Assembly: GCF_000410515.1 (NCBI RefSeq)
Contig: NC_021500.1
Location: 4,278,001 to 4,342,000, forward strand
Reading direction: 5' to 3'
Length of the DNA stretch: 64,000 nucleotides
Origin: Enterobacter sp. R4-368
Lineage (GTDB): Bacteria; Pseudomonadota; Gammaproteobacteria; Enterobacterales; Enterobacteriaceae
Under the pieces are notes generated by a model. The model did no database searches. It worked only from the letters and a program-made list of their open reading frames with translations, and was not told where the DNA came from. Numbering within the stretch: the stretch's first letter is position 1; each line of letters opens with the position of its first letter. Shown here in pieces: positions 1 through 64,000 of this stretch. The position numbers and the translations under genes were made by a program.

Positions 1-956
1 GGCTCTTTCAGCTTGCGAATGATCAACCCCGCCGCCTGGCGTCCGGTCTCTTCACTGGCGGACGAAACATAGGTAAAGGAAGGTGAGGTGAGATTGACAT
101 GCAGCATATCTTCAAAGCCGACGAGCGCCACTTGCTGAGAGAGGAACACATCTTTGCCCACCGTATGCCCGGTTTGGTGGATCCCGGCGATGGAGCCAAT
201 CATGGCATCTGGCGAGTGGCAGAGCAGGGCGGTAATAGTGCTATTTTTTTCCAGTAACTGGCGGACAGCGTAGCTTGCCGCGCGGGTATCGTCGCTGCAG
301 GCCGGAGTGGCTTCTTCGCGTACTACCAGCCCGTTCTGCGTCATTGTGGTGCGAAACCCCAGCAGACGTTGCTGGCGCATTAAATCGCCTTCAATGCCGC
401 CAATATAGGCAATGTTGCGGTGCCCGCGTTCGATGAGATAGCGTGTCGCCAGGCTGGCGGCCTGACGGTTATCGCGCATGACCAGGTTGCACGCTTCATT
501 GAGCAGCGACTGTGACACCACCACCAGCGGCAGCGGGCAGTCGCGAATTTGGGCGGGAAGCGTTGAGCTGCGCGTATCTGAGGCGAGATAAATCACCCCG
601 GCAACCCCTTGTTGTTTGAAAGACAGCAGGCAGCGTTCCAGGTGATCGCCATCGTTGAGCGGCTGACCGAGAAAAACCATGTAACCCTGTTTTTCCAGCT
701 CCTGCACGATGCTGGCCATCACTTTTATCGAGAAGCTGTCGCTGAAATCGCGCAGGATAAGCCCAATCAGGTTGGAGGTATTGGCACGCAGATTCGCGGC
801 AGCAACATTGTGAACATAGCCAAGCGCATCGATAGCGGCATGGACTTTAGCGATCGTCGCTTGTGATATTTTCCCTTTCTGGCGCAGCACCAGCGAGACG
901 GTGGAAACGGAAACGCCCGCCTGTTTAGCGACATCAATGATGCTGACTTTCTTCAA
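1..956 (-). CDS. LacI-family transcriptional repressor, MalI-like (3' end outside window)
   Basis: Translating the minus strand from 956 gives an uninterrupted frame that begins MKKVSIIDVAKQAGVSVSTV, the classic LacI/GalR helix-turn-helix, followed by a periplasmic-binding-protein-like effector domain that runs off the window start. The start appears to be TTG at 956, preceded by GGGAGCG; no in-frame ATG lies near. It lies about 70 nt downstream of the PTS permease gene on the same strand, so the two are probably co-transcribed. It resembles E. coli MalI, which represses malXY, but there malI is divergent from malX. The likely target is the palindrome at 2584-2599. Family assignment is firm; the inducer is unknown. 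Confidence 0.85.
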   Translation of the reverse strand, partial: MKKVSIIDVAKQAGVSVSTVSLVLRQKGKISQATIAKVHAAIDALGYVHNVAAANLRANTSNLIGLILRDFSDSFSIKVMASIVQELEKQGYMVFLGQPLNDGDHLERCLLSFKQQGVAGVIYLASDTRSSTLPAQIRDCPLPLVVVSQSLLNEACNLVMRDNRQAASLATRYLIERGHRNIAYIGGIEGDLMRQQRLLGFRTTMTQNGLVVREEATPACSDDTRAASYAVRQLLEKNSTITALLCHSPDAMIGSIAGIHQTGHTVGKDVFLSQQVALVGFEDMLHVNLTSPSFTYVSSASEETGRQAAGLIIRKLKE

Positions 957-1026
957 ACTCGCTCCCTGATTTTCCCGGTTTTCCACCTGATATGGCGCGT
1001 ACTGGACGCGCCAACCCGGTATCTTA

Positions 1027-2526
1027 TTATTTGCCGATCATTGTGGACATGGTCTGGGCGATAAATTGCGCCCTCGCACCGAAAATAACCTGAATACCGC
1101 TATCACCGACAAATACTACGCCGCGCGCGCCCAGGCCATTAAGGCCATCTTTATCCACCATTTCACTTTTCGCCACTTCCAGGCGCAAACGGGTGATACA
1201 GGAACCGACGGAGTCGATATTTTGCGCACCACCCAGCATGGCGATGATCTCGGTTGCCAGTTCGCTGTCAGTTTTATCATCTGCCACAGCGGTAACTTCC
1301 GTGCGTCCCGGCGTTTTCACGTCGAAGCGACGGATCACAAAACGGAAGGTGAAGTAATAAATCAGCGCCATCGGGATGCCAACGATCACCGCGTTAAGGA
1401 AGTTGGTCTGATAACCGTTAAACGACGGCAGGATGCCGAACGACAAGTAGTCGATAAATCCGGCAGAGAAGGATTTCGCGATGTGCGCGTGCAGCAGGTA
1501 CATCGTCATATACGCCAGACCGGCCATAATGGCGTTAAAGACGTAAAGAATGGGCGCGACGAAGATAAAGGTGAATTCAACCGGCTCGGTAATGCCGGTC
1601 AGGAAGCAGGTCAACGCCGCAGAGAAGAGAATACCGAACGCGATCTTCTTATTGCGGGTGTGCGCTTCGTGGTACATCGCAAGGCAGGCCGCAGGCAGCG
1701 CAAACAGCATCAGCGGGAACTCACCCTGCATAAACTTACCGGCGTTCTGGTAGGTATCACTGCTAAAGGATTTCACGCCTTCTTCCAGCATCTTGAACCA
1801 GATAGTCTGATCGCCATGGATCACCTGGCCGGCCTGCGTGGTGTAATCGCCAAACGAATACCAGAACGACGGATACCAGATATGGTGCAGACCGAGTGGG
1901 ATCAGCGCGCGTTCCACTAAACCGAAAATAAACGTCGACGCGGCCTGATTATCGCCGTTGACGATAACGGAAAGCGCATCGATGCCCGCCTGAATATGTT
2001 GCCAGACATAGGGCAGCAGCAGGCCGAGCACAAAGGATAAGAATGCGGTAGCGATGGCAACAAAACGCTTACCAGAGAAGAAGCCGAGGAACTCCGGTAA
2101 CTGCATGGTGTGGAAGCGGTTATAACACCAGGCGGCAAGAATACCGCAGATCAGCCCGCCAAAAACGCCCATTTGCAGGGTAGGAATGCCGACCACCATG
2201 GCATATTTTCCGCCCTGCGAGGCCATTTCCGGCGTGATACCTAACATGGTGCCGATAGTGATATTGGTAATGAACACCGATACCGCGGCTGAAAGCGCCG
2301 CAATACCCGATTCTGAAGCGAGACCAACCGCCGAACCGATGGCGAACAACATCGGCAGGTTATCGAAGATAACGCCACCTGCGTTCATCATCAGCGGCAG
2401 GTGAAATTTATCGCCGAAAGCAAGTAACAGGCCTGCGGCTGGCAGCAACGAGATTGGCAACATTAACGCGCGGCCAATCATCGACAATTTAGACAATGAT
2501 TTAACAAACCCTGATATCAGACTCAT
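1027..2526 (-). CDS. PTS system EIICB component, glucose/maltose family (MalX-like)
   Basis: This 499 aa protein has the EIIC membrane domain of the glucose family (about residues 15-400, many hydrophobic segments, conserved GITEPVEFTFIFVAPILY) followed by an EIIB domain (about 420-497) with the phosphorylated Cys in SVGSCITRLRL. It would import and phosphorylate a glucose- or maltose-type sugar, taking phosphate from a separate EIIA such as Crr, because no EIIA domain is present. The start at 2526 follows a GGGGGAAA ribosome site. A LacI-type regulator follows on the same strand, and a strong palindrome lies 45-75 nt upstream. It resembles E. coli MalX and PtsG; the substrate cannot be fixed from sequence. 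Confidence 0.88.
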   Translation of the reverse strand: MSLISGFVKSLSKLSMIGRALMLPISLLPAAGLLLAFGDKFHLPLMMNAGGVIFDNLPMLFAIGSAVGLASESGIAALSAAVSVFITNITIGTMLGITPEMASQGGKYAMVVGIPTLQMGVFGGLICGILAAWCYNRFHTMQLPEFLGFFSGKRFVAIATAFLSFVLGLLLPYVWQHIQAGIDALSVIVNGDNQAASTFIFGLVERALIPLGLHHIWYPSFWYSFGDYTTQAGQVIHGDQTIWFKMLEEGVKSFSSDTYQNAGKFMQGEFPLMLFALPAACLAMYHEAHTRNKKIAFGILFSAALTCFLTGITEPVEFTFIFVAPILYVFNAIMAGLAYMTMYLLHAHIAKSFSAGFIDYLSFGILPSFNGYQTNFLNAVIVGIPMALIYYFTFRFVIRRFDVKTPGRTEVTAVADDKTDSELATEIIAMLGGAQNIDSVGSCITRLRLEVAKSEMVDKDGLNGLGARGVVFVGDSGIQVIFGARAQFIAQTMSTMIGK

Positions 2527-2570
2527 GCTGATTTCCCCCGAAGTAGCGCTCTTTTGGCGCCGTTATTGTT

Positions 2571-2599
2571 AGTAGAACGTTTTAGTAGAACGTTCTACT
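2571..2599 (-). promoter_or_regulatory. Probable LacI-family operator upstream of the PTS gene
   Basis: AGTAGAACGTTCTACT (2584-2599) is a perfect 16-bp palindrome with a central CG, the form typical of LacI/GalR operators. An incomplete copy, AGTAGAACGTT, lies directly beside it at 2571-2581. The pair sits 45-73 nt before the EIICB start codon, where a bound repressor would block transcription. The regulator is probably the LacI-family protein encoded downstream in the same unit, which would give autoregulation. The pairing of regulator and site is inferred. Confidence 0.7.
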
Positions 2600-2720
2600 C
2601 ATCGTGGGATAAGTCGTAACGGGCTGCAACTAAATTTTCACATTTAGCCAGATGAATTAATGATTCTTTGAGGTTGATCGGTAATTAACCGTGATGATGG
2701 CAGGGGGAAGGAGAAAGAAG

Positions 2721-2755
2721 GTGCCGGGCTGCGGTGATGCGACACCCGGCGTGCT
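2721..2755. repeat. REP-like palindromic repeat
   Basis: The sequence forms a GCCGGG...CCCGGC hairpin between ybcJ and the PTS gene. It closely resembles the palindrome at 54405-54432, and both look like enterobacterial REP/PU elements. It may stabilise transcript ends. Confidence 0.55.
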
Positions 2756-2763
2756 ACGCGTGA

Positions 2764-2976
2764 TTACGCGGTGACAGTAACGCTTTGGCCTTCAAAACTC
2801 ACCGTTTGACCGGCGACGATTTTGCAGCGTTTGCGTGTTTCAACCGCGCCATCCACTTTGACAAAGCCATCGGCAATGGCGATTTTCGCCTGCGCGCCGC
2901 TTTCGCTCCAGCCTTCGAGTTTCAGCAGATCGCACAGCTCAACGTGCGGATGTTTACCGAGAGAAAATGTTGCCAT
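2764..2976 (-). CDS. ybcJ: S4-like RNA-binding protein YbcJ
   Basis: This 70 aa protein (MATFSLGKHPHVELCDLLKL...) is nearly identical to E. coli YbcJ, a small S4-domain protein thought to bind RNA, possibly ribosomal. The S4 core occupies most of the chain (DLLKLEGWSESGAQAKIAIADGFVKVDG, given here only as position 17-44). It sits just after folD on the same strand with one base between the genes, the same arrangement as in E. coli, and should be co-transcribed. The exact RNA target is not known. Confidence 0.95.
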   Translation of the reverse strand: MATFSLGKHPHVELCDLLKLEGWSESGAQAKIAIADGFVKVDGAVETRKRCKIVAGQTVSFEGQSVTVTA

Positions 2977-2977
2977 C

Positions 2978-3844
2978 TTAAACGCCTTTTACATCATGGT
3001 ATTCTTCACACGCCTGCAGCGTGTTCTGGATCAGGGTGGCGACCGTCATTGGGCCAACGCCACCCGGTACCGGCGTAATATACGCTGCTCGCGCGGCGGC
3101 TTCTTCATAAATCACATCGCCTACGACTTTGCCGTTTTCCAGACGGTTAATACCGACATCAATCACAATCGCGCCTTCTTTGATCCACTCGCCGGGAATA
3201 AAGCCCGGTTTACCCACGGCGACAATCAGCAGGTCGGCGTTTTCAACGTGCTGGCGCAGGTTTTTAGTGAAGCGGTGCGTCACGGTGGTGGTGCAACCGG
3301 CCAGCAGCAGTTCCATGCTCATCGGACGGCCAACGATATTGGACGCGCCAATCACCACGGCGTTGAGGCCGAAGGTGTCAATGTTGTAACGCTCCAGCAG
3401 CGTGACAATACCGCGTGGCGTGCACGGGCGCAGACGCGGCGCACGCTGGCAAAGGCGGCCTACGTTATACGGGTGGAAACCATCTACGTCTTTGTCCGGC
3501 GCGATGCGTTCCAGCACTTTCACATTGTCGATGCCCGCAGGCAGCGGCAACTGCACCAGAATACCGTCAATGGCGGTATCGGCGTTCAGCTTGTCGATAA
3601 GCGCCAGCAGTTCCGCTTCGCTGGTGGTTTCCGGGAGATCGTAAGAGCGGGAGATGAAACCCACTTCCTCACAGGCTTTGCGCTTGCTGCCGACATAAAT
3701 TTGTGATGCCGGGTTGCTGCCAACCAGTACGACCGCCAGGCCCGGAGCGCGAAATCCTGCCGCGACGCGCGCCCGAACTTTTTCAGCAACCTCAGAGCGC
3801 ACCTGCTGCGCAATCGTTTTACCATCAATAATCTTTGCTGCCAT
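2978..3844 (-). CDS. folD: Bifunctional methylenetetrahydrofolate dehydrogenase/cyclohydrolase FolD
   Basis: This 288 aa cytosolic enzyme interconverts 5,10-methylene-THF and 10-formyl-THF in two steps using NADP+. Family signatures are visible: [14 protein letters not shown] with the catalytic Lys, the PGGVGPMT motif near the C-terminus and the nucleotide-binding stretch [13 protein letters not shown] chose ATG at 3844 ([10 protein letters not shown]), which gives the E. coli length, instead of an in-frame ATG 24 nt upstream. It is followed one base later by ybcJ. The folD-ybcJ pair next to the fimbrial operon marks the conserved E. coli/Salmonella chromosomal position. Confidence 0.96.
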
Positions 3845-4380
3845 CAGAGAGAGGATTCCATCTGTCATATCAACTAAGGGGATGGCGGCTATTTTGTCAG
3901 AAGCGCGGCGCGCTGTCAGTCACCGTTTGCGGATTTCGCCGCCGCTGCGCCTGAAATCTCAGCAGATCAAGGGCTTCGCCGTTGCTGGTTGTTAACCAAA
4001 TTTCAACAATTCATCACCCTTAAGAAAGTCCGCTATTAAGCCACTGTTACAGGCGTTTACGGCTATTTCTTATCCCTTTAATAAATAAAAGCCAGGCCTT
4101 TTCTTAAGCCCGAATAAGAACAGACCTGGTGTAATGACAGTAATGGCGAATATTTTAACTTTTACGAAATCACTACTGTCGTGCTGTGGCTAGTTGTTAT
4201 GTCCACAGAGAAAAATATTGGGTGTTTTCCCAGGGAAGAAATGGGAAGCGAATAAGTTGTTCCCGATGCGTTATATCTTCACAGGAAAAGATTCTTTCAT
4301 CTGGTATTTAGCGTATTCAAGTCTCAAACGGTTTTCGGCAGGATGTCGGAATCGCAACTTTTTATTTCAAGGAGAACATT
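3845..4380. other. Intergenic region between folD and sfmA
   Basis: About 530 nt separate two divergent genes, and promoters for both must lie here. I looked for the short inverted repeats that flank invertible fim switches and saw none, so phase variation by inversion is not supported. An AAGGAG ribosome site precedes sfmA. No convincing gene was found. Confidence 0.5.
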
Positions 4381-4926
4381 ATGAAAATGAAATTAATGGC
4401 TAGTTCTGTTGCTGCTGGATTGATGCTGATGGCAGGTGCCGTACAAGCAGACACCGTAAGCGGCGGTAATATACATTTTGACGGGGAACTGGTGAACGCA
4501 GCTTGCGCGGTCAGCACTGCTTCCGCCGACCAGACAGTGACGCTGGGGCAATATCGCACCGCTTCATTCCCGGATGTAGGGGCAACCAGCGGCTCTGTAC
4601 CGTTCAACATTGTGCTTAATGACTGCGATCCTGCCATCTTCCCGACGGCTTCTGTCGCGTTCTCGGGCCAGGCCGATGCCGCCGATAATACGCTACTGGC
4701 GGTCACCTCCAGTGACAACAGTGCAACGGCAAGCGGGGTGGGGATCGAAATTCTTGATAATGCCTCGAAAACACTGAGCCCGGACGGCGCAAGCTTCTCC
4801 ACCGCTCAGGCGCTGCTTGAAGGCACCAACACATTACACTTCTCCGCACGTTACAAAGCCACCAGCGCGACCGCGACACCAGGGCAGGCAAATGCGGATG
4901 CGACGTTCATCATGAAATACGAATAA
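4381..4926 (+). CDS. sfmA: Type 1 fimbrial major subunit (SfmA/FimA family)
   Basis: This 181 aa pilin has a signal peptide (residues 1-23, cleavage after VQA-D), two Cys that can form the conserved disulfide (in NAACAV and NDCDP), and the C-terminal beta-zipper with a penultimate aromatic (ATFIMKYE). It would polymerise by donor-strand exchange into the fimbrial rod at the outer membrane. The start is supported by an AAGGAG site. It is the first gene of a five-gene chaperone-usher operon located where E. coli carries sfm and Salmonella carries fim. The wide gap to the chaperone gene with a weak hairpin fits higher expression of the major subunit. Confidence 0.93.
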
Positions 4927-4950
4927 CCCATTACTTCCAGGGATGACATG

Positions 4951-4966
4951 GCCTCAGGGACGAGGC
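4951..4966 (+). terminator. Weak hairpin after sfmA (possible attenuator)
   Basis: GCCTCAGGGACGAGGC forms a 5-bp stem shortly after the sfmA stop and lacks a long T-run. It could allow partial read-through or protect the sfmA transcript, as is common after major pilin genes. The 300-nt gap up to the chaperone gene holds nothing else I can support. Confidence 0.35.
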
Positions 4967-5230
4967 GCTTGACAATGTAATGCGGGAAATTATTCATGAT
5001 GAGGACAGGTCTCACGCTGGCGCTGTTTGATCAAAAGCAGCGACACAGCATGCCGCTCTCTTATTTCCCCACGATCGCTAATGAAGCGGCAATCCATTTT
5101 TATGCACGCTACCGCGCGATTACAGAGCGTATTACGACACGACGTTTACATTCTGTTGTCTGGTTTCCGCTGGTCTACCCCTGACATATTTCTTATGGCC
5201 CGCATAATATTCTGAAGAGTTATTTGCGCT

Positions 5231-5923
5231 ATGAACATTTTTTTAAAATCAGGTTGGATTATCAGTCTTTTATTATCTATCGCGCTGCCAGTAAACGCCG
5301 CTGGGGGAATAGCACTTGGCGCAACCCGGGTTATTTATCCTGCCGGGGATAAGCAGACCTCGCTTTCTATTTCTAATAGCGATGGAAAAGCACGTTTTCT
5401 GGTGAATTCATGGGTGGAAAATAGTCGTGGAGAAAAAGAAAAAACGTTTGTCGTGACCCCGCCGCTGTTTGTTAGCGAGCCGGAAAGTGAAAACACGCTG
5501 CGTATTATCTACGCCGGGCAACCGTTACCCGACGACCGCGAATCTCTGTTCTGGTTGAGCGTAAAAGCGATTCCATCGATGAATAAAGAGAACGCCACAG
5601 ACAAAAATGTGCTGCAATTGGCTGTTCTCTCTCGCATTAAGCTATTTGTTCGCCCGAAAAGTCTATCGGGGTTAACAGAGGATGCGTCTGCGAAACTGCA
5701 GTTTTCGCGTCTCGATAAACACCTGAACATCACTAATCCCTCAGCGTATTACATCACTCTGGTGAATGTTCATATGGGCAAACAGAAGCTCGACAATGTC
5801 ATGGTTGCGCCTAAAGGCCGCGCTCAGTTGCTTATTCCGCCTGATGCTCAGGGCGGAGTGACTTTCCAGACGGTGAATGATTACGGCGCGCTGACGCCGG
5901 TGAAAACCGTTGGTCTGCCATAA
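5231..5923 (+). CDS. sfmC: Periplasmic fimbrial chaperone (SfmC/FimC family)
   Basis: This 230 aa PapD-type chaperone has a signal peptide (about residues 1-23, VNA-A), an N-terminal Ig-like domain with the subunit-binding stretch [20 protein letters not shown], and the family motif [10 protein letters not shown] around residues 105-115. It binds pilin subunits after export and delivers them to the usher. It lies 305 nt after the pilin gene and about 24 nt before the usher gene. Length and motifs are normal for the family. Confidence 0.93.
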
Positions 5924-5947
5924 CAGAGACAAATGACAGGGATGTCT

Positions 5948-8533
5948 ATGAATAAGCGTACGTCTCCTTCAGCTTACTCACGGCTGGCGTTGTCGCTGCT
6001 GGCGGTGTTGCACCCGGCGATGAGCCGCGCTGAGAACTACTTCAACCCGGCGTTTTTATCAGAGGATGCCGCTGCCGTTGCCGATTTATCACGCTTTGAA
6101 AAAGGTAACCAGCCGCCGGGCGTTTATCGGGTGGATATCTGGCGCGACGGTGAATTTATCGCCACCCAGGATCTGCGTTTTGATATTGCCCGTCACGGGG
6201 CGACGCCCGCTTCCGGTGGTCTGATGCCATGCTTCACTCTCGATTTGCTCAAGCGGTTGGGCGTTAATATTCGCGCTTTTCCGGCGCTGCTCACCGACAA
6301 AGGTGACGCCTGTATCGATATCACGACCGCTATACCGGGGGCTGAAGCTGTTTTTGATTTCTCAGCAATGCGGCTGAATATTGGGTTACCCCAGGCTTCG
6401 ATGCTGAACAGCGCGCGCGGTTACATTCCTGCCGAGGAGTGGGACGAAGGCATTACCGCCGGGTTGCTTAACTATAGCTTTACAGGGAGCCACAGCACCG
6501 GCAGCAATAACGGTTTTCTGAGCTTACAAAGCGGGCTGAATTATGGCCCATGGCGGTTGCGTAATAATGGTGCCTGGCGCTACAGCAGCAGTGGAGCGGA
6601 ACACACCCGCAGCTGGAAGACCATCGGAAGCTGGTTGCAACGTTCCCTTATCCCGCTGAAAAGCGAGCTGGTGATGGGCGACAGTAATACCGGCAGCGAC
6701 GTGTTTGATAGCCTCGGTTTTCGCGGGGTGCGCCTTTACTCTTCCGATAATATGTTTCCCGATAGCCTGCAGGGTTACGCACCAACCGTACGCGGCATTG
6801 CGCGCACGCCTGCCAAATTAACCATCCGCCAGAACGGCTATGTCATTTATCAGAGTTATGTCTCGGCGGGTGCTTTTGTGATTTCTGATCTGAACCCTAC
6901 CTCATCCAGCGGCGATCTGGACGTTACCGTCGATGAGAAAGATGGCCGTCAACAACGTTATACGGTGCCGTATTCGACGGTGCCGATCCTGCAACGTGAA
7001 GGACGCTTTAAATATGACCTCGTGGCCGGGAATTTTCGCAGCGGCAACGATCAACAATCTTCCCCTTCTTTTGTTCAGGGGAGCGTGATCGGCGGCCTGG
7101 CGGGCGGTTACACCGCCTATGGCGGAACCCAACTGGCAAAACGTTATAACGCCTTTGTGCTGGGGGCTGGAAAAAACCTTGGCGGCTGGGGGGCGATATC
7201 GCTCGATTTTACCCAGGCACGCAGTGAACTGGCGGATGGCAGTACGCATCAGGGGCAATCGTTGCGCTTTTTGTATGCCAAATCACTCAACCAATATGGC
7301 ACCAACTTTCAGCTACTCGGGTATCGCTACTCAACGCGTGGGTTTTACACGCTGAGTGATGTCGCCTATCGCCGCATGGAGGGGTATGAGTATGAAGATC
7401 AGGACGAAAGTGAGGGGGGACGGAAGCCAAAACCGGTGCTTGTTAGCTATCACAACCTCAACAACAACAGAAAAGGGCGCTTTCAGGTCAATATCTCGCA
7501 AAACCTGGGGGATTACGGCTCGTTGTATATTTCCGGCAGCCAACAAACTTACTGGAACAATGTTAAGCCCAGCAGTTGGTATCAGATTGGTTACGCCAGC
7601 GGCTGGCGGGGGATAAGCTACTCGCTTACCTGGTCGTGGAACCGCTCACCCGGCATCAATAATACGGATCGTATTATTGCGTTGAATCTTTCCGTACCGT
7701 TTAGCGCTCTGAGCGGGCAGCACTTCAGCCGGGGAAGTGCGCTGGATCACACGTATGCCAGCCTTAACGCTAGCCGTAACAGCAACGGACAAAATAGCTG
7801 GCAGAGCGGGGTTGGCGGCACTTTACTTGAAGGGCGTAACCTTAGTTACATCGTAAGCCAGGGGCACAGCAGTACAAGTGGTTACAGCGGCAGCGCCAGT
7901 GCCAACTGGCAGGCCGGCTGGGGCACGCTCGGCCTCGGTTATAACTACGATCCCTACCAGCACGAATATAACTGGCAGCTTGGCGGTGGCGTGGTCGCGC
8001 ATGTCGACGGGGTAACTTTTGGCCAGCCGCTTGGCGATACCAACGTACTTATCAAAGCGCCGGGCGCGCAGGGCGTGCGGGTGGAAAATCAGACCGGGGT
8101 GCAAACCGACTGGCGAGGCTACGCCATCGTCCCTTATGCCTCCGTTTATCGATACAACCGCATTGCGCTTGATACCAACACGATGGATAACCACACCGAT
8201 GTGCAAAACAGCGTCAGTAGCGTCGTGCCCACGCAGGGCGCGCTGGTCCGTGCCAGCTTTGACACCCGGATTGGTGTACGCGCACTGATTTCGCTGATGC
8301 GTGGCGATCGCCCGGTGCCGTTTGGTTCGGTGGTACGTGAAACCGGCAGCGGCGTGACCAGCATGGTGGGCGAGGACGGACAGGCGTATTTAAGCGGTTT
8401 GCCATTGCAGGGTGAACTGCTGGTGCAGTGGGGAGACGGCACGCAATCGCGCTGCCTTGCTCGCTACTCCTTACCGGAAGCCAGCCTGCAACAGGCGGTG
8501 GTGATGACAAGCGCCCGTTGTGAACAAGGATGA
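5948..8533 (+). CDS. sfmD: Outer-membrane fimbrial usher (SfmD/FimD family)
   Basis: This protein of about 861 aa is a fimbrial usher: a signal peptide ending near SRA-E, an N-terminal chaperone-binding domain starting [23 protein letters not shown], a central beta-barrel with plug ([11 protein letters not shown]), and C-terminal domains ending with two Cys (SRCLARY...SARCEQG). It forms the pore through which the fimbria is assembled. Three in-frame ATGs exist (5933, 5942, 5948). I favour 5948 because AGGG lies about 7 nt before it. The coding sequence extends to within a few bases of the adhesin gene, as expected in one operon. It appears intact. Confidence 0.93.
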
Positions 8534-8537
8534 TTTT

Positions 8538-9542
8538 ATGAACAGATTTCATGCACTGCTTTGCGGCTTGTTGTTACTGTCAGCGACGTCGACGCAGGCC
8601 ACAATTTGTGTGAACGCGAAGGGCATACCGACAGATATCTATTATGACCTGTCGAACCTGTTTACCAGCGGGAATAACCATGTTGGTGAGGTGGTGACGT
8701 TGCCGGAAAAATCCGGCTGGGTTGGCGTCCAGGCTATCTGTCCTGCCGGCACCAAAGTGAATTACACCTACCGAAGCTATGTCTCTGACTTGCCGATACA
8801 TACCATTGATGGCGGTTACAAATACATGAGATTAAATGATTATCTGGAAGGGGCGATGAGCATCACCGATGATTACGCCGGCATCTTTTTCCCGCCGAGA
8901 AATTTTATCCGCATGGGAACACACCCCAACGTACCCAATCAGAAACCTTTTGGTGTAATGGACTCGAAGCTTATCTTTAAACTTAAAGTGGTGCGGCCGT
9001 TTATCAATATGGTGCCGATCCCGCGCCAAACCATGTTCAGGGTATATGTCACCAGTACGGACATCGATGCCCTCACGGTACCGGTCTATACCATTAGCTA
9101 CAGCGGCAAAGTGGAAGTGCCGCAAAGCTGCAAACTCAATGCAGGCCAGGTCGTTGAATTTGAGTTTGATAAAATTGGCGCCGCGCTCTTTAGCCAGGCC
9201 GGGCCGGGGAACCGCCCGAACGGCGTTGATCCGCAAATTAAAACCGTGGCAATAGCGTGCACCAATGTTGACGCTCAGGCCTATCTTTCGATGCGTCTGG
9301 AAGCGGAAAAAGCCAGTGGGCAGGTAATGGTTTCTGATAACCCTGATGTGGGGTTTGTCGTGGCCGACCGTGAGGGCAATCCGCTTACCCCCAACACGCT
9401 GGGTAGCAAAATCCCTTTCCAGCTTGATGACAACGCCGCTGCGCATGTTGATATCAGTGCGTGGCCGGTCAGCGTCACAGGCTTCAAACCCGCCGAGGGC
9501 GATTTTGTGGCGCGGGGCTATTTGCGCGTTGATTATGATTAA
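8538..9542 (+). CDS. sfmH: Fimbrial tip adhesin, FimH-like (SfmH)
   Basis: This 334 aa protein has a signal peptide (ending TQA-T), an N-terminal lectin-like region (about 20-175) and a C-terminal pilin domain (about 190-334) that ends in a beta-zipper (ARGYLRVDYD). The two-domain layout and position after the usher match FimH-type tip adhesins. The N-terminal half is only loosely FimH-like, so mannose binding cannot be assumed. ATG at 8538 has AAGGA 7 nt upstream and is preferred over a GTG at 8520 inside the usher gene. Ligand specificity may reflect a plant host, but that is inference. Confidence 0.88.
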   Translation: MNRFHALLCGLLLLSATSTQATICVNAKGIPTDIYYDLSNLFTSGNNHVGEVVTLPEKSGWVGVQAICPAGTKVNYTYRSYVSDLPIHTIDGGYKYMRLNDYLEGAMSITDDYAGIFFPPRNFIRMGTHPNVPNQKPFGVMDSKLIFKLKVVRPFINMVPIPRQTMFRVYVTSTDIDALTVPVYTISYSGKVEVPQSCKLNAGQVVEFEFDKIGAALFSQAGPGNRPNGVDPQIKTVAIACTNVDAQAYLSMRLEAEKASGQVMVSDNPDVGFVVADREGNPLTPNTLGSKIPFQLDDNAAAHVDISAWPVSVTGFKPAEGDFVARGYLRVDYD

Positions 9543-9551
9543 GGAGCCGTG

Positions 9552-10070
9552 ATGTTTATCAAACCACGCCATGTCATGCTCGTTGGCTGCTGGCTGAGCC
9601 CGTTTGCGATCGCCGATACGCCGCTTGGAGAAATCAACATTCAGTTACGCGCAACGGTAGTGGACTTTACATGCTATGCCGAGACGGCCGACAACGACAA
9701 AACGGTGCAATTAGGACGTTGGCCAACCAAACAGCTGCAAAATGCGGGTAATACCACGCCACTGGTACCTTTTAGCTTGCGGTTAGTGGGGGGCCCGCCA
9801 GGTAGCGCATCGATCACCTTTTCGGGGAAAGCCGCCAGCAACCCGGCACTGCTGGCGTTAAAAGATAGCGTGATGGCACAGAAAGTGGCTATTGAGCTGC
9901 GCGACAGAGATCGTACGCCGCTAGCGCTGGCGACAGCCAGCCAGGATATAGCCGTGGACAGCAATGGCAATGCAACGCTGCAGTTCTACGCAAATTACAT
10001 CGCGCTGGCAGATAATCCTGTACCCGGTACGGCAAATGCCGATGCCACTTTCGCGATTAATTACTATTAA
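9552..10070 (+). CDS. sfmF: Minor fimbrial subunit (SfmF/FimF family)
   Basis: This 172 aa pilin-domain protein has a short signal sequence, a Cys in TCYAETAD and a C-terminal ATFAINYY beta-zipper. It is likely an adaptor between adhesin and rod. It starts 10 nt after the adhesin gene behind an AAGGAG site; ATG 9552 is used, not GTG 9549. Only one of the usual pair of disulfide Cys is evident, which is unusual for the family. It is the last gene of the operon, followed by a strong hairpin. Confidence 0.88.
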   Translation: MFIKPRHVMLVGCWLSPFAIADTPLGEINIQLRATVVDFTCYAETADNDKTVQLGRWPTKQLQNAGNTTPLVPFSLRLVGGPPGSASITFSGKAASNPALLALKDSVMAQKVAIELRDRDRTPLALATASQDIAVDSNGNATLQFYANYIALADNPVPGTANADATFAINYY

Positions 10071-10088
10071 TTTTATTTTCAATAAAGC

Positions 10089-10118
10089 ATACGCCCGGTA
10101 ATCTTTTTCCGGGCGTAT
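10089..10118. terminator. Bidirectional terminator between sfmF and fimZ
   Basis: ATACGCCCGG and CCGGGCGTAT form a perfect 10-bp stem around a T-rich loop, located between two convergent genes that end at 10070 and 10123. It should end both transcripts. Confidence 0.75.
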
Positions 10119-10122
10119 AGTG

Positions 10123-10755
10123 CTATAGCAGTTCGTGTGATTTGGCGTAATCAATCAACTCGACGATGGTATGCACACCGAGTTTCGAAAAAATATTCGA
10201 TTTATGGGCGCTGATCGTCTTGTTGCTTAATAAAAGCTGTTCCGCAATTTCTTTGTTCGATAATCCGTTGGCGAGGTAGCGTAATACCGTTACTTCTCTA
10301 TTAGAAAGCGGCATGTCCCGCTGTTCTCCTTTCTTTTTGCCCGGTTGGTTTATATAACTCAGCGTCTCAGATGGGAAGAAAGAGTACCCGGCAAGAATCA
10401 TCTTTACGGCGTTATAAATATCGTTAAGCTCTTTCCGCTTACTGACAAAACCATTAGCGCCAGCGCGAATAGCTCTTGCAGCATAGAACGATTCAGATTT
10501 TGATGATAAAAAAAGCACATTGACATCTTCTCGTATCGCCTTGATTCTTCTCAATAAAGTAAAGCCATCTGTTTTAGGGAGTTCAATATCCAGAATAACC
10601 AGATCAACGGGAAGCGTACGGATATAATCAAGTGCCGCACGGCTATCATCCGTTTTTAGTACCACTTTAACATTCTGGTTTTTCTCTAAAAGCACTTCTA
10701 TCGACATCCTGACAATAGGATATTCGTCCATAATGATAACGGAAGCCGGTTTCAT
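10123..10755 (-). CDS. fimZ: Fimbrial response regulator FimZ (NarL/LuxR type)
   Basis: This 210 aa regulator has an N-terminal receiver domain (about 1-120) with phospho-acceptor Asp56 in LVILDIELP and a conserved Lys in FVSKR, and a C-terminal LuxR helix-turn-helix (about 148-205, LSNREVTVLRYLANGLSNKEIA). It matches E. coli and Salmonella FimZ closely. In Salmonella FimZ activates the fimA promoter. The gene is convergent to the fimbrial operon and about 2.3 kb upstream of argU, as in related genomes. No cognate sensor kinase is present in the window. Confidence 0.95.
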   Translation of the reverse strand: MKPASVIIMDEYPIVRMSIEVLLEKNQNVKVVLKTDDSRAALDYIRTLPVDLVILDIELPKTDGFTLLRRIKAIREDVNVLFLSSKSESFYAARAIRAGANGFVSKRKELNDIYNAVKMILAGYSFFPSETLSYINQPGKKKGEQRDMPLSNREVTVLRYLANGLSNKEIAEQLLLSNKTISAHKSNIFSKLGVHTIVELIDYAKSHELL

Positions 10756-11359
10756 CTTTTTGCCTCAGATTGTTTTTTTAACGCTACGCCTTTGCGTAAA
10801 TGCGATAGACGTCGAAAAGGTAAATGTAACTTCAAGTATTCTATGAGGAAAAATAATTCCCTTGAAAAACCGATGGCATCCTTACTCGCCAAGTTATTTT
10901 CATTCGTGATTTACGAATGCGGGGAATATCAATTGCGTGCTAATACAGAGAGATATCGTAATTATTAATAAGTTACTGTAATTATACCTGGGAAGTTCTG
11001 GCAGAAAAGCGTTAAGAGTTCATGAAGGCTATTTCTAAATATGAAGTTCTGAGAGCAATAATAGGTGATTGAATATTTGGCATGATAGCATGCTGATTTT
11101 GATAAGCATGGTTTTTTACGCTCTTTTTAATGGTTAAAACAATTTAATTATTTGATTGTTTTCTTATTGTTAATCGCTGTTATCGCAATTTCATTGCTAC
11201 AACGCTGGATAACAACGTGCGTCTTGGGTGGAATCTGAGTGGATTTTAAAAAAAGACAGTACCAGGAATAGTTGTAATTGTTGGTTTTATGTAAAAAAAC
11301 ATACCCGGCAAGAAAAATTGACTAAGTAATTTCTTAGGTAAGGAGGATGGCAACGCCTG
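10756..11359. other. AT-rich intergenic region upstream of fimZ
   Basis: These 600 nt are clearly richer in A and T than the flanking genes and hold no open frame with a plausible ribosome site. They must contain the fimZ promoter. AT-rich regulator promoters of this kind are common H-NS targets, which is an inference here. Confidence 0.45.
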
Positions 11360-12085
11360 TTATCCCCAATAGTGATTAGCATCTATCGTTAAGCGGTGCA
11401 GTAAATGAAGCAAACTTTGACGATCGGGCAACCCAAGTTGCCTCAGTTGTAGGTTGAGACGATAAACCATGCGATGGTAAGGCAGATTGAGTAGCTGAGC
11501 GACATGTTTCAGCGTTTTTCCTTGCGCCAGCGCGGTGAACATCTGCCACTCTACCGGCGGAAATTTGCGCGAAACATCAACAGGTGAGGCAGGAGCCAAC
11601 AGCGCCTGCCTGAATGGCTTGACGGGGAGATCCCGTTTTATTACGCGAAAGGGACCAGCCGCGCGCAGGAAATTGAACAGTGGCGCGTCGCTTTTTGTCG
11701 CTAACAGATAGATATGAAGTTTGCGATTGTGCGAAGCGAGCTGCCGCAGGGTTTCCAGGGCGCTAAAACGCGATGTGAGCAGGCTCTCCATATCCACGAT
11801 CAGGTGCGAGAGATGCGGCTCCGCGAACCGATGATGTGCTGAATCAAGCGATGAAAACACGGCGTTGCGTTTACCGGAGAAGAGCCCCCTGTTCCAGGCA
11901 TAGCTGAGAAAACTATCGGTTGAAATTAATATCTGGCTGATGATGCATTCAGGCAGGGCGAAACTAAGCTGCTGAGTAAGGTGTTCCAGCCTGTCAAACA
12001 CCGGCGGCGGATATTCCCGATAGGGTAAAACCCGGTAATCGGGCCTGTGGAGGCGATTTTTTTCCCGACGGATGAAAGTTCGCAT
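11360..12085 (-). CDS. LuxR-type regulator of the FimY/FimW position
   Basis: This 241 aa protein has no receiver domain signature at its N-terminus but carries a C-terminal LuxR-like helix-turn-helix (about 170-235: EWQMFTALAQGKTLKHVAQLLNLPYHRM). In Salmonella the segment between fimZ and the argU-type tRNA encodes FimY and FimW, both LuxR-like fimbrial regulators, and FimY has nearly this length. I chose ATG 12085 because GAGGGAAA precedes it; a longer open frame reaches 12208. A role in fimbrial control is inferred from position and domain type; orthology to FimY is not proven. Confidence 0.65.
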   Translation of the reverse strand: MRTFIRREKNRLHRPDYRVLPYREYPPPVFDRLEHLTQQLSFALPECIISQILISTDSFLSYAWNRGLFSGKRNAVFSSLDSAHHRFAEPHLSHLIVDMESLLTSRFSALETLRQLASHNRKLHIYLLATKSDAPLFNFLRAAGPFRVIKRDLPVKPFRQALLAPASPVDVSRKFPPVEWQMFTALAQGKTLKHVAQLLNLPYHRMVYRLNLQLRQLGLPDRQSLLHLLHRLTIDANHYWG

Positions 12086-12104
12086 TTTCCCTCGCAAACG
12101 TATT

Positions 12105-12752
12105 TCACTTTTCGTGACCGAAAAGTGTTGGCCAAAAAAAGCCATGCGCAAACTGCGCATCCGGCTGTTGTGCTGTTTCGCGCCATGTAATGGATGCCAT
12201 ATGAGCAAAATGACTGGGCTGGTTTATGCCCGGTTTGAGAATATCGGGCGTATAAAGGCGCTGCCAGGTTGCCGTTTTATCAACCAGTAAGCTGGAAATA
12301 TGCAAGCCTGTATCAGCAAAAGCCTCTGGCGCTTCCCGGGTGCGATTGTCCAGAAAAAACGCGACACCAGAAGAGTGAAGTTGTGTGACGGTGTGGTGGC
12401 AACGGATATGTTGCGCGCCACCATGCACCACAAGAGCCTGTAAGTTCAATGATTCAACCGCTAAATCAGGGCGATATATTATCGGGATGTCCATAAAAGA
12501 AATGGTGTAAGACTGAGAGTGAAGTGGCAGGTTAGGCAAGGATTGGCGTGTTGATCCCGGCAATGTTAAGTTTCGCGTCTGGTCGTGTAATAACCGCAGC
12601 GCAAACGAACTGTAATCGCGTTCAACCCTGTTTCCGGTCGCGGGAATAGCTGGCTGACGGTTAAGCATCCCATCACTATTATCGCGCTGTATAATCGGTT
12701 TTGATTTACATTGGTAACCCCGGCCTTGTTTGTGTTTTGCTCTATTTGTCAC
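12105..12752 (-). CDS. Hypothetical protein upstream of the FimY-like regulator
   Basis: This is an uninterrupted frame of 215 codons that ends 20 nt before the FimY-like gene on the same strand. A GTG start at 12752 has GGAG about 7 nt upstream. I recognise no domain. The N-terminal 80 residues are low in conserved-looking features and the rest contains several Trp and His. It could be a leader gene of the fimbrial regulatory unit, or a chance open frame. No signal peptide or membrane segment is visible. Confidence 0.35.
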   Translation of the reverse strand: MTNRAKHKQGRGYQCKSKPIIQRDNSDGMLNRQPAIPATGNRVERDYSSFALRLLHDQTRNLTLPGSTRQSLPNLPLHSQSYTISFMDIPIIYRPDLAVESLNLQALVVHGGAQHIRCHHTVTQLHSSGVAFFLDNRTREAPEAFADTGLHISSLLVDKTATWQRLYTPDILKPGINQPSHFAHMASITWRETAQQPDAQFAHGFFWPTLFGHEK

Positions 12753-12959
12753 GTATAGGCTCCATTACATTAGTTAATGGAAACATTTTGTCCTTCACAA
12801 AGCGGGGGATATAGGCGCGAATACTTAAAGAGACATGGGACTTTTCCCAGGAAGCGATCAGGATAAGTAGAAAGACCAGGTCTTTTCGGGCATAAATGGG
12901 ACAGGTGTTGCGAAAATGCGCAGCGTCGTTCACTAAGCAAGCAACCAGCGGAAAATACA

Positions 12960-12987
12960 TTGACTCACCAGGCGCTGACCGTATAAT
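12960..12987 (+). promoter_or_regulatory. Promoter of tRNA-Arg argU
   Basis: TTGACT (12960-12965) and TATAAT (12982-12987) are separated by 16 nt, a near-consensus sigma-70 promoter. Transcription would begin near 12994 and give a 5' leader of about 32 nt before the mature tRNA. Confidence 0.85.
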
Positions 12988-13026
12988 TCCAGGCGTTTCC
13001 ACCTCAACGGTGAGCATCCACATAAT

Positions 13027-13103
13027 GCGCCCTTAGCTCAGCTGGATAGAGCAACGGCCTTCTAAGCCGTAGGTCACAGGTTCGAACCCTGTAGGGCGTA
13101 CCA
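13027..13103 (+). tRNA. argU: tRNA-Arg (anticodon TCT), argU
   Basis: The 77-nt sequence folds as a tRNA with anticodon TCT in CTTCTAA, a TTCGAAC T-loop and an encoded CCA, and it aligns with E. coli argU. The tRNA reads the rare AGA codon. Compared with E. coli, the last acceptor pair is G-U instead of G-C and the discriminator base is A. This gene is a known integration site (DLP12 in E. coli), and here a phage integrase remnant follows it. Confidence 0.97.
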
Positions 13104-13118
13104 TTCAGAATCAACGCA

Positions 13119-13270
13119 TTACGTTTCCTTCACTTTCTCCTCATTTCCGTTGTGGGACATATTTGGATCATCAGGCCCGAAAATCAAATCAATCTGCTTC
13201 GCGTGCTCCGTTGAATGGTCAGGTGTCAGGTGAGCATATCAACGTACTGCTTCTATGCTTTCCCATCCCT
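13119..13270 (-). pseudogene. Tyrosine recombinase (phage integrase) C-terminal remnant
   Basis: The minus strand encodes GWESIEAVR, then an in-frame TGA, then YAHLTPDHSTEHA and about 25 further residues ending in TAA at 13119. The arrangement GGW-S-x-x-V-R-YAHL is the C-terminal signature of lambda-type integrases and includes the catalytic Tyr. Upstream the frame is lost, so only the tail survives. It begins 16 nt after argU and points toward it, the usual layout for an integrase next to its attachment site. It marks one end of a degraded prophage. Confidence 0.8.
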
Positions 13271-13559
13271 CTATTTATCGAAGAACAGATAACGGCACTC
13301 CGGGCCGTATTAACCCGTTAGTCTATGCGTCTAAGGTAGCGAACTGAAAATCCTTGATGGCGTTCAGACTTGCATGCGTGGCTATCATGGACGCTTATTT
13401 CAGGCTATCGGGTCAGTGAAGCAGCAGGCCTGTTTCCTGCCTTTGAGTGCGCGAACCCCATTTCTGACCATAACAACCATGACAACACAGCAAGAGAAAA
13501 AGCGGAGAAGAAAGGATGGTGACTTCCCCTCCACCTTAGGATCCAGTCTGGGAGAGAGG
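13271..13559. other. Degenerate prophage DNA, no intact gene
   Basis: No open frame with a good start and ribosome site is apparent. The stretch lies between the integrase tail and a small orphan gene and is probably decayed phage DNA. Confidence 0.45.
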
Positions 13560-13790
13560 TTAAATCTTTGCTCCTATAATTCTCGAGGCAATCGCTTTCG
13601 CTGCTTCAAGCTTTGCTTTCCCTGCTTCAGAATGCGTGCCAGATTCAAATGCTTTGAAGTTAAGCTGAATGTTCTCTGCGGCTTTTTCGATGAACACTTG
13701 CGGCAACTCTGAGCAAATGGACTGAAAAATGATTTCATACGCTAAAGCACGACACTGCAGGTCATTAATCGCGTCTTCTACTGGCTTCAT
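13560..13790 (-). CDS. Small hypothetical protein, probably phage-derived
   Basis: This 76 aa protein (MKPVEDAINDLQCRALAYEI...) is predicted helical and acidic at its start, with a C-terminal Ala/Lys-rich helix. An AGGAG-like site (AAGGAGAGG) lies just before the ATG, which supports real translation. I do not recognise a family. It lies in the argU-proximal island among other orphan genes, so a prophage origin is likely. Confidence 0.6.
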   Translation of the reverse strand: MKPVEDAINDLQCRALAYEIIFQSICSELPQVFIEKAAENIQLNFKAFESGTHSEAGKAKLEAAKAIASRIIGAKI

Positions 13791-14288
13791 AACCTCTCCT
13801 TAAGAAATACTGTGGCGCTCACCGACAAACAAGGAATGTTCTGTCGCGAATATCGGTGTGATGTGAATATTTAATATCGTTCAGTTAGGCAAATAAAACC
13901 AGTGGAGCCACGGCCAAACCGGATCGGGATAACATCAGTACGGCGTATCAGGTCGGAGTAGCGTCAGAAGATTGCATCACTGTCGACATGTCAGGTTCTC
14001 CCGGTCACGGCTGATGGACCAGATCTGCGGGATGATTTCACCCTTAGCAAGCGAATCGAAACATCACCCATCCATTAACCGGGCTGCAAGGGGAGCTGCG
14101 CTAATAGCTACTTGAGTTGGGGGGGAAAGAAAACGCTGGTCATCGGCAGGCTTTACGCCTTGCGGCTGGCTCTGTCGGGCATGTGCGTTTACAACAACCG
14201 GGTCCAGGGAAAGAGATGGCCCGGTGGCAGCGCAAATAAAAGGCCGGAGGTTTATTTTTCCAGCCTTATGATTAATAAGCGAATTGTG
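13791..14288. other. Island DNA without a supported gene
   Basis: About 500 nt between two small genes. A 67-codon plus-strand frame at 14112 lacks a ribosome site and a recognisable product. Nothing else could be supported. Confidence 0.4.
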
Positions 14289-14615
14289 TTAAATTTTATC
14301 GGACGCGCCCTTTAACGCTTCTATATCAATTTCCGCGTCGTTTGTTTCAAGCAACTGAGTTAACTGAATAAGATTGTTAAATTCATTCATCAGTAATTCT
14401 GCGTCTGATTTCAGTGGAATATCAGCCGCATCAAGCGCTGCATTAATTGCTTTTTTTACATTATCAAGCATTTCATTCATGCCACCGTTTTTGCCAAGTG
14501 TCAGCAGTAATGCCCCGATAAGTAAAGACTGAGCTTCCACTTTAGCTGCGAGTAGCTTGGCTTCCGCATCCATTTTCGAGATTTTTGCAATCACACTGAG
14601 TATTAAGTTTTTCAT
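14289..14615 (-). CDS. IraP-like sigma-S anti-adapter protein
   Basis: This 108 aa protein starts MKNLILSVIAKISKMDAEAK and resembles E. coli IraP ([20 protein letters not shown]) in its coiled-coil N-terminus, the central hydrophobic segment (about 33-45), and a D-x-x-IP-x-x-x-x-ELL stretch. IraP binds RssB and blocks delivery of RpoS to ClpXP, raising sigma-S during phosphate starvation. It is longer than the 86 aa E. coli protein. The ATG at 14615 has AGGGG upstream and was preferred over a longer frame. An island-borne copy could alter host stress control, but activity is inferred. Confidence 0.65.
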   Translation of the reverse strand: MKNLILSVIAKISKMDAEAKLLAAKVEAQSLLIGALLLTLGKNGGMNEMLDNVKKAINAALDAADIPLKSDAELLMNEFNNLIQLTQLLETNDAEIDIEALKGASDKI

Positions 14616-14755
14616 AAGTGCCCCTGTTATTAGCCGCATCACCCCTGAATATATTATGGTCGAGATTTCTATAATGAAGGATGAAATAGTTTTGTCGTGG
14701 TTATACATCCTTCCGGCATCAGGCTGGCCAGGTGTCTGGCTGAATTCATTGATAC

Positions 14756-14968
14756 TCAAAACGTTATTAATAAGGCACCAACGGCACCAACTGATGCGGT
14801 AATCACGACTGGGGCGGCAACATTGAGAGCACATTCTACGCGGCTTAAAGGGTGTGCGATGCTTGCACGGTGACGGCTGATACGCTTTGTGGTGTGGGCA
14901 ACACGGTTAATGAGGGTAACAACCACGCGGCTGATGAAGTGTCTGGACAGTTCTGCGGATTTACCCAT
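14756..14968 (-). CDS. Possible small basic protein with a C-terminal hydrophobic segment
   Basis: This 70-codon frame encodes a strongly basic N-terminal half (several Arg, Lys and His) followed by a hydrophobic stretch (about residues 49-70, APVVITASVGAVGALLITF). AAGAG lies before the ATG at normal distance. It could be a small membrane-active phage or bacteriocin-type protein. I do not recognise a family, and it may be a chance open frame. Confidence 0.4.
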   Translation of the reverse strand: MGKSAELSRHFISRVVVTLINRVAHTTKRISRHRASIAHPLSRVECALNVAAPVVITASVGAVGALLITF

Positions 14969-15123
14969 ACCAACGCTCTTTGCATGCCGGCCTGCGGTTA
15001 CTGCTGCACAATTATGCTGGCGTGATTCAGGCCGAAATGATTGCCGTGACTTTTGCTTGTCAGGACCGCCCAGGTTGATAACCGGCCCTGATATTTCGAC
15101 CGGTTTCTCAACGTAGCTCGGTT

Positions 15124-15294
15124 TTAAGCGAAAGCGGCCTTGTCCTGATGGAAGATCTTACTGCAGTGCGGGCACATTAACGCTGCGCCTTTCTGAACTC
15201 GGGAGAAGCTGTGTTCTGACTGTTGTGAACAATGCGGGCAGGTGCATTTGGTGAGGAAGTTGCGATTGTTTTTTGAGTCTTTGCGTTGTGGCAT
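15124..15294 (-). CDS. ynfU: Zinc-ribbon microprotein YnfU
   Basis: This 56 aa protein matches E. coli YnfU in length and sequence (N-terminal basic stretch, then CTCPHC, the shared EHSFSRVQKGA core, and CPHC). The two Cys pairs should bind zinc. In E. coli ynfU lies near cold-shock genes of the Qin prophage. The start at 15294 has AGGA upstream and gives the E. coli length. The function is not known; its location fits a prophage remnant. Confidence 0.85.
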   Translation of the reverse strand: MPQRKDSKNNRNFLTKCTCPHCSQQSEHSFSRVQKGAALMCPHCSKIFHQDKAAFA

Positions 15295-15553
15295 AGAGTA
15301 TTTCCTGATAAATGGCCTGCAACCATACACTATCCCTGAACATATTGCCCGTACTCCTTTTCCGCAGAGCCAGAATCGTGTGGCTTGTTTATGCTGTCGC
15401 TCGATGGTGGAATCGCCGCAGGAATGAATTGCAACGACGTCCTGCTGGTTATACGTTCTGCGAAAAGTTTATACGTGTCGGCAAAACAGCGTATCAGAGC
15501 CAGGGTAAGAAAAAGGCCCGCATGCGCGGGCCGTAAAGAAAAAAGGAAAGCTA

Positions 15554-16021
15554 TCAAGCCTGATGTTCAATGGCTTTTTGTGTATTTTCAATGGCAATTT
15601 TGCGTGGTTTTTCGCTCTCGGGAATTTCCTGATAAATGGACACCTGCAATATGCCATTTTCAAGTTTTGCGTTGCTCACTTTAGTATGTTCCGGAAGCGA
15701 AAAGCTCAGACGGAAATCCGCGCGGCGAATACCTTTGTATATCCAGCCCTGCTCATCATGAGATTCATTTTCCGCGCGTTTACCTGATACATTTAATACC
15801 CCGCCGACGGTCTCGATTTCGAGTTCGTCTTCTTTCCAGCCAGGGACGCTTACGTGTAACTGATAATTGCTTGCATCGACTTTTTTCAGGTCATAAGCAG
15901 GTAATGATGCCACCGGCGAGTCGCCGGTTAACTGGCTGAAAAGCCGGTCGATACGATTGAAGCGGTCAGCAAAAACAGAGTCAGTGAAACCGGGGAGTGC
16001 TGACAAGGTTTTGAGTGCCAT
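15554..16021 (-). CDS. Hsp20-family small heat-shock protein (IbpA/B-like)
   Basis: This 155 aa protein contains an alpha-crystallin domain (about 40-130: YQLHVSVPGWKEDELEIETVGGVLNVSG) with the GILQV motif and a short C-terminal tail carrying RKIAI, an I-x-I motif for oligomer assembly. It would hold unfolding proteins for refolding by DnaK/ClpB. IbpA and IbpB are normally encoded elsewhere as a pair, so this is probably an additional island-borne copy. A heat-type -35 element and a leader hairpin that can hide the ribosome site precede it, indicating transcriptional and translational heat control. Confidence 0.93.
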   Translation of the reverse strand: MALKTLSALPGFTDSVFADRFNRIDRLFSQLTGDSPVASLPAYDLKKVDASNYQLHVSVPGWKEDELEIETVGGVLNVSGKRAENESHDEQGWIYKGIRRADFRLSFSLPEHTKVSNAKLENGILQVSIYQEIPESEKPRKIAIENTQKAIEHQA

Positions 16022-16029
16022 AACTTAAC

Positions 16030-16052
16030 CTCCTGAATAATCCATTCAAAAG
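16030..16052 (-). promoter_or_regulatory. FourU-like RNA thermometer candidate in the hsp20 leader
   Basis: On the minus strand CUUUUGAAU (16052-16044) can pair with AUUCAGGAG (16038-16030) around a GGAUU loop. This gives a continuous 9-bp stem in which CUUU covers GGAG of the Shine-Dalgarno AGGAGG. Two of the covering pairs are G-U, as in FourU thermometers, so the stem should open on warming. Only the folding is read from sequence; temperature response is inferred. Confidence 0.6.
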
Positions 16053-16089
16053 TTCAACTTAAAGGCAAGCTTTGCTTGTCCGCTTATAT

Positions 16090-16117
16090 AAATAATTCCT
16101 GCAACGGTTTTTTCAAG
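16090..16117 (-). promoter_or_regulatory. Possible sigma-32 promoter of hsp20
   Basis: CTTGAAA on the minus strand (16117-16111) matches the sigma-32 -35 consensus. About 14 nt later lies an AT-rich -10 region that does not match CCCCAT well. The position, roughly 70-95 nt before the start codon, leaves room for the hairpin leader. Confidence 0.45.
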
Positions 16118-16567
16118 GCCACAAATAAAAATTTTTTTGCCTGTATCGAACCGACGAATTGCATGGTTGAGTACCCCTGAAATGGCCGTTGGCGTGTAGA
16201 AAATAACGGGCCTGTAATAGGAGGGAAAAGAAGCCGTTAATACAAACTTGCTCCTGCCGCTGGGTTTTTACGTGAGCCGTAGAGGGAGCCGTTCGGGAGG
16301 GTATAACTTTTCTGTACGCTATTTCATTTCAGCGAAAAGGGGAATTATCTTGATAAGAAAAGACCCTCAGGAATAGGAAATCCGGGCTGCTCCTGAGGGA
16401 TGCAAATGCATATTCGTTACGTTTATTAGTTTGCTAATTATTAACCTGACGGCAATGAGATTGTTCTCATTTGTAATCGATTTCTGATAGATATTGGCTC
16501 TCTATGTAATTGGTTTAATTAATGCTTTTTGAACTGGCAGAGCGACAGAAAGTAACTATAGTTAACG

Positions 16568-16635
16568 CGCTATCATCGTTAACCCTATTTTCCCTGGTGA
16601 TGTTCTTCTACCGCTCTGTCCGAGCGGTTTTTTTT
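16568..16635 (+). ncRNA. Candidate small RNA ending in a strong terminator
   Basis: A perfect hairpin, ACCGCTC/GAGCGGT followed by eight T (16610-16635), lies 400 nt from any gene it could terminate on this strand. Upstream, TTGAAC and TAACTA spaced 18 nt apart could form a promoter near 16530-16560. The intervening stretch has a further possible stem (ATCATC with GGTGAT) and an unpaired TTTTCCCT run that could bind ribosome sites. This fits a transcript of about 70 nt of Hfq-dependent type. No known sRNA was recognised. Confidence 0.4.
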
Positions 16636-16980
16636 GCCCGGATTTTAGCTAACGCGCAGCGCGATAAACGCTTTTTCACAAACGACATCATAAGCGGGTG
16701 AACAACCGGGCAACAATACCGGCGCTGTAATCGCACTCTTTGCCTTCACGTTTTCGTATTTTCAGTGCCGCTACTCGGCAGGTATCTTCTTTACGACGCT
16801 CACAAAACCCGATCCCTCGTCCGATAACCCTTCTTATCGTTATGCTTTGCGCCATGTTGTCTATTTCAAACATTCGCCATAACGTCGTTATACGAAGCTG
16901 CTCGCAACGCGTTTACGTTTTCATCCTCTCGCTCAACTGTGTATGCTTGGCCTTTGCTGGTAAACCCGAAGGAGAAAGTA

Positions 16981-17205
16981 ATGTTAGAAGGATATTTTGA
17001 TCTTGATGGCGCGACAGGGGATGAGGCGGTAGAAAACAGAAAGCGCTTATTAGCTGTACAGGCAGCGCTGGAAATTTCAAAAGCGGCGGTTTCGGCAACC
17101 ACGGCCAACGCGGGCATTCGTAGCCAGATGGATTTACGTAACGTCTCGCAAGAAGTCGCCACTCTCGCCGATGCGATTCAGGATGCGTTAGAGTCTGACC
17201 TGTAA
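16981..17205 (+). CDS. Small hypothetical helical protein
   Basis: This 74 aa protein (MLEGYFDLDGATGDEAVENR...) follows an excellent AAGGAG site and is closed by its own terminator, so it is very likely a real single-gene unit. It is predicted all-helical and acidic, with no Cys, signal or membrane segment. I do not recognise a family. It lies in the island between the hsp20 and scp genes. Confidence 0.75.
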   Translation: MLEGYFDLDGATGDEAVENRKRLLAVQAALEISKAAVSATTANAGIRSQMDLRNVSQEVATLADAIQDALESDL

Positions 17206-17209
17206 ACAT

Positions 17210-17230
17210 ACCGCCTGAGGGCGGTTTTTT
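17210..17230 (+). terminator. Terminator of the 74-aa gene
   Basis: ACCGCC TGAG GGCGGT followed by TTTTTT, five bases after the stop codon of the small gene. Confidence 0.85.
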
Positions 17231-17360
17231 ATTGTTTCCTCTCTCTTTCATTTCCCACGGCTAATTACAACTGCCGGAACAGGTTTGAACATCCCTGACA
17301 CTTTCTGACGCTTTCTCTTTCAGTATGTTGCCTGTTAACTCTCTCTTGAAAGGTATAGGC

Positions 17361-17564
17361 ATGATGGGAAAAAAGTTAAGCGTAGCCTGGTTTTTTCTTC
17401 TTTTGACGTTCGCCTCGACTGCCAGTTCGGCGGCACCCGCTTTCCCGCAGATTCACGGGCAAAATCACTATATACGTCATGGCGCTGGAGAAGGGGATAT
17501 TGCAGAAAATCCTGATGAGCATGTACAGGAAACGATTGAGCGATTCTTTTCCCATAAATATTAA
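17361..17564 (+). CDS. Small secreted or periplasmic hypothetical protein
   Basis: This 67 aa protein starts MMGKKLSVAWFFLLLTFAST with a clear Sec signal peptide (cleavage near SSA-A), leaving a mature peptide of about 43 residues rich in His and acidic residues (QIHGQNHYIRHGAGEGD). AAAGG lies before the ATG pair. The His-rich mature part suggests metal binding, which is only a guess. No family is recognised. A strong terminator follows, and the scp operon starts 170 nt later. Confidence 0.65.
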   Translation: MMGKKLSVAWFFLLLTFASTASSAAPAFPQIHGQNHYIRHGAGEGDIAENPDEHVQETIERFFSHKY

Positions 17565-17618
17565 ATAAGCGACGTGCCCACGCTATTAATTGGTGCGTGA
17601 TAGAAAATCAGAATATAA

Positions 17619-17655
17619 CCTGCGGCAAAAAATGAATCGCCGCAGGTCTTTTTTT
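17619..17655 (+). terminator. Terminator upstream of the scp operon
   Basis: CCTGCGGC and GCCGCAGG form an 8-bp stem followed by TCTTTTTTT. It ends the transcript of the small secreted protein and separates it from scpA. Confidence 0.85.
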
Positions 17656-17730
17656 GCTGGCGACAATGTTGATAGTGGAAATTACTATTTCTTCCCAGTG
17701 AGTTATTGATTTGGAATAACGGAGATATTT

Positions 17731-19875
17731 ATGGCTACCATGTCTGACTGGCAAAATGTCGCGAATAAAGAGCTCAGTCGCAAGGGAAAACGCGTTGAAT
17801 CGCTGGTCAAACTGACGCCAGAGGGCATTGCGATTAAGCCTTTATATACTCCTGACGATCTGAACGCGCTGGAAATCACCGGCACGCTACCGGGTCTTCC
17901 TCCTTATACTCGCGGGCCGCGCGCCACAATGTATACCGCCCAACCGTGGACGATACGCCAGTACGCCGGGTTTTCAACGGCCAGGGAGTCGAACGCGTTT
18001 TACCGGCGTAATCTTGCCGCCGGGCAGAAAGGGCTTTCCGTTGCGTTTGATCTGCCAACTCATCGGGGATATGACTCGGATAACCCGCGCGTAGCGGGCG
18101 ACGTAGGAAAAGCGGGTGTCGCTATCGATACTGTGGAAGATATGAAAATACTCTTTGACAATATTCCGCTGGATAAAATGTCGGTATCGATGACGATGAA
18201 TGGTGCGGTTTTACCTATCATGGCGTTTTATATTGTTGCAGCGGAAGAGCAGGGCGTTCCTCCTGAAAAATTAACCGGTACTATTCAGAATGATATTTTA
18301 AAAGAGTATCTCTGCCGCAATACCTATATTTACCCGCCTAAGCCATCGATGCGGATTATTGCCGATATTATTGCCTGGTGCTCTGCCAATATGCCGCAAT
18401 TTAATACGATTAGCATCAGCGGTTACCATATGGGAGAAGCGGGAGCTAACTGTATTCAACAAGTGGCGTTTACCCTCGCGGACGGCATTGAATATATAAA
18501 AGCCGCGCTCTCCGCAGGCTTGAAAATTGATGACTTCGCGCCGCGCCTCTCTTTCTTTTTCGGTATCGGCATGGATCTGTTTATGAATGTCGCCATGCTG
18601 CGCGCAGCCCGCTATCTTTGGAGCGAAGCCGTTAGCGGGTTTGGCGCGACCAATCCGAAATCGCTGGCGCTGCGCACCCATTGCCAGACATCCGGCTGGA
18701 GCCTGACAGAACAGGATCCCTATAACAACATTGTTCGCACCACCATTGAAGCGCTGGCAGCGACGCTCGGCGGCACTCAGTCTCTGCACACCAATGCGTT
18801 TGATGAAGCCCTGGGGCTACCGACAGATTTTTCGGCGCGTATTGCGCGTAACACGCAAATTATCCTGCAGGAAGAGGCGGAAATTTGCCGCACCGTCGAT
18901 CCGCTCGGCGGTTCCTATTATGTCGAATCTCTGACCGATCAAATCATAAAAGAGGCGCGGGCAATCATCCGTCGGATTGATGATGCCGGAGGGATGGCAA
19001 AGGCTATCGAATCGGGCTTGCCAAAACGCATGATCGAGGAGGCTTCCGCACGCGAGCAATCTCTTATCGACCAGGGTAAACGTACCATTGTCGGTGTTAA
19101 TAAATACAAGCTTGATAAAGAAGCCGTTACGCCGGTACTGGAAATCGACAATGTGAAGGTGCGTAACGAGCAAATCGCCGCACTTGAACAGATCCGCGCC
19201 ACACGTGATTCCGCTGCCGTTCACGATGCGCTGGTAGCGCTGACCCATGCCGCCCAACACAACGAAAATCTGCTCGCTGCGGCGATTCATGCCGCACGAT
19301 TGCGTGCGACGCTTGGTGAGATTTCCAGTGCGCTGGAAGCGGCGTTTGACCGCTACCTTGTTCCCAGCCAATGCGTTACGGGGGTGATCACGCAAAGCTA
19401 TCAGCAGGACAGCGAAACGGCGGCGGAATTCGACGCCATCATTACGCAAACACAACACTTTCTTGCTGAGCATGGTCGTCGTCCGCGCATCTTGATTGCG
19501 AAAATGGGGCAGGATGGGCACGATCGGGGGGCAAAAGTCATTGCCAGCGCATATTCCGATGTGGGTTTTGATGTCGATCTCAGCCCTATGTTTTCTACAC
19601 CGCAAGAGATTGCCCGGCTGGCCGTGGAAAATGATGTGCACGTGGTTGGTGCATCGTCGCTGGCGGCAGGTCATAAGACGCTTATTCCTGAATTAATTAA
19701 CGAGCTAAGAAAATATGGTCGTGAGGATATTTGCGTGATTGCGGGCGGCGTGATCCCTCCACAGGATTATGACTTCCTGCGTGAACGTGGCGTGGCAGCG
19801 ATTTATGGCCCAGGTACGCCGATGCTGGAAAGCGTACGCGATGTATTGAAGCGGATTAGTCAGCGCCATGATTAA
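17731..19875 (+). CDS. scpA: Methylmalonyl-CoA mutase ScpA (Sbm)
   Basis: This 714 aa adenosylcobalamin-dependent enzyme converts succinyl-CoA to (R)-methylmalonyl-CoA. It has the N-terminal TIM-barrel catalytic domain (about 30-560) and the C-terminal cobalamin domain with the B12-ligand motif D595-G-H597-D-R-G600. Length and sequence match E. coli Sbm almost throughout. It heads the four-gene operon and overlaps argK by 8 nt. The operon as a whole turns succinate into propionate. In E. coli it lies at a different map position, near serA/argO, so this copy sits in a different context beside the argU island. Confidence 0.97.
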
Positions 19876-20866
19876 TGAACAAACCCTTGATGAATTTGTT
19901 CGCCGGTTACGCGCGAGTGATCGCGTAGCGCTTGCACAGGCTATGACGCTGGTGGAAAGTCAACTTTCACGGCATCAGAGGCTGAGCCAGCAATTGCTGG
20001 ACACTATTATGCCGGCGACAGGTAGGGCAATACGCATTGGTATCACTGGGACACCCGGAGCCGGGAAAAGTACCTTTCTTAATACCTTTGGCATGATGCT
20101 CGTTGGCCTGGGAAAGCGGGTGGCGGTCATTGCGGTCGATCCCAGCAGTCCACTCAGCGGCGGCAGTTTGCTGGGTGATAAAACCCGTATGACGGAACTG
20201 GCCAGAGCCGATGCGGCGTTTATTCGGCCGGTGCCTTCCGGCGGCGCTACGGGTGGGATCAGCCCGCACGCTGGCGAATTGATACTGCTGTGCGAAGCCG
20301 CCAATTACGATGTGGTGATAGTGGAAACGGTCGGGGTTGGCCAGTCTGAAACGGAGGTCGCAGGCATAGTCGATTGCTTCGTTTCGCTGCAAATCGCTGG
20401 TGGTGGAGATGAGTTGCAAGGCATCAAAAAAGGCATCATGGAAATGGCCGATATCATTGTTATCAACAAAGATGATGGCGACAACCGCGCGGCAGTTGCC
20501 ATCGCCCGGCAAATTTACGACAGCGCGCTTGCTATCGTTCGCCACAAATATCCGCCGTGGCGACCAGCGGTGTTGAGCTGTAGCGCACTGGAAAAGCGCG
20601 GTATAGAGGATGTGTGGCAGGCAATTGTTCATTTCTACGACGTGATGACAAAAAGTGGTTATCTCAAGTTATTGCGCCAGCAGCAGACCGTGACGTGGCT
20701 ACGAAAACAGGTTGAAGAAGAGGCGGTGCGTCAGCTTTATGCCCACCGCGCTTTCTGTGAAGATTTCAACCAAACGCTAGATGAGGTGAAAAATCATCAG
20801 CAAGCACCGCGTACAGGTTTACAGCACATCCGTGAATACCTTCAGCATCACTATTTTGCACGGTAA
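19868..20866 (+). CDS. argK: MeaB-family GTPase, mutase chaperone (ArgK/YgfD)
   Basis: This 332 aa G3E-family GTPase has a Walker A motif ([12 protein letters not shown], residues 58-69), GVGQSETEV and NKDD base-recognition motifs. Such proteins load and protect adenosylcobalamin in methylmalonyl-CoA mutase. E. coli YgfD (also called ArgK from an early misassignment) binds Sbm. The start overlaps the end of scpA, indicating translational coupling. It is followed 12 nt later by scpB. Confidence 0.95.
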
Positions 20867-20878
20867 AAAGGAATTGAT

Positions 20879-21664
20879 ATGTCGTATGAGTATGTGGTTG
20901 TAAACATTATTCAAAAAGTGGCTGTCATTGAATTTAATTACGCACGCAAGCTTAACGCGCTCAGTAAAGTATTTATCGATGATTTGATGCGGGCGCTGGA
21001 GGACCTTAACAAGCCGGAGATCCGTTGCGTGATCCTGCGTGCGCCGCACGGTGCGAAAGTCTTCTCCGCCGGGCATGATATCCACGAATTGCCTTCGGGG
21101 CGGCGCGATCCTCTCTCTTATGACGACCCGCTGCGCCAGATCACCCGTATGATCCAAAAATATCCGAAGCCCGTGATCTCCATGGTGGAAGGAAGTGTCT
21201 GGGGAGGGGCGTTTGAAATGATCATGAGTTCCGATTTGATCATTGCCGCCAGCTCTTCAACTTTCTCTATGACGCCCGTTAATCTCGGCGTTCCTTATAA
21301 CCTGGTCGGCATTCATAACCTGACGCGAGACGCCGGGTTCCATATCGTTAAAGAGCTGATTTTCACTGCGGCCCCCATCACGGCGCAGCGGGCGCGGGAA
21401 GTTGGCATTCTGAATCATGTTGTTGACGCCAGCGATCTGGAAGATTTCACCTTGCAGATGGCGCACCAGATCTCGGAAAAAGCACCGCTTGCTATTGCGG
21501 TAATTAAAGAAGAGCTACGCGTGCTTGGTGAAGCACACACCATGAATTCGGATGAGTTTGAGCGTATTCAGGGGATGCGTCGCGCAGTTTATGACAGCCG
21601 GGATTATCAGGAAGGAATGAGCGCGTTTATGGAAAAACGCAAACCGAACTTCCTTGGACGCTAA
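20879..21664 (+). CDS. scpB: Methylmalonyl-CoA decarboxylase ScpB
   Basis: This 261 aa crotonase-fold enzyme decarboxylates methylmalonyl-CoA to propionyl-CoA. The family oxyanion-hole segments are visible (KVFSAGHDIHELPSG and GSVWGGAFEMIMSSDL), as are the active-site residues His in SAGHDI and Glu in GGAFEM. Length equals the E. coli protein. AAAAAGGAA precedes the start. It lies third in the scp operon. Confidence 0.96.
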   Translation: MSYEYVVVNIIQKVAVIEFNYARKLNALSKVFIDDLMRALEDLNKPEIRCVILRAPHGAKVFSAGHDIHELPSGRRDPLSYDDPLRQITRMIQKYPKPVISMVEGSVWGGAFEMIMSSDLIIAASSSTFSMTPVNLGVPYNLVGIHNLTRDAGFHIVKELIFTAAPITAQRAREVGILNHVVDASDLEDFTLQMAHQISEKAPLAIAVIKEELRVLGEAHTMNSDEFERIQGMRRAVYDSRDYQEGMSAFMEKRKPNFLGR

Positions 21665-21679
21665 TTAACGGAGACGATA

Positions 21680-23158
21680 ATGAAACAATCATGGCCCCGG
21701 CTGAGCGCCGACGAAGCGGCAGAACTCATCCACCACGATGACATGGTTGCTTTCAGTGGTTTTACTGCCGCAGGTTCGCCCAAAGCGCTTCCCGCCTCCA
21801 TCGCTCGGCGAGCACGGGAGCTGCATCAAATGCAGCAACCGTTTCAAATCCGTTTGCTCACTGGCGCGTCTATTAGCGCGGCGGCTGATAATGCCTTATC
21901 GGAGGCGGAAGCGGTTAGCTGGCGCGCGCCATATCAATCTGCGGCGGGAATGCGGCAAAAAATTAACCAGGGGCAGGTTAAGTTTGTTGATCTGCATTTG
22001 AGTGAAGTTGCGCAGATGGTGAACTACGGCTTCTTTGGCGAGATTGATATCGCCGTGATCGAAGCCTCGGCGTTGACATCTGATGGCAAAATCTGGCTTT
22101 CCAGTGGGATTGGCAACGCGCCGACCTGGTTGTGCAAAGCAAAAAAAATCATCATTGAGCTTAATCACTACCACAGCCCGCGGGTGGCTGAATTTGCCGA
22201 TATCGCTACGCCCGGCGCACCGCCGTATCGCCACAGTGTCGCTATTTTTAGCGCATTGGACAGGATTGGCTTGCACTATGTGCAGGTGGAACCTCAAAAG
22301 ATTGTGGCGGTGGTGGACACCGAATTACCGGATGCCGGTAACGTGCTGGATGGCGCGAAACCTGTCTGCCAGCAAATTGCCGACAATGTTGTGACGTTCC
22401 TGCTCCATGAAATGGCACAGGGGCGTATTCCGCGCGAATTTCTGCCGTTACAAAGCGGTGTAGGCAATATCAATAATGCCGTGATGGCGCGTCTCGGTAA
22501 AAGCCCGGACATCCCTGCGTTTATGATGTATTCCGAAGTGTTGCAGGAGTCGGTAGCGCATTTACTTGCCGCAGGAAAAATCCTCGGTGTTAGCGCATCC
22601 AGCCTGACCGTTTCCGACAATACGCTGCGCAACATTTACGACAATATGGATTTTTTCGCCGGGCGTATCGTTTTGCGACCACAGGAGATTTCCAATAACC
22701 CGGAAATCATCCGCCGTCTTGGAGTAATAGCGCTGAATGTCGGGCTGGAATTTGATATTTACGGACACGCCAATTCAACGCATGTCGCGGGCGCTAACCT
22801 GATGAATGGTATTGGTGGCAGTGGAGACTTCGAGCGTAATGCCTATTTGTCGGTATTTATGGCTCCCTCGATTGCTAAAGAGGGAAAAATTTCTTCCATT
22901 GTGCCGATGTGCAGCCATGTTGATCACAGCGAGCATAGCGTCAAAGTGATCATTACGGAGCAGGGTTTCGCCGATCTGCGCGGGTTGTCGCCAATTGAGC
23001 GTGCCCGCACCATTATTGATAACTGCGCACACCCACTCTATCGGGATTACCTTCATCATTACCTGGAAACGGCTCCCGGCGGGCATCTTCATCACGATCT
23101 TAGCCGCGTATTCGAATTGCACACGAATTTACTGAACACAGGATCGATGCTCGGCTAA
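21680..23158 (+). CDS. scpC: Propionyl-CoA:succinate CoA-transferase ScpC
   Basis: This 492 aa class I CoA-transferase passes CoA from propionyl-CoA to succinate, closing the cycle and releasing propionate. Conserved segments such as SGFTPAGSPKALP-like SGFTAAGSPKALP (about 27-39), LQSGVGNINNAVMARLG and the GGSGDFERNAYLS stretch agree with the E. coli protein, and the lengths are equal. It follows scpB by 15 nt with a GGAGA site. Its last 30 nt overlap the convergent LysR gene. Confidence 0.96.
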   Translation: MKQSWPRLSADEAAELIHHDDMVAFSGFTAAGSPKALPASIARRARELHQMQQPFQIRLLTGASISAAADNALSEAEAVSWRAPYQSAAGMRQKINQGQVKFVDLHLSEVAQMVNYGFFGEIDIAVIEASALTSDGKIWLSSGIGNAPTWLCKAKKIIIELNHYHSPRVAEFADIATPGAPPYRHSVAIFSALDRIGLHYVQVEPQKIVAVVDTELPDAGNVLDGAKPVCQQIADNVVTFLLHEMAQGRIPREFLPLQSGVGNINNAVMARLGKSPDIPAFMMYSEVLQESVAHLLAAGKILGVSASSLTVSDNTLRNIYDNMDFFAGRIVLRPQEISNNPEIIRRLGVIALNVGLEFDIYGHANSTHVAGANLMNGIGGSGDFERNAYLSVFMAPSIAKEGKISSIVPMCSHVDHSEHSVKVIITEQGFADLRGLSPIERARTIIDNCAHPLYRDYLHHYLETAPGGHLHHDLSRVFELHTNLLNTGSMLG

Positions 23159-24058
23159 ACCGGACGAATCGTCGCGATCGTCATTAATACACTGACAGAC
23201 TTCGGCGGTATGACGATGGTTTTTCAGTGAATAGAGATATTCCTGCATATACATCGGTCCGTTTGGCGCATCGAAATATCGCAGTGTAGTGGGGTTAACC
23301 AGATGCCAGGCGAAATAGGGGATCACGGTAAGAAACTGCCCGCGTTCCACCGCGCTGATTTTCGCCATAAAACTGTAGGCCCGGTAGATAACGGTTGGGT
23401 GGATCCCACAAGGGCGCATGTGAGAATCGAGCATGGCTTCAAAATTCGCGCGGTTCTGAAAACGCATCTGCAACCACGGGAGTTCTCGCAGCAACTCCTG
23501 CGGCTGTTTTTGCTCGTAGCGGCGGGAAACTAAAAAACCCAGACGCAGCGGAGGTAACTCGGTAGCCGTGAGGTTCTCCAGCCCCAGAACACGCGGGGAA
23601 ACCTGCTGGGGAGAAATAATAAAATCAAGCTGGTGGCCAAGCAGGTCGTCAATCACGCCGTTGTCACTGAATTCGATGGCCTGGGTGCTGATATTGTCAT
23701 ATTTATCGCCCAGGCTTAACAGTTGATCGAAAATGATGGTGGGATAGGTATTGTCGACGCCAATAACGATTTTGTGCGAGCGCAGGGCGGAAGAGTGAAG
23801 TTCATTTTCAATTGCCGATAAGCGCTCATAAACCGGGAACAGTTTCTGATAAAGTTCCTGCCCGGCTTTATTCAAACGTATACTGTTATCTTTGCGGGTA
23901 AAGAGCGGATAACCAATCTGTTCTTCCAGCAAGACAATACTTTTGCCAAACGGCGACGCAGTCATGTGTATTTTTTCTGCCGCTCTGGCGATGCTTTTCG
24001 TCTGCGCCAGTAAAATGAAATTGCGCATTCTTTTGGAAATAAAAATAGAGTTGCTCAT
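23129..24058 (-). CDS. LysR-family regulator next to the scp operon
   Basis: This 309 aa protein has an N-terminal winged helix (about 5-65: MRNFILLAQTKSIARAAEKIHMTASPFGKSI) and a C-terminal co-inducer domain. It is convergent with scpC and overlaps it by 30 nt. E. coli has a LysR gene (ygfI) beside its own sbm operon, so control of scp is plausible. The recognition helix has TASPFGKS where most LysR proteins have TQPALS, which is divergent. GAGAGGG precedes the start. The inducer is unknown. Confidence 0.85.
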   Translation of the reverse strand: MSNSIFISKRMRNFILLAQTKSIARAAEKIHMTASPFGKSIVLLEEQIGYPLFTRKDNSIRLNKAGQELYQKLFPVYERLSAIENELHSSALRSHKIVIGVDNTYPTIIFDQLLSLGDKYDNISTQAIEFSDNGVIDDLLGHQLDFIISPQQVSPRVLGLENLTATELPPLRLGFLVSRRYEQKQPQELLRELPWLQMRFQNRANFEAMLDSHMRPCGIHPTVIYRAYSFMAKISAVERGQFLTVIPYFAWHLVNPTTLRYFDAPNGPMYMQEYLYSLKNHRHTAEVCQCINDDRDDSSGLAEHRSCVQ

Positions 24059-24193
24059 CTGAAAATCCCTCTCTGACTAAATAACCGATGCGTATGGCCA
24101 TCCGTGCCATCATTAGCATGCTATTTATTGCTGTCAGCAATGGTATAACACTGCTGTCTGGCTCGAACCAGAGGCATCAATACAGAGTGGAAG

Positions 24194-24220
24194 AAAAGCC
24201 GCAGTTATTTGCGGCTTTTT
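24194..24220 (-). terminator. Terminator of the lipoprotein gene
   Basis: GCCGCA and TGCGGC form a stem flanked by A and T runs five bases past the lipoprotein stop codon. It could also act on the opposite strand. Confidence 0.8.
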
Positions 24221-24224
24221 CAGA

Positions 24225-24902
24225 TTATTTCTTCAACAGTCGTGGCAGCTGGTTTTCCAGCTCAAGCAGACACGCATCCATCATTTTCTGCGTTTCTTGC
24301 GTCACTTTTTGGTAATTATTTGCCCGCCAGTCGGCCAGCGGCGCGGTTTTCGCCGTTGGTGCACATTCCGCTTTTACAAACGTGCTCAACATATTGCCAT
24401 CTTCTGCACGTTTATAGAACAACACGCGGTAGGCCAGATCATAATTACTGTTTCCCGCAGACATATCTGTGTAGACCAGCGACCACTGTGCTGCTGCGAT
24501 ATACAGCGGCTGTTTGTAGACATAATTACCGCCCTGTTTATCGAGCCATTCGCGAATTTTCACTTCGGCTTTTGGGCTTAAATAGCGCGATGTCGGTTCC
24601 GGCATAGAATCTATCGCGTTGCCTTTGTAGCTATTTTTATCAAAGGCATCGCCACTGCCCGCGCCGCCGCCAAGCGCGGCGCTGAGTAACGAAAGCCCCA
24701 TACCGGCGCCAGCATGGGCAGGGCTCACTTCACGCAGTTTTACATCAGGGTAGCGATTGTTATTCATTTCAGGCGGGCTAAAAATGGTGGCAACCTCAAG
24801 CGTTGTACCGTTGGTGGCCTTTACCGGGTGCGTACTGGTTCCCGCACATCCGGCCAGCAGGGCGACAGAGAGTGCACTGAGCGCTAATGCTTTAATTTTC
24901 AC
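24225..24902 (-). CDS. Hypothetical lipoprotein
   Basis: This 225 aa protein has a lipoprotein signal peptide with lipobox LLAGC (Cys19), so it should be anchored in the inner or outer membrane facing the periplasm. The residue after Cys is Ala, which does not signal inner-membrane retention. A Gly/Ala-rich segment (about 66-82) and three further Cys are present. The start is GTG at 24902 behind AAGAAGG. I do not recognise a characterised family. It is a single-gene unit with its own terminator. Confidence 0.85.
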   Translation of the reverse strand: MKIKALALSALSVALLAGCAGTSTHPVKATNGTTLEVATIFSPPEMNNNRYPDVKLREVSPAHAGAGMGLSLLSAALGGGAGSGDAFDKNSYKGNAIDSMPEPTSRYLSPKAEVKIREWLDKQGGNYVYKQPLYIAAAQWSLVYTDMSAGNSNYDLAYRVLFYKRAEDGNMLSTFVKAECAPTAKTAPLADWRANNYQKVTQETQKMMDACLLELENQLPRLLKK

Positions 24903-25110
24903 TTTTTTTCCTTCTTTTTTCTGTTTACAACGTTTTATCCGGCGGAGCGGTTCTTTCAGTGAACACGCCGGTAGCCTGACTTTGAGCAGAAAGTGGTTAA
25001 TAAAGATAACGGTCTGATTTAAATAAGCTTTAGCGGGGATTTAGCACTGAATTTTCATCTTTATTGGTGCAAATCAAGGAATCTATGAGTGCTTTCGTGT
25101 GGGGAAGATC

Positions 25111-25536
25111 ATGGCAAATTACGTGGTCAGCGTTTCAGACCAGGCTGTCGCGGCAAATTTTTTTCCGGTGGAACAAGGCCTGAATGCTTTTAATGATGAG
25201 ATCACCGGTATCAGCGATCGTAAGCCTTTGAGCGTATTGGTTAAAGATGCGAATACTGGTGAAGTGATTGGCGGGATGATTGGTCGTACGTCACTGGGAC
25301 TGCTGTTTATTGATCTGGTTTATCTTCCGCCAGTACTTCGTGGGCAGCGTTTAGGCGAAACACTACTACGGCAGTTCGAAGAGGAAGGGAGAAAGCGCGG
25401 CTGTATCTCTGGTTTTCTTTACACCATCAGTTTCCAGGCCCCTGAGTTTTATAAAAAAAATGGTTGGCAAGAGTTTGGCCGGATTGATTGCCTGCCTGAG
25501 GGAACCAGCCGGATTTTTTTGCGCAAACAGCTTTAA
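25111..25536 (+). CDS. GNAT-family N-acetyltransferase
   Basis: This 141 aa protein has the acetyl-CoA binding motif VYLPPVLRGQRLGETLLRQFEEEGR (about 72-96; the core is RGQRLG) and the following beta-strand and YKKNGWQEFGR near the C-terminus. It would acetylate a small molecule or protein amine. I used ATG 25111 because GGGGAAG lies 5-7 nt upstream; an earlier in-frame start exists at 25099. Substrate unknown. Confidence 0.88.
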   Translation: MANYVVSVSDQAVAANFFPVEQGLNAFNDEITGISDRKPLSVLVKDANTGEVIGGMIGRTSLGLLFIDLVYLPPVLRGQRLGETLLRQFEEEGRKRGCISGFLYTISFQAPEFYKKNGWQEFGRIDCLPEGTSRIFLRKQL

Positions 25537-25565
25537 GAAGCTCAGCGGAGCCGCCTTTCCGTCAT

Positions 25566-25590
25566 CACGGGCATTTGCTGAATGCCCGTG
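25566..25590. terminator. Inverted repeat after the GNAT gene
   Basis: CACGGGCATT and AATGCCCGTG form a perfect 10-bp stem around TGCTG, 30 nt past the stop codon. There is no T-run, so termination would be inefficient or Rho-assisted. Confidence 0.5.
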
Positions 25591-25817
25591 CAATTACCCT
25601 CACACTCATGCAGGTTTGTACAAACTCTGCTCGTATGTTCCGCTTTAGGTCTATTTATTAAGAAAACATTAGTTTGCGTTTTATTTAAGTATTGTTTTTG
25701 GGATACGGGTAACAAATTTTTATTAAGTATCATTGAAATGTTTGTGGCAAAGTTTCATGTAAAATGTATTATTGATTATGGGTGCTACAGTAAATTCTTA
25801 TATTCTTTTGTGACGCA

Positions 25818-26354
25818 ATGAATAAATCTTATATTTCTGAACTGCAAAAGATGTCTCTGGTATTATTTTTAGCGAACAGGGGCGTCTGCAATATATTCGC
25901 TGATAATGAAGGAGATAAGCATACTTACAGCAGCTCTCCTTTCACAAAAGCGTGGTTTTTGGATCATACTCACCGGATACACGTCCGTCATTTTGGCCGC
26001 ATATGGCGGCTGCTAAAAAAGCGTGACAAGGAGGCGACAAGCCGCACAGCACTTGAAGCCTACTCGCTTTATGTCAGTGACTGCCTGCTGGAGTTACAGT
26101 CTGCTCCGGTGTTGACGCTGGTTCAGGGCTGGGTGTTAATCGAGGCTTATGAGAAGTGTCTGGCCTGTAGTGATGGGTGCGAACCTGCATGCTGTTTTGG
26201 CGAGCAATCCGCGCCTTCTTTACTGGAAAAATATATATATCAGTTGTGTTTCGAACCTGATTTGCAATTAGAGTCCGGTTTATTAAAGCAAGCCTGTTTA
26301 GCGAGTCGGAATAATTCTTGTTTATTAAATAAAACGCAACAGCTTAGTGATTAA
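25818..26354 (+). CDS. Hypothetical protein with a Cys cluster
   Basis: This 178 aa protein is not recognised. A cluster of Cys (CLACSDGCEPACCF, about 113-126) could bind metal or form disulfides, and two more Cys lie near the C-terminus. No signal peptide is evident; a short hydrophobic stretch occurs at residues 13-20. Base composition is more AT-rich than the neighbours, and no convincing Shine-Dalgarno is visible. These features suggest horizontal gain or a poorly expressed orphan. The intact length argues that it is a real gene. Confidence 0.6.
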   Translation: MNKSYISELQKMSLVLFLANRGVCNIFADNEGDKHTYSSSPFTKAWFLDHTHRIHVRHFGRIWRLLKKRDKEATSRTALEAYSLYVSDCLLELQSAPVLTLVQGWVLIEAYEKCLACSDGCEPACCFGEQSAPSLLEKYIYQLCFEPDLQLESGLLKQACLASRNNSCLLNKTQQLSD

Positions 26355-26511
26355 TTCTTGATGGCCTTTATATAGATAAAGGATTTAAATTCAACATTCT
26401 TTTACTCTGCTGTATGTCAATGTTCCCGGTAAAATATTTCCGCCCGTCGCAAAAAATACATGTATAACTCTGCAAGGGATTGCACGGTTATCGGGGCACT
26501 GATCACACATC

Positions 26512-26527
26512 CATGATTATCATCACA
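26512..26527 (+). promoter_or_regulatory. Probable CRP site of the bgl operon
   Basis: CATGA-N6-TCACA (26512-26527) matches the CRP consensus TGTGA-N6-TCACA at 8 of 10 positions. Its centre lies about 61 nt before the predicted start of transcription, the classic class I activation position. E. coli bgl is also CRP dependent. Confidence 0.55.
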
Positions 26528-26544
26528 GTTCCCGTTTTGAAGGC

Positions 26545-26573
26545 TTGAGCCGCCTCGTCTGATTCGTTATAAG
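26545..26573 (+). promoter_or_regulatory. Promoter of the bgl operon
   Basis: TTGAGC (26545-26550) and TATAAG (26568-26573) are spaced by exactly 17 nt. Transcription would start about 26580, right at the first antiterminator element. Confidence 0.75.
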
Positions 26574-26580
26574 GGTTCCC

Positions 26581-26660
26581 GGGACGTAATCAGTAGAGAA
26601 CTGAGCGAAACCTGATTCCATTGTTGCCTTGCGTGGCGGCAATGGAGTCAGGTTTTTTTT
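26581..26660 (+). terminator. RAT antiterminator and terminator 1 (before bglG)
   Basis: The first element begins GGACGTAAT and ends GCGAAACCTG (26581-26614). It overlaps a long terminator stem, CCTGATTCCATTG with CAATGGAGTCAGG, followed by T9. Binding of phosphorylation-controlled BglG to the RAT would prevent the terminator from forming. Two further elements with the same GGACGT and GCGARACCTG ends occur at 29547 and 31690. Confidence 0.88.
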
Positions 26661-26722
26661 TGCTTTTTATCCGGGCGCACGCTTTTGGAAAAACATCAGG
26701 ATTAAACAGTGAGAAAGCTGAA

Positions 26723-28979
<2,257 letters not shown>

Positions 28980-28992
28980 TGTGAGCGCAAGA

Positions 28993-29025
28993 GATGCCGG
29001 ATGTGGCTTACGCCCATCCGGCATT
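28993..29025. repeat. REP element downstream of bglB
   Basis: GATGCCGGAT and ATCCGGCATT form a palindrome around GTGGCTTACGCCC, the standard enterobacterial REP form. The rest of the 570-nt gap up to the second RAT has no supported gene. Confidence 0.7.
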
Positions 29026-29546
29026 TGTCGTTTATGACGTCCCGCTGACAATCGCGCAGCGCCAGGCGAAAAGGGACGGCAAGCCGCCATTCTGCACCTG
29101 CTAAATGATGTGGAACGGCGTAGCGGTTTTTGGTTTTTTGTTTATGGTGCGGTAACGCTGGCATCGGGTAAGTCGCTTTGCCCGGGTGTCAGTTGCGGGG
29201 CGAAATAGATCCCCGTGCTGGCCGTACCAGGGGAGAGCGCCAGTAACATGCTTAATCGCGTTTTTGTAAGTGACCTGTTTTTTCCCCTCTTAAAAATCTG
29301 CTTCCCGTCGCTCCGCCAGGCAACAGAAAGCAGGTTTCGCCAAAGGTGATGTAGCATGCTGTGGGCATGATTATAAAAAGAGTCGTTCAGCCAGGCCGCC
29401 CATAATAGTGATAAATGTTACCGGGGGGCTGTATTTGCCTGCCTGCTCAATTCCATGGCAACGCTATTTGCGTGATGATTTTCACAAATTGGTTATTTGC
29501 GGTGGTAATTGCCTGCGCGGCTTGTTAGAAAGAGGGCGTTAGTTAA

Positions 29547-29624
29547 GGACGTCACCAGAGAAATTCTGGGCGAGACCTGGATAAAGCAGTGTGTTTACAC
29601 ACTATTTTATCCAGGTTTTTTTTT
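29547..29624 (+). terminator. RAT antiterminator and terminator 2 (before bglF)
   Basis: GGACGTCACC...GGGCGAGACCTGG (29547-29579) shares its ends with the first RAT. It overlaps a terminator stem CCTGGATAAA with TTTATCCAGG, followed by T9. It places the permease under a second BglG checkpoint. Confidence 0.88.
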
Positions 29625-29708
29625 GCTTTTTTCCAGCTGGCCAGCGGATACAGGCAACACCAGGGTGTCCTGATTATTACTGTCGTTTGTGAAACGGGAA
29701 GTCTCATT

Positions 29709-31595
29709 ATGAATAACAAAGTACTGGCAGAAAATATTCTGCAGCTGGTAGGTGGGGAGAGCAACGTTGCGACGCTGGTACATTGCGCGACGCGTTTACG
29801 CTTTAAAATCATCGATAACAGCAAAGTGCGGTTGGCAGAGCTCGACGCGCTGGAGGGCGTCATTACCGTGGTGAATGGCTCCGGCCAATTACAGGTGGTG
29901 ATTGGCAACCGCGTGCCAGACGTATTTCGCGCGTTTGGCGCCATCTCAGGATTACTGGAGGATGATAAAAAGAAACAACCTTCGGAGCCGTCGCAAAATA
30001 CAGCCTCGCTGTTAGGTCGTTTGATCGATTTGGTCGCCGGGATATTCACGCCATTATTAGGTGCGATGGCCGCAGCCGGTGTGCTAAAAGGCGCGCTGGC
30101 GATTGTGCTGGCGGCCGGATGGCTGAGCAATAAAGAGAGCACCTATATTATTTTGCATGCCGCATCCGACAGCCTGTTCTATTTTCTGCCGATGCTGTTA
30201 GCCATCACCTCCGCACGTAAATTTGAAACCAATATCTTTGTTGCCGTGTCGATCGCGGGTGCGCTCATTTACCCCAGTATTCAAGGGCTATTTGATGGCG
30301 GCCAGCCGGTGAGCTTTTTTGGCCTGCCGGTGGTGATGATGAAATATACCGGTTCGGTGATCCCGATTATTTTCAGCGTCTGGCTGATGTCGATAATTGA
30401 GCGCTTTCTCAATCGCCATATTCATGAAAGCGTGCGCAATATTCTGACGCCGTTTTTCCTGCTGACGTTAATGGTGCCGCTGACGTTAATGACCATCGGG
30501 CCGATTGGCATTTCGATCAGTGAGTTTGTCGCCTCTTTATTTGTTTCGATTTACGGCTTCAACCCGATTATCGCCAGCGCGCTAATGGCTGCTGCCTGGC
30601 AGGTGCTGGTGATTTTCGGCGTGCACTGGGGCTTTGTTACCGTCTTTATCAACGACATTTCTGTGATGGGACACAGTTTTCTTAAAGCAGCCTCCAGCCC
30701 CTCGGTTTTCGCCCAGTCCGGAGCCTTGCTGGCGGTGATGCTGCGGGCAAAAGACAAAAAGCTGAAAGCGCTGGCGGGCAGTACCTTTATCGCCTCGTTG
30801 TTCGGCATTACCGAACCGGGTGTCTACGGTGTCACCTTGAAACTGAAAAAACCGTTTATCTGTGCGGTGATCGCGGCGGCTTTTGGCGGTGCGGTGGTCG
30901 GATACGCCAAAAGTTCGGCGATTTCAATGGGGATGCCGGGGCTGTTGACGCTGCCGATTTTCTACGGCGATGGTTTTATCGGCTTTCTTATTGGCTGCGC
31001 CATGGCGTTTGCTGGCAGCCTGGTGCTGACGCTGATCGTGGGTTTTGACGAACCTTCCGCGCAAGCGCTACCTGACGCGTCGGCGAGTGAAAAAAAGCAT
31101 ACCGCGCATCAACCGGTGATGCCGAAAACCGCTGCGCTGGCTCCTGAGCAGATTACCGCGCCGGTTTCTGGCGCGTTAATTCCGCTGGCTGAAGTGGATG
31201 ATAAGGTTTTTTCGACAGGCGTTGTCGGGCCGGGTTTTGCCATTATTCCGGATGAAGGACGAGTTTATTCCCCGGTCGACGGCCATATTGCCAGCACCTT
31301 CGCCAGCGGTCATGCCATTGGCATTCGCTCCACGGCGGGCGCGGAAATACTGATCCACGTCGGGATTAATACCGTGCAACTGGATGGGCAATATTTCCAT
31401 ATGCAGGTGAAAGAGGGCGATGAAGTCAAAAAAGGCCAGCTTCTGCTGACATTCGATCTCGATGACATTAAACAGGCGGGTTATGACACGGTGACACCCG
31501 TGGTCATTACCAACAGCGAAGCCTGGCGCGAATTACACATTAGCGATAAGTCCCATTCCCGCTTTGGCGAGCCGGTAATGGCGCTCCTGGTGTAA
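29709..31595 (+). CDS. bglF: PTS beta-glucoside EIIBCA permease and BglG kinase (BglF)
   Basis: This 628 aa permease has an N-terminal EIIB domain with Cys26 in LVHCATRLRF, a central EIIC membrane domain (about 105-450, GTFIASLFGITEPGVYGVTL-type loop) and a C-terminal EIIA domain (about 490-628) with the active His in EILIHVGINT. It imports and phosphorylates beta-glucosides and also phosphorylates and inactivates BglG. ATG 29709 follows GGGAAG. Length equals that of E. coli BglF. It lies between two RAT elements. Confidence 0.93.
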   Translation: MNNKVLAENILQLVGGESNVATLVHCATRLRFKIIDNSKVRLAELDALEGVITVVNGSGQLQVVIGNRVPDVFRAFGAISGLLEDDKKKQPSEPSQNTASLLGRLIDLVAGIFTPLLGAMAAAGVLKGALAIVLAAGWLSNKESTYIILHAASDSLFYFLPMLLAITSARKFETNIFVAVSIAGALIYPSIQGLFDGGQPVSFFGLPVVMMKYTGSVIPIIFSVWLMSIIERFLNRHIHESVRNILTPFFLLTLMVPLTLMTIGPIGISISEFVASLFVSIYGFNPIIASALMAAAWQVLVIFGVHWGFVTVFINDISVMGHSFLKAASSPSVFAQSGALLAVMLRAKDKKLKALAGSTFIASLFGITEPGVYGVTLKLKKPFICAVIAAAFGGAVVGYAKSSAISMGMPGLLTLPIFYGDGFIGFLIGCAMAFAGSLVLTLIVGFDEPSAQALPDASASEKKHTAHQPVMPKTAALAPEQITAPVSGALIPLAEVDDKVFSTGVVGPGFAIIPDEGRVYSPVDGHIASTFASGHAIGIRSTAGAEILIHVGINTVQLDGQYFHMQVKEGDEVKKGQLLLTFDLDDIKQAGYDTVTPVVITNSEAWRELHISDKSHSRFGEPVMALLV

Positions 31596-31689
31596 CGCCC
31601 GCTGCTGGCGGGAGGCTATTTGCGGCGGGGGCAGTTGTCGCCGCAACCTATTAAGTACGTGTTTATGCGTTAATTGATCTACCCCCACA

Positions 31690-33368
<1,679 letters not shown>

Positions 33369-33384
33369 ACAACAAAAACAGAAT

Positions 33385-33403
33385 CCCCGCCGTGGCGGCG
33401 GGG
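33385..33403 (+). terminator. GC-rich hairpin after bglH
   Basis: CCCCGCC GTGG(C) GGCGGGG lies 17 nt after the bglH stop. There is no T-run, so it may end the transcript only partly. It separates bglH from the convergent H-NS-type gene. Confidence 0.5.
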
Positions 33404-33477
33404 AACAATAACGCATGCAGATGTTGCGTTAGAAAGCGATAAAAATGCAGGGTGGGATAAAGACAAACCCTTTATTT

Positions 33478-33882
33478 TTAGATGGCAAAATCTTCCAGTT
33501 TTTTACCGTCTTCCAGTGCTTTGGCAATCACTTTCGGTGTGCGGCCCTGGCCGGTCCAGCTTTTTTCCGTGCCGTCTTCATCAATATACTTATATTTGGC
33601 TGGGCGTGGTGCACGAACAGATTTTGATTTCGTCGTTTGTCCTTTCAGCGAGGATAAAAGTTCGGTTGGATCGATACCTTCATCCAGCAGTTTTTGACGA
33701 AATGCAGCCAGCTTGGCTTCTTTCTCTTCTTGTTCTTTACGTAGAGAAGATTCTTCTTCACGACGTTCTTCAACAACAACTGACAGTTTTTCAAGCATCT
33801 CTTCAAGAGCTTCAAGGGTAAGCTCACGGGCCTGAACTCGCAGGGTGCGAATGTTATTAAGTGATTTAAGTGCTTCTGACAT
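33478..33882 (-). CDS. H-NS paralogue (H-NS/StpA family nucleoid protein)
   Basis: This 134 aa protein has an N-terminal oligomerisation domain almost like H-NS ([20 protein letters not shown]), a charged coiled coil, a Lys/Arg/Ser linker (about 84-92) and the C-terminal DNA-binding domain with the AT-hook-like WTGQGRTP motif. The length equals StpA, while the first 50 residues are closer to H-NS. H-NS and StpA silence the bgl operon in E. coli; here a paralogue lies directly beside bgl. It is probably not the main hns gene, which normally lies near galU/tdk. Confidence 0.9.
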
Positions 33883-34800
33883 AGCGTCACTCCGTGTGCG
33901 GAAAAATGAATAATCTATCGGAATTAATTTTTAGTGATAACGACATAAAAATCAATACGGAATTATAGGTTTTAGCAAATATATATGTGATTGTGCAACC
34001 CTATGACTTTGTGGGTATCTGGCTCTGGCTAATTTAGTCACAATGCGGCATTAAAAAAGCCACAGAATTTAAGGGTTATTTTTATCGGAATCGTTAGTTA
34101 ATGCCGCTTGTTCATCATAAAATAACCTATATCTTCGCATTGACTTTCGCTTGCCGGGTGCAGATTTTTCTTAACAAAGAGGCATTACAGGTATAGCGCC
34201 TGTGGCAAACGGTAAACGTTATCTCTGAACTGACGCATTTTTTCTTTTTGATTTGCGTTAGCGCAAGCGGCAATTTCAGCATGGCTAAATGTTCCATTAA
34301 ACATGACCACATATTGATGGCTCAGGTTTCTCCACAATAAGCTGCTAAGAAATTTGATCCGCGTCAGACGCTGTTGAGAATATTCTCGATTAGTAGCAAG
34401 CACAGCACGCTCCAGTTCATATCGGAGGTCATAAAATCGACCTTATTGACCCTCCGCTGGGGTTTCTTTTTCATACTCAACTTTTAATTACGTGCAGTAA
34501 TAATTGCATTGCTGGATATCGCTTGTTGCGCTGCACGCAGCGTGTCGCATAAATGATGAAGTGCAGGTTTTATCCTGTTATCAGGTTTTGCTGATATTAA
34601 ACTGAAACTGCAGATCTTATCGCTATCCTGTTTTTTAACGGGGTCGGCCTGCGAGAAAATGCGCGGCGCGATAAATTCACCGTTCAATATCACCATAACG
34701 TTGCTGCCAATCGCAGCCGCAGAAACGCGCTATCGCTGCGTTGGCGCTTTCCCGCACAAATAAACAGATTCAGATAAAAGCGTTGCGGATTATTTTGCGG
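33883..34800. other. AT-rich intergenic region with decayed frames
   Basis: About 900 nt between the H-NS paralogue and a LysR gene. Minus-strand frames at 34185-34403 (72 codons) and 34484-34696 (70 codons) lack ribosome sites. The first extends upstream without an ATG and looks protein-like (for example LERAVLATNREYSQQRLTR). They may be remnants of a lost gene. Confidence 0.4.
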
Positions 34801-35706
34801 TTATTTCCCCACTCGCTGGGGAAATATCTCCAGCAGCCAGTCAATAAACACGCGCAGACGATGCGTAACGTGGCGGTTTTGTGGATACACCACATGAAAA
34901 GGGTACGGCTCTGGCCGCCACGGGCGTAGGATCTCCACCAGCGTGCCCGCTTTTAACGCCGCACCGAGTGAATAACTGAAGGTCTGGATAATCCCCAGCC
35001 CCGCCATACCGGCGGCGAGATGCGCATTGCTCTCATTAATACCAATCCGGTGCGGCACTTTAATTTCGGTTTTTTCGCCATCGCGCTCAAAGCGTAACGG
35101 AAACGCTCGGCCGGTTTGTGGCGAGAGGTAGCTGACGAGCCGGTGGCCGTTTTTTAGCTCTTCGGGATAGGCCGGCGTACCAAATGTTTTCAGATATGCC
35201 GGCGTTGCGCAGGTAATGAGCGTGGCGGCGCCAATACGGCGGGCAATCAGCGAGGAGCTGTCCAGTGGCCCGCCACGGATCACGCAATCCACATTGTCGC
35301 TAATCAGATCCACCGGGCGATCGGCAACGCCCAAATCAAGACGAATGTCCGGATAACGCGCCAGAAAATCCGGCAGGGCGGGGATCAACACATCTTTCGC
35401 CGTTGAGCCGCCAATATCGACGCGAAGCTGTCCGCCTGGCGTTCCGCGTGCGGCATTGAATGAACCGTCGACATCTTCGAGATCGCGCAGGATACGGGTT
35501 GTTTTTTCATAATAGTCGCGCCCTTCCGGCGTAACCGTCACGCGGCGGGTGGTGCGCTGCAATAACCGCACGCCAAGGTGGGCTTCCAGTTCCTGCACCA
35601 GTTTGCTCAATGTCGCGTTGGGCATCTCCAGCGAATCCGCCGCCCGGGTAAAGTTCCCCGCCTCGACCACGCGGGCGAAAGCGCGTATTGCCAGTAATTG
35701 ATCCAT
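34801..35706 (-). CDS. LysR-family regulator, divergent from an SDR gene
   Basis: This 301 aa protein has an N-terminal winged helix (MDQLLAIRAFARVVEAGNFTRAADSLEMPNATLSKLVQELE, about 1-41) and an effector domain of the CrgA/AaeR type (VDCVIRGG, GLGIIQ). GGAGGAAC precedes ATG 35706. It is divergent from the dehydrogenase gene at 35872, the usual arrangement for a LysR regulator and its target. The inducer is unknown; control of the adjacent SDR and SnoaL-like genes is inferred. Confidence 0.9.
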   Translation of the reverse strand: MDQLLAIRAFARVVEAGNFTRAADSLEMPNATLSKLVQELEAHLGVRLLQRTTRRVTVTPEGRDYYEKTTRILRDLEDVDGSFNAARGTPGGQLRVDIGGSTAKDVLIPALPDFLARYPDIRLDLGVADRPVDLISDNVDCVIRGGPLDSSSLIARRIGAATLITCATPAYLKTFGTPAYPEELKNGHRLVSYLSPQTGRAFPLRFERDGEKTEIKVPHRIGINESNAHLAAGMAGLGIIQTFSYSLGAALKAGTLVEILRPWRPEPYPFHVVYPQNRHVTHRLRVFIDWLLEIFPQRVGK

Positions 35707-35871
35707 GCGAGTTCCTCCGTTGCTGTGATGTTGATTATACATAGTGGTGAATAGTCATTTTAATTTTTCGGTATTTTTCAATAAAAACGGGGGAGGTAGA
35801 GTTGCGCCATACCTGAGACGGCAGGCTGGTCTGCCGCAGGCACATCCCTTAACTGAACCGAGGAATACCAC

Positions 35872-36621
35872 ATGAGCACACAACTGAATGGCAAAATCGC
35901 ACTGGTGACTGGCGGGACAAGCGGCATTGGTCTGGCAACCGCACAAGAACTGGCAGAGCAGGGGGCGCGCGTCTTTATTACCGGTCGTCGCCAGGCAGAA
36001 CTGGACGCGGCGGTTGAACGTATTGGTTCCAGCGCCACGGGCATTCGCGCCGATGCGTCGGTAATGGCGGATCTTGATGCCGTGTTTGCCCAGATTGCGA
36101 AAAGCGCCGGGCGACTCGACATCCTGTTTGCCAACGCCGGTGGTGGCGACATGCTGCCGCTGGGGGCGATTACTGAAGAGCATTTCGACCGCATTTTCGC
36201 CACCAACGTGCGCGGCGTACTGTTTACCGTGCAAAAAGCGCTCCCGCTGCTGGTAAACAACGCTTCAATCATTCTCACCGGATCGACCACATCGGTGAAA
36301 GGCACCGCCAGTTTCAGCGTTTACAGCGCCAGTAAAGCGGCGGTGCGTAACTTTGCCCGTTCATGGGCGCTGGATCTGCAAGGGCGCGGTATCCGCGTTA
36401 ACGTGGTCAGCCCAGGCCCTGTCCGCACGCCGGGTTTAGGTGAACTGGTGCCGGATGAGCATCGTCAGGGCTTGTTTGACGCGCTGGCAGCCCAGGTTCC
36501 GTTGGGGCGTTTAGGTGAACCGCAAGAGATTGGCAAAGTGGTCGCGTTTCTCGCTTCTGATGCTTCCAGCTTTATCAATGGCGCTGAGCTGTTCGTCGAT
36601 GGCGGCATGGCGCAAATCTAA
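35872..36621 (+). CDS. Short-chain dehydrogenase/reductase
   Basis: This 249 aa classical SDR has the NAD(P) motif [10 protein letters not shown] (about 14-23), NAGGG (about 86-90), the catalytic Ser in LTGSTT, and YSASK (Tyr and Lys of the active site). The ITGRRQ strand end with Arg favours NADP. It would oxidise or reduce an alcohol/ketone; the substrate cannot be read from sequence. It is divergent from the LysR gene and is followed 54 nt later by a SnoaL-like gene, probably in one transcript. Confidence 0.93.
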
Positions 36622-36675
36622 TTCACCACGCCGGGCTGGCCATTGCTGCGCCAGCCCGCAACGCAGGAGCAGAAC

Positions 36676-37041
36676 ATGCACACTTCTGCACTTTTGGTTG
36701 CTCAGCAACTGATCGACAAGCATTTTACTATCTGGAATAGCGCACATCCTGAACAACAGGTCACCACCTTTTCTGATGTCTATGCCGACGCTTTTTTCGT
36801 GGCGGATTATGCCGATGTGGCAACCGGGTTCGAGAACGTCGCGGCACTGATTTCTCGCGTGCAGCGTGAGCATCCGGGGTTTTCGTTCACCCCCGATCCG
36901 GTGACGTGGAACCACGGTTTAGGGCGCGTTAGCTGGGGTTATGGCCCGCAGGAGAACCCGAATCTGATCCGCGGTGAGGATATTTTCACCGTGCGCGATG
37001 GCAGGCTTGCCAGCCTGTGGGTATTTATTAACACGCCGTAA
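36676..37041 (+). CDS. SnoaL/NTF2-like fold protein
   Basis: This 121 aa protein has the pattern of the NTF2-like superfamily: an N-terminal helix (LLVAQQLIDKHFTIWN), a central VFADAF-like strand (YADAFFVADYADVATGFENV) and terminal beta-strands (GEDIFTVRDGRLASLWVFI). Such proteins act as small isomerases, hydrolases or binding domains. ATG 36676 follows CAGGAG. It probably works with the preceding SDR. Function unassigned. Confidence 0.8.
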   Translation: MHTSALLVAQQLIDKHFTIWNSAHPEQQVTTFSDVYADAFFVADYADVATGFENVAALISRVQREHPGFSFTPDPVTWNHGLGRVSWGYGPQENPNLIRGEDIFTVRDGRLASLWVFINTP

Positions 37042-37106
37042 CGGTCGGCAAGCCGCACCATTCATTGCCCACTGAGAAACCCTTATCAACATACCGGTAA
37101 ACCTGA

Positions 37107-37466
37107 GTTTTCCAGTGCCGACATAACCGGTTCCTGGCTGGCGATATTGTTGTCAGCACTTACTACCACGTTCATCCTGAGGACGGGCAAAACTTTATTG
37201 ATGCTGTGGTGCCGGAAATGGCGGCGGCGCGCAAACTGCCGGGCTGTATCTATTATGCTTTCGCGCAGGATTTGGCCGATGCCAACGCCTATCACCTGGT
37301 GGCAGGCTGGAAAGATGAAGTCTTCCATCAGCGCCATGAAAACGCGACAACCTTTCTGCAGGCTCTGGCGACGGTAGTTAAAAATGTGCGCATCCTTAAC
37401 CGCCAGGGTGTTCGCTACGATGTTGCCCTGCAACACGTGGATGATCCGCGTGGCAAAGTAGCCTGA
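37107..37466 (+). pseudogene. ABM-domain monooxygenase fragment, start lost
   Basis: The frame reads TYYHVHPEDGQNFIDAVVPE, then MAAARKLPGCIYYAFAQD and EVFHQRHENATTF, a dimeric alpha-beta barrel protein of the antibiotic-biosynthesis-monooxygenase (YgiN-like) type. Upstream of the conserved first strand the frame meets TGA (37104-37106) with no ATG between, so the normal start is missing. A GTG at 37206 would give an 86 aa protein without strand 1. I consider it a frameshifted or decayed gene of the preceding cluster. Confidence 0.55.
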
Positions 37467-37579
37467 GTTGCCGTCGTATTAAGCGATTTTCAGCAATAGC
37501 TAAGCCATTTAAATACTTTGTCATTTCCGACGTTCTCTCACATCGTGGCGACATGAGAATGCGGGGAGTCAATGAGTGA

Positions 37580-38545
37580 ATGGCGAAAAGCAGCGCGGTC
37601 TATTTAGATGAACAACAACGGGACGCCATCCGGCGGTTATCACGCAGCTGGCTGTGGCGCAGCGAGCTGCCTACGTGGCTGGTGATTGTTACCGTGTATG
37701 GCGGTTGGTTCGGCACGCTCGCACAGTGGAAAACGCTCGGCCTGTTGCCGGCCACCGCGCTTCTGATCCTTTTCACCACCTGGTATTTGTCGGTGCAACA
37801 TGAGCTGATCCACGGGCATCCCACGCGCTGGGCCTGGTTTAACCAACTGCTGGGGGTAATGCCGCTGGCGGTGTGGTATCCGTACGGCATTTATCGCGAT
37901 TCGCACCTGGCTCACCACCGTACGCACTTACTGACACTGCCGGAAGATGATCCTGAATCCTACTATTTTTCCACCCAACACTGGCATCGCCTGACGCGCT
38001 GGCAGCGAAAACTGATTGAGTTGCGTAATACCTTTGCTGGCCGTTTACTGCTGGCTCCGGCGCTGGATATTGCGCACTTGCTTGCAGGAATGGTAGCGGC
38101 ATTTCGCGTGCGGCAAGGTAAAACCATGCTGATGTGGCTGGTACACGGTGCGCTGTTGGGTGTGACCTTTGCCTGGATAAGCCATTGTAATTTTTCCGTT
38201 ATCTGGTTTGTGCTGGCGGTGAGCTACCCGGCGCTGGCTATCACGAAAGTGCGTTCTTTTCTCGAACACCGCGCAGCCGACGATCCGTTAGCGCGTTCGG
38301 TGATCAACGAAGCCGCATGGCCGTGGCGTCTGCTGTTTCTTAACCTCAACTACCATTCCGTGCATCACGATCTGCCCGCTGTGCCGTGGTACGGCCTGCG
38401 AACGGTTTACCTGCGTGACAAAGCGGCGTACCAGCAGCGCAATAGCGGGTTTCTGGTGCGCGGCTATAGTGAATGGTTACGGCAGTTTTTCTTTACCCCG
38501 GTAGAGGTCAATGCACACCCCGCAAGCAAAGTACGCAGTGAATAA
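37580..38545 (+). CDS. Membrane fatty-acid desaturase family protein
   Basis: This 321 aa integral membrane protein has the three His boxes of diiron desaturases/hydroxylases: HELIHGH (about 74-80), HLAHHRTH (about 110-117) and NYHSVHHD (about 256-263). Four or more hydrophobic segments place it in the inner membrane. It could desaturate or hydroxylate a lipid or alkyl chain. Its stop lies 35 nt inside the next gene, indicating translational coupling to the PhnD-like protein. Real electron donors and substrate are unknown. Confidence 0.9.
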   Translation: MAKSSAVYLDEQQRDAIRRLSRSWLWRSELPTWLVIVTVYGGWFGTLAQWKTLGLLPATALLILFTTWYLSVQHELIHGHPTRWAWFNQLLGVMPLAVWYPYGIYRDSHLAHHRTHLLTLPEDDPESYYFSTQHWHRLTRWQRKLIELRNTFAGRLLLAPALDIAHLLAGMVAAFRVRQGKTMLMWLVHGALLGVTFAWISHCNFSVIWFVLAVSYPALAITKVRSFLEHRAADDPLARSVINEAAWPWRLLFLNLNYHSVHHDLPAVPWYGLRTVYLRDKAAYQQRNSGFLVRGYSEWLRQFFFTPVEVNAHPASKVRSE

Positions 38546-39329
38546 CATTGCCCTGCCGATGTATAACGTCGCGCAGCCAGAAACCGCCGCGCTGGGCCAG
38601 GCGTTGTGCGAACTGCTGGCGGAGCGCGGGCTTCCGGCGCAGCAGATTTGGCCGCAAAGCGACCTGCCATCCCACTGGCGGCATGACGATGTGCTGCTCA
38701 GCCAGACCTGCGGCTACCCGCTGGTAACGCAATTACCGGATGTGCAACTGGTTGGCTGCTTTCACTACCTTGCGCCAGGCTGTGAAGGCTTTCGCTATCG
38801 CAGCCTGCTGGTGACGCGTGATGAGGAACGCGCGACTTCGCTGGCGGATTTTCGCGGTCGTCGCGCAGTGTGTAATTCCGCCGATTCGCAATCAGGTTAT
38901 AACGTGCTGCGTTATCTGGTTTCGCAACGTGCGGGCGAAGGACGATTTTTCGCCGATGCTCCCCATTTCAGCGGCAGCCACCGGCAATCGCTGGTGGTGC
39001 TGCACAACCGTACGGCGGATATCGCCGCCATCGACTGCGTGACGTTCGCCTTATTGCAACGCCACGAACCTTCGCTGTTGCGTGGGCTGCGTGTGATAGC
39101 GCAAAGCCCGTTAGCGCCGGGGTTGCCGCTGATCACCGCGCAGCAGAGCAGCGCCGCCACGCTCGCATCTCTAAGAGAGGCGTTGCAGCAACTGGTCAGC
39201 GACGCGCGTTTTCACGACATCTGTGCCGCGGTATTGATTGGCGGTTTTAGCGTGGTCACACGACAGGACTATTCTTTGTTGTTGAGATGGCGGGATGAGG
39301 CCGCAGCACGCGGCGTCACGCAGCTATAA
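38511..39329 (+). CDS. PhnD/SsuA-type substrate-binding protein without signal peptide
   Basis: This 272 aa protein resembles periplasmic phosphonate-type binding proteins (SQTCGYPLVTQL, DSQSGYNVLRYL, DIAAIDCVTFALL). No signal peptide or transporter genes are present, so it may act in the cytoplasm, or its true export is lost. It overlaps the desaturase gene by 35 nt. The pairing suggests that both handle the same compound, which is inference. Confidence 0.8.
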   Translation: MHTPQAKYAVNNIALPMYNVAQPETAALGQALCELLAERGLPAQQIWPQSDLPSHWRHDDVLLSQTCGYPLVTQLPDVQLVGCFHYLAPGCEGFRYRSLLVTRDEERATSLADFRGRRAVCNSADSQSGYNVLRYLVSQRAGEGRFFADAPHFSGSHRQSLVVLHNRTADIAAIDCVTFALLQRHEPSLLRGLRVIAQSPLAPGLPLITAQQSSAATLASLREALQQLVSDARFHDICAAVLIGGFSVVTRQDYSLLLRWRDEAAARGVTQL

Positions 39330-39484
39330 TTCGTCAGTCATTTCATTGTGTTATCAAAGGTGAATGCCGTGAAAAGGGCACATGCCGCCAAAGACAAGCC
39401 CGGAAAATTGGCTGAAAGTCATGCAAACCATTCACACTGTAGCCGTCCGGGAGTGCCATTTGCGAAACCGGAAAAGGATGAGAT

Positions 39485-40576
39485 ATGAGTCAGTTATTCA
39501 CCGAAGTTACTATTGGCGACGTTGCGCTGGATAACCGCATCGTTATTGCCCCGATGTGCCAGTATTCCGCCGAAGCAGGAAAAGCGACCGCCTGGCATCG
39601 CATTCATTTAGGTAATCTGGCGCTCTCCGGCGCGGGGCTGCTGATAATCGAAGCCACCGCCGTTGAGCCGCAAGGGCGAATTTCGCCGCAGGATCTCGGC
39701 CTGTGGGATGACGAAACCGAGCAGGCGCTGCGCGTGGTGCTGGAGGATATTCGGCAGTACTCGCCGGTGAAAATCGGCATCCAGCTTGGGCATGCCGGGC
39801 GTAAAGCGTCGGTCAGCGCGCCCTGGCTGGGGGGCAAACAGCTTTCGCCACAAGAGGGCGGCTGGCAAACGATCTCAGCCTCCGCGCTGGCGCACGATCC
39901 GGCAGAACGTCCACCGCTTGAAATGACGAAACAAGATTTGGCGCGGGTTAAACAGGCGTTTGTCGACAGCGCCTTGCGGGCGGTAGCGCTGGGAATAGAG
40001 GTGATTGAAATCCACGCGGCGCACGGTTATTTGTTGCATCAGTTTCTCTCGCCGCTCTCTAACCAGCGCGGTGATGAGTATGGCGGCAGCCTTGAAAATC
40101 GCCTGCGTTTCACCCAGGAAGTGTTTAGCGCCGTGCGTGAAGCGGTACCGGCTTCCGTTGCGGTAGGCATTCGCATTTCGGCGACGGACTGGGTAGAAGG
40201 TGGATGGGATCTGGAACAATCGGTGGTACTGACGAAAAAAATTGAAGCGCTGGGCGGCGCGTATGTTCACGTCTCCAGCGGCGGGCTTTCGCCGTTGCAA
40301 AGCATTAAGGTGACGGCGGGTTATCAGGTGCCGTTTGCCAAAGCATTGCGCCAGCAGACCCGTATGCCGGTTATCGCCGTGGGGTTGATCACCGAGCCAC
40401 AGCACGCAGAAGCTATTTTGCAGCAAGGGGAGGCCGATCTTATCGCGCTGGCACGAGGCGCGCTCTACGATCCACGCTGGCCATGGCACGCCGCCGCCGC
40501 GTTGCATGGTGCGGTACATATCGCGCCGCAGTATCGCCGTGCCGAACCGCACGGTGTGAAAGGAACGGTTAAATAA
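39485..40576 (+). CDS. NADPH dehydrogenase of the old yellow enzyme family (NamA/YqjM-like)
   Basis: This 363 aa flavoprotein is a TIM barrel with FMN-binding segments (APMCQYSAEAG, GIQLGHAGRKAS), the catalytic pair in EIHAAHGYLLHQFLSP, and EYGGSLENRLRF, ALARGALYDPRWP. The Cys in APMCQYS is typical of the YqjM subclass. It reduces activated C=C bonds of enones and related electrophiles, often in detoxification. AAAGGATGAGAT precedes the start. It is a separate unit 155 nt after the PhnD-like gene. Confidence 0.92.
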   Translation: MSQLFTEVTIGDVALDNRIVIAPMCQYSAEAGKATAWHRIHLGNLALSGAGLLIIEATAVEPQGRISPQDLGLWDDETEQALRVVLEDIRQYSPVKIGIQLGHAGRKASVSAPWLGGKQLSPQEGGWQTISASALAHDPAERPPLEMTKQDLARVKQAFVDSALRAVALGIEVIEIHAAHGYLLHQFLSPLSNQRGDEYGGSLENRLRFTQEVFSAVREAVPASVAVGIRISATDWVEGGWDLEQSVVLTKKIEALGGAYVHVSSGGLSPLQSIKVTAGYQVPFAKALRQQTRMPVIAVGLITEPQHAEAILQQGEADLIALARGALYDPRWPWHAAAALHGAVHIAPQYRRAEPHGVKGTVK

Positions 40577-40626
40577 CGCATGCATCGGTGAGCTTGCTAT
40601 TCCGCCAGGCTCACCGCTATTGCGCG

Positions 40627-40824
40627 TTAAACGCCCTTACGCACCAACTCCGCCGCTTTGAGGAATACGTCATCTTCTACGCCATCGCCCCGGTTTCTGC
40701 CTTGCCGTTCAATCTCCTGCACGATGCTGTCACGGTTAATGGCTTTGCGTTCTGAAACAAGGCCAATCACGGCCGCGCCAATGGCTAATCCAATGAGTCC
40801 CGTGTGCTCATCATTGAACTTCAT
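40627..40824 (-). CDS. Small hypothetical protein with an N-terminal hydrophobic helix
   Basis: This 65 aa protein (MKFNDEHTGLIGLAIGAAVI...) has a short hydrophobic segment (about 9-23) and a charged helical C-terminus. A strong GGGAGGG site lies before the ATG, so it is likely expressed. It is not a recognised family. It is convergent with the old yellow enzyme gene. Confidence 0.75.
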   Translation of the reverse strand: MKFNDEHTGLIGLAIGAAVIGLVSERKAINRDSIVQEIERQGRNRGDGVEDDVFLKAAELVRKGV

Positions 40825-40931
40825 GCGTTATCCCTCCCCGATTTGTCTACAGAGAAATTTAGCACACAGATATATTTCCGCCATTTATCAAAATCACTGC
40901 ATTATTAATGCGTTAGGTGGCTGTTATATAA

Positions 40932-40963
40932 ATAAAAAAGCCCGAAGCGTGAAGCCCCGGGCA
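40932..40963 (-). terminator. Terminator of the chemoreceptor gene
   Basis: On the minus strand GCCCGGGG and CTTCGGGC pair (two G-U) and are followed by T6. It lies 23 nt after the chemoreceptor stop. Confidence 0.8.
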
Positions 40964-40985
40964 TGGTGAAAGGAGAGCGATTTAC

Positions 40986-42650
40986 TTAGAAAGATTGCCA
41001 GTTATCACGGCTCTCACCTGTTGATGAGGACGCCAGCGCGAGCTGCGGCGACTGGCGTAACGTGCTTCGGCCTGGCTGCGCGCTACGGCGGTTCTCTTTC
41101 AGGCCAGAATCAAACATGGCGATGGTTTTATTCAGGCGCTCGGCCTCTTTTTCCAGCGAGACGGCGTTAGCTTTCGCTTCCTGCACCAGCACGGCGTTTT
41201 GCTGTGTTACGCCGTCCATTTCGGTCATTGCCTGGCCAATCTGGTCGATACCACGGCTTTGTTCATCGGAGGCGACGGAAATCTCCGTCATCAGTTTATT
41301 CACATGTTCAATGGAGTTGATAATTACCGACATGGCACCACCGGCTTCCTGAACCTGTTCGGCTCCGGTTTTTACGCGGGAGACGGATTCATGAATCAGC
41401 GTTTCGATCTCTTTTGCCGCCTGCGCACTGCGGCTTGCCAGCGCACGTACTTCACTGGCTACCACGGCAAATCCACGGCCTTGCTCCCCGGCGCGAGCCG
41501 CTTCAACCGCCGCGTTCAGCGCCAGCAAGTTGGTCTGGAACGAAATGCTGTTGATCACGTTGGTAATATCAGCAATTTTCTGCGAGCTTTCGGAAATCCC
41601 GTGCATGGTTTTCACCACGGTCGCGGTGATCTCGCCGCCTTTTTGCGCGGTCTGCTGAGCGTTTTCCGTCAGTTTACGGGCTTCGCGCACGTTCTCCGCG
41701 TTGTTACGCACGGTGGAAGTGAGTTCTTCCATGCTGGCGGCGGTCTGTTGCAGCGCGGCGGCTTGCTGATCGGTACGCCCGGAAAGCTCTTCGTTGCCTT
41801 CTCGGATCTCATTGGTACTGCGGTAAATGCTGGTCGAACTCTCCTGGATAGTTTCCACCGTGGTTCTCAGGTTTTCCTGCATGGTGCGGATGAAAGGAAT
41901 CAACTGGCCCGCACAGTTACGACCAAATTCGTGCAATTCGTGATTCAGTTTACCGGCGGCCATGGTTTCCATATGTGTCTGAATCGCACGAATCGGTTTG
42001 ACCAGGAAATTCACCAGGTAGCGGTCGGTGAGAAACAGCGTGAAGATACCGGCTATTAAGGCGGCAGCGAGCACGTATTTATTAAAAATCACCTTGGCTT
42101 GTGTTTGATCCAGTAAATCGTTGGACTGAATCGATTGTGTGTATTTTTCCGCGGTTGCGCCAAACTGCACGCTCAGCGGAGGATAGGTTTTACGAAATAA
42201 GTCGCGAAAAGTATCCGTTTGCTTATTTTTGGCTGCATTCAGCATTGGCACAATGCCGTTATTAAGCAGGGCGTCCCAGTCGCGGATCATGGCGGCAACG
42301 GTTTCACTATCAACACCTGGGTGCTGGCTGGCGCGAAACTTTGCCAGCATATCCTGGGTAATGGCCAGTGCTTTTTCAGCGGAGGCGAATGTTTTATTCG
42401 CATTTTCGTCGTCGCCGGTTTGCTGGTAATCCATGGCGCGCAGCATGCGGGTCACGGTGCGGAAATATTGATCGTTTCCTTTCACCAACAAGGCGTAGAC
42501 ATTTTTTTGCCCGGCGTTTTGCGTCAGTAATTGGTCAATAGTAGAAAAATTGTGAAATGTCAGGACGGTTGCCAGTCCCCAAATAATGCTGAAAAGCGAT
42601 AAAATGATGATCAGCATTTTGCGGATAGTTATGTCGCGAAGTATTTTCAT
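40986..42650 (-). CDS. Methyl-accepting chemotaxis protein
   Basis: This 554 aa receptor has TM1 (about 12-33), a periplasmic four-helix ligand domain (about 34-188), TM2 (about 190-212), a HAMP domain starting VKPIRAIQTHM, and a cytoplasmic signalling hairpin whose tip is NLLALNAAVEAARAGEQGRG. It ends with NWQSF, a version of the NWETF pentapeptide that docks CheR and CheB. The full receptor can therefore be methylated directly. ATG 42650 follows GGGGAAA. The ligand is unknown; the next gene on this strand degrades pectin, but they are separate units. Confidence 0.94.
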   Translation of the reverse strand: MKILRDITIRKMLIIILSLFSIIWGLATVLTFHNFSTIDQLLTQNAGQKNVYALLVKGNDQYFRTVTRMLRAMDYQQTGDDENANKTFASAEKALAITQDMLAKFRASQHPGVDSETVAAMIRDWDALLNNGIVPMLNAAKNKQTDTFRDLFRKTYPPLSVQFGATAEKYTQSIQSNDLLDQTQAKVIFNKYVLAAALIAGIFTLFLTDRYLVNFLVKPIRAIQTHMETMAAGKLNHELHEFGRNCAGQLIPFIRTMQENLRTTVETIQESSTSIYRSTNEIREGNEELSGRTDQQAAALQQTAASMEELTSTVRNNAENVREARKLTENAQQTAQKGGEITATVVKTMHGISESSQKIADITNVINSISFQTNLLALNAAVEAARAGEQGRGFAVVASEVRALASRSAQAAKEIETLIHESVSRVKTGAEQVQEAGGAMSVIINSIEHVNKLMTEISVASDEQSRGIDQIGQAMTEMDGVTQQNAVLVQEAKANAVSLEKEAERLNKTIAMFDSGLKENRRSAQPGRSTLRQSPQLALASSSTGESRDNWQSF

Positions 42651-43186
42651 GTTGTTTCCCCGGTAATAAAAATTACCCTCAGGTTGGCATTGGCCCAGCT
42701 CTCTGGCTATTTCACCCTCCATGACATTTTGACCAGAACGCGATTGGCGTTAATAAAACGGTCTTTTAACTTTTTGAAAAGATGTTCTATTTTGTGAATG
42801 TTGATTTCAATCAACTTAAATATAATTAATCAGAGTGCAGAATATTATTCCTGGACTTCGATCACATAAACTATCTGAATTCATAACAGGCGTCTATTAT
42901 TTTTCAACAATTACTTGAAAAGGTTATTTCTATCGGCTACCAATATTTGATTTGAATTAAGTATTATTAAATTCAATTTGATGATTATTTCTTAGTGACC
43001 GGATAATAAGGTCGCTATCTTATTTAATCTGCGGAAAATAAAATTGCGTGCTAATAATACGCAAGAGAAATGCCGGATTGTTATATCCGGGATTGCGGAG
43101 ATTAATACATTTTTTGTTCGACATTATCGCTGATAAGGCGTCATGAACGCCGCCAGAATAGCATGCGAAGGGAAAAAAACGGCGCA
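42651..43186. other. AT-rich intergenic region
   Basis: About 500 nt upstream of the chemoreceptor, markedly rich in A and T. It must hold the chemoreceptor promoter. No gene is supported. Confidence 0.45.
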
Positions 43187-43217
43187 AGAAAACCTCCCAC
43201 GGGCGCACCGTGAGAGG
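43187..43217 (-). terminator. Terminator of the pectate lyase gene
   Basis: On the minus strand CCTCTCACGG and CCGTGGGAGG pair, followed by TTTTCTT, 9 nt after the stop codon. Confidence 0.8.
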
Positions 43218-43225
43218 TGAAGGGA

Positions 43226-44935
43226 TCACTTTTTACCGTTAGGTTTCAACTGCTCACCCGGTTTGAGCATGAACAACTCATCATCACGCGTGGAGTAGCG
43301 CACGGTGCCATCGGCCAGCAGATATGCGCCTTCGGTAAAGCCCGCGCCGTTAATGAATGGCGCAACCGCATCGGGTTTGCCGCGCATGGCCGCTTCCAGC
43401 GCCAGCAGTGCATAAGGCGCAATATTGTCGACATTGGCATAGATAAATTGCGGATCATCGATGAAAAAGTTATTCAGCCGTTTCGTTGCCAGAATATTGT
43501 CCGCCACTTTATCAGCCAGCGTCAGGTATCCTTTGTCGCCAGTAGATTGCCAGAGATCGATCAGCGCAAAAATGGCATATGGCTCGCTGTTTTTAGTGTT
43601 CAGATCCAGCTTGCTGTTTTTACCGCCCGGCTCACCGATATCACCCAGCCCCTGGCCTTTGGCGATGCCGCGCGCCACTTTCCACATCTCTGCGTCCGGT
43701 GCCAGTGTCCAGGCGCGGGCATAAGAGAGCAGGAATTCATTCCCCGCCGGGTAAGGCTTCAACACGGTGCCTTTCTTGCCGTAGTAACCATCGCGCGGCA
43801 GCGTGTAGTTCGACAAGTCGGTGCCGTTTGCCAGCATCGGGCGGAAGGTGTTGGTTTTCTCATCATAGGCGTAATGCGCAAAGGCTTTCAGGCCATCCAG
43901 CGTCCATTTTTTGATGTCGTTGCCATCCGCGCCCAGTGATTTTGCCAGCGCTAACTGCATCAGGGCGTTTTCGGAGTAGAGCGTGCTGGTGCGGCCTTTG
44001 AGCATCATATTGCCTTCCAGCGCGTCGGGGCCAAATTCCGGACCAAACTGGCGCTGTGCGCGATCGCCATACTTTGAGTTGGTATCGGTGTCGTCGGTCG
44101 TTTCGGCGCGTTTCAGCGCTTGCGTAAACTGATAAACACCCAGCCCGGTCTTTTTATCGCGTGGCAACACATACTGCTCCGCCAGTCGCTTCGCCCAGGT
44201 GAGCGCGCCTTTCTCGCCATCGTGTTGATACAACAGCGAAGCTGAATAAATTAAGTCATTGCCGGCGTTAAGAAAGCTCAGACCTTTGGTGGCGAAGAAC
44301 GGCGGTTGCTGTTCAAAATGGCTGGCCCACAGTTTGCCCATCTCTTTGCCGTATTCGCCGTGGCGGCTGGTTTCGAGGATTTTCCAGTCGTACACATGTG
44401 CGTTCCAGAACGCGCGGATAAAGCGGGCGGTTGCCGGTTTATCCACGGCAAACATCAGGTCGTAGTATGGGTAGGCATTTTTCAGTTCATGGACCATCTC
44501 TTTTTCGCTTGGCCCTTGTGGCTCAAGCGTTTTCAGATCAATAAAGCGGTGCCCACCCCATAGCAGCAGCCCGCTTTTGTCCTGGTAGTGCTGGAAGTAG
44601 TAACGGACATTATCTTCCGCCCGCTTTTTATATTTCGCGTCACCCGTCAGGTTACTCAGGCCAACCAGCACGCGCATCAGATTCTGCTGTGCGGAGAAGT
44701 TGGAAAGTACCGCCGTTTTTCCATCCGGAAAGACCCACTCCATCTGCTTACCGGTGCGTGGATCCACGCCATCCGCCAGCAGCGGCACATTGCTGTGATA
44801 TTTGTCACCGGCTTTATCAATGACCGTATCGGCAAACGCTTTTACACTGCTTAACCGCGCGCTCTCCTGCGCAAATGCCGTGCAGGAGAAGGTACCGAGA
44901 AGACCGACCGCCAGTGCTATTTTTGACAGTTTCAT
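43226..44935 (-). CDS. Periplasmic pectate lyase, polysaccharide lyase family 2
   Basis: This 569 aa enzyme has a signal peptide (1-22, AFA-Q) and the PL2 (alpha/alpha)7 barrel. Catalytic Arg191 and metal ligands His129, Glu150 and His192 are in place; all four lie exactly 20 residues after Arg171, His109, Glu130 and His172 of the Yersinia PL2 endolyase. It would cleave imported oligogalacturonides by beta-elimination in the periplasm. It lies 72 nt after kdgM on the same strand, so import and degradation appear co-expressed. Paralogues are called PelP, PelY or PelW; the cytosolic PelW lacks a signal peptide. Confidence 0.92.
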   Translation of the reverse strand: MKLSKIALAVGLLGTFSCTAFAQESARLSSVKAFADTVIDKAGDKYHSNVPLLADGVDPRTGKQMEWVFPDGKTAVLSNFSAQQNLMRVLVGLSNLTGDAKYKKRAEDNVRYYFQHYQDKSGLLLWGGHRFIDLKTLEPQGPSEKEMVHELKNAYPYYDLMFAVDKPATARFIRAFWNAHVYDWKILETSRHGEYGKEMGKLWASHFEQQPPFFATKGLSFLNAGNDLIYSASLLYQHDGEKGALTWAKRLAEQYVLPRDKKTGLGVYQFTQALKRAETTDDTDTNSKYGDRAQRQFGPEFGPDALEGNMMLKGRTSTLYSENALMQLALAKSLGADGNDIKKWTLDGLKAFAHYAYDEKTNTFRPMLANGTDLSNYTLPRDGYYGKKGTVLKPYPAGNEFLLSYARAWTLAPDAEMWKVARGIAKGQGLGDIGEPGGKNSKLDLNTKNSEPYAIFALIDLWQSTGDKGYLTLADKVADNILATKRLNNFFIDDPQFIYANVDNIAPYALLALEAAMRGKPDAVAPFINGAGFTEGAYLLADGTVRYSTRDDELFMLKPGEQLKPNGKK

Positions 44936-44953
44936 TATTCGCCTCTTAGATAA

Positions 44954-44981
44954 AATAAGGATTTCTGCCGAAACCCTTATT
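44954..44981 (-). terminator. Hairpin between kdgM and the pectate lyase gene
   Basis: AATAAGG-TTTC and GAAA-CCTTATT form an imperfect stem followed on the minus strand by TTTTAT. It may attenuate transcription so that the porin is made in excess of the lyase. Confidence 0.5.
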
Positions 44982-45007
44982 TATGTTTGCTGCCCTGCAA
45001 TTATTTA

Positions 45008-45709
45008 TTAGAAATTATATTTCACACCGACACGATAACGGGTCTGACGCTCATCGGTATATTTGCTGCCGGAAACGTTGCCCACGGCAATATACGGAGA
45101 CCAGTTTTTATCAAGTTTGTATGTCAGTTTGAGATCGTGCGTCCAGTCGTAGTTTTCATTATCTGCAATCAGTACGCCGGCGGACGTGGCATGTTTGTAA
45201 TCCAGCTCGTAATCGAGTTGGTAATCACCGAAAATTTTCCATGACACCGCAGCCGTCAGGTTATAGCCGTTTTCGCTGGTATCTTTTGCCGTACCGATGT
45301 TGTTGGAGTTACGTTTGAAGTACGGGCGGTAACGCAGCGTTGCGCCAACGTCATTGCTGAAGTTCACTTTGCCGCGCAGGTACGGGCGATAACTGTTCGA
45401 CGTGGAGCTACTGTCGAGTGAGAAACCCGGCTCAATCTGGAAGGTGGGGTTAATTTTATAGACGTAGCTGGCCACCACTTCGGTACCATTACTTACCGTC
45501 TCGTGATACGCCTTATCTTTATTTTGTGAACCTTTCCATTTGCCTTCCAGCGATAAACCAAAACCGTTAGCAAAACGGTGCGACATTAATAAACGATCTT
45601 TGTGATTATTACCGCCGCTATCATTTAATTCGTGGCGATAATCAAATGTTACCGCCTGGGCGGCAATACTCATAAAAGGTACAGTAACTAATAACAAAGT
45701 GCGCAACAT
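45008..45709 (-). CDS. kdgM: Oligogalacturonate-specific porin KdgM
   Basis: This 233 aa protein has a signal peptide (1-19, AQA-V), a mature start FDYRHELNDSG... that is typical of KdgM, and a 12-strand small beta-barrel ending in a C-terminal Phe (YRVGVKYNF). It lets acidic pectin fragments cross the outer membrane. AGGGGA precedes the start. It is upstream of, and probably co-transcribed with, the periplasmic lyase. KdgR and CRP control is usual in the family; a candidate KdgR box lies at 46101. Confidence 0.93.
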   Translation of the reverse strand: MLRTLLLVTVPFMSIAAQAVTFDYRHELNDSGGNNHKDRLLMSHRFANGFGLSLEGKWKGSQNKDKAYHETVSNGTEVVASYVYKINPTFQIEPGFSLDSSSTSNSYRPYLRGKVNFSNDVGATLRYRPYFKRNSNNIGTAKDTSENGYNLTAAVSWKIFGDYQLDYELDYKHATSAGVLIADNENYDWTHDLKLTYKLDKNWSPYIAVGNVSGSKYTDERQTRYRVGVKYNF

Positions 45710-46520
45710 AATATCCCCTATTATTTATAGTCAAAAGGTACAAGATGTTCTCTGCGAAAAATGCAGATGGTTTTAATTCAAAGAGGAATGGTTTATTCGC
45801 TCTCAGTGCAAATTGATATAATTAGCAAGCATAATAATTATGCCAAATATAGTTTCGGTGCAGTGATTGCTGATAACAACAGCAACGCTCACGTTACTTT
45901 TAAAGTGGCGTGTGGTGCCGGGTGCCTCCCGGTGAATTGAGTGCCGATCGCCTCAATCCGTCCATAAAAATGAAACTTTATTGAGAATAACCTCATATCA
46001 GCATGACCCCTCCGCTTAGGGGGATTCACCACACAAAATACGGTTTTGTCTGCATCAAGATATCTTTATCCTATCAAGTGGAACGGACTTTTACACATTT
46101 TGAAATGATGTTTTGAGACTGAGATCGAACATTTAAAAGTAGAATGAAAATTGTTATTTTGCTGATTATAAAGATAATCCTAATTTATTAAAATTCTTTA
46201 AAATCAATAAATTAATCAAAAAATATACAAGGGTGCATGTATGCAACTTTGTAAGGTTTACCCGCCAAATAAATAGCGCAGTAAATTTATTCCTGGAATA
46301 AAAGGCGAACATTTGACACAAAATGCAATACACTGAGCACATCAGGGAGAGTATGGAAAGGAAAATCAGGGTGATTTATGTTGTCGCAAACTAAACAAAC
46401 ATTAAACGAGCCAGAATCACGCTTGATCTGACTGAACACATCCCGCACATTCAGGAAAAAAGACCATGCCTCCGTTAGCGGAGAGGAAAATAATAAAACA
46501 TTACCCTCTGGAGTACCTAC
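45710..46520. other. Long AT-rich intergenic region between kdgM and a LuxR gene
   Basis: These 810 nt separate divergent genes. The part from 46100 to 46260 is very AT-rich. It contains the KdgR-like site described separately and a weaker related site at 45969-45988 (AATGAAAC...). I found no gene. Confidence 0.5.
46101..46115. promoter_or_regulatory. Possible KdgR-binding site
   Basis: TGAAATGATGTTTTG matches the core of the KdgR consensus (TGAAAYRYYRTTTYR) at 14 of 15 positions. It lies 390 nt before kdgM, which is far for direct repression, and about 400 nt before the divergent LuxR gene. The match is clear but occupancy is uncertain. Confidence 0.4.
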
Positions 46521-47057
46521 ATGACTATCTACGGGAAGGATCGCCTTTTCATTTATGGTATTGAGAAAATACTCAGACAACTTAACCGGGAAAAGGGCAG
46601 CCGTTTTTGCAGTGGTGCGCCTGCTATATATGTCACCACGGGAATGGACATTGTGGAAATGTACTCGCTGTTTTTCACCCGCCCCCCCGCGCACTACTCT
46701 ATTTTTATCTCCTCAGAACGCCATTTTGACTCGCTGTCGCTACTTTTCCCTGGTCTTGTGAAACTCTGTCTGGCCGAAAGGTTACGCGTAGAAGAGCTGC
46801 GTCAGGCGCTGGAAGTGATGAGTTTGTTATCGGCACAGAATCAGCAGCCGGGTTACAACCACGGCACATTTAAATTCACCAGCGCCGAACAGCAAATTAT
46901 GCGCCTGCTGCTGCGTGGACATTCGGTGGAGGATATCGCCCGCATTCGCGGTGTCAGCCCGACCACCGTCAGTGTGCAGCGCAACGGGTTAATGAAGCGC
47001 ACCGGCACCAAAAGTTTGCAGGCGCTTTGTTCGCTCTACACCGCAATGCGCGCATAA
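46521..47057 (+). CDS. LuxR-type helix-turn-helix regulator
   Basis: This 178 aa protein has a short N-terminal region (1-110) without a receiver phospho-Asp pattern and a C-terminal LuxR helix-turn-helix (about 115-175: FTSAEQQIMRLLLRGHSVEDIARIRGVSPTTVSVQRN). Its size and layout resemble RcsA/BglJ/GadE-type auxiliary regulators. RcsA and BglJ partner with RcsB. It lies between the pectin and pip loci. The target is unknown. Confidence 0.82.
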   Translation: MTIYGKDRLFIYGIEKILRQLNREKGSRFCSGAPAIYVTTGMDIVEMYSLFFTRPPAHYSIFISSERHFDSLSLLFPGLVKLCLAERLRVEELRQALEVMSLLSAQNQQPGYNHGTFKFTSAEQQIMRLLLRGHSVEDIARIRGVSPTTVSVQRNGLMKRTGTKSLQALCSLYTAMRA

Positions 47058-47079
47058 AAAAAGCGCCTGGCCGGCGCTT
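47056..47079 (-). terminator. Terminator of pip
   Basis: AAGCGCC TGGCC GGCGCTT forms a 7-bp stem. On the minus strand it is followed by T7, so it ends the pip transcript, about 30 nt beyond the stop codon. Confidence 0.8.
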
Positions 47080-47109
47080 AACAACACAACCTGGTGTGGG
47101 CAAACAGCC

Positions 47110-48003
47110 TCAGCATGTGGCCAGTAAAAAGTCGCTGACGGTCTTCATACACAACGGCCGCTCTTCGACGTGGGGCATGTGGCTTGAGGATTCAAAAATC
47201 ACCCACTGCGCCCCGGTAATATGGTCTTTGAAGGGTTGCACCACGTCCGGCGTGGCTTCGTCGTAGCGCCCGGAAATCAACAAAGTCGGCACGCGCACTT
47301 GCTTTAACCGGTCGATAATCGTCCAGTTTTTCATGCTGCCAATAACGTGGAATTCGGTGGGACCATTCATCGCGTGGTAAACGGTGGGATCAGCCTCCAT
47401 GGCGTCAAAGGTGCGTTGCACCTCCGCAGGCCACGGGTCGAGCCGACACACATGACGCTGATAAAATACCTGGCTTGCCGCTTTATACTCTGCGCTATCC
47501 ACCGTACCCGCCGCCTCATGGGTCAACAACGTGTCCTGCACATCCGGCGGTAATTGCGCGCGCAGCTTCGCCGCGCCTTCCAGCCACAGCGCCATCGAGG
47601 CCGGTGAGTTGGCAATCACCATCGCTTTCAGCCCCTGTGGCTGCGTCACCGCATGTTCTGCCGCCAGCATGCCGCCCCAGGACTGGCCGAGCAGCGCGTA
47701 GTTATCGGCAATTTCCAGCGCCTGCAGCAGATGATTGAGCTCATCAAGAAAAAGACCGGGTTGCCAGAAATCGGGGCTTTTATCCGGCAGATGGGTTGAA
47801 CGACCATTACCCACTTGATCGTAGTGGATCACCGCCCGTCCGGTTTCAGCGATATCTTTGAACGCATCAACGTAGTCGTGAGTGCAACCGGGGCCGCCAT
47901 GGGCCACTACCAGCGGCGTCTGCCCGCTTTGCAGATCGCCGCAGATGCGAAACCAGGTCTGATACTCCCGGAAGGGAACGTAGCCTTCGCGAATGGTATA
48001 CAT
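47110..48003 (-). CDS. pip: Proline iminopeptidase-family hydrolase (Pip)
   Basis: This 297 aa alpha/beta hydrolase of family S33 has HGGPG (35-39, oxyanion region), nucleophile Ser108 in GQSWGG, Asp248 in GRYDEATP and His275 in SSSHMPH. It removes N-terminal Pro or acts on amino-acid amides. No signal peptide is present, so it is cytosolic. In plant-associated bacteria, pip lies beside the XccR/OryR/PsoR/PipR class of LuxR solos and is their known target, and the same arrangement occurs here. A lux-box-like palindrome lies 65-82 nt before its start. Confidence 0.93.
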
Positions 48004-48012
48004 AGTTGACGT

Positions 48013-48045
48013 CTACCCTGTTAAGTGAACTGGCTTTCAGGGTAG
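48013..48045 (-). promoter_or_regulatory. Inverted repeat in the pip leader
   Basis: CTACCCTG (48013-48020) and CAGGGTAG (48038-48045) are perfect 8-nt arms separated by 17 nt. They lie between the lux-box-like site and the pip start codon. In RNA the stem would include the only AGGG near the start codon, so it could limit translation; as DNA it could be a second operator. Confidence 0.45.
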
Positions 48046-48067
48046 AACGCCGAAGGCGGCGCTGAAC

Positions 48068-48085
48068 ACTAGCAAAATTGCTAGT
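48068..48085. promoter_or_regulatory. Lux-box-like palindrome upstream of pip
   Basis: ACTAGCAAAATTGCTAGT has perfect 8-bp arms around a central AA, which is the size and form of a lux box. It begins 2 nt past the LuxR solo stop codon and lies 65 nt before pip. A related site lies on the other side of the solo gene at 48951. It should bind the LuxR solo encoded between the two sites. Confidence 0.7.
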
Positions 48086-48087
48086 TA

Positions 48088-48843
48088 TTAGCTGTCGAGC
48101 AGACGGTAGTGCAACGCCCGCACCACCGCCTGTACGCGGTTGGTCGCGCCAAGTTTTTTCGCCGCCGTATTCAGATGCAACGTCACGGTTGCCACCGAGC
48201 GGTGCAGCTTGCGGGCTATCTCTTTCGCCGTTAATCCTTCGGCTGACCACGCCAGGCACTCGCGCTCGCGGTTGCTTAATTTGACATGGCGGCAAGTGAG
48301 CATCGAGGCGTCAAACAGCGGAAAGGCAGACTCCTGAAAACGGTGGGCGATAAAGGTTAATTGCGCCAGCGTGTCGCTGATATCGCGCGCTTGCTGCTGG
48401 CTGGCGACAATGCCGGTCAGGGTGACAAACCCGCCGTGCGGCAAATGCAGCGGCACCGTGGCACCGCAGGGCATATTGTGGTCGCGCATGTAATGCGTCA
48501 CTTCCTGGGCGTTATCATCCAGCCTGCCATGCAGCGCCCCGCTGTCCGGGCGTTGATAGGACCAGACAAACGGCGCGCAGCTCTCCAGCGCGAAGTGCTG
48601 CACCGGGTCGACCTGGTAGTAACCGCGCTCGCACCACAAGCGGCGCATATCCTCCGGCACATTACGCATCTCCAGCAGCGACGGCGTGATAAGCGCCCCT
48701 TCCAGCGAGCGCGGAACCGGCGTGTAGTCATAAATCACCGCGTCAAAACCCAGCGCCTGCGTCTGGGTAAATAGCCCGGCAAACGCCTCCTCAAGCCTGC
48801 TGCCATTAGCAGCAGCAGGGTTTTCAATGTTTATTCGCATCAT
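48088..48843 (-). CDS. LuxR solo of the plant-associated type (OryR/XccR/PipR-like)
   Basis: This 251 aa regulator has an N-terminal autoinducer-binding-type domain (about 15-165) and a C-terminal LuxR helix-turn-helix (about 182-245: LSNRERECLAWSAEGLTAKEIARKLHRS). In the ligand pocket the usual Trp and Tyr are Met66 and Trp70 (PEDMRRLWCERGYYQVDPV), while Asp79, Pro80 and Trp94 are kept. The W-to-M and Y-to-W changes define LuxR solos that answer plant compounds instead of acyl-homoserine lactones. No luxI gene is present. Position between pip and a peptide ABC operon matches PipR in Pseudomonas; the Kosakonia member is known as LoxR. Confidence 0.92.
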   Translation of the reverse strand: MMRINIENPAAANGSRLEEAFAGLFTQTQALGFDAVIYDYTPVPRSLEGALITPSLLEMRNVPEDMRRLWCERGYYQVDPVQHFALESCAPFVWSYQRPDSGALHGRLDDNAQEVTHYMRDHNMPCGATVPLHLPHGGFVTLTGIVASQQQARDISDTLAQLTFIAHRFQESAFPLFDASMLTCRHVKLSNRERECLAWSAEGLTAKEIARKLHRSVATVTLHLNTAAKKLGATNRVQAVVRALHYRLLDS

Positions 48844-48950
48844 TCCCCCTCATGGTTGACGGTGCCACGCCACGGGCACGCTTTGTGCAGACTTCTCCCG
48901 TAGCGTGAGGAAGGTATGCAATTCCGGTGCCGTCACGCGGGAGAAGCAAA

Positions 48951-48968
48951 ACTAGTATTTTTGCTAAC
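48951..48968. promoter_or_regulatory. Second lux-box-like site, before the ABC operon
   Basis: ACTAGTATTTTTGCTAAC agrees with the pip palindrome at six of eight positions in each arm. It lies between the divergent solo gene (start 48843) and the transporter operon (start about 49109). It could serve either promoter. Confidence 0.55.
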
Positions 48969-49108
48969 TACCCAGCCTCCATGGATGCCGCTAGCGTAAA
49001 GAAAACGCCCGACAAACAAGGCCGGGCGCGGATAACCAGGGGAGTGGCGCACCATCGCGAGGCGTTTTTTTAACCTTACGACCCCGCATGCACCACAGGA
49101 GAATGCTG

Positions 49109-50047
49109 ATGCACCGTTACCGTTTTCTGTTATTCCGACCATTGCAGCTGCTGCCGGTGTTGTTGGGGATAAGCATCATCACGTTTGCGATGGTGCGCGC
49201 GATCCCCGGCGATCCGGCGCGCATCCTGCTTGGTGTGCGCAGCACGCCAGCGGCACTGGCGCGCATTCGTGCGCAGTTCGGACTGGATGAACCCCTGTGG
49301 GTACAGTATGGCTACTTTCTGCGCAATCTGGTGCAGGGCGAACTGGGAAAATCGATCGTCTACCGCATCGATACCCTAAAACTGATTAACTCCCGCCTTG
49401 AGCCCACCTTGTGGCTGGTGCTTGGCAGCGTGCTGCTGGCAGTTATTTTTACGGTGCCGTTGGCAGCGCTGGCGGCGCGTCAGCGTGGGCGCATCGCCGA
49501 CCAGCTTATTCGCCTGTTCACCACCGCCGGGCTCGGTTTCCCCGCCTTCTGGCTGGGCATCATGATGATCATAGTTTTTAGCGTGGTGCTGGGCTGGTTC
49601 CCGGTTTCCGGTTACGGCAGCGATTTTGCCGACCAGTTGCACCATATGGTGCTGCCGTGTCTGACCGTCGCGCTGGCGCTGTCGGCGGTGTTGATCCGCA
49701 ACCTGCGCGCCAGCCTGCTGATGGAGATGAGCAGCGATTACGTGATGGCCGCCAGAGCGCGCGGGCAGCGGGAAAACCGCATCTTCTGGCGGCATGTGTT
49801 ACCCAACTCACTGGTGCCGACGCTAAACCTGCTGGCGGTGAATATCGGCTGGCTGATTGGCAGCACGGTGGTGATTGAGAGCGTGTTCGCCATTCCGGGC
49901 CTGGGGCAACTGCTGGTAAAAGCGATTTTCAGCCGTGACTACATGGTGGTGCAGGGTGTGGTGATGGTATTTGCCCTTGCCACAGTCGCCGTCAACTTGT
50001 TGGCCGACGTACTGACGGTAGCGCTGGATCCGAGGGTGAAACTATGA
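49109..50047 (+). CDS. Peptide/nickel-type ABC transporter permease (DppB family)
   Basis: This 312 aa inner-membrane protein has about six transmembrane segments and the ABC permease EAA-type loop (MAARARGQRENRIFWRHVLPNSL, about 225-247). The N-terminal segment and ARIRAQFGLDEPLWVQY periplasmic stretch are typical of DppB/OppB. ATG 49109 has AGGAG 7 nt upstream; earlier in-frame ATGs are less well placed. It starts a five-gene unit whose reading frames overlap by a few bases. Confidence 0.93.
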   Translation: MHRYRFLLFRPLQLLPVLLGISIITFAMVRAIPGDPARILLGVRSTPAALARIRAQFGLDEPLWVQYGYFLRNLVQGELGKSIVYRIDTLKLINSRLEPTLWLVLGSVLLAVIFTVPLAALAARQRGRIADQLIRLFTTAGLGFPAFWLGIMMIIVFSVVLGWFPVSGYGSDFADQLHHMVLPCLTVALALSAVLIRNLRASLLMEMSSDYVMAARARGQRENRIFWRHVLPNSLVPTLNLLAVNIGWLIGSTVVIESVFAIPGLGQLLVKAIFSRDYMVVQGVVMVFALATVAVNLLADVLTVALDPRVKL

Positions 50048-50889
50048 GTGCTATCAGCGTACTGACCGTGTTGCGTCGCCGCGCTATTCCACAGCAGCAT
50101 GCCCTGGGCGTTGGGCTGTTGATTGTCGGCTTGTGGCTGTGCGTCGCGTTATTCGCCCCGTGGCTGGCACCGTTTGATCCGATAACCCAGGATGCGACCG
50201 CCAGCTTGCTGCCGCCAGGGAGCGCACATCTTTTTGGCACGGATAACTTTGGCCGCGACATCTTCTCCCGCGTGCTGTGGGGCGCGCGGGTGGATCTGCA
50301 AATCTGTCTGCTGGGCGTTATCTTTCCATTTCTGCTCGGCACCACGCTCGGCGCGCTGTCAGGCTACCTGGGTGGCGCGGTGGATGCGCTGATCATGCGC
50401 ATTATCGATATCGTTCTGGCGTTCCCGTTTCTGGTGTTGATGCTGGCGATTATCGCCATTCTCGGGCCGGGTCTTGGCAGTTTTTACATCGCGATGGCGA
50501 TGGTTGGCTGGGTCTCTTACGCCCGGCTGGTGCGGGCGCAGGTATTAACCCTCAAGCAGCGTGATTTTGTGCTGGCGGCGCGTAGCCTCGGCTATGGTCA
50601 TGCCCGCATTCTGTTTCGCCACTTGCTGCCTAACGCCATGACCGGCGCGCTGGTGTTTTCCATGTCGGATTGCGTGCTGGTGCTGTTAAACGGCGCGGCG
50701 GTGAGCTACCTCGGTCTTGGCGTACAACCGCCGACGGCCGAGTGGGGCGTGATGGTGGCAGAAGGGCAGAGTTTTATCACTACTGCCTGGTGGATAACCA
50801 CCTTTCCGGGGCTGGCGATTGTTCTGCTGGCAATGGGCTTCAGCCTGCTGGCGGATGGTCTTGGCGACAAACTGGGAGCGCGCGTATGA
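50044..50889 (+). CDS. Peptide ABC transporter permease (DppC family)
   Basis: This 281 aa permease has the N-terminal amphipathic/TM segment, the DNFGRDIFSRVLWGARVDLQIC-type family stretch (about 62-83) and the EAA loop LAARSLGYGHARILFRHLLPN. It pairs with the DppB-like protein to form the membrane channel. Its ATG overlaps the stop of the preceding gene (ATGA), indicating translational coupling. Confidence 0.93.
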   Translation: MSAISVLTVLRRRAIPQQHALGVGLLIVGLWLCVALFAPWLAPFDPITQDATASLLPPGSAHLFGTDNFGRDIFSRVLWGARVDLQICLLGVIFPFLLGTTLGALSGYLGGAVDALIMRIIDIVLAFPFLVLMLAIIAILGPGLGSFYIAMAMVGWVSYARLVRAQVLTLKQRDFVLAARSLGYGHARILFRHLLPNAMTGALVFSMSDCVLVLLNGAAVSYLGLGVQPPTAEWGVMVAEGQSFITTAWWITTFPGLAIVLLAMGFSLLADGLGDKLGARV

Positions 50890-51866
50890 GTTTGCTAAAC
50901 GTCTCGCAACTGACCATTTCCCGGGGGGATGATGGCGCGCTGGTGGATAAGGTCTCTTTCCGGCTGCAGGCCGGGGAAATGCTGGGGCTGGTGGGCGAGA
51001 GCGGTTCCGGAAAAACCGTGACCTGCCGGGCGCTAATGCGACTGCTGCCGGGGCAGGGATTGACGATTAGCGGTGGCGAAGTGTGGTTTGGCGGGCGCGA
51101 TCTGTTGTCGCTTAGCGAAGCGCAGATGTCGGCGGTGCGCGGACGGGAAATTGGCATGATTTTCCAGAATCCGGCCAGCCACTTAAACCCGGTAATGACC
51201 ATTGGCGAGCAGATTGCCGAAAGCCGCCGCCTGCATTTCGGCGTTAACCGTCGGCAGGCAAAAGAGGATGCCAAAGAGTTGCTGCGCCAGGTGGGCATTC
51301 CCGATCCGCAAAACCGCATTAACAACTATCCGCACGAATTTTCCGGCGGTATGCGCCAGCGCGCGATGATTGCTGTGGCGCTGGCGCCGGAACCGTCGCT
51401 GCTGATTGCCGATGAGCCGACCACCGCGCTGGATGTCACCGTGCAGATGCAGATCCTGCGTTTGCTCAGCACCCTGCGCAAGCAGTTAGGCCTGGCGGTG
51501 GTGATGATCACCCACGATCTCGGCGTGGTGGCGCAAACCTGCGATCGCATTGCGGTGATGTACGGCGGGCGTTTATGCGAAGTGGGCGGCAAACGTGAAG
51601 TGCTGGCGCAGCCGCTGCACCCGTACACGCGCGGGTTAATTGATTGCCAGCCCTCCAGCGAAGGCGGGCAGGGACGGCTGGTCACCATCAATGGACAACC
51701 GCCGCTGGCAGGGAGCTTCCCGACCGGCTGCCGCTTTCACCCGCGTTGCCCGCAGGCGAGCAGCGCATGTCAGCAGCAGCCTTCGTTACTGTTCGGGCGC
51801 GACAGCCTGACGCACGCGGCGGCGTGCCATCACGCCTTACAGCCACTGACTCAGCGGGAGGGATAA
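50886..51866 (+). CDS. Peptide ABC transporter ATPase (DppD family)
   Basis: This 326 aa ATPase has Walker A GESGSGKT (about 35-42), the signature FSGGMRQRA, Walker B LLIADEPTTALD and the C-terminal CRFHPRCPQA motif with Cys that in this family may hold an iron-sulfur centre. ATGA overlap with the preceding permease fixes the start at 50886. It energises import together with the DppF-like subunit. Confidence 0.94.
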   Translation: MSLLNVSQLTISRGDDGALVDKVSFRLQAGEMLGLVGESGSGKTVTCRALMRLLPGQGLTISGGEVWFGGRDLLSLSEAQMSAVRGREIGMIFQNPASHLNPVMTIGEQIAESRRLHFGVNRRQAKEDAKELLRQVGIPDPQNRINNYPHEFSGGMRQRAMIAVALAPEPSLLIADEPTTALDVTVQMQILRLLSTLRKQLGLAVVMITHDLGVVAQTCDRIAVMYGGRLCEVGGKREVLAQPLHPYTRGLIDCQPSSEGGQGRLVTINGQPPLAGSFPTGCRFHPRCPQASSACQQQPSLLFGRDSLTHAAACHHALQPLTQREG

Positions 51867-52903
51867 TGTCGACACCGGCAAACTGGCCTTTGCTGGAAGC
51901 GGATAACGTCTCAGTCACGTTTCCGGTTTCCGGCGGGTTGCTCAGCAAAAAACGCGTGGTCCACGCGGTAAACCAGGTGACGCTCAAAATCCACGCGGGT
52001 GAAACGCTGGGATTAGTGGGCGAATCCGGCAGCGGCAAAAGCACGCTGGGGCGGGCGCTGTTGCAGCTAGAAAAGATCAATGATGGTGAAGTGCGTTTCG
52101 ACGGCCACCGCGTCACTCACGGTCTGAAAAGCGACATCGCGCGGCTGCGTCTGCAAACGGCGATGATTTTTCAGGATCCGTTCGCCTCGCTTAACCCGCG
52201 GCAGACAATAGGTGAGAGCATCAGCGAAGTGCTGCGCGTCCACCAGAAAGTGCCGCGCGACCGGATTAGCGCACGGGTTGAAGAACTGCTGACGTTGGTC
52301 GGCTTGCGCCCGGAGCACGCCGCAGCCAAACCCGGCCAACTGAGCGGCGGGCAGTGCCAGCGGGCGGGGATTGCGCGGGCGCTGGCGATCGAACCCCGGT
52401 TGATCGTCGCCGACGAGTGCGTGGCGGCGCTGGATGTCTCCATTCAGGGGCAGATCGTCAATTTGCTGATGGATCTGCGTGAAAAAATGGGGCTGGCGAT
52501 CCTGTTTATTGCCCACGATCTGGCGATTGTGCGCCGCCTGTGCGATCGGGTGGCGGTGATGTACCTCGGGCGGATCGTCGAAGAAGGCCCCGCAGAAGCC
52601 GTCTTTACCCATCCGCGCCACCCTTATACCGCTGCGCTAGTCTCCGCCATCCCGGAAATCGACCCGGATAAACCGTTGCCGCAGGAGACGCTTACGGGCG
52701 AGCCGCCGAGCCCGGTTGCCATTCCACAAGGTTGCGCGTTTCATCCGCGCTGCCCTTACGCGCAGGTGCAGTGCCGCACTGGCGCATTACCCCCGACCCG
52801 GCAGATTGCCGATCACGCCTGGACCTGTGTGCTGACGCACGCAGGCGAGAAGAGTGTTTTTCCTTTGACTGAGGGATCCTTTGATGAAGCACAAGCAAGT
52901 TAA
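51866..52903 (+). CDS. Peptide ABC transporter ATPase (DppF family)
   Basis: This 345 aa ATPase has Walker A GESGSGKST, signature LSGGQCQRAGIARAL, Walker B LIVADECVAALDVS and the CAFHPRCPYA C-terminal motif. The Walker B loop reads DECVAALD instead of the usual DEPVSALD, which is unusual but keeps the catalytic Glu. Its start overlaps the preceding stop (TAATG) and its end overlaps the binding-protein gene by 20 nt. Confidence 0.93.
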   Translation: MSTPANWPLLEADNVSVTFPVSGGLLSKKRVVHAVNQVTLKIHAGETLGLVGESGSGKSTLGRALLQLEKINDGEVRFDGHRVTHGLKSDIARLRLQTAMIFQDPFASLNPRQTIGESISEVLRVHQKVPRDRISARVEELLTLVGLRPEHAAAKPGQLSGGQCQRAGIARALAIEPRLIVADECVAALDVSIQGQIVNLLMDLREKMGLAILFIAHDLAIVRRLCDRVAVMYLGRIVEEGPAEAVFTHPRHPYTAALVSAIPEIDPDKPLPQETLTGEPPSPVAIPQGCAFHPRCPYAQVQCRTGALPPTRQIADHAWTCVLTHAGEKSVFPLTEGSFDEAQAS

Positions 52904-54398
52904 GTTATTGGCAGCCAGCGTTTTTCTGGCGCTCAGTGTGGTCAGTGAAATGGCGCAGGCGGCTGGCGTTCTGACGATTGGCCGTCGGGAAGACAGCACC
53001 ACGTTTGATCCGATCAAATCGGCGCAGAACGCGGATAACTGGGTCTTTTCCAACGTTTTTGATCCGCTGGTGCGCGTCGATAAAACCGGCACCAAACTGG
53101 AACCGGGCGTGGCGGAAAGCTGGACAATTTCCCCGGATGGCAAGGTCTATACCTTTAAAATCCGCGATACCAAATTCTCTGACGGCACGCCGGTAAGCGC
53201 CAGCGACGCGGCTTTCAGCCTGCTGCGCATTCGTAGTGATGAAGGATCGCTCTGGCGCGACTCGTACAGCATTATTGATAAAGCCGAAGCGCCGGATGCG
53301 CGCACGCTGGTGGTGACGCTGAAATCGCCCTCTGCGCCGTTCCTGTCACAGCTGGCGCTGCCGAACGCGTCGGTGATCTCCGAGAAAGCGCTGAAAGCCG
53401 AAGGCGAAGAAACCTTCGCGGAAAAACCGGTCGGTTCCGGCGCGTTCAGCGTAAAAGAGTGGGTGCGCGGCGAAAAAATCGTGCTGGTGAAGAACCCGAA
53501 CTACTGGCAGGCGAAGAATGTCAGCCTTGATGAAGTGGACTGGCTGACCATCCCGGATGACAACACGCGTATGTTGAAAGTGCAGGCCGGCGAACTGGAT
53601 GCCGCGCTGACGGTGCCGTTCTCGCGCATTGCCTCGCTGCAAAAAGATAGCAACCTGAAAGTGGAGCTGGATCCGTCAACCCGCGAAGATCATCTGCTTA
53701 TCAACCATTCGCACGGCGCGCTTGGCAAAGTAGAGGTGCGCCAGGCGCTGGACTTTGCCATCGATAAAGACGCGATTGTCAAAACCGTGACCTTTGGTTA
53801 CGGCCAGGTGGCGAACTCCTATATTCCGGCCGGTGCGCTCTATCACTACAACGACAACTTGCGTCGCCCTTACGATCCTGAAAAAGCGAAACAGATGCTG
53901 AAAGCGGCGGGCGCGGGCGATCTGACGCTGAATTATGTGGTTAACGCCGGGGATGAGGTGGATGAGCAAATCGCCATTTTACTGCAACAGCAGCTGGCGA
54001 AAGCGGGCGTGAAGGTGAACTTGCAGAAAGTTGACCCCAGCCAGAGCTGGGACATGCTGGTGGCCGGTGAGTACGATATTTCGGTGATGTACTGGACCAA
54101 CGACATTCTCGACCCGGATCAGAAAACCACCTTTGTGCTCGGCCATGACACGAACATGAACTACATGACGCGTTATAAGAACGACAAAGTGAAAGCGCTG
54201 GTGGCGGCGGCACGTGTAGAAATGGATGCGAAAAAACGTGAACAGATGTATATCGAGCTGCAAAAAATGGCGAAAGCTGATGTGAACTGGATCGATCTCT
54301 ACTACAGCCCCTATCGCAATGTGACGCGGAAGAATATTGAAGGTTTCTACCAGAATCCGCTGGGACGTTTCTTCCTTGAAGATACGGTGAAAAAATAG
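52884..54398 (+). CDS. Periplasmic peptide-binding protein (SBP family 5)
   Basis: This 504 aa protein has a Sec signal peptide (cleavage after AQA-A) and the family-5 binding-protein fold (DSTTFDPIKSAQNADNWVFSNVFDPL, WTISPDGKVYTFKIRD, RQALDFAIDKDAIVK). There is no lipobox. It would deliver a peptide- or amide-like ligand to the transporter. Here it is the last gene of the operon, whereas in dpp the binding protein comes first. By analogy with the pipR locus it may import the plant signal or its precursor. Confidence 0.94.
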   Translation: MKHKQVKLLAASVFLALSVVSEMAQAAGVLTIGRREDSTTFDPIKSAQNADNWVFSNVFDPLVRVDKTGTKLEPGVAESWTISPDGKVYTFKIRDTKFSDGTPVSASDAAFSLLRIRSDEGSLWRDSYSIIDKAEAPDARTLVVTLKSPSAPFLSQLALPNASVISEKALKAEGEETFAEKPVGSGAFSVKEWVRGEKIVLVKNPNYWQAKNVSLDEVDWLTIPDDNTRMLKVQAGELDAALTVPFSRIASLQKDSNLKVELDPSTREDHLLINHSHGALGKVEVRQALDFAIDKDAIVKTVTFGYGQVANSYIPAGALYHYNDNLRRPYDPEKAKQMLKAAGAGDLTLNYVVNAGDEVDEQIAILLQQQLAKAGVKVNLQKVDPSQSWDMLVAGEYDISVMYWTNDILDPDQKTTFVLGHDTNMNYMTRYKNDKVKALVAAARVEMDAKKREQMYIELQKMAKADVNWIDLYYSPYRNVTRKNIEGFYQNPLGRFFLEDTVKK

Positions 54399-54404
54399 AA
54401 CAGG

Positions 54405-54432
54405 CTGCCGGGTGCGCAATGCGTCACCCGGC
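54405..54432. repeat. REP-like palindrome between convergent genes
   Basis: GCCGGGTG...CACCCGGC lies between the ends of the binding-protein gene and the gate-domain gene. It matches the element at 2721-2755. It may also end or protect both transcripts. Confidence 0.55.
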
Positions 54433-54438
54433 GTACGC

Positions 54439-55371
54439 TTAAAACATCACCGTATGCAAGACGGTGCGCACCAGTATCCCGACAATCGCGCCCGGCAGCG
54501 CAAAGCGGAACAGACGCACAAAGCGGCTGGCGATGCCGAGAAAGATGCCGATACCGGGCAAGTCCAGCGTCTGCACCAGAAAACCCGCCGAGGCGTTGAT
54601 TTGCTCAGCCGTTAACTGCCCGTGCTGCACCATTTCGGATGCCACGCCAAAATACGCCGTCCCGCCCGCCAGACATTTGGTTAACGCCAGCAACACATAC
54701 ACCGTCGAAATATGGAAAAACGACAGCAGCGGCGTGAGCAGCGTGGTTAAGGCTTCCACTACGCCCGCGGCTTTCAGTAACCCCACCACCGTTAACGACA
54801 GCAGCAGCATCGGTAGTGAACCCAGCGACAAGCGGATGGCATCTGCCCCTGCGCCGTTAATCACCGCAATCAAACCCGCGCGCGGTTTATCCTGGTGCAA
54901 TTCGCCCTCTTCGTCGCGCAGGCTGGCAGCGGAGAGTTTTCGCCCCGACACATAATAGGTCAGCGTGGAGGCGGCAAGCCCGCCGATAAGCGAAATCACA
55001 ATCGCCATCCCCCAGTGCAGGCCGAACGGCGTTAGCGGGTAAAAGACGTTGGCCTGACCCATGGCGAACAACATGGCCAGCGTGGCGGCGAGATGGCGGT
55101 CGGAGGTGCCTCTTCTTTCCATAATCGCCAGGGCGGCGAGAGGCGCGGCGAAACTGACAAAGTTAAGCTGGATAAGGGCGAAAATCCCCATTCCGCTGAT
55201 ACCAAAAGGTTTCAGAACGGGGGAGGTAAGGCGCACGATGCCATCTAAAACCCCTTTCTCCTCCAGGTATTTCATCATGATGAGCATCACCACCATGATG
55301 GGCAGCAAGGTATACAGCGCAACATCTACGGAAACCTTGCCCGCCGACATGATGATTTCAATGATATTCAT
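54439..55371 (-). CDS. Nucleoside-recognition (Gate) domain membrane protein, YjiH-like
   Basis: This 310 aa protein has about eight hydrophobic segments and two gate-type motifs (VSFAAPLAALAIMERRGTSDRHLAATLA and GTAYFGVASEMVQHGQLT). These domains occur in YjiH/YjiG, SpmA/SpmB and NupC-type transporters. It may transport a nucleoside-like or peptide-like solute. It is convergent with the peptide transporter operon and is a single-gene unit. Substrate unknown. Confidence 0.8.
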   Translation of the reverse strand: MNIIEIIMSAGKVSVDVALYTLLPIMVVMLIMMKYLEEKGVLDGIVRLTSPVLKPFGISGMGIFALIQLNFVSFAAPLAALAIMERRGTSDRHLAATLAMLFAMGQANVFYPLTPFGLHWGMAIVISLIGGLAASTLTYYVSGRKLSAASLRDEEGELHQDKPRAGLIAVINGAGADAIRLSLGSLPMLLLSLTVVGLLKAAGVVEALTTLLTPLLSFFHISTVYVLLALTKCLAGGTAYFGVASEMVQHGQLTAEQINASAGFLVQTLDLPGIGIFLGIASRFVRLFRFALPGAIVGILVRTVLHTVMF

Positions 55372-55687
55372 TACTGACTCCGGTGAATGTTTTCACCGCT
55401 ATAGTACACCCGGCAACGGTTTGGCCGCCGCTTTCACCCCATTGTATTTACTTATTTTCTTTGCAGAGTCGCCAGTTTTACCCGAGCTACGTGATCTGGT
55501 AGGTGGCGCAATAAAGCCCCGCGAAACGTGGCATTCTGCAACAAATACAAAGAGATAGGCCGCGCAATAAAAAGAACGGTCGGCATAGCAGTGGTCGGTG
55601 TCGGGAAAATTTCACTTAACGTTCAGCCGATTATGCCGATAACCCAATTTTATGCCTGGAACACAGTGGGATGATTCGAGGTTACCG
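55372..55687. other. Intergenic region
   Basis: These 316 nt lie between divergent genes. I see no gene and no strong palindrome. Confidence 0.4.
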
Positions 55688-56992
55688 ATGGGACTGAATA
55701 TTTTTAAAGCACACAAGCAAAAAAAAGAAGCAGAAGAGATTGTGGTGAATGCGCGTTTTAAAGCGCGGCTGGCGGAAGAGGGGCTGGAAGAAGCCAGAAA
55801 TACATCGTCAACGCTCATCAACACGCTGCTCGATCAGAAGCAACGCTATGCGGATGTCATTATCCCTGAGGCCTTGTCGGTGCTGGAGAAGTGCCAAAAA
55901 GTTAACCGGCTGGAGACCAAAGTCTCACAGGATGTGTTAGATAATTTTGCCCGCTACGACGCGCCGCAGTTGCAAACCCAGTCGGTAAAAATGACCGAAA
56001 TCATTGGTACCGGGGTGAAAGGGACAGCGACCGGCGCGGCGCTCGCCCTCGGCTCGATGAGCGCGGTTTCGACATTCGGCGCGGCCTCTACCGGCACTGC
56101 GATCGCGTCGCTTTCCGGCGCTGCCGCCAGTAACGCCACGCTGGCCTGGTTTGGCGGCGGTGCGCTTTCGGCCGGTGGCGCAGGGATCGCCGGTGGCACC
56201 ATGGTACTGGGCGGCATTGTGCTGGCTCCGGTCGCCATTTTCGCGATGCTGAAATACAGCCAGAATGCGGAAAAAAAACTGACCGAAGCGTATGAATATC
56301 GCAGTGCGGTTAACAAGGAAGTGGCAAAAATCAATGCGGTAATCGAAGTAGCGCAGGCCATTAACCAGCATATTTCGCTGTATGCCTCGACCATTGAAGG
56401 TATTGCTCAGCGCCTGAAAACAAGTTACCAGATGCTGGATCAGGCACTCTCAACTAACGTTGCGCACGAGCGTGTCGTTTTCCTGAAACTCCAGACCGTA
56501 CTGCTGGTAAAAGCGATGAAACAGTTGCTGGCAATACGTCTGGTGGATGATCAGAATAGCCCAACGCAGGAATCCGTGACGGTGGTTTCCCATGCGCAGG
56601 CCTTCACCGAGGAGCGTGTGAATACGCTGGTGACAAACCTGATCGCCGCAAATGATCACATGACCACGACCAGCGATGTCTCTTCTCTCGCACCTGGCGA
56701 GCAGAGCGCGCTCTATTTCTGGCTGGCAGACAGCCAGCGGCGCAAGGCAACTGCCGATGATGATGAACCTTCGTTTCTGGTGTGGATCGTGCTGTGCCTT
56801 CTTTTTGGCGCGCTGGGGTATTACCTGCACAGCATTGAGTGGACTTACACCTCGCTTGTTGCCTTTTTGTTCAGTTTCACTGGCTTTTCCGGGGCGTTAG
56901 GTCGTCTGTTTAATTTTGACAGCTCAGGGCTGGTGGGGACGGGCATTCTGGCCGTGATGGGATACGCAGCTTATTTATTCTGGTGGGCATAA
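55688..56992 (+). CDS. Unknown membrane protein with a long glycine-rich hydrophobic hairpin
   Basis: This 434 aa protein is not recognised. It has a charged coiled-coil N-terminus (about 5-95), then a Gly/Ala/Ser-rich hydrophobic region (about 106-188: GTGVKGTATGAALALG...GGGALSAGGAGIAGGTMVLGG) of glycine-zipper type, a second helical region (about 190-330), and a C-terminal membrane domain of about three segments (365-434). Such glycine zippers occur in membrane-inserting proteins. ATG 55688 follows GAGG. The next gene starts one base after its stop, so the two form a unit. Confidence 0.85.
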   Translation: MGLNIFKAHKQKKEAEEIVVNARFKARLAEEGLEEARNTSSTLINTLLDQKQRYADVIIPEALSVLEKCQKVNRLETKVSQDVLDNFARYDAPQLQTQSVKMTEIIGTGVKGTATGAALALGSMSAVSTFGAASTGTAIASLSGAAASNATLAWFGGGALSAGGAGIAGGTMVLGGIVLAPVAIFAMLKYSQNAEKKLTEAYEYRSAVNKEVAKINAVIEVAQAINQHISLYASTIEGIAQRLKTSYQMLDQALSTNVAHERVVFLKLQTVLLVKAMKQLLAIRLVDDQNSPTQESVTVVSHAQAFTEERVNTLVTNLIAANDHMTTTSDVSSLAPGEQSALYFWLADSQRRKATADDDEPSFLVWIVLCLLFGALGYYLHSIEWTYTSLVAFLFSFTGFSGALGRLFNFDSSGLVGTGILAVMGYAAYLFWWA

Positions 56993-56993
56993 T

Positions 56994-57398
56994 ATGAAAG
57001 CACTGTTTAACGCCTCGAAAGTGGCGGCAAAAGCGTCGCCGTTACAAGCGGCCTCGGCGGCGAAAGAGATTTTTGACGCCTGGCGTGATTTACAAAAATA
57101 CCGTGCGGAGCAGGAAACGGCTCGCCATCAAATCACCAGGGAAACCGATGTGCAAATTGCGCGGATTCAGGCGCAAAAAGAGGTGCTATTGGAGGCGTTG
57201 AATCAGGATTTCGCGCTGCGCCAGACCTCGCTTACCCAGACGTTTGCCGTGCTGGACAAAGCGCTGGAAACGAACAATCTGGACCTGTTAGATAAATCGT
57301 TAGGCGCGATTGTGGCCATCACCCAGCAATCTTCGGTGGTGTCGCTGAAATCGTTACATGCGACATTGCAGGACAGCCGCAACGTTATCGATCTGTAA
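56994..57398 (+). CDS. Unknown coiled-coil protein, partner of the preceding gene
   Basis: This 134 aa protein is almost entirely helical with heptad-like charged segments (about 25-75) and has no Cys, signal or membrane segment. It begins one base after the membrane protein stop, which implies translational coupling. The N-terminal region MKALFNASKVAAKASPLQAA is basic and amphipathic. It could be a cytoplasmic partner or regulator of the membrane protein. No family recognised. Confidence 0.82.
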   Translation: MKALFNASKVAAKASPLQAASAAKEIFDAWRDLQKYRAEQETARHQITRETDVQIARIQAQKEVLLEALNQDFALRQTSLTQTFAVLDKALETNNLDLLDKSLGAIVAITQQSSVVSLKSLHATLQDSRNVIDL

Positions 57399-57443
57399 AC
57401 CTGTTTTGCGCCAGAACCGTGCCGCGTTCTGGCGCAATGGCGT

Positions 57444-58202
57444 TCATAAAAAGTGAATATGCTTTTTGCCATGATCGGGTGAGATCTCAATGCGTGCCCG
57501 CACCTGAAACACCTCGGCCAGCATCGCTTCCGTGAGCACCTCGTCCGGCGTGCCGCGCGCCACAATCTGCCCTTTTTGCATCACGATCAGCGCATCGCAG
57601 AACATGGCCGCGTGGTTCAAATCATGGATCGCGACAATGCTGGTTACCGGCAGTTCGCTGATAAGGCGCATTAACTGCATTTGATGATGAATGTCGAGAT
57701 GGTTGGTAGGCTCGTCGAGCAAAATTTCGCTCGGCGCTTGCGCCAGCGCACGGGCAATATGCACCCGCTGACGTTCGCCGCCGGAGAGGCTTTGCCAGCC
57801 CTGTTCGCTGTGTTCAAGCATGCCCACGCGATCAAGCGCCGCCGTGACTATCTCATCATCACTGTGCGACCACGGGCTAAACGGCGAGTGGTGCGGAATG
57901 CGCCCCAGTTTCACCACATCGCGCACGCGAATGTTGGCTTCCGTCGCCGCATGCTGCTCAACAAACGCCACCCGCTGCGCCAGCGCTTTTTTTCTCAGCG
58001 TTGCGACATCGCGGCCATCCAGCATCACGCTGCCGTCATCCGGGCGGCGCAGGCCGGCCAGAATGCGCAGTAGCGAGGATTTCCCTGAACCATTCGGCCC
58101 CAGCAGGCCCAGCGTCTGGCCCTTTGCTACCTCAAGCGAGACGTTATCGACAATGGTTTTTTTCCCTGCCCGCCAGCAGAGATTTTTGGCGCTGATACTC
58201 AT
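57444..58202 (-). CDS. Iron-chelate ABC transporter ATPase (FecE/FepC family)
   Basis: This 252 aa ATPase has Walker A GPNGSGKSS (about 35-43), signature LSGGERQRVHIARALAQ, and Walker B ILLDEPTNHLDI, the form typical of siderophore/heme/B12 importers. ATG 58202 overlaps the permease stop (ATGA) and follows AAGGAA. It is the last gene of a three-gene importer unit. Confidence 0.93.
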   Translation of the reverse strand: MSISAKNLCWRAGKKTIVDNVSLEVAKGQTLGLLGPNGSGKSSLLRILAGLRRPDDGSVMLDGRDVATLRKKALAQRVAFVEQHAATEANIRVRDVVKLGRIPHHSPFSPWSHSDDEIVTAALDRVGMLEHSEQGWQSLSGGERQRVHIARALAQAPSEILLDEPTNHLDIHHQMQLMRLISELPVTSIVAIHDLNHAAMFCDALIVMQKGQIVARGTPDEVLTEAMLAEVFQVRARIEISPDHGKKHIHFL

Positions 58203-59239
58203 GCGAATTTCCTTGAGCGATAGAGAATAACCGCGAAGAACGGCACGCCCACCAGCGCGGTAACCACGCCAACCGGCAGGCTTTGCGGCGCAATCAGCGT
58301 GCGCGAGGCAATATCCGCCAGCACCATCAAAATCGCACCGGCCATCGCACACGCTACCAGTAACTGGCGGTGCAGCGGCCCGATGAAATAGCGCATCACA
58401 TGCGGCACCACAAGACCCACAAAGCCAATGGAACCCGCCATGCTGACAATGGTGGCGGTGATCAGTGCGGTAACGGAAAAGAGAATCAAGCGTACCGCAC
58501 CTACCGGAATGCCCAGCGAGGCGGCAGCGTCATCGCCAAAGGTAAAAGCGTCCAGCGCTTTGGCGTGATACAGGCACGCCAGCAGACCAACGATAACCAC
58601 GACTAACACCAGCTGGAATTCCGGCCAGCGCACGCCGCTGAAACTGCCCAGCAGCCAGAACATCACATCCCGCGCTTGCTGCGCGCTGGCGGAGGTGCTG
58701 ATGCTGTATGCGGTGATGGCGTTGAAAAGCTGGGACGCCGCGACCCCGGCGAGAATGGTGCGTTCGTTACCGCCGCGCGCGCCGTTAGTCAGCACGGCGA
58801 CAAACAAAAAGGCGGCAAACGCGCCAACAAATGCCCCGGCAGAGAGCGACACCGCGCCTGCGCCGAGACCTAACACCACCACCGATACCGCGCCGGTGGA
58901 TGCCCCGGCGGACACGCCCAGCACATAAGGTTCTGCCAGCGCGTTTTTCAGCAGGCTTTGCAGCACCGCGCCGCAAATCGCTAACCCGGCGCCGCAGCAG
59001 GCGGCAACCAGTGCGCGGCTTAGGCGGAAGTCCCAAATCACCGTTTCGTGGATACGGTTTAGCGGCTCACTGGTCAGCCCCAGTTTATTGCTGACGGCGT
59101 AAAAGGTGGTTCTCAGCGGAATCGCCAGTTCGCCGACGCCGACGCTGACAGCAATCACCAGTGCGAGCAGCACCAGCGATAACAACAAGAGTACCGCGTG
59201 CTGCGTTTTTTTAAGCAGTGCCGGGGAGGGCGTGGTCAT
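58199..59239 (-). CDS. Iron-chelate ABC transporter permease (FecCD family)
   Basis: This 346 aa protein has about ten transmembrane segments and FecCD motifs (WDFRLSRALVAACCGAGLAICGAVLQ, GSIGFVGLVVPHVMRYFIGPLHR). Only one permease gene is present, so it should act as a homodimer, as BtuC and HmuU do. Both ends overlap neighbouring genes by 4 nt, so the unit is tightly coupled. Confidence 0.94.
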   Translation of the reverse strand: MTTPSPALLKKTQHAVLLLLSLVLLALVIAVSVGVGELAIPLRTTFYAVSNKLGLTSEPLNRIHETVIWDFRLSRALVAACCGAGLAICGAVLQSLLKNALAEPYVLGVSAGASTGAVSVVVLGLGAGAVSLSAGAFVGAFAAFLFVAVLTNGARGGNERTILAGVAASQLFNAITAYSISTSASAQQARDVMFWLLGSFSGVRWPEFQLVLVVVIVGLLACLYHAKALDAFTFGDDAAASLGIPVGAVRLILFSVTALITATIVSMAGSIGFVGLVVPHVMRYFIGPLHRQLLVACAMAGAILMVLADIASRTLIAPQSLPVGVVTALVGVPFFAVILYRSRKFA

Positions 59240-60252
59240 TTATCCAGCCCCAACTTCTCCAGTTGTGCGCCCACTTGTTCTGCGCCGTAGAACGTACGGA
59301 TGGTCGGGTTCATCGCCTGGCCGTCCATCACCACGATATGGCCTTTTTTCACCGCCTCAAGCTGGCTGACCGCCGGATCGCTTTTCAGGAATTTGATCTT
59401 CTCTTCCGCGCTGTCCAGCGCCCAGCGGTTACGATCGAGACTGGAGACAACAATCACATCCGGGTTAGAAGCAATAATGCTTTCCCAACTGAGTGTCGGC
59501 CACTCGCTTTCCGAGGTGATAGCGCTGTGCCCGCCAAGCAGGCTGGCGATATAACCGGAAGCGCTATTCTTGCCGCCGACATAGGCATCCGCCGAGGGCG
59601 AGGCGCTGGAGAACCAGAAGACAAACGACAGGTTTTTCTTGCCGTGGCCGAACTTACTGCGCAGCGCCTCTTCGCGCTGTTTAAACCCGGCAATCAGCTT
59701 CTCGCCGCGATCCTGTACATCGAAAATTTCGGCCAGATCGCTGATCTCTTTATAAAGCAGCGACGGGTTCCACAGGGTATGGCGGCTACCGTAAATATCG
59801 CCGTTATCCTGTTTGGTTGCGCAGACTCCCGGTGAGAGATAACTGTTTGCGCCAATGGCGGACAAATCTTCGCGCTTCGCCACTTTGCTGTCCGGCCCCA
59901 GCAGGATCGGCAACTGGGCGGCCACGAAATCGGGCTCCTGGGCAATGATCGACTCAAGCGTTGGGATCTCGACCGTCAGCACTTTCACTTTGGCATTCTG
60001 CGCGGCAAGCTGCGGCAGCACTTTGGTCGGCCAGAACGCGCTGGCCACCATTTTGTCCTGCAAACCAAGCAGCAGCATGATTTCTGCCGTGTTCTGCCCC
60101 AGCGCCACCACGCGCTGCGGCGCTTTGTCGAACGTAACCTGCACTCCGCAGTTTTCAATGGTCAGCGGATAATGGGTGGCTTGCGCCAGAGCGGAACCCG
60201 CAAACAACATCCCCAGTGCAAACAACGATTTTTTAAACATTGGCATCATCAT
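59236..60252 (-). CDS. Periplasmic iron-chelate binding protein (FecB/FepB/BtuF family)
   Basis: This 338 aa protein has a signal peptide (SALA-Q), the class III binding-protein start (PQRVVALGQNTAEIMLLLGLQDKMV), a long linker helix and a C-terminal lobe (SNPDVIVVSSLDRNRWALDS). Two Cys in the mature part (NCGVQVT and GVCATKQD) may form a disulfide. Several in-frame ATGs exist (60252, 60249, 60240); AAGG precedes the first two. A Fur-box-like site lies just upstream. The chelate (siderophore, heme or cobalamin) cannot be decided. Confidence 0.92.
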   Translation of the reverse strand: MMMPMFKKSLFALGMLFAGSALAQATHYPLTIENCGVQVTFDKAPQRVVALGQNTAEIMLLLGLQDKMVASAFWPTKVLPQLAAQNAKVKVLTVEIPTLESIIAQEPDFVAAQLPILLGPDSKVAKREDLSAIGANSYLSPGVCATKQDNGDIYGSRHTLWNPSLLYKEISDLAEIFDVQDRGEKLIAGFKQREEALRSKFGHGKKNLSFVFWFSSASPSADAYVGGKNSASGYIASLLGGHSAITSESEWPTLSWESIIASNPDVIVVSSLDRNRWALDSAEEKIKFLKSDPAVSQLEAVKKGHIVVMDGQAMNPTIRTFYGAEQVGAQLEKLGLDK

Positions 60253-60275
60253 GACCTTGAGAAAGTATTAGTTTT

Positions 60276-60294
60276 GTAAATGCAAATCATTCTT
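60276..60294 (-). promoter_or_regulatory. Fur-box-like site
   Basis: GTAAATGCAAATCATTCTT agrees with the 19-bp Fur consensus GATAATGATAATCATTATC at 13 positions, including the AAT-G and AATCATT halves. It lies 24-42 nt before the binding-protein gene and about 150 nt before the divergent MFS gene. Confidence 0.6.
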
Positions 60295-60446
60295 ATGGCG
60301 GCTCTTATACCGAGCGGCATGGGCCTTGTCAATATGGGGGATTATCAATGAACACCTTGTTTTCAATGTGTGTTTAAAGAGAGTTGCCAGCAGGAAATTT
60401 CCCCGGTATTAAAGACCCTTGCGCGTTTTGCTGACCTGGATCCTTC

Positions 60447-61688
60447 ATGCTTGCCCAAATTTCTGCCCCGTCGAAAGTGACCTCGCCGTATCTGCTCGCC
60501 GGTAGCCAGCTGATTTTTAATATCGGTTTTTATGCGGTGGTGCCGTTTCTGGCGATCTATCTGCGCGACGATTTGCTGCTTTCTGGCTCGTTGATTGGCT
60601 TGATCATCGGTCTGCGCACTTTCTCTCAGCAGGGCATGTTTTTATTAGGCGGCGCGTTATCCGACCGCTTTGGCGCAAGGATCATTATTCTGTGCGGCTG
60701 CGTGGTGCGTATCAGCGGGTATCTGCTGCTGGCGTTTGGCGGGGAGCTGCTGCCGGTGGTACTGGGCGCCTGTTTAACCGGCGTTGGCGGGGCGCTGTTT
60801 TCCCCGTCCATCGAAGCGCTGCTGGCGAAAGCGGGCACGCAGAGTGAAAAAGCGGGAAAGCGCAGCCGCGCTGAGTGGTTCGCGCTGTTCGCCATTTGCG
60901 GCGAATTGGGCACGGTGCTCGGGCCGCTGCTGGGTTCGCTGCTTGCCGGTTTTGGTTTCCAGCGCGTGGCGCTGGCCGGAGCGGGCGTGTTTATGGTTGC
61001 GCTGCTGGTGCTCTTTTTCTGTCTGCCGGGTGGCAACGGGAAAACGGAAACGCTGCATGTGCTACCGTGGTGGAAAACTTTTCGCAAACCGCGTTTTGTC
61101 GCGTTTATGGTGGCCTACAGTGCTTATCTGTTCAGCTATAACCAGCTTTACCTGGCGTTGCCGGTTGAGCTGAGCCGCTCGGGCAGCAGCGAGAAAACCC
61201 TCGGCCCGCTCTTTATGCTGGCGTCGGTGCTCATCATCACGTTACAGATGCCGCTGGCGCGGCTTGCCCGCCGTGTTGGCGCGGCACGCATGTTGCCGGT
61301 GGGGTTTGCGCTACTGGCTGCGTCATTTATCAGCGTTGCACTGTTTGCCGCGACGCCGGCACCGGAAACCTGGCAGCGCTATGTACCCGCCGCCTGCATG
61401 GTGACGCTATTAACGCTCGGGCAAATGCTGATTGTTCCGGTGGGGAAAGATCTGGTGCCATGGTTCGCGGATAACCAGAACCTCGGCGCGCATTATGGCG
61501 CACTGGCGTCGATGGGGGGCGTGACGGTGCTTGCGGGAAACTTCCTGTTAGGTGGGCAACTGGATAACGCGCTGACCCCTTCTGCGGCAGCGAGTATCGC
61601 CTGGTTGTGGCTGGCGCTGATCCCGTTGCTCAGCGCACTGGCCATGATATTTATCTGTCGCCCGATGGCGCAACACGCCGGGCGTTAG
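60447..61688 (+). CDS. MFS transporter (MdtH-like)
   Basis: This 413 aa protein has twelve predicted membrane segments, an MFS signature between TM2 and TM3 (GGALSDRFGARIIIL) and the family-typical GLRTFSQQG stretch also seen in MdtH. It could export a drug or metabolite. It is divergent from the iron-chelate importer and close to the Fur-like site, so a role in siderophore release or cycling is possible but not shown. No Shine-Dalgarno of note was found; ATG 60447 gives the normal N-terminus. Confidence 0.9.
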   Translation: MLAQISAPSKVTSPYLLAGSQLIFNIGFYAVVPFLAIYLRDDLLLSGSLIGLIIGLRTFSQQGMFLLGGALSDRFGARIIILCGCVVRISGYLLLAFGGELLPVVLGACLTGVGGALFSPSIEALLAKAGTQSEKAGKRSRAEWFALFAICGELGTVLGPLLGSLLAGFGFQRVALAGAGVFMVALLVLFFCLPGGNGKTETLHVLPWWKTFRKPRFVAFMVAYSAYLFSYNQLYLALPVELSRSGSSEKTLGPLFMLASVLIITLQMPLARLARRVGAARMLPVGFALLAASFISVALFAATPAPETWQRYVPAACMVTLLTLGQMLIVPVGKDLVPWFADNQNLGAHYGALASMGGVTVLAGNFLLGGQLDNALTPSAAASIAWLWLALIPLLSALAMIFICRPMAQHAGR

Positions 61689-61783
61689 CTGCCTGGCGTG
61701 GCGTAACCGCCAGCGATAAACCACGTCAGAAAGGCGACGGCGACAATAAAAACCAGGATAGGAAACGCAATACCAATTCTCAT
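61685..61783 (-). CDS. yoaK: YoaK-type membrane microprotein (32 aa)
   Basis: This 32-codon frame starts MRIGIAFPILVF and ends GGYATPGS; E. coli YoaK is also 32 aa and starts MRIGIIFPVV and ends GGYAAPGA. It is one hydrophobic transmembrane helix with a short Arg-containing N-terminus. GAGG lies 5 nt before the ATG. Its stop codon overlaps that of the convergent MFS gene. YoaK function is not known. The gene is easily missed because of its size. Confidence 0.85.
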   Translation of the reverse strand: MRIGIAFPILVFIVAVAFLTWFIAGGYATPGS

Positions 61784-61887
61784 AACACCTCGTTACGCTG
61801 TCGCCAGCATGAACACGCACCAAACCGCATCGTCTGCGGGCAGACAACGTTAGCACAAACGCGGGCAAAAAATTACCGCATCAGCGG

Positions 61888-62121
61888 TTAAAAACGGCTG
61901 CGATTTGCCTGCTCGACGGTAATTTTCAGGTAGCTACTGGCGATATGCTCGCGAAAATAGTTTTCCTGCTCGTGGCTCATCAAAAATGCCTGCCAGGTTT
62001 TGGGGGGCACGCCAAGATATTGCTCAACCCGGCCGTTGCTGTGTTCAAGCTCAAGTACGCAGGAGTTTGGATCGTATCCGGCGGCGCGCAGCGCGCGGCA
62101 GGAAAGGGGATGTCTTTTCAT
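61888..62121 (-). CDS. KTSC-domain protein
   Basis: This 77 aa protein fits the small KTSC domain family: the LEHSNGRVEQYLGVPPKTWQAFLMSHEQ-type core (about 24-50) with the F/Y-x-GVP motif and a C-terminal helix. The family's usual Lys-Thr-Ser-Cys element is not evident here; SCR/NSC occur instead. Function of the family is unknown, with suggested links to RNA or lysyl-tRNA metabolism. It is a single gene with a weak ribosome site. Confidence 0.75.
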   Translation of the reverse strand: MKRHPLSCRALRAAGYDPNSCVLELEHSNGRVEQYLGVPPKTWQAFLMSHEQENYFREHIASSYLKITVEQANRSRF

Positions 62122-62521
62122 AATGTGTTCTGCTCAACGTCAATGTCAAAGTGGCACTTCTGCTATTGCTATCGGCAGTGGACGCGGAAAATTTACACTG
62201 CGGCCAGGGATTTAGCGGCGTGCCGTTTAACCAGCGTTTACTAAAAGGGGGGGCAGGCACAGAACGGGATGCGCATTGCGCGTCGTTTCACGGTGTGAAT
62301 CAGACGCCGGCAGGACGTTGCACAGCATGATCGCAGCCGTCCGGCTGTGACATGCACTTATTCGCTGTTCAGCGCGGCAAACCGGTGCGCAGAATGCCAT
62401 GGTGCGGATTAACGAAAAGGGAAACCTGGCACAGTGATGTCATGGGGTAATTCATGCCTAAGCGGTGCCCTCACTAAACAGGAGAGCACTGTTTCGCGTC
62501 GAGCCGGGCTGCACGATCCGG
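62122..62521. other. Intergenic region
   Basis: About 400 nt between two genes of the same strand. The GC-rich stretch 62255-62330 contains several short CG-rich palindromes but no convincing terminator or gene. Confidence 0.4.
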
Positions 62522-63001
62522 TTAGCTGAGTAACGAGATCCAGTCGCTGGGTATATCAGTAAAAAAGGTGGCTTCCTGCGTGGCTGTTCTGGTGCCAACA
62601 ATAACGTATTGGCTTAAGTCAGGGTTCGCGTCGGTTAAAATATAGTACGGCTTGCGTCCATACATATGCCCTTGATCGGGCAGTTGTGCTCCCACGCTGC
62701 CGTCGAGATTAAATTCAAAAAACAGCGCACTCTTCGGGGCGGTGATGCGATATTTATGTTTGCCATAAGAAGCGCCATCTTCAATACAGGAGGTCGAGAC
62801 AGAATCCCCTTTAGAATTACTTATGATGTAACCGCCAATATCCACAAGGTTTTTAAAACCGTTGGTGACAATAAGCTGCTGAATATAGGCAATTGCCTGG
62901 GCTGGAGTTCGCCCGCGGCACGATTCAATGCGCGGTTGGAACCCGGTTTTTTGTATTTCTGAAATAACACGGTTATCACCGCGATAATAAATAGATGGCA
63001 T
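62522..63001 (-). CDS. Putative mono-ADP-ribosyltransferase (cholera/pertussis toxin-like fold)
   Basis: This 159 aa protein begins MPSIYYRGDNRVISEIQKTGF; Arg7 in YRGDNR corresponds to the NAD-binding Arg of cholera toxin (YRADSR). An STS motif lies at 69-71 (GDSVSTSC), and a late TQEATFFTDIPSDWI segment (141-155) aligns with the EQEVSALGGIP catalytic loop. There the second Glu is kept (Glu143) but the first is Thr141. Thus R-S-E of the active site is present, with TxE in place of ExE. No signal peptide is present; AGGAG precedes the ATG. It may be an effector toxin or a regulatory transferase; activity is not proven. Confidence 0.72.
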   Translation of the reverse strand: MPSIYYRGDNRVISEIQKTGFQPRIESCRGRTPAQAIAYIQQLIVTNGFKNLVDIGGYIISNSKGDSVSTSCIEDGASYGKHKYRITAPKSALFFEFNLDGSVGAQLPDQGHMYGRKPYYILTDANPDLSQYVIVGTRTATQEATFFTDIPSDWISLLS

Positions 63002-63400
63002 CTCTTTATCTCCTCATGATTACGATGGGTGTTTATCGTGCACTGCTGGTATTTAATTTTGGTTATCGGATGCGCATCAAAAAAAACAACGCGCCTCTCA
63101 CTGGAGATAAACGGTCGGTATAGTGACGTCATATTTATATCAACCCATTTGAGCTGATTTAAATATTATCCGCTACCTTGTGTTCATCCGATAATCACTT
63201 AAAGATAACGGTGGAAATAAAAAAACAAATCGGGTTTTTGGCGTAGACCTTTTATCCGGGGAGGGTAACGTATCCATTTGATTGCATAACTCTGCGCGTG
63301 CGCGGAAAGCACAAACATAATCCAAACGGTCAGAATGTAGGTAACTTACTGAATAGAAGTGAAAAAATATTGAAATGGCACCCCGGCTAACAAAAAAGTG
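63002..63400. other. AT-rich intergenic region upstream of the ADP-ribosyltransferase gene
   Basis: About 400 nt, AT-rich between 63120 and 63240. It presumably holds the promoter of the ADP-ribosyltransferase gene. No gene is supported. Confidence 0.45.
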
Positions 63401-63424
63401 CTGGCGAACTCGCGCCAGTTTTTT
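63401..63424. terminator. Bidirectional terminator
   Basis: CTGGCG AACTCG CGCCAG is followed by TTTTTT on the plus strand and by CACTTTTTT on the minus strand. It lies about 40 nt past the stop of the membrane-protein gene. Confidence 0.75.
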
Positions 63425-63463
63425 ATGGGCTGCAAAGGAGCGATCGTTGCATCGCAGGTCTGT

Positions 63464-63964
63464 TTATTCGTCCTGTTGGGTAGAAACTACAGACGTTTTT
63501 TCAGCGTTCCGCTTTATAAGTGCCCGCACAACAGGGATTGCGTAAACCACAAACAATAAACAGTTTGCTGCAAATAACAGTGAAGTGTAAATATTGATCG
63601 CCAGGAAGGAGTCCAGTGAGCTGATTTTTACTATTACATCCAGTATTAACCTGAAGAACAGGCTGGAAAGATAATAGTGCGCGTAAGACAGAAACATGAA
63701 ACAGAATAAAATGGTGTAGTTATCGCTATCGTTTGTTTTTCTTATGCTGAATGAGCAATAGTAACGATTTAGCAAAAACAATAGTTCTTTATTGTTTGAT
63801 ACAAATAACAGTGCTGCAAACACCGAGCACATGACTATTGTGAAGACATTCTGCACCTGGTACGTGAAAGGTAAATCTGCCATTACCGTAGAATATGAGT
63901 AGGCGTAATAGCCAATCGATAAAACAGACAGCAGTAACAATATTTTTCGTATCATTTTTCTCAT
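63464..63964 (-). CDS. Hypothetical four-helix membrane protein
   Basis: This protein of about 166 aa has four hydrophobic segments (about 5-22, 34-56, 83-105 and 125-148) and a charged C-terminus. No family is recognised. Start choice is uncertain: ATG 63964 (MRKMIRK), ATG 63955 (behind GGATGAG) and a TTG at 63982 are all possible. Local base composition is AT-rich. It may be the second gene of a unit that begins outside the window. Confidence 0.6.
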   Translation of the reverse strand: MRKMIRKILLLLSVLSIGYYAYSYSTVMADLPFTYQVQNVFTIVMCSVFAALLFVSNNKELLFLLNRYYCSFSIRKTNDSDNYTILFCFMFLSYAHYYLSSLFFRLILDVIVKISSLDSFLAINIYTSLLFAANCLLFVVYAIPVVRALIKRNAEKTSVVSTQQDE

Positions 63965-64000
63965 CCACGGTTTCCCGCTCAAAACACATTCAGGTATTTG

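Follow-up and report, generated by a model that had tools for sequence, protein, structure and literature searches.

The window, a 64,000-nucleotide stretch of the Enterobacter sp. R4-368 genome, encodes a LuxR solo between a pip gene and a divergent peptide ABC importer operon. This PsrR unit is probably the Enterobacterales version of the PipR/AapF system, with two operators, a local regulatory loop and a receptor gene driven by sigma-54. The unit itself is already known: it has been published as psrR of Kosakonia KO348, a rice endophyte (PMC7301841), and it resembles PipR/AapF of Pseudomonas GM79. Not found in print were a sigma-54-type promoter on the solo gene, two operator-like sites (A and B) as the sole exact matches to YTAGYANNNNTRCTAR in the genome with site B tied to the presence of the importer, and the lack of the AapA peptidase in Kosakonia.

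The solo (PsrR; 48088-48843, minus strand) contains an autoinducer-binding domain (PF03472) and a LuxR-type helix-turn-helix domain (PF00196), and has the residues M66, W70, D79, P80 and Q82. Met66 and Trp70, which a sequence-only reading of this DNA had pointed out and which occupy the positions of TraR W57 and Y61, were confirmed and are kept, as is Q82, in all 43 related loci compared. Together with the adjoining pip gene, these features support the proposed membership of the plant-compound subclass; in sequence the solo agrees with the plant-associated (PAB/PipR) group of LuxR solos. No LuxI was identified among the surrounding genes by ORF reading and Pfam; a genome-wide search for PF00765 gave no matches, but all 14 controls were equally silent. 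The pip gene (47110-48003, minus strand) encodes a proline-iminopeptidase-type alpha/beta hydrolase. On the other side of the solo, the plus strand encodes permeases of the AapB type (49088-50047; a second in-frame ATG at 49103 is preceded by AGGAG) and AapC type (50044-50889), ATPases of the AapD (about 50886-51866) and AapE types (about 51866-52903), whose starts were placed by eye at in-frame Met codons, and a solute-binding protein (52881-54398). The latter is an AapF orthologue, sharing 332 of 479 aligned residues with solved AapF (7kz8). Pfam agreed with the ORF reading gene by gene, so that the earlier description of a solo flanked by pip and a complete peptide ABC operon stands for these genes, but no AapA peptidase gene precedes the otherwise complete operon. 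AapA is present in 14 of 47 loci and missing from many relatives, and is thus no requirement of the wider PipR/AapF group.

Of the eight published KO348 sequences (six primers and two boxes; PMC7301841), seven occur unchanged in the window and the eighth, a primer, differs at one base, which identifies the same locus; the available text of that report places dipeptide ABC genes and pip beside psrR, as in the window. The accessible part of the report on Pseudomonas sp. GM79 (PMC4981722) likewise describes PipR as flanked by pip and by a divergently oriented peptide importer (AapA-F), which is needed for the response. The window's binding protein is orthologous to GM79 AapF, whereas the AapA of GM79 is absent from Kosakonia. 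As far as the available texts go, PipR has W/W where PsrR has M/W, and GM79 responds to HEHEAA whereas KO348 did not. The Xanthomonas solos OryR, XccR, XagR and XocR also lie next to pip; in the accessible descriptions, however, their neighbouring transporter is of the APC type rather than a peptide ABC importer, and for OryR and XocR larger regulons have been described or suggested, in contrast to the local two-site loop proposed here.

For conservation counts, 62 loci were collected from three sources (26, 30 and 6), 47 of which have distinct flanks; four with solos below 60% identity (L031, L076-L078), none of which matches the A, B or sigma-54 patterns, were left out, and 43 were used. A family-level search gave 31 matches in 30 of 392 genomes, loci being taken for 30, while a class-wide search matched only the organism's own genome (1 of 369); 6 of 152 plasmid records were read, and loci L001-L006 and L033-L042 were left unused. 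The loci are related to one another, so that all counts overstate the independent evidence.

Sites A (ACTAGCAAAATTGCTAGT; 48068-48085, minus strand) and B (ACTAGTATTTTTGCTAAC; 48951-48968, plus strand), located by motif scan, genome scan and conservation, are the proposed solo operators of pip and of the importer operon. The paired lux-box-like sites reported earlier are therefore both present, but their palindromy is unequal: site A is near-perfect (16 of 18 positions) and site B imperfect (8 of 18). Site A fits the CT(N12)AG pattern that the Xanthomonas pip box carries according to the available text of PMC4471428; site B is one base off. Site A falls in the interval between the stop codon of the solo and the pip gene, its centre 73.5 nt before the pip ATG (67.5-76.5 nt upstream of pip among the compared loci that have it), a place similar to that of the GM79 site at -71.5 (about -72), of which one mutated form was made (PMC4981722, as accessible). 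The genome-wide motif search that had been suggested returned exactly two exact matches to the core YTAGYANNNNTRCTAR in 5.155 Mb, sites A and B, and 19 further places at one mismatch. The core was picked after comparison with relatives, and read backwards it occurs at 247 places with at most one mismatch, so that the letters of the motif were rare in the genome from the outset. Within the window a loose site pattern (at most two mismatches) was not significant (4 seen, 9.7 expected), and a looser three-mismatch pattern, with 1169 matches, was set aside as too loose. All 39 loci in which the importer adjoins the solo have an exact site B; none of the four lacking this arrangement does. Site A is found with no mismatch in 24 of the 43 loci, with one in 1 and with two in 16, and was not found in 2.

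At LuxR-type activated promoters the dyad lies just upstream of the -35 element, about -42 to -45 from the start. In the window both sites precede a TAnCnT -10-like hexamer of a predicted promoter by 23 nt: TACCCT for pip (48039-48044, minus strand) and TAGCGT for the importer operon (48992-48997, plus strand), both proposed from conservation and position, while the putative pip -35, GTTCAG (48062-48067, minus strand), was placed by its position abutting site A. The gap from site B to TA[AG]CGT is 23 nt in 34 of 39 loci; from site A to the hexamer it is 23 nt in 30, 22 in 9 and 24 in 2 of 41 loci.

Sigma-54 promoters have GG and GC 10 nt apart in a TGGCAC-N5-TTGC-like consensus. Upstream of the solo, alignment pattern and conservation point to such a promoter, GGCACCGGAATTGCAT (48916-48931, minus strand), which the earlier reading had missed, with a predicted transcription start near 48905. 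The pattern GGCAY-N5-TTGC precedes the solo in 38 of 43 loci (23 of 21,500 shuffles), with GG and GC always 10 nt apart and the middle varying; it was picked after the alignment had been seen, and in the window alone it is not significant (12 matches, 16.5 expected). The longer GGCAYN5TTGCAT occurs at four places in the whole genome. On the opposite strand another GG-N10-GC element (48875-48890, plus strand) stands face to face with the block; 26 of 43 loci have it by pattern. These patterns suggest transcription of the solo gene from a sigma-54 promoter, which may tie the gene to nitrogen shortage. The KO348 paper (PMC7301841) names candidate boxes other than A and B and no sigma-54 element, the GM79 paper (PMC4981722) does not mention sigma-54 control, and neither RpoN nor NtrC occurs in PMC7301841, PMC10134790 or PMC4981722. 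In literature covered at abstract level, no RpoN or NtrC link to the PAB LuxR-solo family was found.

Among 26 representatives, 9 have NtrC-box-like sequences (at most two mismatches) upstream, against a mean of 0.39 and a maximum of 3 in 300 shuffles. When 45,056 palindromes were ranked with site B removed, TGCACC-N5 was one of eight reaching at least 9 of 26 representatives; CGGCAG-N9 and CCGCCG-N3 reach 10, and CGCACC-N5, also among the eight, is a variant of TGCACC-N5. The NtrC motif is among the best palindromes and not the single best.

It is rather unlikely, although the strongest alternative, that the same two-operator circuit has a solo expressed constitutively from an ordinary promoter, the GGCAY-N5-TTGC block serving another purpose, for instance as a binding site for a repressor or activator. 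In its favour, no enhancer-binding protein has been linked to the block, the NtrC-like sequence of the window itself is weak (49048-49064, minus strand; four mismatches), five Lonsdalea-type loci retain the unit without the block, and the face-to-face arrangement would be unusual for a pair of sigma-54 promoters. Against this stand the 10-nt spacing kept around a varying middle and a sigma-70-like promoter scan of 47900-49200 that found none (0.3 expected), although the same scan fails to pick up the pip and importer promoters proposed here.

In the favoured reading, with a sigma-54-driven receptor, the importer would take up a plant or peptide-like amide, and PsrR would bind it and switch on two promoters, that of pip from site A and that of the importer from site B; both sites lie directly against the -35 position, 23 nt ahead of a weak TAnCnT -10. 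As the genome has no exact match other than A and B, the loop would be local. Import amplified by PsrR would constitute positive feedback, and negative feedback would probably come from Pip breaking down or modifying the signal, as proposed for GM79. With psrR transcribed from a sigma-54 promoter, the receptor would be made only with an active enhancer-binding protein, perhaps NtrC. The closed import-sense-induce circuit put forward earlier is consistent with the subfamily fit, the AapF orthology and the conservation of both sites with pip and importer, but the KO348 pip reporter was silent: in the available text of PMC7301841 this 146-bp fusion has no activity that depends on PsrR, and neither rice root macerate nor ethanolamine nor HEHEAA induces it, which contradicts the expected pip induction by plant extract or ethanolamine compounds. 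Its primers map to 47971-48117, so that a reporter lacking site A is ruled out as the cause. Low solo expression without sigma-54 activation may be an explanation. More tentatively, the Enterobacterales Pip receptor could be made only under nitrogen limitation via NtrC and sigma-54, its signal being heard only when nitrogen is short, with importer and peptidase forming a nitrogen-scavenging and signalling loop; this would also account for the silent KO348 reporters. Pseudomonas syringae pv. actinidiae expresses PsaR2 strongly, yet its pip was unresponsive in vitro (PMC3909224, as accessible), so that low receptor level does not explain every silent case. Likewise, the available texts report that PipR of GM79 responded in M9-succinate (PMC4981722) and that OryR accumulates in rich medium; nitrogen shortage is thus no family-wide rule.

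Improbably, the solo could instead repress, or act ligand-free, at A and B, where a dimer bound against the -35 could block polymerase. The lack of induction in KO348 would agree with this, and repression without bound ligand is described for some LuxR proteins (PMC4471428, available text). However, PipR activates pipA from a similarly placed site (PMC4981722, available text), both predicted promoters have weak -10 and -35 elements, as suits activation, and no PsrR-dependent pip activity is described under KO348 conditions in the accessible part of PMC7301841. Very improbable is a single solo-pip transcript with A and B unused and the operator boxes proposed by the KO348 authors real (48023-48042 and 49022-49041 in the window, both minus strand), in keeping with their remark in the available text of PMC7301841 that a psrR-pip operon remains possible, since A and B are far better conserved, 39 of 43 loci differ from the psrR-side box at six or more positions and 23 of 43 from the pip-side box at seven or more, and the pip-side box overlaps the proposed -10.

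A one-mismatch motif before kdgM (45822-45837) was considered as a third PsrR target and rejected; it is kept in one Kosakonia locus (L007) and altered in five of six (L008-L012), so that chance is likely. The idea had been attractive because the window also encodes a periplasmic pectate lyase (43226-44935), and XagR is listed beside such an enzyme in the accessible part of PMC10134790.

PAB LuxR solos are common in plant bacteria, and some, PsrR included, are silent in laboratory reporters. For Enterobacterales, the conserved sigma-54-type promoter on the receptor gene is a concrete candidate reason for this silence, and the conserved candidate operators A and B are the right DNA for testing. 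If true, a plant-to-bacterium signal would be tied to the metabolic state of the bacterium.

The LuxR solo PsrR (48088-48843, minus strand), pip (47110-48003, minus strand), the peptide ABC importer operon (49088-54398, plus strand) and two lux-box-like sites, as described in the sequence-only reading, were all recovered from the window sequence, gene calls and Pfam assignments. Of the six primers and two proposed boxes published for the Kosakonia rice endophyte KO348 (PMC7301841), seven match the window exactly and one primer has one mismatch, which identifies the unit as the published psrR locus. The host genome comprises 5.155 Mb in two contigs. Its solo shares 99% identity with the one in strain JM-387, and the source is most likely a Kosakonia near K. 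pseudosacchari. Alignment confirmed the claimed M66 and W70 in the solo, together with D79, P80 and Q82; M66, W70 and Q82 are identical in 43 of 43 related loci, and the residues reported at E58, V62 and R67 of KO348 PsrR agree with the window solo (PMC7301841). The genome encodes two autoinducer-binding proteins, the PsrR-type solo and another near 0.98 Mb, which is probably of the SdiA type. A genome search for LuxI was empty, as were its 14 controls, and is hence little informative. The gene adjoining pip (46521-47057, plus strand) encodes a small protein whose sole domain is a LuxR-type HTH (GerE), and it occupies the same position in six Kosakonia loci (L007-L012).

Comparison with relatives yielded a core, YTAGYANNNNTRCTAR, for the proposed pip operator A (48068-48085, minus strand) and the proposed importer operator B (48951-48968, plus strand). 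The loose A/B pattern, with up to two mismatches, is not significant within the window; the genome-wide search suggested earlier found the core exactly at two places only, A and B. At one mismatch the core occurs at 19 places, compared with 247 for the reversed pattern with up to one mismatch, indicating that its letters are generally rare in this genome. Among 43 distinct loci with solo identity of at least 60%, B is exact in all 39 with an importer beside the solo and in none of the four without one, which are Trabulsiella loci (L021, L023, L025 and L032). Over the same 43 loci, A has no mismatch in 24, one in 1 and two in 16, and was not found in 2. These counts overstate the independent evidence because the loci are related to one another. 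In aligned rows having A, it lies 67.5-76.5 nt upstream of the pip start, comparable to the 71.5 nt of the site in Pseudomonas sp. GM79, which carries the PipR/AapA-F system (PMC4981722). In four Lonsdalea loci (L027-L030), the importer is preceded by a tandem pair of B sites and the solo has no sigma-54 block ahead of it, a natural variant in which control of the solo is perhaps different. In Kosakonia, a periplasmic pectate lyase and a KdgM oligogalacturonate porin are encoded near the unit (43226-45709, minus strand); the solo motif found ahead of kdgM, with one mismatch, lacks conservation among relatives.

In the window, A and B are each followed after 23 nt by a hexamer, TACCCT and TAGCGT, respectively. 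The gap from B is 23 nt in 34 of 39 loci, the five Lonsdalea-type loci lacking the hexamer, and that from A is 23 nt in 30, 22 nt in 9 and 24 nt in 2 of 41 loci. Taken as -10 elements with a 17-nt spacer, these hexamers would place a -35 element directly against each site, the layout of LuxR-type activators; a scan of 47900-49200 found no consensus sigma-70 promoter. Pip and las boxes have the form CT(N12)AG (PMC4471428), which A fits and from which B departs by one base. All 39 loci share this departure, which suggests that B is graded and weaker, consistent with the strong effect of PipR on pipA and its slight effect on aapA in GM79 (PMC4981722). The KO348 authors proposed two other box sequences and stated that testing was needed (PMC7301841). 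Their psrR-side box has at least six mismatches in 39 of 43 loci and their pip-side box at least seven in 23 of 43, the latter (48023-48042) overlapping the proposed pip -10 (48039-48044).

Upstream of the solo and oriented toward it, the alignment contains a block, GGCAC-N5-TTGCAT (48916-48931, minus strand), with a variable middle and its GG and GC 10 nt apart, which is the -24/-12 form of sigma-54 promoters. The pattern GGCA[CT]-N5-TTGC, picked after viewing the alignment, is present in 38 of 43 loci (missing from the five Lonsdalea-type loci) and in 23 of 21,500 mononucleotide shuffles; the longer form GGCAYN5TTGCAT has 4 matches genome-wide. Sigma-54-like matches in the window alone are no more frequent than chance (12 seen, 16.5 expected), and the case for this putative promoter rests on conservation. 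A second, likewise sigma-54-like GG-N10-GC element (48875-48890, plus strand) faces the block from the opposite strand and was found by pattern in 26 of 43 loci; since it also occurs in importer-less Trabulsiella loci, it is probably not the promoter of the importer.

A role of NtrC as regulator is reasonably likely for the group as a whole and weakly supported for the window strain. The NtrC box is TGCACCAnnnTGGTGCA (PMC8743547). In 26 representatives, the stretch 5' of the sigma-54 block, with B and its promoter taken out, contains TGCACC-N5-GGTGCA with at most two mismatches in 9 and at most one in 4, whereas 300 dinucleotide shuffles average 0.39 (at most 3) and 0.05 (at most 1), respectively, and a stretch within the solo gene has 0 of 26. 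The 262 genome-wide matches (90 for the reversed pattern) predict about 0.3 for the searched stretch. The like-placed sequence of the window has four mismatches and is no evidence by itself; two other Kosakonia loci, L008 and L045, have two.

The solute-binding protein matches AapF (7kz8, 7kz9) with 767 bits (next-best chain, 182) and 332 identities over 479 aligned residues. An AapF-type protein is encoded in 12 of 15 genomes of the genus; of the three without it (G193, G390 and G761), the solo search covered G193 and G390 and found no solo in either. The same query detected no AapF-type protein in three genomes taken to be Trabulsiella (G081, G199 and G338). The GM79 operon is headed by AapA, which the window importer lacks and which is present in 14 of 47 loci. 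In GM79, the ABC transporter is needed for the PipR response (PMC4981722), and according to a review it imports HEHEAA, which a close homologue of another species does not bind (PMC10134790). A Klebsiella variicola plasmid (NZ_CP103421.1; L073), of conjugative type per PLSDB, carries the whole unit with AapA, A, B and the sigma-54 block, with IS genes close by. Where the presumed leader of the importer begins, a hairpin (49005-49029, minus strand) is terminator-like on the minus strand, and its arms differ yet still pair in several Kosakonia; the scan gave three matches where 1.5 were expected, which is not above chance.

The unit is of a known kind, at a published locus; the literature searched yielded no description of the operators, the operator-importer coupling or the sigma-54-type receptor promoter. 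Of the closed circuit proposed earlier, in which an imported plant compound induces pip and its own import through the solo, the parts and sites hold and the induction is putative. A KO348 pip reporter including A stayed silent (PMC7301841), the fact weighing most strongly against the mechanism. The authors, whose paper names LB and a minimal medium, considered psrR expression possibly too low (PMC7301841), an idea for which the sigma-54 element would provide a mechanism. This explanation is limited by two Pseudomonas systems: PsaR2 is highly expressed, yet pip is unresponsive (PMC3909224), and GM79 responds in M9-succinate (PMC4981722). In the mechanism we propose, sigma-54 and an enhancer-binding protein would lead to PsrR being made, the importer would take in the signal, and liganded PsrR would activate the importer via B and pip via A. 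Pip would trim the signal and may thus act as a brake, which fits the stronger response of GM79 peptidase mutants (PMC4981722).
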